Shown here piece by piece: positions 1 through 34,763 of a DNA stretch of 34,763 nt (positions are counted from its first letter, which is position 1; every line of letters begins with the position of its first letter). The notes beneath the pieces are model-generated. The model made no database searches. It was not told the DNA's origin and worked only from the letters and a program-made list of their open reading frames with translations. The stretch spans positions 9,717 through 44,479 of the forward strand of contig CAJOJJ010000004.1 of assembly GCA_905234925.1 (NCBI GenBank). The letters are read 5' to 3'. The stretch comes from an uncultured Endomicrobiia bacterium (GTDB taxonomy: Bacteria; Elusimicrobiota; Endomicrobiia; Endomicrobiales; Endomicrobiaceae). The translations under genes and the position numbers were made by a program.

Positions 1-621
1 ATCAATATTCTTTGATTGTGTTTTTGTTAAAATATAAACATCATAATAATCTCTCGGTCTTGTGCTTTGGTCTCCTCGAGAAATAATCGCTTCCAATTTT
101 TCTGCCAATATTGTTTCCAAATTGTAAGCCAATACTTTTATTTCCCTGTCTTCAAACATCAGTTTATATTTATAATTTATTTCTTTTGGAATAATTTTAT
201 CTCCAGAAGTAATATCCATTTTTAAAGGAACGGACATCAGTTGATAATTTGCAGATAACGCTACTCTATATCCCGAGTATTCGTCATTTTCCCTTATTTC
301 TTCTATGCCGGTAAAAACAAAATTGATATCATCTTCAATTTTAATCTTAATAATTTCTTGTATCATATCTTTAATTGTATCTTCTTTTACAGGATATTGT
401 TTTATTGTTGCATCAATATCCATCGTTGCTCTCGTATCAAGACCAACCATAGATGCAATTAAAAATCCGCCTTTTATAATAAAATTATTTTTATATTTTG
501 AAACAGATACTCGTTCTAAAAACCGTTCCATCATATAATTCTGCAACACAAGTTGTGCAGATATTTTCTTTTTAACAGCAATATTTTTTACGATTGCTTT
601 TAATTGCATAACATTTTTCAT
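1..621 (-). CDS. Nucleotidyltransferase toxin AbiEii/AbiGii family, truncated by the window edge
   Basis: Not in the supplied ORF list because it runs off the window. Minus-strand reading from ATG at 621 gives MKNVMQLKAIVKNIAVKKKISAQLVLQNYMMERFLERVSVSKYKNNFIIKGGFLIASMVGLDTRATMDIDATIKQ..., with the typical GG-FL...TRATMDID nucleotidyltransferase motif. ATGA 4-bp overlap with the upstream gene. Confidence 0.85.
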   Translation of the reverse strand, partial: MKNVMQLKAIVKNIAVKKKISAQLVLQNYMMERFLERVSVSKYKNNFIIKGGFLIASMVGLDTRATMDIDATIKQYPVKEDTIKDMIQEIIKIKIEDDINFVFTGIEEIRENDEYSGYRVALSANYQLMSVPLKMDITSGDKIIPKEINYKYKLMFEDREIKVLAYNLETILAEKLEAIISRGDQSTRPRDYYDVYILTKTQSKNID

Positions 622-1211
622 AGCAATACCTCTAAATATGAACGGATTTTATTTTCTACATTAAATATTTTTGCATATTTTGAAAGCAAAGGAATATTTT
701 TATCCTTTAAAGAAACATATTTTTTAAAAGCTCCTGTTATGGATTGTATATCAATATTATTTCTTTTTCTTAGTATATCACATAATGTTCTTTCTTTATT
801 GTAAGCTCTTACTTTATTTCCTGCAGGAGTTTTTATAAATTTAATACCTATTTTATAAAAAGGTATTTTTACATTATGGCATAAAATTCCTTCTTTTTTT
901 GGATTGGTAAGATTATATGTTCCCGGGAAAGTCATACAAAATTTATTTGGAGTTCTGTCTGTAATATTGTTTAAAAACAATGCCGTATCCAGAGAAAAAA
1001 TTCCTTGCCTGTATCTGTTCTGTATATTTACAAATTCGTCTTCCAAAATATTTGGTAAAGTATAAACTCCTCTTGAAACTTTTTCTAACATTCCATTATC
1101 GGACAAATATTTTAAACTTCCGCGAGGAATACCTGCCGCAACAACCATAGCTGTGGTTATTATTCCGTTACCTTGCTCTGCAAGCTTTAATATTTTTTTA
1201 GAAAAGTTCAT
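618..1211 (-). CDS. AbiEi-type antitoxin / transcriptional regulator of a type IV toxin-antitoxin system
   Basis: N-terminal winged-helix style sequence (GIITTAMVVAAGIPRGSLKYLSDNGMLEKVSRGVYTLP) typical of AbiEi; translationally coupled to the AbiEii gene. Confidence 0.85.
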   Translation of the reverse strand: MNFSKKILKLAEQGNGIITTAMVVAAGIPRGSLKYLSDNGMLEKVSRGVYTLPNILEDEFVNIQNRYRQGIFSLDTALFLNNITDRTPNKFCMTFPGTYNLTNPKKEGILCHNVKIPFYKIGIKFIKTPAGNKVRAYNKERTLCDILRKRNNIDIQSITGAFKKYVSLKDKNIPLLSKYAKIFNVENKIRSYLEVLL

Positions 1212-1302
1212 AATATTTCCTCATTTACTTTATTGCTTAATATTATAGTGCAAATAAGCATAAAAGTCAATAATATAATTTATTTTTAATCCGCAATAAC
1301 AT

Positions 1303-1344
1303 AGAAACTGAAAGCTTTTAATTCTGTCAAAGCTTTCAGTTTCT
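1303..1344. terminator. Long hairpin (16-bp arms) between argG and the abiE pair
   Basis: AGAAACTGAAAGCTTT-taattctgtc-AAAGCTTTCAGTTTCT; perfect arms, no strong U-tract. Confidence 0.5.
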
Positions 1345-1375
1345 TGTCATAAAATAAAAAATTTTAATTAAACAA

Positions 1376-1434
1376 AAAAAATATAACAACACAGAAAAAC
1401 AGCTACATTTGAGGTGAAACGAAGAAATGCAACC
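1376..1434 (+). repeat. Partial (5' half) copy of the two-stem structured element
   Basis: aatataacaacacagaaaaacagctacatttgaggtgaaacgaagaaatgcaaccacac parallels the 5' half of the full copy at 1471-1604. Confidence 0.55.
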
Positions 1435-1470
1435 ACACTTTTATAAAAAAATAAAAATTAATCAGCAAAT

Positions 1471-1604
1471 ATAACGACACAGAAAAAACAGCATAGTTTG
1501 TGACGAAATGAAGAAACTCGCAAACGCAGTGTACATATCCGTAAGGGGTACATAAGTTTGCGAGTTTCAATATTGTAGTCCAAAATTTGCTGTTTTTTCG
1601 TTAT
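1471..1604 (+). repeat. Two-stem structured element, copy A
   Basis: Outer stem AAAAAACAGC/GCTGTTTTTT; inner stem AAACTCGCAAAC/GTTTGCGAGTTT; unpaired GTTTGTGACGAAATGAAG and AATATTGTAGTCCAAAAT. Confidence 0.75.
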
Positions 1605-1614
1605 AAAATTAACC

Positions 1615-2814
1615 TTACTTTCTTAACAGTGCCTGCACTTTCGTCGGCAGTCCGAAAAGATTTATAAATCCTTCGGCATCTTTCTGATTGTAAATTTCAT
1701 CCTTATCGAATGTTGCAAGTTCTTCCCAATAGAGCGGATTTTTCGCCTTTCTGGAAACAACCGTCATATTTCCTTTATACAGTTTTACCGTTACGGAACC
1801 TGTAACATATTTCTGCGTTACATCAATAAATGCATCGAGAGCTTCTCTTAAAGGATTAAACCATAAACCATTGTAAGCAAGCTCCGCATATTTGTGAGCA
1901 ATTAATTCTTTATAGTGGGCAGTATCCCTGTCGATAGTCATAGTTTCAAGTTCATTATGAGCAAAGTACAAAAGTGTCGCAGCAGGAGCTTCATATACTC
2001 CTCTTGACTTCATACCGACAAGTCTGTTTTCAATAATATCAATTCTTCCTACACCGTTTGCACCGGCAACATCGTTAAGTCTCTGTACCAAAGAAACAGG
2101 ATCAAAAGTTTTACCGTTAATTGCTACGGGAATACCTTTAACAAAATCTATTTTTACATAAGTTGCCTTGTTTGGAGCATCTTTCGCAGATACAGTCATT
2201 TGGAACATATCTTCATCCCATTCATTTTCCGTATCTTCCAATACTCCGCCCTCATAAGAAATATGCCAAAGATTTGCATCGGAAGAATAAGGTTTTGCTT
2301 TCGTTACGGGAACAGGAATTCCTCTTTTTTTTGCATAGTCTATTGCATCGTTTCTTGACTTAATATCCCAAATTCTCCAAGGAGCAATAATTTTTGCATT
2401 AGGCATCAATGCCTTAAAAGCAAGCTCGAAACGAACTTGGTCGTTACCTTTTCCAGTCGCACCATGACAAATTGCATCAGCTTTTTCTTTCTTTGCAATT
2501 TCTACAATTTTCTTTGCGATAACAGGTCTTGCCAAAGATGTGCCGAGCAAATATCTGTTCTCATAAAGAGCATTTGCTTTTATTGCCGGGAATATATAAT
2601 CCGTTACAAATTCTTTTTTAGCATCGATAACATAACACTTAGAAGCCCCTGTTCTCTTTGCTTTTTCTTTAAGACCTATAACTTCTTTATCCTGCCCTAC
2701 ATTTACGCAGCAAGCTATAACTTCTGCATTGTAAGTTTCCTTTATCCATGATAAAATAATGGATGTGTCCAGTCCCCCGGAATAAGCTACTACTACTTTT
2801 TTGATGTCTGCCAT
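1615..2814 (-). CDS. argG: Argininosuccinate synthase
   Basis: [20 protein letters not shown]-loop-like motif and full-length family similarity. Confidence 0.97.
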
Positions 2815-3995
2815 TTGAATGCATCCCCCAATATTTTAATTGTTTTATCTATATCTTTTTTAGTTATCACAAACGGAGGTAAAAATCTTAACACATTTCC
2901 CTGCGTACAATTTATAAGCAATCCGTTGTTGATACAAAATTCTACTATATCTTTGCCCGGAAAATCAAGTTCTACACCTGCTAACAATCCCAAATTCCTT
3001 ACTTCTTTAATGCAGGAATATTTCTTCTTAAGTTCATTTAAACCTTTAACAAAATATTTTGCTTTGTCGGAGATATCTTTTAAAAGTTTCGGTGTTATCT
3101 GTTTAAATACGGCAGCTGCCGCAGCACAAGAAACAGGATTACCGCCGAAAGTTGAACCATGATCTCCGTAGTTAAAAACTTCAGCAACTTTTTTATCGGC
3201 AACAACTGCACCTAACGGAAGCCCGTTAGCTATAGATTTTGCAAGCGTAAAAATGTCCGGTTTTATACCGTAATTCTGCCAAGCAAAAACTTTGCCCGTT
3301 CTTGCCATACCGCACTGAATTTCATCACAGATTAAAAGAAGATTATTTTTATCACAGAGCTTTCTCAATTCCTGTACAAACTTTTTGTCGGCAATATTTA
3401 TTCCGCCTTCGCCCTGCACTATTTCCAACATTATTGCAACGGTTTTTTTATTTATCAATTTTTTAACGGAATCAATATTATTAAATTCCGCAAAAACGAA
3501 TTTCTCCTGCAGAGGTTTAAACGATGTATGGAACTTTTCCTGTCCAGTCGCCGCCAAAGTGGCAAGAGTTCTTCCGTGAAAAGAATTTTTGAAAGCGATT
3601 ATTTCATATCTTTTCGTTCCGTCTTTTAACGGGTTATCACTTCCCCACTTTCTTGCAATTTTTATTGCACCTTCGTTTGCTTCAGCACCGGTATTCGCAA
3701 GAAATACTCTTCCGTTTTTGAAAGACTTTTCAAGTATGGCTTTTGCAACATCAACTTGCGGTTTGGAATAGTACACATTGGAACAATGTGTAAATAAATC
3801 CAACTGTTTTTTTGCTGCATCAATTACAGCCTTATTTCCGTGTCCGAAAGAGCAGACGCTTATACCCGAGAAAAAATCAAGATATTTTTTCCCGTTCTCA
3901 TCCCAAACATACTGTCCTTTGGCTTTTTTAACCGAGACATTATATCTTTTATAAGTCTTCATTAAATATTTATTTTCCTGCTGTTGAGTATTCAT
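2793..3995 (-). CDS. argD: Acetylornithine / ornithine aminotransferase family
   Basis: Class III aminotransferase: [64 protein letters not shown]-like RBS; overlaps argG. Confidence 0.95.
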
Positions 3996-4020
3996 AGTTA
4001 CCTTCCTGTATTAAAAATTG

Positions 4021-4680
4021 CTACGCATTTTTTATCAATGACATCATTCTTTCGTCGGTCTTTTCTCTTCTGTACGAATAAAACATTTCATATTCATGGC
4101 ACGTACAATGCGAAGATGCATAAACTTTTGCAATTTTCAGTTTCTTCATTTGTTCTTGAGCCTGTTTTACAAGAGAAAGATATTCTTTGTTCGAAGAAAC
4201 ATTAAATATTTTTTTTAAATCTTCCCCAACTTGATAACAGCACTCTCTTATATGCGGCCCGATATATGCAAAAATATCTGCCGGGCTTACACCGAAATTC
4301 CGTAAAAAACTTGTTACGGCACTTTCTATTATTCCCTCTGCCAAGCCCCTCCATCCGGAATGAATAAGAGAGACTATGGAACCGTCTCTTGAAGTTAAAA
4401 ATATCGGCATACAATCGGCCGTAAATATACAAAGATAAATATTTTTATCTTTTGTTATAAGCCCGTCACAAGCTTCAATAAATTTTCCGCAGTCATGCCG
4501 AGAAACTTCTTTTACCAAAGTACCGTGTACTTGATTAGCAAAAACTATTTTACTCTCGTCTATTCCGACAGATTTACAGAAAGTTTTTCTTGCGCCGGCA
4601 TCTTTCATATTACCGCAAAACTTTGTGGTAGTAAGATGAAAAGGCTTGAAGTTACCATCAGAAACAATTTTATTATTCAT
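4021..4680 (-). CDS. pgeF: Polyphenol oxidase / YfiH (PgeF, multicopper 'laccase' domain) family protein
   Basis: NQVHGTLV, TADCMPIFL, HSGWRGLAEGI, IGPHIRECCYQVG, CTCHEYEMFYSYRREK. Confidence 0.93.
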   Translation of the reverse strand: MNNKIVSDGNFKPFHLTTTKFCGNMKDAGARKTFCKSVGIDESKIVFANQVHGTLVKEVSRHDCGKFIEACDGLITKDKNIYLCIFTADCMPIFLTSRDGSIVSLIHSGWRGLAEGIIESAVTSFLRNFGVSPADIFAYIGPHIRECCYQVGEDLKKIFNVSSNKEYLSLVKQAQEQMKKLKIAKVYASSHCTCHEYEMFYSYRREKTDERMMSLIKNA

Positions 4681-4753
4681 TGTTTATTAACATGGATTCC
4701 GCATCAAGTGCGAGATGACACCGCTTCGCGGTTTTTGTCGTTTTATTGTACAT

Positions 4754-4782
4754 TGTAAAAATTCACGGAGTGAATTTTTACA
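4754..4782. repeat. Gene-end triloop palindrome (ftsZ stop)
   Basis: TGTAAAAATTCAC-GGA-GTGAATTTTTACA, perfect 13-bp arms; contains the ftsZ stop (4778-4780). Confidence 0.9.
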
Positions 4783-5869
4783 GTCTTCTCGGCTTATGTA
4801 CTTCACATGCAGGCTGAGCAAAAGGATCTCTGTTTTTATCGTCCTGCATTTCAATCCGCTGCTGTACCTGCTTTATCTCCTGTTTTTCTTCTTTACGTGC
4901 ATTTTCAAATAAATCGGAAGCAGGTTCGTTCTTCTTCTGGAACGAAGCTATTATGGAAACTCTCATTTTAGTATTTAAATTATTGTCTATAACATTACCG
5001 ATTTTTAAATAAGGTCTTTCCTTACATTCTTTTTTCACATACTCATTTGCGTTCTTCATATCTTCTACGGTAAAGTTGTTATTTGTAGAATAGGAAACAT
5101 TAATTAAAATTTTGTTGGCTTCCGTAATATCTTTACCTTCAACAAATTTATTATTTAGTGCCTTATTGAAAGCCTCCTGAAAGTTTTGTCCGTCGCCAAG
5201 ACCTATAACGGCACTTTCCGAATTGGACAATACGCCTTTCACGTCGGCAAAATCAATATTTATAACACCTGTTTTTGTAATTGTATCTGTTATGGATTCT
5301 ATAGATCTTCTTAAAACATCGTCAATATTTTCAAAAGCTTTTTCATAAGGTGTTTTCTCGTCCATCAATGAAAATATATTGTCATTAGGTATAACAATCA
5401 AAGCGTCGGTAAATTCTCTCAATTTTGCTATTCCGTTGTTAGCATACTGAGTTCTGTCCGGACCTTCCATTTCAAACGGTTTTGTTACTACTCCAACCGT
5501 CAATATTCCAAGCTCTTTTGAAATTCTCGCTATAACAGGAGAGGCTCCCGTTCCTGTTCCTCCGCCCATACCGGTAGTAATAAATACCATATCCGTACCG
5601 GAAAGCATATCTTTCAACTGTTCTTCGGCTGCTTCGGCATATTTTTGTGCTTTAAGAGGATCTCCGCCGGCACCTAAGCCGTCTTCTCCAAGCTGAACTT
5701 TATTTTCTGCACCGGATTTTCTTAAAGCCGACGAATCCGTATTTACCGCAAAAAATTCCACATTAGACACGTTGGAAACTATCATTCTGTTTACGGCATT
5801 TGCTCCGCCGCCGCCGACACCGATAATCTTAATTACGGCAGGCTGTTCACTTGGTAATATTATATCCAT
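4778..5869 (-). CDS. ftsZ: Cell division protein FtsZ
   Basis: GVGGGGANAVNRM, TGMGGGTGTGASPVIA. The ORF list starts at a GTG (5875); ATG at 5869 preceded by GAGGTGAAA is more likely. Confidence 0.96.
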   Translation of the reverse strand: MDIILPSEQPAVIKIIGVGGGGANAVNRMIVSNVSNVEFFAVNTDSSALRKSGAENKVQLGEDGLGAGGDPLKAQKYAEAAEEQLKDMLSGTDMVFITTGMGGGTGTGASPVIARISKELGILTVGVVTKPFEMEGPDRTQYANNGIAKLREFTDALIVIPNDNIFSLMDEKTPYEKAFENIDDVLRRSIESITDTITKTGVINIDFADVKGVLSNSESAVIGLGDGQNFQEAFNKALNNKFVEGKDITEANKILINVSYSTNNNFTVEDMKNANEYVKKECKERPYLKIGNVIDNNLNTKMRVSIIASFQKKNEPASDLFENARKEEKQEIKQVQQRIEMQDDKNRDPFAQPACEVHKPRRL

Positions 5870-5896
5870 TTTCACCTCAATTTATAACTTATAATT

Positions 5897-5917
5897 AAAA
5901 ATCGTTTCACGATTTTT
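5897..5917. repeat. Triloop palindrome in the ftsA-ftsZ spacer
   Basis: AAAAATCGT-TTC-ACGATTTTT. Confidence 0.85.
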
Positions 5918-5944
5918 TAGCTGATATATTGTACATTGTACATT

Positions 5945-5969
5945 TAAAAATTGCCTTCGGCAATTTTTA
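5945..5969. repeat. Gene-end triloop palindrome (ftsA stop)
   Basis: TAAAAATTGCC-TTC-GGCAATTTTTA, 11-bp arms; contains the ftsA stop (5967-5969). Confidence 0.9.
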
Positions 5970-7196
5970 TGATATTTCCTTAAACAAACCTACGATTTTA
6001 CTGAAAAATCCTTTTGATTTCCTCTCCGACTTAACAAAGTTTTTAGCTTCGTTTTTTATTACGGAAAGCGAAGTGGTATATATCTGGCTGTCAAGCACGT
6101 TTTTATCGGAACAGATAACATCTTCGTCGGTAAAATTCGCAATTTTCGCAACAGTATTAAAATATTTTTCAAAAGCTTCAGGCATACCTTTCAAAAGCGC
6201 ACCTGCACCCGTAAGAATAAAACCTCCGACGTACTCATCGACCATTATATTTTTTTCTTCCAACTTTTCTTCCAACTTTCCAAGCTGTAAATCTATCTGA
6301 GGCTTGATAATATCAACCAGCTGTCTCTTGGTTACCAATTGTTTCTTGCTGTTATATGTAGTATACTCTATTTCAACATTTTCATTTTCGCTAATCAAAT
6401 CTTCCAAAACAATACCGTATTTTTCTTTTATATTCGAAGCTTCTTTTTGATTAACTTTCAATTCTTTTATTATGTCTCTTGTAACGTAATAAGAACCGAA
6501 ATTCAACTCGAAACAACATTTTATTTTCCCTTCACGATAGACAACGACACCCGTCGTCATATCACCGATATCTATAAAAATACAATTATTTTTCTTATCC
6601 TCTTTGGAAACAAGCACATCACTTATGGCGATATATCCGTACTTCAAAACAGGATCATTCGCCGCCTTTCTGATGTTGTTCATATTATTTTTGGTTCCCA
6701 CAACTACCAGTGCCATAAGTTCCAAATATTTTCCGCTCATTCCTACGGGGTCAACAACTTTTTGATCTTCGTCTATAATATACTGCTGAGGAATAATATC
6801 AACTATTTCTTTTTTCTCCTCAATTTTATTATTTTCCTCAAGCCTTATTCTTATATCTTCAACCGTTTCTCTCGTAATTTCCACTTCATATTCTTCGGCA
6901 ATTTTATATCTTGCACCTGCATTAAACACTTCTATTAAAGAACCTCTCACGGCACAAAGAATATAGTCGAATTCTTTTATAAAAAAATCTTTCTCCGCAT
7001 TAATAAAAAATTTTTCTATTGTATACTTTGCATCCTGTATTGCAGTAATTGCTCCGTCTTTTATACCGTCGCAAAAATAAGTATTGGCAGATAACACTTC
7101 TATTTTTGAGTTTATATTATTGTATTTCGCAACAACACCGTGTACGGAATTGGTTCCGATATCCAAACTTAAAATATTCAAATCTTCGTTTTCCAT
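5967..7196 (-). CDS. ftsA: Cell division protein FtsA
   Basis: LSLDIGTNSVHGVV, CIFIDIGDMTTGVVVYREG, GFILTGAGALLKGM; located between ftsQ and ftsZ; GGAG RBS. Confidence 0.93.
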   Translation of the reverse strand: MENEDLNILSLDIGTNSVHGVVAKYNNINSKIEVLSANTYFCDGIKDGAITAIQDAKYTIEKFFINAEKDFFIKEFDYILCAVRGSLIEVFNAGARYKIAEEYEVEITRETVEDIRIRLEENNKIEEKKEIVDIIPQQYIIDEDQKVVDPVGMSGKYLELMALVVVGTKNNMNNIRKAANDPVLKYGYIAISDVLVSKEDKKNNCIFIDIGDMTTGVVVYREGKIKCCFELNFGSYYVTRDIIKELKVNQKEASNIKEKYGIVLEDLISENENVEIEYTTYNSKKQLVTKRQLVDIIKPQIDLQLGKLEEKLEEKNIMVDEYVGGFILTGAGALLKGMPEAFEKYFNTVAKIANFTDEDVICSDKNVLDSQIYTTSLSVIKNEAKNFVKSERKSKGFFSKIVGLFKEIS

Positions 7197-7208
7197 TTTT
7201 ACTCCAAT

Positions 7209-8105
7209 TTATAATTTTTCTTCCTGCTCCGCATTTTCTTCGGGAACAATTTTAACTATAATTCTATCCTTGTTATCGTCTATAAGACTTAAATCTATAT
7301 ATTTTGCATTTATATTTTTATCCGACAAATCTTTTAATACCGTTTTTAATTTATCTGCCTTTTCTTCCGTTTTTTTATATTGAATCTGTCCCCAGCATAC
7401 CGTTTTATCGTCCAAATTTAAAATGATATCTTCAGTTTCTCCGAACTTTATCTCCGTTATAAAGGGAATATATTCCGCCATATATATTTTAAACTGTTCA
7501 AAGAAATTCAACAAACTTTTCTTTTCCTGTTCGGTATAATATGTCAATACGGGAATTTTCATATCAAACATATTCCCTCGCAAAGAAAAAGGTTTATTGT
7601 CAAAATCAAGACCTATTTTATTTCCGTCTTTAAGTATAAATACTTCCGGCGTTCTCTCTTCGAGAGAAATTATAATCTTTTTATCTTTCCAACTTCTTTT
7701 TAAAGATATATTTTTTAATTCCGGCTTTTGGTCCTGCAGCTGTGCTTTCGTGGATGCGAGACAAATTTTCAACATATTATCGCCGACTTTAAACGGAATA
7801 AGATTTTTAATTTCCGTTTCGGTTACATTACCGCAGCCTACAACTTCAATATCGTCTATAAACAATCTTTCATCATCGTAAAGATATGTCTTTGCATAAT
7901 CATATGCACGAAACAACAAAATAAAAACACAGACAAGAACGCCTAAAACAAGTATTCTCAAAAGAGTCTTCTTTAATACCTTTCCGAATTTAAACAATAA
8001 ACTTTCGCCTCTGCGTGTTCTTCTCTGAGACGCAGCAAAAGAAAACTTCTTAACGTAGGTTCTTTTACTTTTATACTTTTTCGGTAAAGGTCTTTTCTTT
8101 ATCAT
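7209..8105 (-). CDS. ftsQ: Cell division protein FtsQ/DivIB (POTRA domain)
   Basis: Basic N-terminus, single TM, POTRA-like IDDIEVVGCGNVTETEIKNLIPFKVGDNML; dcw synteny. Confidence 0.85.
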   Translation of the reverse strand: MIKKRPLPKKYKSKRTYVKKFSFAASQRRTRRGESLLFKFGKVLKKTLLRILVLGVLVCVFILLFRAYDYAKTYLYDDERLFIDDIEVVGCGNVTETEIKNLIPFKVGDNMLKICLASTKAQLQDQKPELKNISLKRSWKDKKIIISLEERTPEVFILKDGNKIGLDFDNKPFSLRGNMFDMKIPVLTYYTEQEKKSLLNFFEQFKIYMAEYIPFITEIKFGETEDIILNLDDKTVCWGQIQYKKTEEKADKLKTVLKDLSDKNINAKYIDLSLIDDNKDRIIVKIVPEENAEQEEKL

Positions 8106-8108
8106 TTA

Positions 8109-8129
8109 AAAAAATGCTCCGCATTTTTT
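8109..8129. repeat. Triloop palindrome immediately upstream of ftsQ
   Basis: + strand AAAAAATGC-TCC-GCATTTTTT; on the mRNA strand GGAG is displayed in the loop, 11 nt before the ftsQ ATG. Confidence 0.85.
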
Positions 8130-8138
8130 AGCTGAGTC

Positions 8139-8267
8139 GGAAAATGCTTTGCATTTTCCTAGCTGAGCCGGAGACTTAGTCTCCTCAGCTGAAGAGCTTA
8201 AGAGTTTTCGGTAAAATTTGCTTTGCAAATTTTCTATTTAACCATCAAAAATCGCCAAGCGATTTTT
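8139..8267. repeat. Cluster of triloop palindromes and AGCTGA modules between ddl and ftsQ
   Basis: GGAAAATGC-TTT-GCATTTTCC (8139-8159), GGAGAC-TTA-GTCTCC (8170-8184), AAAATTTGC-TTT-GCAAATTTT (8213-8233), AAAAATCGC-CAA-GCGATTTTT (8247-8267). Confidence 0.85.
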
Positions 8268-8293
8268 ACAACAAACCTTTCAGCTTTTCAGCT

Positions 8294-8314
8294 AAAGTTG
8301 TCATCGACAACTTT
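8294..8314. repeat. Gene-end triloop palindrome (ddl stop)
   Basis: AAAGTTGTC-ATC-GACAACTTT; the ddl stop TGA (8301-8303) spans arm and loop. Confidence 0.9.
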
Positions 8315-9200
8315 TTAAAATTTCCAACACTAACTCTTCAAAACTCATTCCGATATATTTTGCCGCATCCGGAAACAATGAAGTTTTCGTCATACCCGGC
8401 AATGTATTTAATTCCAAAACATATATTTTGTTATTTTTATCAACTATCATATCCGCTCTGCAGGTTCCTTTACAACGGAACTCTTCATATACCTTAAGTG
8501 CAATTTTTTGAATTTGCTTCAACACTTTTTCAGGAAGTCTTGCCGGGATAATATGTTTCGATTGTCCGACGGTATATTTTGATTTAAAATCGTAAAACTT
8601 ACCCTTAGGTACTATTTCTATAACGGGAAGAGGATTACCGTTTAAAACTCCTGCAGTAACTTCTACGCCTTTAATGTATTTTTCCACCAAAACTCTGTCT
8701 TCATATGAAAATGCCAGTTTAACGGCTTTTTCAAATTCCTTTTTATTTTTTACTATTGATATTCCTATCGCAGAACCTTGAGACGCAGGTTTTACGACAA
8801 CGGGGAAATCTATTTCTTTAAAAGGTTTATTTTTTTCTATAACCGTCCATTCGGCAGTAGGGATATCCGCATATTCAAATATTTTTTTTGAAACTATTTT
8901 ATCTATACTTGCGGCACTTGAAAATACTCCGCAGCCCGTGTAAGGTATGCCCATCACTTCCAACATTCCCTGAATAGTTCCGTCTTCACCCGGCGTTCCG
9001 TGCAGAGTGATATAAGCAACATCTATTTTTTCTTTCTTTAATTTTTCGGCAACGTTCTTATTAACATCTATCAATACAACTTTGAAACCGAGCTTTTTTA
9101 TTGCATCATAAACTGCCTTGCCCGACATTAAAGATATTTCTCTTTCCGATGATGTTCCGCCGCACAACACACCTATTTTTTTATTTTTTAAATTTATCAT
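8301..9200 (-). CDS. ddl: D-alanine--D-alanine ligase
   Basis: GVLCGGTSSEREISLMSG, HGTPGEDGTIQGMLE, LELNTLPGMT. Confidence 0.96.
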   Translation of the reverse strand: MINLKNKKIGVLCGGTSSEREISLMSGKAVYDAIKKLGFKVVLIDVNKNVAEKLKKEKIDVAYITLHGTPGEDGTIQGMLEVMGIPYTGCGVFSSAASIDKIVSKKIFEYADIPTAEWTVIEKNKPFKEIDFPVVVKPASQGSAIGISIVKNKKEFEKAVKLAFSYEDRVLVEKYIKGVEVTAGVLNGNPLPVIEIVPKGKFYDFKSKYTVGQSKHIIPARLPEKVLKQIQKIALKVYEEFRCKGTCRADMIVDKNNKIYVLELNTLPGMTKTSLFPDAAKYIGMSFEELVLEILKSCR

Positions 9201-10195
9201 TTTACTATCCGTATTTCAGTTTCAAGTTCTATATTATATTTTTCAAAAACTTTCTTTTTTACATACTCTATAAGTGCCAGCATATCTTTTGCTGTCCCTT
9301 TATTTTTATTAATGAAAAAATTTGCATGTTTAGATGATATTTCTATTTCACCGATGTTATAATTTTTCAGATTTAGGCTATCTATTAATCGTCCTGCGGA
9401 ATCGTTTTTAGGATTTTTAAATACGCACCCTGCATTTTTAACACCTGCAGGCTGAGTATTCTTTCGTTTTTCAAGTTCTTGTGAAATATTTATTAGAATA
9501 TCATTTTTATCAGCATTTTTCAACTTAAAAAAAGCTCTTGTTATTACACAATTTTCAAGTCCGCTTTTTCTATACTCAAAATTTATATCTTTTCTGTCTA
9601 AAATTTTCTTATTCCCGTCGAAATCTATAATTTCTATCTTTATCAAATTGTCGGATATAGAACATTCTTTCACACCTGCATTACCGAATATTGCTCCGCC
9701 AATTGTCCCGGGAATACCTGCAAGATGTTCAAAACCGCTTAAGCCCTGCTCTGCAGTCTGTTTTACAACCGCCGGCAAACTTGCCGCTGACGAAACAGAT
9801 ATTTTTTCTGTCGTCATTGCGAGCTCGTCAGAGCGTGGCAATCCGGCGTCTTTGCCGTTGCAAATCTTCCAATCCTCTAATCTTCCAATATTCTTAAAAT
9901 TGTTGTTCTGCGATAATTTTATTACTATCCCCTTAAAACCCTCATCGGGAAAAAGTATATTCGTCCCCCCGCCGAGAATAAAAAACTTAAATTTGTTTTC
10001 TTTTATAAACTTCAGCAAGAAAATTAACTTTTCTTCCGTGTCAACTTCAACAAAAAAAGAGGCATCCCCGCCGATACCAAGCGAAGTATGTTTTGATAAC
10101 GGTTCATTAATTTTATATTTGAAATTTCCGAACGATAGAAAATTTGCTATATCAGGTTTAATAGTTTTTCTCCCTGTTACCGAATATTTTTCTAT
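9197..10195 (-). CDS. murB: UDP-N-acetylenolpyruvoylglucosamine reductase; non-canonical start and in-frame repeat insertion
   Basis: GGGTNILFPDEGF, AGIPGTIGGAIFGNAG, and C-terminal CVFKNP...AGRLID. The listed ORF starts at TTG 10018, but the same frame stays open to 10204 and encodes ...KYKINEPLSKHTSLGIGGDASFFVEVDTEEKL, the conserved FAD-domain N-terminus, with no ATG/GTG/TTG. The start given (ATA at 10195) is a guess. Confidence 0.88.
   Translation of the reverse strand: MEKYSVTGRKTIKPDIANFLSFGNFKYKINEPLSKHTSLGIGGDASFFVEVDTEEKLIFLLKFIKENKFKFFILGGGTNILFPDEGFKGIVIKLSQNNNFKNIGRLEDWKICNGKDAGLPRSDELAMTTEKISVSSAASLPAVVKQTAEQGLSGFEHLAGIPGTIGGAIFGNAGVKECSISDNLIKIEIIDFDGNKKILDRKDINFEYRKSGLENCVITRAFFKLKNADKNDILINISQELEKRKNTQPAGVKNAGCVFKNPKNDSAGRLIDSLNLKNYNIGEIEISSKHANFFINKNKGTAKDMLALIEYVKKKVFEKYNIELETEIRIVK
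9812..9893. repeat. Intergenic-type repeat modules embedded in frame in murB
   Basis: GTCATTGCGAG..GCGTGGCAATCCGGCGTC plus CTTCCAATCCTCTAATCTTCCAA; both recur in non-coding DNA or gene edges (34631-34678; 13022-13070; 13708-13740). Confidence 0.8.
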
Positions 10196-11331
10196 AAAAT
10201 AAATTCAAAAAAATTATCTTTTGAAACAACCTTAAATTCAGAATCAGGATATGCATCTATCCAAGTAGACGGAACTTTATATTTTTTATTATGCGTATTG
10301 TATTTAAACTCATAAGCATAAAGTTTTTGTTCTTTTTCCTCTACATAATCAATTTCAACATTGGTATATGTTCGCCAAAAATATCCGTTAGCTCTTAAAT
10401 TGTTATAGTCAATATATTTTTTTCTTTCACTTATAAGAAAATTTTCCCATACCTTACCTACATCATCTCTCAGTTTTAAATTATTAAAATTATTTATCAA
10501 TACATTTCTTATACCGTTATCATAAAAATATATTTTATCCATTTTTGTTACTTCTTTTCTTAAATTTTTACTATATCCCGATAACCTGAAAACGATAAAA
10601 GCCTGCTCTAATATTGAAATATATTTTTCCACGGTTGCTTTATTCATTGACAACTGTGTCGCAAGTTCCGACATTGAAACTTCACTGCCAACCTGAAAAG
10701 CTAAAAGTTGTAACAAATCTTCAACTTTATTTATATTTTTTATCGATTCCAAATTTAATATGTCCTTATAGATGTAAGACTGTGTCAACTCTTTTAAATT
10801 TCTGTATTTATATTCCAAATTCTGCTGATTAAAAACATCAGGATATAAACCATATACTAAAATATTATCCAACATTGATTCTAAATCAATTTTTGAAAAA
10901 TAATTTTTTAGTTCGCACAAAGCCAATGGATAAAGTTTGAAAGAAATATTTCTTCCGGTTAATGGTTCTTTTGTTTTGTTTGCCAAATCAAAAGAAGATG
11001 AGCCTGTAACTATTATTTTTAAATTTGGTATTTGATCGTGCATTATTTTTAAATTAAGACCTATGTCGGGAACCCTTTGTGCTTCATCAATAAAAATTAT
11101 ATTTGAGTCTCCAATAAGCTCTTTTAATTTAATAGAATCTTGTGAGGATAAAATGTCTCTGAATCTTTTTTCATCGGCAGATATTTCTAAAATTTTTTTA
11201 TCAGTGTATTTTTGTAAAATATCCCTGGACAAGGTTGTTTTGCCAACTTGCCTCGGTCCATAAATAATTATTATTTTATCTAAATTTAGTGTTTCAATAA
11301 TTGATTGTTTTAATGTTCTTGTTATCTTCAT
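10192..11331 (-). CDS. AAA family ATPase with DUF4143-like C-terminal domain
   Basis: IIYGPRQVGKTTLSRDIL Walker A, IIFIDEAQRV Walker B, VTGSSSFDL, GRNISFKLYPLALCEL, C-terminal EIDYVEEKEQKLYAYEFKYN. Confidence 0.9.
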   Translation of the reverse strand: MKITRTLKQSIIETLNLDKIIIIYGPRQVGKTTLSRDILQKYTDKKILEISADEKRFRDILSSQDSIKLKELIGDSNIIFIDEAQRVPDIGLNLKIMHDQIPNLKIIVTGSSSFDLANKTKEPLTGRNISFKLYPLALCELKNYFSKIDLESMLDNILVYGLYPDVFNQQNLEYKYRNLKELTQSYIYKDILNLESIKNINKVEDLLQLLAFQVGSEVSMSELATQLSMNKATVEKYISILEQAFIVFRLSGYSKNLRKEVTKMDKIYFYDNGIRNVLINNFNNLKLRDDVGKVWENFLISERKKYIDYNNLRANGYFWRTYTNVEIDYVEEKEQKLYAYEFKYNTHNKKYKVPSTWIDAYPDSEFKVVSKDNFFEFIL

Positions 11332-11334
11332 ACA

Positions 11335-11364
11335 TATATAATATATTAAATTAGGCTATTTGTC
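11335..11364 (-). promoter_or_regulatory. Consensus promoter for the first ATPase, apparently leaderless
   Basis: Minus strand TTGACA-N17-TATTAT-ATATGT-ATG; expected TSS falls about at the ATG. Overlaps inverted repeat AAATTAGGCTA/TAGCCTAATTT. Confidence 0.7.
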
Positions 11365-11555
11365 AAGCCCGAATTCGATATAATTCGGACTTACACAGTA
11401 GCCTAATTTGATTTAATTTGGTATTATTAATACTTAGTTTACTCACAAAATGCGAAAAAATTAGAAAATAATTTAGCATATATTACAGAAAATGAGGAAA
11501 TTCGAAAAATATCACATATGTGTATTAACTTTTCTATCGAAAGCTCGTATACATA

Positions 11556-12929
11556 CTACATTTTTTCTAACGAATATTCAAAAAATTTTAACAGTTCTTC
11601 GCCCTGTTGCCAAACGTTGCCGGCACCGAGAGTCAGTAAAATATCATTTTCTTTTAATATTTTTGAAACTGACTGTATATCCGTAAATTTAAACACATTA
11701 CACTTATTTTCTTTCGCGGCGTTTATTATCAAATCTGAAGTTACACCCTTTATGGGCTTTTCGCTTGCAGGATAAATATCCATAACATATACAACATCTG
11801 CTTTCTTTAAAGCCTTACCGAATTCTTTGTATAAATTTTGTGTTCTTGTATATCTGTGCGGCTGAAATATTGTCACAAGTCTTTTGTTCGGATAATTGTG
11901 TTTCAATGCCGAAAGAGTGGCAACAACTTCCGTCGGATGATGCCCGTAATCGTCAATAACCGTTATGCCGTTTTTAATACCTTTAATTTCCAATCTTCTT
12001 CCTACTCCGCCGAAATTAGCCAAAGCATTTTTTATGCTGACAAAAGGTATATCAAACTGCATTCCCACACCTATTGCCGCAAGAGAATTTAACACATTGT
12101 GTTCGCCTGGAACTTTTAATACTATTTTCCCTAACTTTTTGCCTTTATAAATAACATTATATTCAGTGTTCCCGTTAACAACGGTAATATCTTTTGCAGT
12201 TATATCGGGCGTTCCGGTAAAACCGTAAGTAATACATTTTCTGGTCGTAAACGGTAAAATTTCTTTTACCAGTTTACTGTCGGTACATACCAAAGCGACA
12301 CCGTAAAACGGCAAACTGTTAATATGTTTAATAAATGCCTGTTTTAAATTATCCATATTCCCGTAATAATCCAGATGATCGTTATCAATATTTGTTACTG
12401 CCGTTATTACGGGAGATAATTTCAAGAAAGATCCGTCGGATTCGTCGGCTTCGGCAATCATATATTCACCTTTACCCAAGCGGGCATTTGTTTTAAGATT
12501 TTTCAGTTTTCCGCCGATTACTATCGTGGGGTCAAAGCCTCCCTCGTCGAGAACCATAGACGTAAGCGATGTTGTGGTAGTTTTGCCGTGCGTTCCTGCA
12601 ATGGTAATGGTATATTTCAATCTTGCAAGTTCCGCAAGCATTTCCACACGAGGAATAATAATAATTTTATTTTTTATTGCTTCTTTTACTTCGGGATTAT
12701 CTTTTGAAATTGCCGTAGATGTAACAACAACATCGACATTTTTGATATTTTCGGCTTTATGTCCGATATAAATTTTTGCGCCAAGTTCTTTTAATCTTTG
12801 AGTAACTTCGGTCTTTTTTATGTCGGAACCTGATACCTGATGTCCTAAATTCAATGCTACTTCGGCAATACCGCTCATACCGGCACCGCCGATACCTACG
12901 AAATGAATTCTTTGTTTACCGTTAAACAC
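11556..12929 (-). CDS. murC: UDP-N-acetylmuramate--L-alanine ligase
   Basis: IHFVGIGGAGMSGIAEV, AGTHGKTTTTSL, IDDYGHHPTEV, FQPHRYTRT. GTG start with GGAG RBS. Confidence 0.96.
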   Translation of the reverse strand: MFNGKQRIHFVGIGGAGMSGIAEVALNLGHQVSGSDIKKTEVTQRLKELGAKIYIGHKAENIKNVDVVVTSTAISKDNPEVKEAIKNKIIIIPRVEMLAELARLKYTITIAGTHGKTTTTSLTSMVLDEGGFDPTIVIGGKLKNLKTNARLGKGEYMIAEADESDGSFLKLSPVITAVTNIDNDHLDYYGNMDNLKQAFIKHINSLPFYGVALVCTDSKLVKEILPFTTRKCITYGFTGTPDITAKDITVVNGNTEYNVIYKGKKLGKIVLKVPGEHNVLNSLAAIGVGMQFDIPFVSIKNALANFGGVGRRLEIKGIKNGITVIDDYGHHPTEVVATLSALKHNYPNKRLVTIFQPHRYTRTQNLYKEFGKALKKADVVYVMDIYPASEKPIKGVTSDLIINAAKENKCNVFKFTDIQSVSKILKENDILLTLGAGNVWQQGEELLKFFEYSLEKM

Positions 12930-13072
12930 GATTACTCCAATTTATAATTTATAATTTACAATTTATAATTAAAAATACCTTTTTGCTTCCGACCTTCCGA
13001 CCATCTGACCTTCTGAGATTCTGCCGTTTCCATACTTCTACTCTTCTAATCCTCTAATCTTCCAAAAAGTTG

Positions 13073-13525
13073 CTACTGCAATTTTTTCTTCTCGTCTTCT
13101 TTTTTCTTTTTCAAATATTTCAAATAATCGGAGAAAGGAACAATATGTCTTCCTCTTTCATTCGTATAAGAAACATATGCACCATAAGTCTTGGTCAGTT
13201 CTATTTTTTCAAGATTATCCGAAACTTGGTCATCAAACCAAGCGGATATAATAACGGTATCTTTTATATTTTTCGAATTTACATAAGTTAAAAGTTCCGT
13301 TTTTAAAATTTTGTTCAATTCACTTAAAACAGGAACGGAATCTTTAAAAACTACATACATTATGACAGGGTATTTTTTGTCATACTGTTTTATTTGAATA
13401 TTATATTCTTCTTTTTCGATAACTTTTACGGGAACATTCTGATTACTTTGCTCCGCAAAACAAATGCAGGGTAAAGCAAATAAAATTGCTAAAATTGATA
13501 TAACAAAATACTTTTTTATACACAT
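13073..13525 (-). CDS. Secreted/periplasmic protein of unknown function (signal peptide)
   Basis: MCIKKYFVISILAILFALPCICFAEQ signal sequence; no recognised domain. Confidence 0.7.
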   Translation of the reverse strand: MCIKKYFVISILAILFALPCICFAEQSNQNVPVKVIEKEEYNIQIKQYDKKYPVIMYVVFKDSVPVLSELNKILKTELLTYVNSKNIKDTVIISAWFDDQVSDNLEKIELTKTYGAYVSYTNERGRHIVPFSDYLKYLKKKKEDEKKKLQ

Positions 13526-13587
13526 TTTTCTATACCTCTAAAATCACGAAATAATTTTTCAGCTGAGAAGCTGAGAAAGCTGAGAAC

Positions 13588-13606
13588 GAAGTTGCCTTGC
13601 AACTTC
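13588..13606. repeat. Triloop palindrome flanked by AGCTGA modules
   Basis: GAAGTTGC-CTT-GCAACTTC between AGCTGAGAAGCTGAGA and TTAGCTGAGAG. Confidence 0.8.
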
Positions 13607-13720
13607 TTAGCTGAGAGTTTAAAGTATTTTATGACATAGATTCCCGCCAAAATGCGACGCGGGAATGACAAACTAACGACCATTTATAATGTACAATGTC
13701 GTTTCCAATCTTCTACTCTT

Positions 13721-14239
13721 TTAATCCTCTAATCTTCCAAAAAATTGCTCCGCAATTTTTTCTGCAACTTCCTCGGGAGTTATATTTTCCGTATTTATTG
13801 CAAAGTCACACTGTTCATATGCTTTTTTTCTTTGGGCAAGCAGTTTCACTATTTGCTCAAAAGGGTTTGTCATTTTTTTTATCAAAGGTCTTGTATCATC
13901 CTGTCCGAGCCTTTTAAGAATATGGTCTGCAGATGCATACAAATTAAAAATTACACCGTTTTTTCCAAGATTTTCAATATTTCTCGGATCAACTGCCGCA
14001 CCGCCGCCGCATGAAATAACGCTATCATTCATTCTCGATATCAATGCAATAGTCTGCACTTCAAATTCTCTGAATTTCGGTTCGCCAATATTTTTAAATA
14101 TCTCGCTTATCGTCGCACCAAGCTTTTCTTCTATTATCGCATCGGTATCAACGAACTCTCTATTTAATTTTTTTGCAAGTATTTTACCGACGGTAGTCTT
14201 CCCCGTTCCCATAAAACCCGTAAGAACAATATTTTTCAT
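13721..14239 (-). CDS. aroK: Shikimate kinase
   Basis: IVLTGFMGTGKTTVGKILAKKL, FVDTDAIIE, SCGGGAAV, RPLI. C-terminal codons built from repeat modules. Confidence 0.95.
   Translation of the reverse strand: MKNIVLTGFMGTGKTTVGKILAKKLNREFVDTDAIIEEKLGATISEIFKNIGEPKFREFEVQTIALISRMNDSVISCGGGAAVDPRNIENLGKNGVIFNLYASADHILKRLGQDDTRPLIKKMTNPFEQIVKLLAQRKKAYEQCDFAINTENITPEEVAEKIAEQFFGRLED
13739..13761. repeat. Triloop palindrome inside the aroK 3' coding end
   Basis: AAAAAATTGC-TCC-GCAATTTTTT, translated as KIAEQFF. Confidence 0.85.
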
Positions 14240-15396
14240 TATATTTTTTGTATCCTTGAAATATAATTTTTGTAATTTACTTTCATATCTTTTATGCAGT
14301 CTCCGCCGAACTTTTCTATCATGGCATTTGCCAATTCATAAGCAACGGCAGCCTCGCCCACAATACCTGCTGCGGGAACTGCACAAACATCACTTCTGAC
14401 TGCTTCGGCTTTTTCGGCTTTTTTGGTTTTAATATTAACTGATTTTAACGGTCTTACAAGAGATGGTATCGGCTTCATGGTACAGCTGATTTCAATATTT
14501 TCTCCGTTAGTCATTCCGCCTTCCGTTCCGCCCGCTCTGTTTGTCGTTCTGTAAAAACCTCTTTTGCTCGAATAGAAAATTTCATCATGCGCATCGGAAC
14601 CTGATACTTCGGCAAACTTAGTACCGATACCCACTTCAACAGCCTTTACTGCCTGTATCGACATTAAACTCTGCGCCAGTTTACCGTCGAGTTTTTTATC
14701 CCATTGTGTATGGCTTCCTAAACCTGCCGGAATATTTTCGGCTATTATACGAAACTTCCCGCCGAGAGTATCTCCTTTGGCTGTTGTCTTTTTTATCAAC
14801 TGAATCATTTTTTCTTCGGCATTTTTATCCGGACATCTTACCTGAGATTTTTCTGCAAAAGTTTGAATTTTTGATTTGTTTATATTTGATATTTTTGCCG
14901 AAACAGAACCTATAGTTTCGACATAAGAATAAATATTTATTCCGAACTCTTTTAACAAAGCTTTACATACTGCACCGACGGCAACTCTTGCAGCAGTTTC
15001 TCTTGCCGAAGCTCTTTCCAAAATATCTCTGAAATCGGAAGAACCGTATTTCATTAAACCTGCCAAATCCGCATGACCGGGACGGGGTCTGTTTAAAGAG
15101 TTATCTTTTTTATCCAATTCAGTAGGCGACATTATTGTAGTCCAATTTTCCCAATCTTTATTTTTTATCATTAATGTTATGGGAGAACTCATTGTATATT
15201 TGTGACGAACACCGGACAAAATATTAACTTTATCCGTCTCGATATTCATTCTCTGTCCTCTGCCGTATCCTTGCTGTCTTCTTGCAAGATCAGCATTTAT
15301 ATCTTCAATATTTATTGTTAATCCTGCAGGAATACCCTCAAGTATTGCGACAAGGGCTTGTCCGTGTGATTCCCCTGCCGTTGAAAATCTTAACAT
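14239..15396 (-). CDS. aroC: Chorismate synthase
   Basis: MLRFSTAGESHGQALVAILEGIPAGL, RPGHADLAG, GGMTNGENI. Start trimmed from 15432 to the ATG at 15396 with AGAGGT RBS. Confidence 0.96.
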   Translation of the reverse strand: MLRFSTAGESHGQALVAILEGIPAGLTINIEDINADLARRQQGYGRGQRMNIETDKVNILSGVRHKYTMSSPITLMIKNKDWENWTTIMSPTELDKKDNSLNRPRPGHADLAGLMKYGSSDFRDILERASARETAARVAVGAVCKALLKEFGINIYSYVETIGSVSAKISNINKSKIQTFAEKSQVRCPDKNAEEKMIQLIKKTTAKGDTLGGKFRIIAENIPAGLGSHTQWDKKLDGKLAQSLMSIQAVKAVEVGIGTKFAEVSGSDAHDEIFYSSKRGFYRTTNRAGGTEGGMTNGENIEISCTMKPIPSLVRPLKSVNIKTKKAEKAEAVRSDVCAVPAAGIVGEAAVAYELANAMIEKFGGDCIKDMKVNYKNYISRIQKI

Positions 15397-15422
15397 ATTT
15401 ACCTCTTTTAAATATTTATAAC

Positions 15423-15538
15423 GACCGCACATTTTGGACTACGTCATTGCATTTGGCTCCCTTATGTGCCCGCCGCTCCGCTATACTTCAGCACACCGTA
15501 CTCGCCAAATGCTTCGGCTTGTCTCAAACTTTGCGGTC
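15423..15538 (-). repeat. Two-stem structured element, copy C
   Basis: Outer stem GACCGCA/TGCGGTC; inner stem GCATTTGGC/GCCAAATGC; GTGTGC..GGCACATAAG and GTAGTCCAAAAT (minus strand). Confidence 0.75.
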
Positions 15539-15577
15539 TTGGAAAGCAGTGAAACAGCTACGCGATTTATATTTATC

Positions 15578-15606
15578 TTGACTTTTTTATGTTTTTAAGT
15601 TATACT
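15578..15606 (+). promoter_or_regulatory. Consensus sigma70-like promoter pointing against the local genes
   Basis: TTGACT-N17-TATACT on the + strand. Confidence 0.75.
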
Positions 15607-15612
15607 ATCAGC

Positions 15613-15667
15613 AAGCTTCAAAGCCCCGCTGTTTGTAACGGCGGTAACGTTTTGAAGCTTTTATTTT
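15613..15667 (+). ncRNA. Candidate ~55-nt small RNA: a hairpin with U-rich tail right after the promoter
   Basis: AAGCTTCAAA gcc CCGCTGTT-TGT-AACGGCGG taacg TTTGAAGCTT TTATTTT; expected TSS at 15613. Confidence 0.5.
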
Positions 15668-15731
15668 CGTCAAGGTCGTAAAATAAATTACCTCTATCAT
15701 CTTTGAATACAGATAATATTTTTTTCATTTT

Positions 15732-17102
15732 TTATCTTATTTCTCTGATGGCGCTACCGACGTTTGTTACGCCGACAATTTGTATATTTCCTTTATAATC
15801 CAAACTTCTTAAATTGCTTTTAGGAACAATAGCTTTTTCAAAACCGAGCTTTTCGGCTTCCTGCAATCTTTCTCTTATTTGGCTGACAGCTCTTACTTCC
15901 CCCGCCAAACCTACCTCGCCGAAAACTACCGTCTTTGCAGGGCAGATACTGCCGTAATTTGCACTTGCTATTGCACAGGCTATCGCCAAATCCGTTGCCG
16001 TTTCTTTTATCTTTATACCGCCGACAACATTTATGAATACATCCTGATTGTCCAGCGGAATACCTATTCTTTTTTCAAGTACGGCAATAATTATTATTAC
16101 TCGGTTCAAGTCATAACCCGTTACCATTCTTCTGGGTAACCCGAAATTCGTCCTTGCAACAAGCGACTGAATTTCTATCAAAAGAGGTCTTGTTCCCTCG
16201 ACGGATGTTGTTATAACATTTCCTGCAACATTGTTTGAATTTTCACTGATAAAAAGCTGTGACGGATTTTTTATTTCAGCAAGTCCGTTATCTTTCATCT
16301 CGAAAATTCCCACTTCATTTGTCGGACCGAACCTGTTTTTGTATGCTCTTAAAATCCTGTATATCTGCTGTTTTTCGTTTTCAAAATATAAAACGGTATC
16401 GACAATATGTTCCAAAATTCTCGGTCCTGCCAAATCGCCGTCTTTTGTAACATGTCCTAAAATAAATACCGTTATATGTCCGGATTTTGCTATTCTTAAA
16501 AGCTCTGCGGAGCATTCCCTTACCTGGCTTACCGAGCCGGGTGCAGCGGAAAGTTCAGGATGATATGTAGTCTGAATTGAATCTATAATTAAAAACTGCG
16601 GTTTAGTGTTATTTACTGCAGAAACTATATTTTCAAGGTTTGTTTCCGATGCTAAAAAAATATTATCTTTATTTACATTTAACCTTTCCGCACGGGATTT
16701 TACCTGAGATAAAGATTCCTCGCCTGAAATGTATAAAACCGTGCCGACTTTTGACAATGCACCGGAAATCTGCATCATCAAAGTGGATTTTCCTATTCCA
16801 GGAGCTCCGCCCAAAAGCGTAAGCGAGCCGGGGACAATTCCCCCGCCTATCATATTGTCAAATTCGGAAATACTCGTTTTTATTCTTTTAAAACTTTTAA
16901 CCGCAACATCGTTAAGCGCAAAAGTCCCTGAAGAAAAACCCGTCAACTGACCTGTAGCTTTTGCGGATATAGATTTATCCCTGTCGTCGATTTGCTCGAC
17001 GAATGTATTCCATTTATAGCAACCGGGACACTTTCCAAGCCATTTGGGAGATTCGTACCCGCAATTGTTACAGACAAATATTGTTTTAGATTTTTTAGCC
17101 AT
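15732..17102 (-). CDS. radA: DNA repair protein RadA
   Basis: Zinc finger CNNCGYESPKWLGKCPGC, Walker A GGAPGIGKSTL, KNRFG motif, Lon-like C-terminus. Confidence 0.97.
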   Translation of the reverse strand: MAKKSKTIFVCNNCGYESPKWLGKCPGCYKWNTFVEQIDDRDKSISAKATGQLTGFSSGTFALNDVAVKSFKRIKTSISEFDNMIGGGIVPGSLTLLGGAPGIGKSTLMMQISGALSKVGTVLYISGEESLSQVKSRAERLNVNKDNIFLASETNLENIVSAVNNTKPQFLIIDSIQTTYHPELSAAPGSVSQVRECSAELLRIAKSGHITVFILGHVTKDGDLAGPRILEHIVDTVLYFENEKQQIYRILRAYKNRFGPTNEVGIFEMKDNGLAEIKNPSQLFISENSNNVAGNVITTSVEGTRPLLIEIQSLVARTNFGLPRRMVTGYDLNRVIIIIAVLEKRIGIPLDNQDVFINVVGGIKIKETATDLAIACAIASANYGSICPAKTVVFGEVGLAGEVRAVSQIRERLQEAEKLGFEKAIVPKSNLRSLDYKGNIQIVGVTNVGSAIREIR

Positions 17103-17281
17103 AATACCTTTATTGCGACATTATCTTTTGAATTTTTACTGCGTTGAAAATCACAATTTATATTCTTGTAATTTTCAAATTGTATTTCTTGTAAAAATAT
17201 ACAAATCTTATAATAACGAGAATTATTTTACAAAATTTTTAAAGAAATGCGAAGTATTTTTTTACTATATTAAAGACAAGA

Positions 17282-17315
17282 AAAGCAACCGTGGTATAAT
17301 ATCAACAGTTGCTTT
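17282..17315 (-). terminator. Terminator hairpin downstream of the first pilin gene
   Basis: Minus strand AAAGCAAC...GTTGCTTTTCTT. Confidence 0.6.
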
Positions 17316-17325
17316 GTTATGAAAC

Positions 17326-17351
17326 GGAATTGTTGCTATGTGACAATCCCC
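17326..17351 (-). other. Pilin 3' UTR hairpin with ACATAGCA loop
   Basis: GGAATTGTTGCTATGTGACAATCCCC; similar element 34026-34050 below another pilin. Confidence 0.5.
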
Positions 17352-17395
17352 AAAAAAACAAATTAATTTCTTATTGAGATTTGAGACAATATATT

Positions 17396-17860
17396 TTAAA
17401 TTTCTCTGTATGTTGCCACTTCTCCATTTCCTTCAAATATATGAGCTCCTAAAGTAACATTATATTGAAGTATCATACTTGCATTACTTTTCCCTATATC
17501 AGCAGCTTTGAAGGCATCACAAACAAAATAATATTTGAATCTACTATCCCCGCCGGAACCATTTACAGCAAAAATTGTAAAATACTTATTTCCTCTTGCA
17601 TCAATATTTAAAACTGCCTCATAATTAGAATATGTTTTACTACTGGTATCAGAGATTTTTAAAAAATTACCATATTCGGAATAATAATTTTTCTGTGCAG
17701 AGAGTATTTGCCCTAAAAGTGCATACCCTTCAGACATCTTCGCCTTATCGACATAACCTCTGTAAATAGGTACTGAAATTACCGACAAAATTATCACTAT
17801 TGCGATAGTGATGACCAACTCTACCAATGTGAAACCTCTACTTCTTTTTAGGATGTTCAT
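17396..17860 (-). CDS. Type IV pilin-like protein, prepilin N-terminus
   Basis: MNILKRSRGFTLVELVITIAIVIILSVISVPIYRGYVDKAKMSEGYALLGQILSAQKNYYSEYG. Confidence 0.92.
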   Translation of the reverse strand: MNILKRSRGFTLVELVITIAIVIILSVISVPIYRGYVDKAKMSEGYALLGQILSAQKNYYSEYGNFLKISDTSSKTYSNYEAVLNIDARGNKYFTIFAVNGSGGDSRFKYYFVCDAFKAADIGKSNASMILQYNVTLGAHIFEGNGEVATYREI

Positions 17861-17946
17861 AGCATTTCTCCTTTTTGTTTTTTAGCTGATAAGTTGAGAA
17901 CGAAAAACTTTGTTTTTCTTAGCTGATAGGCTGATAAGTTTGTTGT

Positions 17947-17969
17947 AAAAATTCACTTTGTGAATTTTT
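17947..17969. repeat. Triloop palindrome
   Basis: AAAAATTCAC-TTT-GTGAATTTTT. Confidence 0.85.
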
Positions 17970-18144
17970 GTTTTAACATAGATTGCGGATCGGAGTCCGC
18001 AATGACAGACACTTAGTGTCCGCAGAGCGGTTGTTATTTGGTTTTCGTTTGTCATTCCGTGCTTGACACGGAATCCATGTTATAAAAGTTCCTTAAACTC
18101 TCAGCTTCTCTGCTTTTCAGCTCTTCAGCTTCTCAGCTGTCTTT

Positions 18145-18423
18145 GTTTTTTTGGATTATCTGAAAGGAGAGAGCTTTTGTTTCGGCAAATTCGGCTGTCG
18201 GCGTTATTCTTCCATAGCAAAAAAATAACGGCTGATTTATTTCATGGCATCTCAAGCACACAAAATAAACAGCCGTGACTCAATAACCCGCAAAGTGGCT
18301 AATGAATACTTGGAATAAAATATTTAAGTAATGAGCTGAAATATATTATTCCTATTACGTCTGTTTTTGGCTTGAGATGCGTTTTGCTTTCACAAAACTG
18401 CGTCCTTTCGGACATCCAAAAAC
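18145..18423 (-). ncRNA. Candidate structured ncRNA or very long pilin leader with pseudoknot
   Basis: Closing helix TTTTTGGAT..TCTGAAAGGA / TCCTTTCGGACATCCAAAAA; GGCTGTTTATTT hairpin whose loop holds GCTTGAGATGC complementary to GCATCTCAAGC 113 nt away; GTCC-GAAA-GGAC tetraloop and GTTTTG/CAAAAC, GGAATAA/TTATTCC, GTTATT/AATAAC hairpins. Confidence 0.65.
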
Positions 18424-18460
18424 ATTTATATTAAGTTTTATTTTTTACTTTACAACTTCT

Positions 18461-18489
18461 ATTATAACCGATAACTACATTTCAGTCAA
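18461..18489 (-). promoter_or_regulatory. Consensus promoter for the structured RNA / pilin transcript
   Basis: Minus strand TTGACT-N17-TATAAT. Confidence 0.75.
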
Positions 18490-18496
18490 CAGTATC

Positions 18497-18525
18497 TTAA
18501 CTTTTTTACGTTTTTAAGTTATACT
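18497..18525 (+). promoter_or_regulatory. Divergent + strand promoter, near-identical to 15578-15606
   Basis: TTAACT-TTTTTACGTTTTTAAGT-TATACT. Confidence 0.65.
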
Positions 18526-18587
18526 ACATTTTGATGCTTATTTTATTTATAAAATGATGAAATAAATTTATATTATCTTTGCAATTT

Positions 18588-19895
18588 TTATTTGCTGCTG
18601 GTGGCGGCGATACCTGCCACACCGAACATCGATGCCAAATCTTCATCGGTAATCTTCAACCTGATATACGGCATAAAGTTCGTTCTTGTCAGCATATCTT
18701 CTACCTGAACACCGACATACAGCCAGTGGAATACGCCAAGTCTTGCACCGATAATAACATTCGGTTTATCTCTGTCTTTATCGTCTTTTTTGGCAGTTTC
18801 CGTTCTAAATATCGCTTCCGCATTAATATATAGTTTTCTGTCGCTTCCATAAATCTTATCAAACGGCGACCAGCCTACACCCACGCCGCCTTTGCTCCTC
18901 ATAATACCGCCGTAAGCTTCCAAGTTTTCGGATCTGAAACCGAGCAATGCGTCAATCTTGTTAAGATTATTTCTTTCAAATTCGTCATCTTCGTTGGTAT
19001 AATTACCTATATTGGATATACCGACATAATAAAATTTATGTTCGTTCGGTCTAAACCTGATACCGAAATCATTGCGAAATTTACTGTTGCGTGTATCAAA
19101 CCTGCCCATATATTCCCAATCGATTCCGAGTTTCTTTGTTTTACCGACAAAAGCCTGAAGCCCGTCAACCGTATCTTTAAGTTCTTTAGACATTTCTTTA
19201 TCATTAATAAGCCTTGCAAGCGTTCCGTCACCATTATTAATCTTGTTAATAATCTCATCAAGTTTTACAACAATATCTCTTATATCCTGTTTGTTTTTGC
19301 TTGTTATTTCATAAATATCTGCAGAGAAGTTTCTAAAATTGTCTATTATATCGTCAATTTCGCCTCTCTTATTTTCAATAGTTTGGCTTACTTTCTTTAA
19401 ATTTTCGACGGTATCGTGTAAACTCTGAAAGAAATCGTCATTCAGACCTTTCTTTGCACTGTCCAAAACAGCATCCAGTTTCTTAACGGCATTTCCTATA
19501 ATCTCTTCAAGAGATTCTCCGCTGAGAGACCGTATTGTTTCGCCGTGTTTTATAGGGTTGCCTACTGCGGTTCCGGGATGAATATCAATATACTTTGTTC
19601 CTATAATACCCATAGAAACTATCTTTGCAGTTGCATCAGGATAAAGTTTTATTTTTCTGTCGATAACAAGAACAACTTTCGCTTTGCCGTGTTCCAAAAC
19701 AATATCTTTAATATTTCCGACATCAACACCGGAAATTTTTACTTTAGCTTTTTTCGGCAGACCGGCAGTATTTTCAAAATAAGTATTAACTACATATTTT
19801 GAAGTTAAACTGTAATTTCCCAACAGCATTATGGTTAATAATACCGCTAAGATTCCTATTGTTACAAAAATTCCCAATCTTAATTCGTTAGACAC
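18588..19895 (-). CDS. mlaD: MlaD/MCE-family phospholipid transport protein
   Basis: N-terminal TM, MCE domain YFENTAGLPKKAKVKISGVDVGNIKDI, ...IIGTKYIDIHPG, C-terminal coiled coil and beta-rich region. Confidence 0.9.
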   Translation of the reverse strand: MSNELRLGIFVTIGILAVLLTIMLLGNYSLTSKYVVNTYFENTAGLPKKAKVKISGVDVGNIKDIVLEHGKAKVVLVIDRKIKLYPDATAKIVSMGIIGTKYIDIHPGTAVGNPIKHGETIRSLSGESLEEIIGNAVKKLDAVLDSAKKGLNDDFFQSLHDTVENLKKVSQTIENKRGEIDDIIDNFRNFSADIYEITSKNKQDIRDIVVKLDEIINKINNGDGTLARLINDKEMSKELKDTVDGLQAFVGKTKKLGIDWEYMGRFDTRNSKFRNDFGIRFRPNEHKFYYVGISNIGNYTNEDDEFERNNLNKIDALLGFRSENLEAYGGIMRSKGGVGVGWSPFDKIYGSDRKLYINAEAIFRTETAKKDDKDRDKPNVIIGARLGVFHWLYVGVQVEDMLTRTNFMPYIRLKITDEDLASMFGVAGIAATSSK

Positions 19896-19916
19896 TTATA
19901 ATTCCTTTTTTATAAC

Positions 19917-20034
19917 GATTTGCAATTTCTAGTTACGACTTTATATTTGGCTCGCTTATGTGCCAACCACTTCGTTTTTATTTCAGCACACCGCACTCGC
20001 CAAATATTTCGTCTCACTAACGAACTTGCAAATC
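19917..20034 (-). repeat. Two-stem structured element, copy D
   Basis: Outer stem GATTTGCAA/TTGCAAATC; inner ATATTTGGC/GCCAAATAT; GTGAGACGAAAT, GTGTGCTGAA, GGCACATAAGCGAGCC (minus strand). Confidence 0.75.
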
Positions 20035-20043
20035 TAAATATGT

Positions 20044-20109
20044 AAAAGTGCTTTGCACTTTTGTTATTTTAACAAAAAATTTCCAGTCTCTGAAATCGCT
20101 TCGCGATTT
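20044..20109. repeat. Two triloop palindromes
   Basis: AAAAGTGC-TTT-GCACTTTT (20044-20062) and AAATCGC-TTC-GCGATTT (20093-20109). Confidence 0.85.
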
Positions 20110-20127
20110 ATTGTACATTGTACATTA

Positions 20128-20150
20128 TAAAAATTGCTTCGCAATTTTTA
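20128..20150. repeat. Gene-end triloop palindrome (RCC1-like ORF stop)
   Basis: TAAAAATTGC-TTC-GCAATTTTTA; contains the stop at 20148-20150. Confidence 0.9.
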
Positions 20151-22820
20151 TTTGCGTTTTCTTGTTGCGGCTTTTGCTGCCGAACTTGAAGATGAACTTA
20201 CAGATTGCTCAGAAGCACTCTTAGTATAGCCTGCATCTTCTATAATATTACCTTTTTCATCCAAATTTTTCATCAAAAAGTTAATATGTCTTACAGTATC
20301 TAAATTTTTGTTTCCGACAACAACAACCGTTCCATCTTTCTTTAAACCGAAACTACACTCATATCCGCATGCAATATCAATAATATCTTTCCAGTCCTTC
20401 GTATTACATTGTCCCTTATCTTTCCTGCCTGCAGAAATAACGGTTCCATTATCTTTCAAACATAAAATATGGGAACCGCTTCCTTCAATTTTAATCACAC
20501 CGTAAGCCAAATATATTTTATCTTTATCTTCTTCGGTAAAATCGGATAAAAGAGAAGGTTCTACTAAAGAAACTTGAGTTTCTTTGGTCAGCCCTGCCAA
20601 ATACGAATAACCGTGTTTAACCGCAACAACTTTTTTCCAACCGTGTGAATATTTGATTTTATCCCATTTTTTCAAATAATCGGGATCTTGAACATCTAAT
20701 GTTTTTGTATCTTCCGGTTCTTTCATTTCTTTTAAATAATAATCACCTATACCGGCTGTAAGAAAAGTACCATCTTTCTTTATTCCGACAGTTGAAGAAT
20801 TCCCCGCAGATATTGCAACAATATCTTTCCAATTTTTAACATTACACTGACCTTCTTCATTGCTGCCTATCGCAATAACTGTTCCGTCGCTTTTAAGACC
20901 GACGGTATGATTTTCTCCTGCCGCTACGGCAACTATATCTGACCAATTTTCAACATTGCATTTCCCGTATTTATTTTCTCCTTCGGCTATGACGGTTTTA
21001 TCTTTTCTTATTCCTAAAACAGTACCAAAACCTTCACTAATTGCAACAAGATCTCTAAAAACATACATTTTAGAATTATAATTCGTGGAAGAAACTGTTC
21101 CGTCTGCCTTTAATGCTAAAGCATCATAACCTGCAACAATTGCAACTATCCTTTTAATATACGGCTTAACTTTATTTATATAATTTTGTTTATCTAAAAT
21201 ATCTCCGTTTTTAAGTTCCGTCAAAATCGGAGACATAAAATTTTTGTTTTTATCCAAATCGGAATTCCGGTAAGCACTATTGAATTTAACTCCGTAAGAA
21301 TTTATTTCTCTTCTTACCTCGTCCAATTCGGACATATGTTTCAGTGTTTTTAATATTTCGTCGAGTTCTTTATATTTTTCTATTTCTTTTATCTCGGCAA
21401 GTTCTTCCAAATTTACATTTTTATATTTACTCTTTCTCAAATCCCAAGTTCTTTCGGCATTCGTCCCGAGATGCTTACTATAAAAGCCGACAAGCTCCGG
21501 TTTCATATCGTTATTTACCGAAAACATCGGTTCCATAACAAACTGTTTTTGTGTTTTATATAACAATTGAGCTTTTTCTATACCGATATCGTCAAAATCA
21601 TATCTTAAACTATACTTTTCACCTTTATATTTTATGTTTATCGGGAAATACTTTTCATCGGCATTTGCATAACCTAAAGACTCAACTTCGAAAGTTTTTC
21701 TGCTTTTATCAAAATATTTCCCGTTTTGAAGTTCTTTCAATCTCTTTTGGAACGGTTCAAGAGTTACAAACATAGAGTCCAAAGTTTTAATATTATATTC
21801 GAAAATATTATCGGCTTTCTCCTCTTCAAGATTCTGTTTAAATGTTTTACCACTCTTTATTCTTTCATTGTATTGTTGCTGAGTTTCCCACATTCCTTTT
21901 GAGGAATCATTAACAGCTAATTTTATCTGTTCATCATAATTTTTTATTAAATTATCTCTGTTAGCTTTTATTAAAGTTTCAAAATTTGTCGTTATCTCGG
22001 AAATTTTCTTTCTCAAATTTTTTGTTTCTTCTATAGCTTTCTGAACGGTCATAGAGTTTGTTTTCGCATTATAATTCTTTAATTCATTTTTTGCTTTATT
22101 TTCCAGTTCTTTTATTCTTGTTTGGTTTTCAAGTTCGGCTTTTTTGATATTATTCTGTTCCTGTGCTATTTTATTCTTAAGTTCAAGAATTTCTTTTTCT
22201 CTTTCTGCAGTCTTTTTATCCTGTTCTTCTTTTGCTTTAGCATATTCCTGTTTGGCTTTCAGTGTTAATTTTTCTATTTCAAGTTCCTGTTTTTTCTGAA
22301 GTTCAACCTGCTGCTTTACCTGCGTTGAAAGTTCTTTTTCATACTGTTGCTTTGTGGATGTCTTCAACTGCTTTTCAAGTTCCAAATTTTTCTGTCTTAA
22401 TTCTTCTGCTTCTTTTTTGTATTCATTATCCTGCATTATTTTTTCAAGATATGTTTTTACATTATCGGTATTTACGGTAACATTTAATTTCACTTTAACA
22501 TATTGCTGATTGTTTTTTGTAAAGGTTTCTTTGTTTTCCACTTTTACTTTTGATATCGCTCCCGCAAAACTGGAAAACTCGTCTTTTGTTATCTCATAAT
22601 TTTTTATATTAAGTTCAGATGTAATAAATGTTCCGGCTTCTTCCGTTGCTTCTCTGGTAAGTTTTTGGGTAAGATACGCTATTACCTGATCCTGCGACTG
22701 ACTGGCAGGAACAACTTCAACAGCTTCTTTCATAAAAGTTTTTTCTTTGGCAAAAGATATTGTTGTAAAAAATATTAAGAAAAATAAAACCGCTAAAAAT
22801 TTTATATTTACTCTGATCAT
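20148..22820 (-). CDS. Exported protein with long coiled coil and C-terminal RCC1-like repeats
   Basis: Signal peptide; Glu/Lys-rich coiled coil; repeats such as IVAVAAGENHTVGLKSDGTVIAIGSNEEGQCNVKNWKDIVAISAG. Confidence 0.8.
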   Translation of the reverse strand: MIRVNIKFLAVLFFLIFFTTISFAKEKTFMKEAVEVVPASQSQDQVIAYLTQKLTREATEEAGTFITSELNIKNYEITKDEFSSFAGAISKVKVENKETFTKNNQQYVKVKLNVTVNTDNVKTYLEKIMQDNEYKKEAEELRQKNLELEKQLKTSTKQQYEKELSTQVKQQVELQKKQELEIEKLTLKAKQEYAKAKEEQDKKTAEREKEILELKNKIAQEQNNIKKAELENQTRIKELENKAKNELKNYNAKTNSMTVQKAIEETKNLRKKISEITTNFETLIKANRDNLIKNYDEQIKLAVNDSSKGMWETQQQYNERIKSGKTFKQNLEEEKADNIFEYNIKTLDSMFVTLEPFQKRLKELQNGKYFDKSRKTFEVESLGYANADEKYFPINIKYKGEKYSLRYDFDDIGIEKAQLLYKTQKQFVMEPMFSVNNDMKPELVGFYSKHLGTNAERTWDLRKSKYKNVNLEELAEIKEIEKYKELDEILKTLKHMSELDEVRREINSYGVKFNSAYRNSDLDKNKNFMSPILTELKNGDILDKQNYINKVKPYIKRIVAIVAGYDALALKADGTVSSTNYNSKMYVFRDLVAISEGFGTVLGIRKDKTVIAEGENKYGKCNVENWSDIVAVAAGENHTVGLKSDGTVIAIGSNEEGQCNVKNWKDIVAISAGNSSTVGIKKDGTFLTAGIGDYYLKEMKEPEDTKTLDVQDPDYLKKWDKIKYSHGWKKVVAVKHGYSYLAGLTKETQVSLVEPSLLSDFTEEDKDKIYLAYGVIKIEGSGSHILCLKDNGTVISAGRKDKGQCNTKDWKDIIDIACGYECSFGLKKDGTVVVVGNKNLDTVRHINFLMKNLDEKGNIIEDAGYTKSASEQSVSSSSSSAAKAATRKRK

Positions 22821-22948
22821 TGTTTTTTCAAACTAGCCTCACTTTGCTGTTGTAGTCCGCAATCTATGTTAATCGTCCGCAGGACACCGAATTTGCTCAT
22901 TTCTAATTATCTTTTCGTTGTTTATTGTACATTATACATTGTACATTA

Positions 22949-23734
22949 TTAAAAGTCGCTGAGTGACTTTTCCACCGGTATCGGGCCTGCACTCGAGCCG
23001 TCAACAAATTGCTTTAACATTTTATCTTCCGTTGTCTTCGGGTTGGCTATCGTCGCTTTTAATTTATCGACACTTCCTTCAAAAATAATTCTTCCCAAAT
23101 ACAGCATTATAATTCTGTCGGCTATCTTATATGCCGAATTCATATCATGGGTAACAACTATTGAAGTAATTCCCAGTTCTTTTTTTAAGTGGATTATCAA
23201 CTCCCCGATAACATCCGACATTATCGGATCAAGCCCGGTCGTAGGTTCGTCGTAGAAAACATATTTAGGCTTGTAAGCTATCGCTCTTGCAAGACCGACT
23301 CTTTTTTTCATACCGCCGGAAAGTGCAGACGGTTTTAACTTTTCTATATTTTTAAGACCTACCATATTCAAACACAAGGTAACTCTTTTTTTCATTTCTT
23401 CTTTTGACAAATTTGTAAGGTTTTTCATACCGAAAGCAATATTTTCTTCTATAGTCAAAGAGTCAAACAATGCAGCTTCCTGAAACAAAAAACCAATCTT
23501 TTTTTGAGCCTCGCGGATTTCGTCTTTATCGGCAGTTATCATATTTATATTATCAATCAAAATTTTACCAGAATCGGGTTTAATAAGCCCGACGAGATTT
23601 TTAAGCAAAATACTTTTTCCCGTTCCGGACCCGCCGATAATAACAAGAGTTTCGCCGTCTTTCACTTCCAAACTCACACCGCAAAGAACTTTCTTGGTAT
23701 CAAAAGATTTATATAAATTTTCTACTTTAATCAT
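22949..23734 (-). CDS. mlaF: ABC transporter ATP-binding protein, MlaF-like
   Basis: GGSGTGKSILLKNLVGL Walker A, LSGGMKKRVGLARAIA, YDEPTTGLDPIMSDVI. Confidence 0.92.
   Translation of the reverse strand: MIKVENLYKSFDTKKVLCGVSLEVKDGETLVIIGGSGTGKSILLKNLVGLIKPDSGKILIDNINMITADKDEIREAQKKIGFLFQEAALFDSLTIEENIAFGMKNLTNLSKEEMKKRVTLCLNMVGLKNIEKLKPSALSGGMKKRVGLARAIAYKPKYVFYDEPTTGLDPIMSDVIGELIIHLKKELGITSIVVTHDMNSAYKIADRIIMLYLGRIIFEGSVDKLKATIANPKTTEDKMLKQFVDGSSAGPIPVEKSLSDF
22951..22971. repeat. Gene-end triloop palindrome (mlaF 3' codons)
   Basis: AAAAGTCGC-TGA-GTGACTTTT, one G:T mismatch; abuts the stop (22949-22951). Confidence 0.85.
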
Positions 23735-23750
23735 ATTGTTTATATTGTAT

Positions 23751-23783
23751 AATAAAAAAAATTGCTTTGCAATTTTTTTATTA
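23751..23783. repeat. Long triloop palindrome upstream of mlaF
   Basis: AATAAAAAAAATTGC-TTT-GCAATTTTTTTATT. Confidence 0.85.
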
Positions 23784-23860
23784 TAGTATTTGCTCCTTTA
23801 ATTATTTTTTTATATAATGACCGGCAAAAGAAAATATATAAAAAAGGATTAAAATAGAAA

Positions 23861-24334
23861 ATGATAAAAACTAATGCAATGAGAATTTTGGACAGGAATA
23901 AAGCAGAATATAAAACTTACGAATACGATAACACACAGGCAATAAGCGGTGCGGAAGTAGCAAAACAGTTAAATCAAAATCCTTCCTGTGTATTTAAAAC
24001 ACTTGTAACAACATCAAAATCAAAAAATCATTATGTATTTTTAGTTCCTGTTGCTGAAGAGCTGGACTTAAAAAAGGCAGCTTCAGCCGTAGGAGAAAAA
24101 TCCGTAGAAATGTTAAAGCAAAAAGATTTGTTCCCTCTTACCGGATATGTGCATGGAGGATGTTCCCCGCTTGGTATGAAAAAACAATTTACTACCGTTA
24201 TTGATATTTCAGCACAAGAGCAGGGAAAAATTATTTTCAGTGCAGGGAAGATAGGATACCAAATACAAACAACACTTTTGGAACTGGCAAAAGCGTTGTC
24301 TTTTAAACTGGCGGAGATAACGGAAAAATCGTGA
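23861..24334 (+). CDS. ybaK: Cys-tRNA(Pro)/aminoacyl-tRNA deacylase YbaK/EbsC family
   Basis: MKTNAMRILDRNKAEYKTYEYD, VFKTLVTTSKSKNHYVFLVP, GYVHGGCSPLGMKKQFTTVID. Confidence 0.92.
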   Translation: MIKTNAMRILDRNKAEYKTYEYDNTQAISGAEVAKQLNQNPSCVFKTLVTTSKSKNHYVFLVPVAEELDLKKAASAVGEKSVEMLKQKDLFPLTGYVHGGCSPLGMKKQFTTVIDISAQEQGKIIFSAGKIGYQIQTTLLELAKALSFKLAEITEKS

Positions 24335-24344
24335 AACAATTTTT
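24324..24344. repeat. Gene-end triloop palindrome (ybaK stop in loop)
   Basis: AAAAATCGT-GAA-ACAATTTTT, one mismatch; stop TGA (24332-24334). Confidence 0.8.
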
Positions 24345-24431
24345 AGCTGAGAAGCTAAGAACAGCGAAACTACAACGACACCGGATTACCACTCTCGACG
24401 AAGTCTCGCTCGAGATGACAAGTCATTTTTT

Positions 24432-24543
24432 GAGCGACCAAAAAGATTTTAAGCGAAATGAAGAAACGCAAGAATGAAGTGTATGTCTTATAATACTAGA
24501 GTTCTTGCGTTTCAATATTGCAGCCAAAATATTTCGGTCGCAA
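24432..24543 (+). repeat. Two-stem structured element, copy B
   Basis: Outer stem GCGACC/GGTCGC; inner GAAACGCAAGAA/TTCTTGCGTTTC; AAGCGAAATGAAG, AGTGTATGTC and AATATTGCAGCCAAAAT. Confidence 0.75.
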
Positions 24544-24546
24544 TAA

Positions 24547-24577
24547 AATTTAGTTGTTATTTTATAACAACTAAATT
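24547..24577. repeat. Gene-end triloop palindrome (proB stop)
   Basis: AATTTAGTTGTTAT-TTT-ATAACAACTAAATT, perfect 14-bp arms; contains the proB stop (24557-24559). Confidence 0.9.
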
Positions 24578-25666
24578 ATCGCGATGTATAACTTCTTCGC
24601 ATAACATATTCGGGAAATCTTTCTTAATTTCCTGAGACGATTTCCCCATAATCTTTTTCAAGTCCTGCCAGTCATAATTCGACAATCCTCTGGCAACTTC
24701 AATATTCTGTTTTTCTATGGGATCAAGCACCATAATGCTGATGGTATCTCCGCGGTTAAAGCTGCCGCCTGATGAAATAATACCTGAAGCCAAAAGGCTT
24801 TTGTTCTTATTTCTTACGGCAACGGTTGCATTGGCATCTATAACAACAAAGCCTTTAGGCTTCTTACCGAATGCTATCCAAGATTTTCTTGACTGAAGTT
24901 TTTTATTCGGAAGAATACACGTGCCGATTTCTCTTCCGTCAACAGCATCATAAATCAAATCCAGCTTGGAACCGTTTGTGATAAACGTGGTTACACCGGA
25001 ACTTGCCGCAATTTTAGCGGCGATAAGTTTGGTTTTCATTCCGCCCGTACCTTTTCCGCTGGAAGAGTTAGGCGAAGCTATTTCCAAAAGTTCGTCGGTA
25101 ATTTTTGTTATTTGCCTAATGATATTTGATTTCCCGGGAACACCGTCATATAATCCGTCAACATCGGTAAGGATAAACAGCATATCCGCCTGTACGGATG
25201 CGGCAACTACTGCACTTAACGTATCATTGTCGCCGAAATTTATCTCATCGACGGAAATAGTATCATTTTCATTAATTATGGGAATAACGTTTTTCATAAG
25301 AAGAAGTTCATTAAGAGAACTCCTTATATTTATGTACCTTTGCCTGTCGTCAAAATCATATCTTGTTAAAAGCATTTGCGATACCATTAAATTTAACGGT
25401 TTAAAAGCCTGCCTGTATGCCTGCATTATAAGAGGCTGACCGATAGATGCAAATGCCTGTTTCTGTCTTAAAAGTTTCGGTTTTTTTGTTAAGCCCATAT
25501 AGCTTAAGCCGGCGCGAATAGCACCTGAACTGACGATAATAATATCGACGTTCTTTTCTTTTTTAAGTAATGCAATTTCTTTGGCAAAAGAATCTATATA
25601 CGGTGTATTAAGTATTCCGTTTTTGTCGGTTAATGTACTGGTACCAATTTTAATTACTATTCTCAT
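24557..25666 (-). CDS. proB: Glutamate 5-kinase with PUA domain
   Basis: VIKIGTSTLTD, IIVSSGAIRAGL, IINENDTISVDEINFGDNDTLSA, GTGGMKTKLIAA. Confidence 0.97.
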   Translation of the reverse strand: MRIVIKIGTSTLTDKNGILNTPYIDSFAKEIALLKKEKNVDIIIVSSGAIRAGLSYMGLTKKPKLLRQKQAFASIGQPLIMQAYRQAFKPLNLMVSQMLLTRYDFDDRQRYINIRSSLNELLLMKNVIPIINENDTISVDEINFGDNDTLSAVVAASVQADMLFILTDVDGLYDGVPGKSNIIRQITKITDELLEIASPNSSSGKGTGGMKTKLIAAKIAASSGVTTFITNGSKLDLIYDAVDGREIGTCILPNKKLQSRKSWIAFGKKPKGFVVIDANATVAVRNKNKSLLASGIISSGGSFNRGDTISIMVLDPIEKQNIEVARGLSNYDWQDLKKIMGKSSQEIKKDFPNMLCEEVIHRDNLVVIK

Positions 25667-25670
25667 TTTT

Positions 25671-27185
25671 TTACTTTTTATTATAATATTTTCTTCCGGG
25701 GCGTATAACTAAAATTTGATTCGGCTGAAGATATTTTTGCTTTTTCAGTTTAGGGTTATCTTCTTTTATTGCATTGACCGTTGTCTTAAAATCTCTCGCA
25801 ATTTTTTCCAGATATTCGCCTTTTTTAACTTTATATTTTATAAAGCCCGGACTGGGATTTAAATCCTTCTCTTTAACTATATTTTCATAAAAAATTTCTT
25901 TTGTTCCCTCGGGAATATGCAGTTCAAAATTTTTATATCCGTGCGGCGTACACCAAGCAAGAAGTGCAGGATTAAGTTCTTTTATTTTTTCAACCGTCGT
26001 ACCTGCACATTTTGCAACAATTTTTAAATCAATAACTTTATCTATAATAACCGTATCATAAACAAACGGCTCTTCAAACCGTAAATTTTTAAATCCGTAC
26101 TTTTCCGGATCTTTTGCAATTTTAACAGCCACTATAAACTGCGGAACATAATTCTGCGTTTCTTTAGGCGTGGCATTTCTGTTTTTCATATCAATCATTG
26201 ACGAAGAATTGGAAAACTTCAAATCGCTTATCAAACCGTACTCGCCTCTGTTGTATGCCGAAAGAGCAAAATGCCAGTCATCCAGCAAAAAGAAAAGTTC
26301 CTGCAGATATTTTGCCGCAGCTCTTGTAGCTTTTTCCGGGTCGCGTCTTTCGTCTATCCAATAATTTATTTTAAGCCCGAGAGCCTGCCCTCTGTGTGCC
26401 ATTATCTGCCACATACCGACGGCTTTTGCACGGGAAACACAGTTATTATTAAAATAGCTTTCGATAACAGGAAGATATAAAAGTTCTTCGGGCAAATCAT
26501 ATTCTTTTAAAATTGAAAGAATCATATCTCTGTATTTACCGCTTCTTTCAAGAGCAATTCTCATATTATTTTTCGCAGTTCCTTTCTCATTCGTATAAAT
26601 ATTCATCCATTTATCAATAACAATATCATCGTAATCCAACGGTATTTCCGACATCTTGCTTCTGTACAAATTATTTTTATTCACATAGATATCGTTCATA
26701 TTTTTTATTTTACGCAACATATTTTCACAATCGGTAAGCAAAAACTCTATTTCTTCGGGCATTAAATCCAAAGAATTTATTTTATCCAAAAAGTTATGAA
26801 ATTTTTCTTCTACATTTTCGTAATCACCCTCAATACATCCGCTTACCGCACCGTTAAGCTCGTCACTTGCCTGCATAATAAGTTTTTTGGTTTTGCCTTT
26901 TGAATTTTTCTTTGAAATATAATTAGTTATAAAAGATGGTTTTTCTTTCTTTTCTTCTTTAACTTCTTTTGCAAGTTCTTTTTTCGTTCCGTTTTTTTCT
27001 TCAATCTGTTCTTCGGAAACATCCTCTTCTTCCGCATCAAACATTTCTTCAGCTTGTTCTGCTTGTTCCGTCTGCACGGTTTCAATATTTTGTTCGTCGT
27101 CTTCCGCATAAACGGAAAAACCTGCAAGAAATAACATTCCCGCAGTAACAGAAAGTATTAAGAATAATTTAAAATTTTTTAACAT
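25671..27185 (-). CDS. Membrane-bound lytic murein transglycosylase (MltD-like) with LysM
   Basis: SLT motif LPVIESYFNNNCVSRAKAVGMWQIM..., AAAKYLQELF, SAYNRGEYG; LysM YKVKKGEYLEKIARDFKTTVNAIKEDNPKLK. Start trimmed to the ATG at 27185 (signal peptide MLKNFKLFLILSVTAGMLFLAGFSVYA). Confidence 0.93.
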   Translation of the reverse strand: MLKNFKLFLILSVTAGMLFLAGFSVYAEDDEQNIETVQTEQAEQAEEMFDAEEEDVSEEQIEEKNGTKKELAKEVKEEKKEKPSFITNYISKKNSKGKTKKLIMQASDELNGAVSGCIEGDYENVEEKFHNFLDKINSLDLMPEEIEFLLTDCENMLRKIKNMNDIYVNKNNLYRSKMSEIPLDYDDIVIDKWMNIYTNEKGTAKNNMRIALERSGKYRDMILSILKEYDLPEELLYLPVIESYFNNNCVSRAKAVGMWQIMAHRGQALGLKINYWIDERRDPEKATRAAAKYLQELFFLLDDWHFALSAYNRGEYGLISDLKFSNSSSMIDMKNRNATPKETQNYVPQFIVAVKIAKDPEKYGFKNLRFEEPFVYDTVIIDKVIDLKIVAKCAGTTVEKIKELNPALLAWCTPHGYKNFELHIPEGTKEIFYENIVKEKDLNPSPGFIKYKVKKGEYLEKIARDFKTTVNAIKEDNPKLKKQKYLQPNQILVIRPGRKYYNKK

Positions 27186-27188
27186 CAA

Positions 27189-27209
27189 AAAAATTACTCC
27201 GTAATTTTT
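27189..27209. repeat. Triloop palindrome directly upstream of the MltD-like gene
   Basis: AAAAATTAC-TCC-GTAATTTTT; mRNA strand shows GGAG in the loop, 11 nt before the ATG. Confidence 0.85.
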
Positions 27210-27413
27210 AGTTAATAAGCTGAGATAGCTGAGCAGCTGATAAGTTTTCGGCACTTTTTTAATTATGGATTCCCGACAAACAGATTAACGACAGATCTCT
27301 CACTCTCGCTACGCTCGGTTCGAGATGACATAAATGTCACCTTTGGGAATGACACCGCTACGCAGTTTTCGTCGTTTATTGTACATTATACATTTTATAT
27401 TATACATTGTACA

Positions 27414-28076
27414 TTAAATTTTGCTACGCAAAATTTTAATCGTTTCTTTCGGATTTTCAGCAGAGAAAATAAAACTTCCGCTGACCAAAACATCAACACC
27501 GGCATCTATACATATTTTCGCCGTATCAAAGTTTATTCCGCCGTCAACTTCCACTAAACAACTATATTTATTTTCGTCTATAAGTTTTCTGAGCTCGGAA
27601 ATTTTCCCGACCATATCGTGCATAAAACTCTGTCCGCCGAAACCCGGCTCTACAGTCATAACAAGCACCACATCAACAAGAGGCAAAAGTTCGACAATAT
27701 CTTTAACGGGGGTTTTGGGTTTTATTGATATACCTGCTTTTATTCCCGCTTTTTTAATATTTTTAATTAATTCTTTTTTATCACAGTCAACTTCGGCATG
27801 AAATACTATCAAATCGGCACCGGCTTTATAAAAACTTTCCCAATATTTTTCCGGATTTGTTATCATAAGATGTACATCAAAAAACATTTTGGAACATTTT
27901 TTTATGGATTTTACTACTACAGGACCTATAGTTATATTCGGCACAAAATGTCCGTCCATCACGTCTATATGCAGCCAGTCTGCACCGGCATTTTCCACAA
28001 CGGAAATATCCCTGCTTAAGTTTGCAAAGTCTGCAGATAAAATTGACGGAGCTATTAAAATATTTTTCATTATCAA
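27414..28076 (-). CDS. rpe: Ribulose-phosphate 3-epimerase
   Basis: IAPSILSADFANL, HIDVMDGHFVPNITIGP, MTVEPGFGGQSF, EVDGGI, GSFIF. Confidence 0.97.
   Translation of the reverse strand: MIMKNILIAPSILSADFANLSRDISVVENAGADWLHIDVMDGHFVPNITIGPVVVKSIKKCSKMFFDVHLMITNPEKYWESFYKAGADLIVFHAEVDCDKKELIKNIKKAGIKAGISIKPKTPVKDIVELLPLVDVVLVMTVEPGFGGQSFMHDMVGKISELRKLIDENKYSCLVEVDGGINFDTAKICIDAGVDVLVSGSFIFSAENPKETIKILRSKI
27416..27436. repeat. Gene-end triloop palindrome (rpe 3' codons)
   Basis: AAATTTTGC-TAC-GCAAAATTT; translated as KILRSKI, abutting the stop. Confidence 0.85.
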
Positions 28077-29041
28077 TTGAGTTCCTTTTCTTCTATTGAA
28101 ATATTATTAATAAATATTTTTATTTTTGCCTTTCCGTTAAATTTCACGGGAATTGAAATTTTTGTTTTGCTTTCTCTTACGCCGTTAAAAATATCTTTTT
28201 CACCGTTTTCATCACTTAATACAAGACGGACTCTTTTGCTTTCTTTTCCGTCCGGAACAATATATTCAAAAGTCCTTTCTTCCATAGCAAGCTTACTTTC
28301 TTCATTTGCAACATAAAAAATAATTTTTGTATCGGATTTTATTATTTCATCGGCTTCAGGCTTCTGTTTAAAAACGTATCCCGGCTCAGCAAGAGAAGTT
28401 TTATCGGATACGACCTCTACGTCGTAATTTTCCTCAACAGCCCATTTTTTTGCCGCTTCGGCAGGTTTACCTATCCATTCAGGCATCAACACCAAACCAT
28501 CTACAGGAGCACCGTTAGACACCAACAGATTCACGGAAGAATCCTTTTCTATGGTGGAATTCGGTGCAGGGTCCTGGCCGAGAACAATTCCCTCTTCATA
28601 TTTTAAAGAAGCTTTTTTTGTAAGCTCTCCGAGTACCAAACCTAACGAACGCAACGATATTGTAGCCGCCCTGACCGTCTGTCCCTGCAAATCGGGAACA
28701 TAAACTATTTCTCCGCCCTGACTGATGGTAATTCTGATAACTTTACCCTCTTTAACATTCATACCTGCAGGAGGTACCTGTCTGATAACAATTCCTTCGG
28801 GAACATCCTGATTAAATTCCGCACCCTCTTTCATTAATGCAAGTTTTGCCTGAGAAAGCATTTCCAAGCATTCAGTTAAACTTTTCCCCTGTAAATCGGG
28901 AACAAGAACTTCCTCTTTCTCCTGCACAAATGCGGACATTATGATGTTAAAAGAATAATAACCCGCAATCGCAAGAATTACAAGAATAATAAAAGCTTTT
29001 ATACAAAATACAAAAAATTTTTTAATCATTTTCATCCCCAA
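28073..29041 (-). CDS. PASTA-domain membrane-anchored protein
   Basis: N-terminal TM followed by VPDLQGKSLTECLEMLSQAKLALMKEG, VPDLQGQTVRAATISLRSLGLVLGEL repeats. Confidence 0.9.
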   Translation of the reverse strand: MGMKMIKKFFVFCIKAFIILVILAIAGYYSFNIIMSAFVQEKEEVLVPDLQGKSLTECLEMLSQAKLALMKEGAEFNQDVPEGIVIRQVPPAGMNVKEGKVIRITISQGGEIVYVPDLQGQTVRAATISLRSLGLVLGELTKKASLKYEEGIVLGQDPAPNSTIEKDSSVNLLVSNGAPVDGLVLMPEWIGKPAEAAKKWAVEENYDVEVVSDKTSLAEPGYVFKQKPEADEIIKSDTKIIFYVANEESKLAMEERTFEYIVPDGKESKRVRLVLSDENGEKDIFNGVRESKTKISIPVKFNGKAKIKIFINNISIEEKELN

Positions 29042-29044
29042 GAA

Positions 29045-29836
29045 TTATTGTTGTTTAGACGATATAATTTTTATTCCCTCAAGCGTCAGTTCGGGAATAA
29101 CTTCCTCGATATCTTCCATTTCTTTAACCATAAGATACGAAAGCCCGCCGGTTGCGATAACTTTTATTTTATCTTCGTTCATTTCATTTTTTATTCTGTG
29201 AAGAATTTCTTTTACAAGCCCGATATATCCGTAATAAAGACCAGACTGTATTCCCTCAACCGTCGTACGCCCGATAATTTTTACCGGCATACTTAAATTT
29301 ACTTGAGGAAGCTTAGCGGTTTTCTGTGTTAATGCCTCTGCAGAAATTAACGGACCTGCAGTAATTACACCGCCCAAATAACATCCGTTTTTATCTATAC
29401 AGTCAAAAGTTGTTGCCGTTCCGAAATCTATAACTATTGCCGCACTCTTATACCTTTCATAAGCGGCAACGGCATCGGCAATTCTGTCTGCACCGACTTC
29501 TTCCGGATTATTATACTGAAACCTTAATCCGCCGGAATTTTTGCTTGATATGAACAGTGCTTCTTTCTTAAAATATCTTTTAGTCAAATCCGCAAAAACG
29601 TTATCCAGCGACGGCACAACGCTTGCTATTGCAACGGATTGAATCTGTTCTTTTGTTATATCTATTTTGGAATAATAAAAAATATCAAGAATTTTTATTG
29701 CATATTCATCGGCTGTTTTCTTTTTAGATGTTGCAATACGCCAAATCTGAAAAGGTTTATCGTCAATAATATTGTTATTTATTTTGAATAATCCTAAAGT
29801 TATATTAGTGTTACCAATGTCTATAGCTAAAAACAC
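29045..29836 (-). CDS. coaX: Type III pantothenate kinase
   Basis: FLAIDIGNTNITLGLF, GADRIADAVAAYE, VIDFGTATTFDCI, GGVITAGPLISAEAL. Confidence 0.96.
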   Translation of the reverse strand: MFLAIDIGNTNITLGLFKINNNIIDDKPFQIWRIATSKKKTADEYAIKILDIFYYSKIDITKEQIQSVAIASVVPSLDNVFADLTKRYFKKEALFISSKNSGGLRFQYNNPEEVGADRIADAVAAYERYKSAAIVIDFGTATTFDCIDKNGCYLGGVITAGPLISAEALTQKTAKLPQVNLSMPVKIIGRTTVEGIQSGLYYGYIGLVKEILHRIKNEMNEDKIKVIATGGLSYLMVKEMEDIEEVIPELTLEGIKIISSKQQ

Positions 29837-30339
29837 GTTTTGTCTCCTTGGATACCGACTATCAGCGGAAAATCTTCTATTTTAATCTCATAAATTGCTT
29901 CCGGACCTAAATCTTCAAAAGCAATCAATTTAAAACTTTTTACTCTCTCCGCTATCAAAGCACCTACTCCGCCCGTTGCAAGCAAATATATTGCTTTATT
30001 CTTCTTTATTGATTTAACAACTTCATCGCTTCTCTTGCCTTTACCGATAAGAATTTTTACGCCGTTATCAAGAAGTTTCGGTGTATATACATCCATTCTT
30101 GACGATGTAGTAGGTCCGCAAGAACCAATAATTTTATCCGGGGCATTCGGGCATGGCCCGCAGTAATAAATGCAGGCATTTTTTAAATTTATCGGCAAAG
30201 GGTTACCGCTTTCCAAAAGTTCAACAAGCCTTTTGTGTGCTTGGTCTCTTGCCGTATAAATCGTCCCAGACAGTTCTATTCTGTCGCCCGCCGACAATTT
30301 ATCGATATTCTTTATTAATTCTTCTGTCGTTAGTTTCAT
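29827..30339 (-). CDS. Fumarate hydratase class I, beta subunit (C-terminal type)
   Basis: GDRIELSGTIYTARDQAHKRLVELLESG, YYCGPCPNAPDKIIGSCGPTTSSRMD. Start trimmed from 30381 to ATG 30339. Confidence 0.93.
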   Translation of the reverse strand: MKLTTEELIKNIDKLSAGDRIELSGTIYTARDQAHKRLVELLESGNPLPINLKNACIYYCGPCPNAPDKIIGSCGPTTSSRMDVYTPKLLDNGVKILIGKGKRSDEVVKSIKKNKAIYLLATGGVGALIAERVKSFKLIAFEDLGPEAIYEIKIEDFPLIVGIQGDKTCF

Positions 30340-30386
30340 ATTTGTTCTATTATATAATTTGTGTAAAGAATTTACAAACAAAAATT

Positions 30387-31655
30387 CTACAGTTCCAAAC
30401 TGTCAGGATTTAACAAAAAATCTTTTATGTTTATTATTACAATTCCTTCGTCGGTTCTTCTGACAGGCAGCAAAGAATCTTTCACAATCACAATTTTTTT
30501 AAAAGAGTCATGTATTTTTGTTAAAGAGTTTGTTTCCTGTTCCATTTTTTCTTTATTAGGTATAGCATATGCTGTTTGTATATAATATCTTCTGCTTCCT
30601 TGATTACAAACAAAATCTACTTCAAGCTGTTTTTTTTCTTTTTTTTCTTCTTTTTCATTTTTTATATAAACAGTATGCTCTACTATTCCAACATCAACAT
30701 TAAAATCTCTAACTTTCAACTCATTGTAGATAATATTTTCTAATAAATGTTCTTCTTCAATTTGTCTAAAATTTAATCTGGCATTTCTTAATCCGATATC
30801 TGCAAAATAATATTTTGACTGTGCAGATATATATTTTTTCCCTTTAATGTCATATCTTTCAACTTTATCTATTATAAAAGAGTCTATTAAATAATTCACA
30901 TAATTTGATATAGTATTAAAAGACACTTCTTCAAACCCTTCATTTTTAAATCTGTTTGCTATTCTATTTATATTTGTTAAAGAACCTTCAGCTGAAGCCA
31001 ACATATTAATAACATTATCCAACACATCATTTTTCTGCAAATTATTCCTGTTTAAAATATCAGTTATATACGTTTTTTGAAAAAGTTCATTTAAATACTG
31101 AGATTTTAGTTTTTCTGTTTTTTTATCCAAAATCAACGGCATACCACCATAATACAAATAATCATTCCAAGCTTCATCTTTCGTACCTTCGTATGCACTT
31201 AAAAATTCAGAAAAATTTAAAGGCTGTACCCTAACCTCATCACCTCTGCCTCTAAATTCAGTAACGATATCCGATGATAAAAATTTTGAATTGCTTCCCG
31301 TTACATATATATCAACATTTTCCTTTCTTAATAAACCATTTAAAACCGATTCAAAATTATTTACAAACTGAATTTCATCCAACAGGAAATAATACATTTT
31401 TTTATCTTTTATTAAACTTTCAAGATAATCAAATAAAATTAAAGAATCATGATATTTTTTGTTTCTTGGAGAGTCAAAATCTATTTTTACTATATGAGAA
31501 TCATTAACACCTTCTTTTTTTAGATAATCTGAAAATATCGTATTTAACAAATAAGATTTTCCACAACGTCTTATTCCTGTAATTATCTTAACAAGTCCGT
31601 TCTCTTTTCTTTCTATTAATTTATTTAAATAAATAGGTCTTTTTATTTGTTTCAT
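30387..31655 (-). CDS. AAA family ATPase with DUF4143-like C-terminal domain
   Basis: KIITGIRRCGKSYLL Walker A, YYFLLDEIQFVNNFE Walker B, IYVTGSNSKFLSSDI, FRGRGDEVRVQPLNFSEF, C-terminal LEVDFVCNQGSRRYYIQTAY. Confidence 0.92.
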   Translation of the reverse strand: MKQIKRPIYLNKLIERKENGLVKIITGIRRCGKSYLLNTIFSDYLKKEGVNDSHIVKIDFDSPRNKKYHDSLILFDYLESLIKDKKMYYFLLDEIQFVNNFESVLNGLLRKENVDIYVTGSNSKFLSSDIVTEFRGRGDEVRVQPLNFSEFLSAYEGTKDEAWNDYLYYGGMPLILDKKTEKLKSQYLNELFQKTYITDILNRNNLQKNDVLDNVINMLASAEGSLTNINRIANRFKNEGFEEVSFNTISNYVNYLIDSFIIDKVERYDIKGKKYISAQSKYYFADIGLRNARLNFRQIEEEHLLENIIYNELKVRDFNVDVGIVEHTVYIKNEKEEKKEKKQLEVDFVCNQGSRRYYIQTAYAIPNKEKMEQETNSLTKIHDSFKKIVIVKDSLLPVRRTDEGIVIINIKDFLLNPDSLEL

Positions 31656-31661
31656 ATATAC

Positions 31662-31709
31662 TCCACTGAAATTTTTAGAGATATATCTCCTTTTTTTCAG
31701 TGATATTAT
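31662..31709 (-). promoter_or_regulatory. Palindromic leader of the second ATPase gene with -10 box
   Basis: Minus strand TTGACC-N17-TATAAT then CACTGAAA..GGAGATATATCTC..TTTCAGTG just before GGAG-TATAT-ATG. Confidence 0.7.
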
Positions 31710-31780
31710 ACAAAGTATTTTCAGTCAGGTCAATAAAATTTTAAATTACAATACATAAAAATACAAATTTTCATATATAA

Positions 31781-31828
31781 GCCACTGAAATTTTTAGAGA
31801 TATTTCTCCTTTTTTTTCAGTATAATAA
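31781..31828 (-). repeat. Second, degenerate copy of the ATPase leader
   Basis: ACTGAAAAAAAAGGAGAAATATCTCTAAAAATTTCAGTGGCTTATATATG, direct repeat of 31662-31709. Confidence 0.75.
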
Positions 31829-31902
31829 AGTTTTATTTAGAGATAAAAAAATGAGATTGCTTTTATGATACAATCACACTTTTTTGTTATACATTTTACG
31901 TT

Positions 31903-31928
31903 GAAAAACTATATGATTATAGTTTTTC
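31903..31928. repeat. Gene-end palindrome (fumarate hydratase alpha stop)
   Basis: GAAAAACTATA-TGAT-TATAGTTTTTC, 11-bp arms; contains the stop (31909-31911). Confidence 0.85.
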
Positions 31929-32763
31929 TTCTGCAGGAGTGGCACTGGATATTTATTGCAACAGGCATTGAAGCAATATGGCACGGTTTTGTTTCTATAA
32001 ATACTGCCAACGCCGTCGGCATCCCGCCAAGCCCCATCGGGCCGATATTTAATTTATTTATCTCTTCCAAAAGTTCCTGCTCTTTAGTGTTATATTCTTC
32101 TTTAATATTTTTACTGCCGATTTTTCTAAGCAAAGCTTTCTTTGCAAGAAGCCCGACAGAAGCAAAATCGCCACCGATCCCAAGCCCGACAATTACAGGC
32201 GGGCAAGCATTTGCACCTTTTAATTTTATACTTTCAATAACAAAATTTTTTATCCCGTTCCAACCGTCAAGAGGCGTAAGCATTTTTAAAAAGCTTGCAT
32301 TTTCGCTTCCTCCGCCTTTGGCGAGCATTGTAATTTCTATTTTATCGCCGTCAACATAATCAATATAAATATTTGCAGGGGTATTATCTTTAGTGTTTAT
32401 TCTGTTTAATGGGTCTGACACAATGGATTTTCTCAAATAATATTTTGTATATCCGTCAGAGACACCTTTATTTATTGCAGAAAGAATATCACTTTTTTCG
32501 TCATTATCATCGACAACTTCAACATCTCTTCCTATTTTTACAAAAAAGTTTGCGGTACCGGTATCTTGGCACAATGCAATTTTTTTCTCTTTGGCAATTT
32601 TGGCATTTTCAATAATTTGCTTTAAAATATCATCGGAAACGGAATTGTCGTTTTTAATATAAGACGACACGGCATCATAAACATCCTGCGGAAGGTTAAA
32701 ATTGATATCCCCGCAAAGTTCGGACACTTTATTTATAATGGTATCGGTTTTTATTTTTATCAT
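31909..32763 (-). CDS. Fumarate hydratase class I, alpha subunit (N-terminal type)
   Basis: ALCQDTGTANFFVKIG, GVSDGYTKYYLRKSIVSDPLNRINTKDNTPA, MLAKGGGSEN, ACPPVIVGLGIGG. Confidence 0.94.
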   Translation of the reverse strand: MIKIKTDTIINKVSELCGDINFNLPQDVYDAVSSYIKNDNSVSDDILKQIIENAKIAKEKKIALCQDTGTANFFVKIGRDVEVVDDNDEKSDILSAINKGVSDGYTKYYLRKSIVSDPLNRINTKDNTPANIYIDYVDGDKIEITMLAKGGGSENASFLKMLTPLDGWNGIKNFVIESIKLKGANACPPVIVGLGIGGDFASVGLLAKKALLRKIGSKNIKEEYNTKEQELLEEINKLNIGPMGLGGMPTALAVFIETKPCHIASMPVAINIQCHSCRRKTIII

Positions 32764-32845
32764 AACAGTGTGTTAAATTATAGCATTTTTAAAAAATAAT
32801 ATAAAGTAAATAATACAATTATCTCGTATGTTTTATAAAAATTTT

Positions 32846-33193
32846 TTATTTTTTATCAATATTTTTTATTTTATCTTTCAAATATTTTATTTCGATTTCA
32901 TGTCTTTTCAGTTTTTCCTCAAACAAATCCATTCTGGAAATAATATTTTTATCTTCATCTTTTTTTAATGAAGAAGAAAATTTGTTCTCTTCCAAAAAAT
33001 ATGAAATCGGTAAATCTAAAGCCTTTGCTATCTTTTCTATTGATTTTAATGTAGGAACTTTATCTCCTGTTACCCATCTGCTAACCATTGGTCCATCGAC
33101 GTTAATTTTTTTTGCCAAATCTTTTTGAGTAAGTCTTTTTTCAAACAAAGCTTTTCTTAATTGGTCTGCAAGAAAAGTTTTCGCAAATTTCAT
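32846..33193 (-). CDS. XRE-family HTH transcriptional regulator
   Basis: RLTQKDLAKKINVDGPMVSRWVTGDKVPTLKSIEKIAKALDLPISYFL. Confidence 0.92.
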   Translation of the reverse strand: MKFAKTFLADQLRKALFEKRLTQKDLAKKINVDGPMVSRWVTGDKVPTLKSIEKIAKALDLPISYFLEENKFSSSLKKDEDKNIISRMDLFEEKLKRHEIEIKYLKDKIKNIDKK

Positions 33194-33221
33194 ATATATT
33201 TCTCCTTCTAAAATAAAATTC

Positions 33222-33273
33222 TTGACAAATTAATAAAAATAAGTTATAAATATGTCCTAAGAGACATATTTAT
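33222..33273 (+). promoter_or_regulatory. Consensus promoter overlapped by a palindromic operator, between XRE gene and pilin
   Basis: TTGACA-N17-TATAAA; palindrome ATAAATATGTC-CTAAGA-GACATATTTAT (33246-33273). Confidence 0.75.
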
Positions 33274-33327
33274 TGTTTTAACGAACAAAATAATTGTCTT
33301 AAAAATATTATTAAAGATATAAATTTA

Positions 33328-33416
33328 AAGCCGGGCAAGTTAAAGTATACCAAAATTTGTTTACTTTAATTTGTAAAAAGATAAAAACTTTTCCGGAGTC
33401 ATTTATCTCTCGGCTT
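33328..33416 (+). ncRNA. Candidate three-way-junction leader of the pilin mRNA
   Basis: P1 AAGCCG/CGGCTT; P2 CAAGTTAAAGTA/TACTTTAATTTG; P3 GATAAA/TTTATC. Confidence 0.45.
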
Positions 33417-33455
33417 ATTATAGCAAATAAAAAATTATAAAGAAAGGAGAAAATT

Positions 33456-33893
33456 ATGAAAAGATTAAAAGGTTTTACTTTAGTAGAATTGGTAATAACA
33501 ATAGCTATTGTTATTATTCTGTCTGTAATTTCTGTACCTATTTACAGAGGGTATGTTGATAAGGCAAAGATGGCTGAAGTTTATGCCTTAGCAGGAACTA
33601 TTCTTTCAGCACAAAAAAATTATTATTCTGAATATGGATATTTCTATTTTCTTGGTCCTAATTACTATTGGACATCCAATAATATCGACTTAGGTATTGA
33701 TATAAGAGGAAACAAATATTTTACAAGTTTCTTTACTACTGCTCATAATTTAGATATGGCAAAGTATAAATTTTATTCTTACATTATGAAACCGACAGAA
33801 ATACAAGAACCGGGAAAAAGAGTTTTTGGATTTAATTATAACATAACAGAGGGAATACGTTTTGTTGATAGAGATGATACAGGAAATGAATAG
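33456..33893 (+). CDS. Type IV pilin-like protein
   Basis: MKRLKGFTLVELVITIAIVIILSVISVPIYRGYVDKAKMAEVYALAGTILSAQKNYYSEYG; AAAGGAG RBS. Confidence 0.92.
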   Translation: MKRLKGFTLVELVITIAIVIILSVISVPIYRGYVDKAKMAEVYALAGTILSAQKNYYSEYGYFYFLGPNYYWTSNNIDLGIDIRGNKYFTSFFTTAHNLDMAKYKFYSYIMKPTEIQEPGKRVFGFNYNITEGIRFVDRDDTGNE

Positions 33894-33927
33894 TTTATAG
33901 TATGTTTAAAGAATACTCAATAATATA

Positions 33928-33963
33928 AGCAGGGGTAAAACATAGCATTACCCCTGCTTTTTT
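33928..33963 (+). terminator. Rho-independent terminator of the + strand pilin
   Basis: AGCAGGGGTAA-aacatagca-TTACCCCTGCTTTTTT. Confidence 0.9.
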
Positions 33964-33990
33964 ATGATTGTATATTTGTATTTAATACAA

Positions 33991-34016
33991 GAGGCAAGGA
34001 AAAGATTCCCCGCCTC
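33991..34016 (-). terminator. Terminator hairpin of the minus strand pilin
   Basis: Minus strand GAGGCGGGGAATCTTTTCCTTGCCTCTTGT. Confidence 0.6.
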
Positions 34017-34088
34017 TCATATCCAGGAATATTGCTATGTTAAGATTCCCTACATTACATAAAATATATAAGAAAAATTTTTAAAATA

Positions 34089-34757
34089 TTATAACCAAGA
34101 ACTATCTTTTTCTTGTTTATAAATAATTTTCCCACCCAAAGTAATATTATACTGCAACAAAAACATTGTTTTATTTGGAATCATCAATTCTTGCGGAATA
34201 GCCATATAAGAATGAAAATATTTTTTCAAATCATGCTCAGGAGTAGCAGGACCTGCTTGAAACCAAGTAAAATATTTATTTCCTCTGGCATCTATATTAA
34301 GTACCGTATTATTATCCGTCCATTCTCCACCTTCATAACGACCCAAAAAATTTCCATATTCAGAATAATAGGCTTTTTGTGCAGAAAGAATTGTTCCAAA
34401 CAAAGCATAAGCTTCCGATATTTTTGCTTTATCGACGTATCCCCTGTAGATTGGTACTGAGATTACTGATAAGATAATAACGATGGCAATTGTGATTACA
34501 AGTTCTACCAATGTGAAAGCGGCACGGCTAAAAGGTGTTTTATTAACATCAACAGAACAAACTGCAGATCTCTCGTCGCTTCGCTCACTCGAGATGACAG
34601 GAATGTCTATTTCGGGAATGACAGATGAACTACAACGACACCGGATTGCCACGCCGACTTCGTTGCCTCGCAATGACAACCTGTTTTGGTTGTTGTCGTT
34701 TGTTGTACATTGTACATTATACATTGTACATTTTTGTTTCCTTTCAAGGTTTTTCAT
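34089..34757 (-). CDS. Type IV pilin-like protein with ~70-residue repeat-derived insertion in the leader
   Basis: MKNLERKQ + repeat-encoded segment + SRAAFTLVELVITIAIVIILSVISVPIYRGYVDKAKISEAYALFGTILSAQKAYYSEYG. Confidence 0.8.
   Translation of the reverse strand: MKNLERKQKCTMYNVQCTTNDNNQNRLSLRGNEVGVAIRCRCSSSVIPEIDIPVISSERSDERSAVCSVDVNKTPFSRAAFTLVELVITIAIVIILSVISVPIYRGYVDKAKISEAYALFGTILSAQKAYYSEYGNFLGRYEGGEWTDNNTVLNIDARGNKYFTWFQAGPATPEHDLKKYFHSYMAIPQELMIPNKTMFLLQYNITLGGKIIYKQEKDSSWL
34530..34733. repeat. Cluster of dispersed repeat modules within the pilin leader
   Basis: TGTACATTGTACATTATACATTGTACA; GGATTGCCACGCCGACTTCGTTGCCTCGCAATGAC; CTCTCGTCGCTTCGCTCACTCGAGATGAC. Confidence 0.8.
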
Positions 34758-34763
34758 AGCATT

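Follow-up and report, generated by a model that had tools for sequence, protein, structure and literature searches.

Dispersed repeat modules lie in frame inside the murB gene of a rumen-lineage Elusimicrobiota genome

The Rickettsia palindromic elements (RPEs) long ago posed the question of how repeats turn into protein text. In R. japonica, the orthologues of genes carrying RPE-4, RPE-6 or RPE-7 have different repeats, or none, near the same site, and an ATGAC motif is common (PMC3767692). In Rickettsia conorii, RPE-4 and RPE-6 are members of the superfamily of CGTC-tagged REPs (Di Nocera 2013, PMC3733652). As described there, these repeats are dispersed and show a CGTC tag, an AT-starting stem, a CC tail, compensatory stem variants and some in-frame copies in open reading frames, and they are reported without a dedicated transposase. 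The phyla listed there are Proteobacteria, Chlorobi, Bacteroidetes, Spirochaetes and Thermotogae; Elusimicrobiota is absent from the list.

We analyzed a stretch of 34,763 nucleotides (the window) from a single MAG assembly of 1.37 Mb in 106 contigs, related to rumen Elusimicrobiota of the Ca. Ruminimicrobiellum group. With 11 species-level genomes and a case in a core cell-wall enzyme, this rumen lineage provides a second system, from a phylum unrelated to that of Rickettsia. MurB is expected to be essential, and a search of the genome found its gene in single copy. The identity of the product follows from its FAD_binding_4 and MurB_C domains, its conserved motifs and its MurB fold. A first-pass annotation had claimed that two repeat modules otherwise seen in spacers sit in frame inside this gene, with the reading frame kept. 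Both modules could be placed exactly and both belong to dispersed families (Table 1); the frame is intact across the 26 inserted codons, with no stops, and the conserved motifs of MurB are kept. The further copies that it had located were also recovered: GTCATTGCGAG was found at 34667-34677 (-) within the copy that had been given as 34631-34678, and second modules lie at both places named, near 13050 and 13720. The murB palindrome consists of a CGTC tag, an ATTGC...GCAAT outer stem, a variable inner hairpin (GCTC-gtca-GAGC) and a CC tail. It folds at -11.9 kcal/mol with 10 pairs, and this copy is structurally intact.

Table 1 Features of the window that carry or adjoin the repeat modules.
Feature	Position	Strand	Basis or remark
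murB (UDP-N-acetylmuramate dehydrogenase)	9197..10162	-	NCBIfam NF010480 above cut-off; Pfam FAD_binding_4 and MurB_C; 5' comparison
Repeat-derived in-frame stretch GRLEDWKICNGKDAGLPRSDELAMTT, residues 107-132 of the 335-aa frame	9809..9886	-	78 nt = 26 codons
Palindromic element GTCATTGCGAGCTCGTCAGAGCGTGGCAATCC = GTCATTGCGAG-CTCgtcaGAG-CGTGGCAATCC	9813..9844	+ (antisense to murB)	78 genome copies, aligned copies, fold
Tail GGCGTCTTTGCCGTT..., then junction to the second module	9845..9865	+	Same tail after many other palindrome copies, consensus [AG]G[TC]GTCGTT
Second module CTTCCAATCCTCTAATCTTCCAA, degenerate 8-nt-period repeat	9866..9888	+	Reads [I]GRLEDWK in murB
Second module	13042..13065	+	In spacer, adjoins ORF end
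Second module over the 3' end of the shikimate kinase gene (13721-14239, -)	13717..13740	+	Supplies final residues GRLED and the stop codon
Type IV pilin-like gene	34089..34757	-	80-aa leader of repeat modules ahead of FTLVELV
Palindromic element copy in frame within the pilin-like gene leader	34643..34677	-	Reads SLRGNEVGVAIR

The exact 11-mer GTCATTGCGAG occurs in 78 genome copies (43 + 35) on many contigs, against 0 + 0 for its reversed control. Exact CTAATCTTCCAA gave 11 copies (7 + 4; control 0), and the 26-mer TTGGAAGATTAGAGGATTGGAAGATT gave 25 matches at up to 3 mismatches (14 + 11; control 0). The census comprises the copies found by the exact 11-mer, with their flanks. These copies have in common CGTC-ATTGCGAG...CG[TA][GA]GCAATC, frequently followed by the tail shown in Table 1, and between these parts the arms of the inner hairpin co-vary: GCCGAC/GTCGGC, GACCGC/GCGGTC, GCAACC/GGTTGC, GCAAAC/GTTTGC and GCTTGC/GCAAGC in other copies, GCTC/GAGC in murB. 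Among 37 distinct middles, the mean complementary run was 3.65, versus 2.34 when arms were swapped between copies, with a maximum of 2.76 over 500 shuffles. The inner arms change together, and therefore the GTCATTGCGAG repeats are a family of palindromic elements. A gapped pattern (GTCATTGCGAG-N12-CGTGGCAATC, up to 3 mismatches) was set aside after 3 matches; it was too rigid because the length of the hairpin varies. An Rfam search over 9600-10100 returned one chance match, far below the gathering score. Across Elusimicrobiota, counts of GTCATTGCGAG are patchy, from 0 to 398 copies per genome, and the window genome (G000) is the richest within its genus. The 398 copies were seen in G043, a genome of the same order, in about 2 Mb.

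The closest kind is the CGTC-tagged REP or Rickettsia RPE-4/6/7 type. The Rickettsia analogy drawn in the first-pass annotation was apt, and lies nearer to RPE-4/6/7, with their CGTC tag and ATGAC motif, than to the long RPE-1 (PMC3733652, PMC3767692). REPs of this type have CGTC, or TGTC/CCTC, beside the stem; here CGTC or TGTC stands in nearly all copies, and in murB ...TGTCGTC directly precedes ATTGC. Their stem starts with AT and has 8-9 bp and a loop of 4-5, whereas the stem here is broken by a small internal loop between the ATTGC/GCAAT outer part and an inner stem of 4-6 bp, with a loop of 3-4. A tail of about CCA is found as GCAAT-CCA or -CCG in the CGTGGCAATCC subclass, and is CT[TA] in the CGAAGCAATC subclass. 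As in those REPs, which are multicopy, dispersed, mostly intergenic and in part intragenic, the 78 copies are spread over many contigs. Unlike them, these belong to Elusimicrobiota. With RPE-4/6/7 the repeats share in-frame copies in conserved enzymes at tolerant sites, orthologues with different repeats or none, and the ATGAC/CGTC motif, the murB insert ending in CTCGCAATGACGACA on the coding strand (PMC3767692, PMC3733652). They differ in phylum and in that a palindrome is joined here to an 8-nt-period module unrelated to it.

Other described repeats stand further away. RPE-1/2/3 and the Wolbachia WPE are likewise protein-coding palindromic repeats, and no sequence match between them and the peptides described here was found; Rickettsia RPEs are also described as 100-150 bp long (PMC3767692). 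The RU/MITE-like repeats of enterobacteria are similarly short, non-autonomous and mostly intergenic with some coding copies, but are MITE-like, are longer, at 103-168 bp, and come from another lineage (PMC2759123, PMC2229807). When RPE domain models were sought, neither the murB insert nor the leader peptides had a match in NCBIfam, including any RPE models in that library. By analogy, the murB repeat works like an RPE, the likeness seen here being one of behaviour. A literature search for the literal 11-mer GTCATTGCGAG found no relevant paper, and one for Endomicrobia and palindromes found none. New here are the compound module, the phylum Elusimicrobiota and the concentration in leader peptides, which we did not find described for CGTC-tagged REPs in the accessible part of PMC3733652.

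The first-pass annotation had asked whether the insert would lie in a surface loop of the MurB fold. Alignment to a solved MurB (4pyt) breaks exactly at the insert, passing from chain residue 85 to 88. The best PDB fold matches of an AlphaFold2 model built from 16 sequences (mean pLDDT 87.5) are MurB structures. In the model, pLDDT falls below 50 at residues 113-130, between strands 106-108 and 132-138, so that the insert is modelled as a low-confidence surface excursion between two strands. It is predicted to form a disordered surface loop at a beta-hairpin turn of the FAD-binding domain. Columns invariant in the 16-sequence alignment are kept, for example Y211, the F262-P265 motif and E330, and the insert-bearing MurB would presumably be active.

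MurB is present in 58 of the 60 relatives searched. Orthologues might have held the same residues as the insert, as had been pointed out beforehand; in an alignment of 30 frames, our own and those of 29 relatives, none of the 29 carries them. Most aligned relatives have a turn of a few residues at this site. L005-L010 have longer loops of their own, mostly hydrophilic, L015 has a small extension, and the congeners G002, G006 and G010 have loops of a length similar to the insert in the same place. No repeat text could be recognised by eye in the DNA of the congener loops. The site is thus a length-tolerant turn that was already variable in the genus. The size of 26 codons stands; the net gain is not simply 26, amounting to roughly 15 residues relative to G007, the congener of highest identity, and to some 23 relative to congeners with short loops. 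Since identity to even the closest relatives is only 60-73%, the ends of the murB insertion cannot be fixed exactly, and because no congener is close enough to offer an empty site at the DNA level, both the event and its exact ends are what we infer from these comparisons.

The best explanation, to which we assign a probability of roughly 85%, is that a compound block of repeats was copied into the murB gene of one lineage, with the frame kept, and that such copies survive where the protein is disposable. We hypothesize that small palindromes and satellite-like repeats proliferate in these bacteria, and that CGTC-tagged, REP/RPE-like palindromes and the 8-nt-period repeat were copied together into murB. 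The block would have landed at the surface beta-hairpin turn of the FAD-binding domain, where length is tolerated in the genus. With few stops in its usable frames, it would have kept the frame and given a MurB with a disordered 26-residue excursion, the enzyme being spared. Selection would then sort the copies, those in coding sequence surviving in disposable segments, most often the prepilin leader and also hairpin turns, interdomain linkers and gene ends. A possible but rather unlikely course is that recombination, either between repeats or with another gene, swapped the block into a long loop that was already there. The similar length of the G002, G006 and G010 loops would fit such an exchange, as would the different RPE groups that Rickettsia orthologues carry near the same site (PMC3767692), but the loop of G007, the closest by identity, is about 15 residues shorter and lacks repeat text. 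We infer that murB was hit by the insertion of an existing repeat, not by loop-to-repeat recombination.

Other coding copies were found in the genus. The interdomain linker of a U32 peptidase (contig 28; L197) carries MYNVQCTIYNKKQESRHCEEQTKSATWQSSVV, which is the TGTACA module plus a murB-type palindrome. In congeners this linker is occupied by other repeat text, including KIGGLEDLKV and WKIGRMEDW, which derive from the second module GGAAGATT, and one of these linker repeats was found independently by the search for the second module. At this linker, orthologues therefore carry different in-frame repeats as with RPE-4/6/7, while the congener murB loops vary without recognisable repeats. An O-antigen-ligase-like protein of G007, named by eye, contains ILEDWKIGELEDWTVGRLE. 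A tsaD-like frame (L123) at the end of contig 79 of the window genome is fused to repeat text; the same upstream text occurs twice there, and we set the case aside as a probable misjoin for that reason.

The main coding site of the repeats is the prepilin leader. The genome gave 67 matches to one pilin N-terminus, and in 19 of these 67 frames the DNA from the upstream stop to FTLVELV contains a GTCATTGCGAG-type copy, which may point either way and is accompanied by other modules. Among leaders with a visible ribosome-binding site and ATG, 28 are at most 10 aa and 20 are 12-112 aa long; leaders were not measured in 19 further genes, 13 cut by the end of the sequence read and 6 without such a start. 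The 20 long leaders comprise 902 codons and no in-frame stop, whereas the other two frames of this DNA contain 55 and 58 stops and are each open in only 1 of the 20. The zero follows in part from how the leaders were defined, and the weight lies with the control frames and with the rarity of genes without a start. The sequences suggest a few independent insertions into leaders, followed by co-duplication with the pilins.

Pilin-like genes number 67 in G000, 64 in G007, 95 in G004 and 1-12 in the eight other congeners. G007 combines its 64 pilins with 34 palindromes, and most of a sample chosen there for long frames has leaders of 28-55 aa with other GTCAT-type repeats. In G004, with 95 pilins and 5 palindromes, none of the 20 measured leaders reaches 20 aa, and among 21 pilin frames from other congeners no leader with an identifiable start exceeds 10 aa. 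All 11 genomes of the genus carry a gene for a prepilin peptidase. This enzyme removes prepilin leaders, whose length differs among known systems (PMC10191384), so great length alone is nothing new in a leader; our literature search found no report of leaders built from repeats. Tentatively, leaders might be a preferred, selectively neutral harbour, in which repeats could accumulate in frame at no cost because the segment is discarded by the peptidase, and shared hairpin tracts might promote recombination and expansion among the 60-plus pilin genes.

The linker with different repeats in different species and the dozens of pilin leaders, where tolerance is readily explained by the segment being cut off, make it possible to test directly in this lineage the idea that insertions survive only where the protein is disposable. 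We propose that selection favours frame-keeping copies in disposable protein segments, and the murB insert is presumably neutral. It is improbable that the insert is instead functional, as a stability or interaction element of the protein or as an RNA or DNA hairpin tuning murB expression. Compensatory change between copies keeps the inner hairpin as a perfect stem, in murB too, yet this symmetry belongs to the whole family and not to murB specifically. The insert is moreover predicted to be disordered, and the same repeat type in unrelated proteins and in cut-off leaders points to tolerance and not to a shared task.

For the movement of the palindromes, a REP-associated tyrosine transposase (RAYT), the agent suggested for GTAG REPs, seems quite improbable. 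G000, the richest in the repeat, is alone among the 11 genus genomes in having a full Y1 transposase. This gene, however, is of IS200 type (132 bits against a cut-off of 55) and scores 42 as a RAYT, below the cut-off of 80; the tag here is CGTC, not GTAG; and other Elusimicrobiota hold up to 398 copies. As the only Y1 transposase is an IS200 type without a GTCATTGCGAG copy flanking it, the RAYT route is unsupported, in line with CGTC repeats being reported without a dedicated transposase (PMC3733652).

We consider it very improbable that the repeat marks a false join of the assembly or the loss of a decaying gene. Copies of GTCATTGCGAG lie within about 100 bases of the ends of contigs C3, C4, C7, C15, C28 and C67, and the repeat probably fragments this assembly; such breakage and the suspicious join at the repeat copy in contig 79 would fit a chimera. 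Against this, the two flanks of the insert make up a single murB, correctly ordered and in frame, well inside a 44-kb contig, and repeat text is also present at another shared site, the U32 linker, in congener genomes that were assembled independently. Decay could be read from the start of the gene. The frame is open to 10204, with 335 aa from stop to stop, and the TTG start listed at 10018 would truncate the protein. No ATG, GTG or TTG stands ahead of the conserved N-terminal motif in the window murB or in relatives L005, L007-L009, L011, L012, L017 and L019. The region upstream of this motif lacks a canonical start codon, so murB expression rests on an ATT start. The probable start is the ATT codon at 10160-10162, with a GGGAGA ribosome-binding site ahead. 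In many relatives a GGAG-type site followed by ATT at normal spacing was seen at the same place before murB, and L013 and L014 have ATG. The region 10160-10174 (-) and its counterparts in relatives look like a conserved AUU start, which thus appears common to relatives without such an insert; with the invariant residues kept, no stops and a single copy, this argues against a pseudogene.

Ordinary drift of a hypervariable loop, with a coincidental or low-complexity likeness to spacer repeats, is hardly credible: L005-L010 do carry unrelated, longer hydrophilic loops without repeat text at this turn, but the murB insert holds an exact 11-mer found 78 times versus 0, then CGTGGCAATCC, an intact inner hairpin, the usual tail and a second exact dispersed module alongside.

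For gene callers, these findings are a warning that repeat-derived starts and leaders will be mis-annotated. An AAA ATPase gene (10192-11331, -) lies between murC and murB; in some relatives the murC 3' end and the murB 5' end apparently overlap, and a murC-end-like remnant is still found ahead of murB in the window. A further family, TTGTACATTGTACATT(AT), occupies spacers at 20098-20135, 22912-22949, 27366-27417 and 34683-34734, and is found as well within the U32 peptidase and within pilin leaders, where it reads MYNVQCT. A third spacer repeat, TTTTTAGCTGATAAGCTGAGAA, and AAAATTGC-loop-GCAATTTT hairpins adjoin gene ends at 13556-13577, 17879-17937, 24340-24361 and 27205-27226.

Follow-up and report, generated by a model that had tools for sequence, protein, structure and literature searches.

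Repeat-rich leaders in an expanded type IV prepilin family of a rumen endomicrobial genome and their probable origin by in-frame insertion of palindromic elements

Described prepilin leaders are 6–26 residues long, and those of type IVb about 15–30 (PMC4471445). At one end of the window, by which we mean the whole stretch of 34,763 nucleotides analysed here, lies a prepilin gene whose leader of 80 residues is built from short repeats. How did such a leader arise, and is it translated at all? The source genome (G000) is a 1.37 Mb MAG of a rumen bacterium in 106 contigs. Close relatives of the pilin were found in the uncultured Endomicrobia MAG CAJOOL01 (G007, a second species), in Candidatus Ruminimicrobiellum caprinum (G004) and in Candidatus Ruminimicrobiellum ovillum, and on the strength of these pilin relatives the source genome is assigned to the genus Candidatus Ruminimicrobiellum (Endomicrobia, Elusimicrobiota). 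The pilin family is large: about 70 genes in G000 (71 matches), 69 in G007 and about 95 in G004, with 1–13 in other members of the genus. A search of the available literature returned nothing specific on pilin expansions in Elusimicrobia.

The gene runs on the minus strand from 34757 to 34089 as one frame of 222 codons, open throughout as the preliminary description had stated, and reads MKNLERKQKCTMYNVQCTTNDNNQNRLSLRGNEVGVAIRCRCSSSVIPEIDIPVISSERSDERSAVCSVDVNKTPFSRAA up to the cleavage site and FTLVELVITIAIV... beyond it. Cleavage is expected between 34518 and 34517, that is between A and F, where the context is A before FTLVELVITIAIVIILS or A before FTLVELVITIAIVIILSVISVPIYRGYVDKAK, followed by the pilin body. 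The product has the prepilin signature: Gly/Ala at −1, a hydrophobic stretch and Glu5. A Pfam search with this pilin alone gave no match at E 0.001; searched together with its neighbours it reached the N_methyl family at 21.2 bits, which is at the cut-off. A profile of the paralogues matched PilE/PilA among PDB chains with E about 5e-11. The AF2 model of the mature part has a long N-terminal helix plus a sheet, with pLDDT mostly >90, and the helix begins at the cleavage site; the leader, which had no alignment depth, is predicted to be disordered (pLDDT about 43–55). The best Foldseek match, PAK pilin, was weak (E 0.02). The genome encodes one bifunctional prepilin peptidase (A24_N + A24), which adjoins a secretion ATPase.

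The preliminary description had reported that repeat modules separate the start of the leader from FTLVELV. The modules are indeed there, but the end given for the leader, 34530, omitted its last four codons (SRAA), so that the 80-residue leader spans 34518–34757. All of the modules it named were recovered, and all lie on the minus strand. A TGTACA-type palindromic module (CTMYNVQCT) at 34704–34731 also occurs in other leaders and in intergenic sequence. It is followed at 34643–34677 by the M1 REP GTCATTGCGAGGCAACGAAGTCGGCGTGGCAATCC (SLRGNEVGVAI), in which the named CATTGCGAGG..GGCAATCC is the GTCATTGCGAG..GGCAATCC element. An M3-type half REP, GTCATTCCCGAAAT (VIPEI), lies at 34609–34622; its GTCATTCCCG has 48 sites in the part of the genome's own sequence that was examined. 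The M2 REP GTCATCTCGAGTGAGCGAAGCGACGAGAGATCT (VISSERSDERSA) at 34566–34598 contains the named CTCGAGTGAGCGAAGCGACGAGAG, takes the form GTCATCTCGAG..CGAGAGATCT and has 22 sites in the own sequence examined, 6 of them in pilin ORFs. The leader ends with VNKTPFSRAA (34518–34547), which is common to many paralogues. From FTLVELV to the stop codon (34089–34517), the mature pilin is free of repeats. The other two pilins of the window have the short leaders described earlier, MNILKRSRG (9 residues) and MKRLKG (6 residues); the latter gene, read from the sequence at 33456–33893 on the plus strand, serves as a short-leader comparison. No RNA family of Rfam was matched in the window.

The leaders of 65 pilins of the own genome, 53 of G007 and 35 of G004 were read upstream from FTLVELV. 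In the own genome they range from 4 to 112 residues, the ordinary, uninserted ones having 5–15. Repeat tags lie in the leaders of 24 of the 65 own genes (55 tags in 5,392 bp of leader sequence) and of 20 of the 53 in G007, and in none of the 35 scanned in G004. The mature parts held no tag in either repeat-bearing genome (0 in 27,153 bp from the 65 own paralogues; 0 in 21,342 bp in G007). The repeat modules in the window leader are not there by chance, since GTCATTGCGAG occurs 78 times in the own genome and 0 times in its reversed control, and since tags recur in these 24 paralogue leaders. The long leaders are chains of recurring peptides: RRRIATPTLSARNDG (M1 read backwards), SLRADEVGVAIQCRC (M1 read forwards), VIPEI, VISSERSDERSAV, NGNIDSVSERYRSHGMT and CPTKTHAQHLGHD. 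Inside an M1 copy of L090, and likewise of L023, a second module is nested and the frame is still kept. M1 numbers 78 copies in G000, 34 in G007 and 5 in G004, and leader expansion follows repeat load rather than the number of pilins, although this is a correlation across three genomes. The roughly 95 pilins of G004, often in tandem pairs (e.g. L177–L196), have no repeat leaders, which indicates that the repeats are not needed for pilin expansion.

Several features qualify how this concentration is to be read. Among the M1 sites examined, 17 of 77 are in pilin ORFs and 50 of 77 lie outside ORFs of at least 80 aa. The 200 bp upstream of pilin starts are also rich in repeats (22 tags, 13 genes), and part of the bias is therefore a bias toward the 5' end and not tolerance of the leader alone. 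Part of the pilin 5' region is itself a genome repeat: AAATACCGAAAACTTATCAGCCTATCAGC..., a separate element with 41 matches in G000 (e.g. C8:24596, C53:1322), precedes many pilins and also occurs elsewhere, frequently where contigs end. Many leaders share a common origin, so the 18 complete long ones do not stand for 18 independent events; module type and junction distinguish at least six.

Only 6 bases separate the start of the window gene from the contig end, and its Shine-Dalgarno sequence therefore falls outside the window; the copy on contig C42, 89% identical, has AAAAGGAGAAATGCTATG at that position. About 10 other long leaders also lie at contig ends, as would be expected if repeats had been misjoined to pilins during assembly. 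However, 18 complete long leaders lie within contigs, with start and upstream sequence, the same pattern appears in the independent MAG of another species (CAJOOL01), and misjoining would not preserve the frame. On the grounds of the complete internal cases and the second species we reject an assembly artefact, which we regard as having next to no chance of being the explanation.

A more serious question is whether the repeats are translated. REPs at the annotated N-termini of ORFs are usually read as untranslated, and a caution to this effect has been given (PMC3733652); internal ATG or TTG codons do occur in some leaders here, and the repeats could in that case be mere 5' untranslated sequence ahead of a start near FTLVELV. 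Such a start was named in the preliminary description as grounds for rejecting its claim, but no in-frame start preceded by a Shine-Dalgarno sequence was found between the repeats and FTLVELV. Internal in-frame starts lack such a sequence everywhere but in L145 of G007, whose second start precedes the repeats of that gene. For the window gene, the in-frame ATG, GTG or TTG nearest to FTLVELV is 45 codons upstream. The upstream ATG, in contrast, has AGGAG at 5–8 nt, and the layout is the same in short- and long-leader genes, as with AAAAGGAGAAATGCTATG before MNILKRSRG and before leaders of 80 residues. A Shine-Dalgarno sequence with ATG was present in 48 of 53 copies away from contig edges. Each of the 18 complete long leaders has an open frame in register with the pilin, and stops close 35 of their 36 alternative frames, which argues that the open frame is the one kept; untranslated sequence would not retain it. 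The search for FTLVELV was independent of the leader frame, and of the non-edge genes it recovered only two are broken: L004- (C67:902-1192) has a frameshift inside M1, and L005 (C2:19015-19431) lacks a start codon and lies behind a repeat leader. Frame retention and the absent Shine-Dalgarno sequence speak against an internal start, and we give this reading a very small chance. The whole leader is probably translated and would then be removed by the single PilD-type peptidase.

Comparison between species indicates the direction of change. Short leaders are the norm in G004; the ordinary leaders of relatives without repeats are what insertion predicts, whereas repeat-free long leaders there would have spoken against the claim. 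Uninserted counterparts exist as short-leader orthologues. L079 of the own genome (short leader) and L157 of G007 (repeat leader) are reciprocal best matches with 72% identity in the variable body, far above the second match, and L077 (own, short leader) and L161 (G007, repeat leader) form a second such pair at 61%. Together with the short leaders of G004, these pairs indicate that repeats were added to short leaders. Two further candidates for uninserted alleles in synteny were set aside: at L071/L223, next to dxs, and at L028/L213, next to a glycosyltransferase-like gene, the neighbours match, but the pilins are not best matches (rank 15/52 and 48/52, respectively). Paralogues, the second species and orthologues that differ in having the insert thus all support the earlier proposal that the same repeat vocabulary invaded the leader in frame.

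However, simple gene-by-gene insertion is insufficient for all leaders, since nearly identical leaders are found on dissimilar mature genes. Leaders that share 0.85–0.98 of their DNA sequence carry mature genes no more alike than random pairs, and in these pairs identity falls at codon +1. In G007, third-position identity drops from 0.83 for long leaders to 0.50 over the first 33 codons of the mature part. Whole-gene duplication together with the leader is rejected because the mature identity of such pairs equals background; the leaders must have spread or arisen separately from the mature genes. Either many insertions of young repeats occurred at nearly the same place in old genes, or paralogues received copies of one another's 5' parts up to a boundary near +1; both probably contribute. 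Judged from these sequences, leader copying among paralogues is likely to be at work as well. A mobiliser of RAYT type was also considered and rejected: the one Y1 transposase, IS200-like and 147 aa long, showed no link to the repeats.

A functional extension of copying is that the leader repeats serve recombination, so that 5' cassettes (upstream region, start and leader) are exchanged among pilins as far as the mature N-terminus, aiding pilin diversification or switching. High leader identity with mature parts at background and the contrast at third positions in G007 are in keeping with it, as are the mosaic appearance of mature N-terminal haplotypes and the contig breaks at leaders, which are expected of multi-copy sequence. 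Nevertheless, the same repeats stand at dozens of non-pilin sites, clean recombination is unlikely between leaders whose modules come in different orders, almost every copy has a start of its own, which silent cassettes lack, and young repeats repeatedly inserted into old genes would yield the same pattern of identity. We therefore consider a role in exchange rather unlikely. In its stronger form, repeat leaders would be a working part of pilin diversification, and 5' cassettes with start and leader would move among about 70 mature pilin genes, bounded by the cleavage site and re-paired by recombination through the repeats; this is quite doubtful. The silent pilS cassettes of Neisseria, which accompany pilE, lack a start, and that system too has many pilin copies with a constant N-terminus. 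Here, nearly all copies carry a Shine-Dalgarno sequence, ATG and leader, and L005 is the only startless one, which does not fit silent cassettes of the Neisseria kind.

The long leaders evolve near-neutrally, with little constraint on their amino acids. Differences between them are spread evenly over codon positions (28/26/28 and 344/330/422), with pN/pS 0.58–0.77, whereas the repeat-free short leaders of G007 show 10/12/56 and pN/pS 0.11; these ratios are rough because the alignments contain gaps and shifted modules. At the mature N-terminus, variation is almost solely at third positions. The Ala at −1, to which the preliminary description drew attention, was read correctly, but it is neither due to the repeats nor an anomaly. 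Of 64 own pilins 18 have it, as do 10 of the 35 from G004, among them some with short repeat-free leaders such as MKKENVNLKIKA, and type 4 prepilins as a rule carry Gly or Ala at −1 (PMC10191384).

It is also conceivable that repeat hairpins near the start regulate the translation of individual pilins. Two leader mRNAs fold better than their shuffles (z −2.4 and −1.95), but elsewhere in the same leader a stretch does less well than its shuffles (z +1.6), and the type and position of modules vary freely between leaders. Such a role is improbable.

The explanation that we regard as likely is that, in two species or more, REPs were inserted in frame between start codon and cleavage site, much as Rickettsia palindromic elements are, and were tolerated because the peptidase discards the leader. 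Short palindromic repeats of the REP family would have entered this segment many times; insertions that kept the frame would have survived, and several may later have become nested or joined, turning the leader into a chain of modules. The leader would be cytoplasmic and then cut off by the prepilin peptidase, so that its sequence would hardly matter: it would need only to be open, hydrophilic and to end with Gly or Ala before F-T-L-V-E. Repeats that landed in the mature part would have been purged. The way in which the repeats insert is what we infer here.

The sequence resembles known systems in several respects. Rickettsia palindromic elements (RPE-1, RPE-4, RPE-6) are likewise small multi-copy palindromes, in frame, in genes that stay functional, and the present repeats share their marks: they are multi-copy and mostly intergenic, with in-frame genic copies and uninserted homologues, including short-leader paralogues. 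However, RPEs lie in unrelated genes struck once or twice, whereas here 23% of the main repeat's copies are in one family, always within the discarded part and in many combinations. Strings of 43–82 REP-coded residues are on record from Rickettsia conorii and Thauera (PMC3733652). The repeats are also similar to the CGTC-tagged REPs of Di Nocera and others (2013, PMC3733652) in their [CT]GTC tag, in palindromes of the ATTCCCGA, ATCCTGAA and ATCCCGTA type, in the loop CTTGA and tail CCA of some, and in that no dedicated transposase was seen. A TGTC or CGTC tag marks 119 of 130 distinct GTC-anchored hairpins and 38 in the reversed control, in a scan that itself required a stem of 8–9 bp opening with A-T, T-A. 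They differ in that many loops are longer than 4–5 (only 28 of 130 hairpins have loops of 4–5) and many tails are CTA (CTA 43, CTC 15, CCA 13); the M1 stem is mostly interrupted. As for the class III signal peptides of type IV prepilins, the hydrophilic leader, Gly/Ala −1, F(+1)TLVE(+5), the hydrophobic helix and the one bifunctional PilD-type peptidase are shared, but the leaders here reach 112 residues.

In-frame RPE/REP insertion is thus a known phenomenon; its concentration on the cut-off part of one gene family, in several combinations and in two species, is new. The 2013 survey of CGTC-REPs names five phyla, among which Elusimicrobiota does not figure (PMC3733652), and the present case extends coding REPs to a phylum outside that survey and links them with a pilin family that is hyper-expanded. 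It shows which part of a protein tolerates REP insertions and amounts to a natural mutagenesis, with dozens of replicates, of how far a prepilin leader can change while the gene is kept. It also offers a direct test of the leader length acceptable to the prepilin peptidase and to SRP/Sec. For annotation, long repeat-derived N-termini in these genomes are probably real, and the contig breaks of such MAGs come from them.

M1 was also seen in genes outside the pilin family. A MurB-like frame (window 9197–10018, minus strand) carries the GTCATTGCGAG repeat (M1, 9813–9823) within its FAD-binding part, apparently in frame; it matches its family from profile position 50 onward and is probably the other in-frame case mentioned in the preliminary description. 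An RPE-like insertion is also present in a U32 peptidase/TrhP-like protein of 683 aa (L105:839-2887, plus strand), with an in-frame M1 near residue 393. Next to the pilin at 33456, a 5' element gccgggc...ctcggcttattatagcaaa (33327–33428), which had no Rfam match, and a divergent gene for a small Xre-type regulator (32846–33193) precede the start. Of 48 own pilins, 16 have the ctcggct-ttata half of this element upstream. Several pilins are preceded by a divergent regulator gene, and there is perhaps one regulator per pilin.
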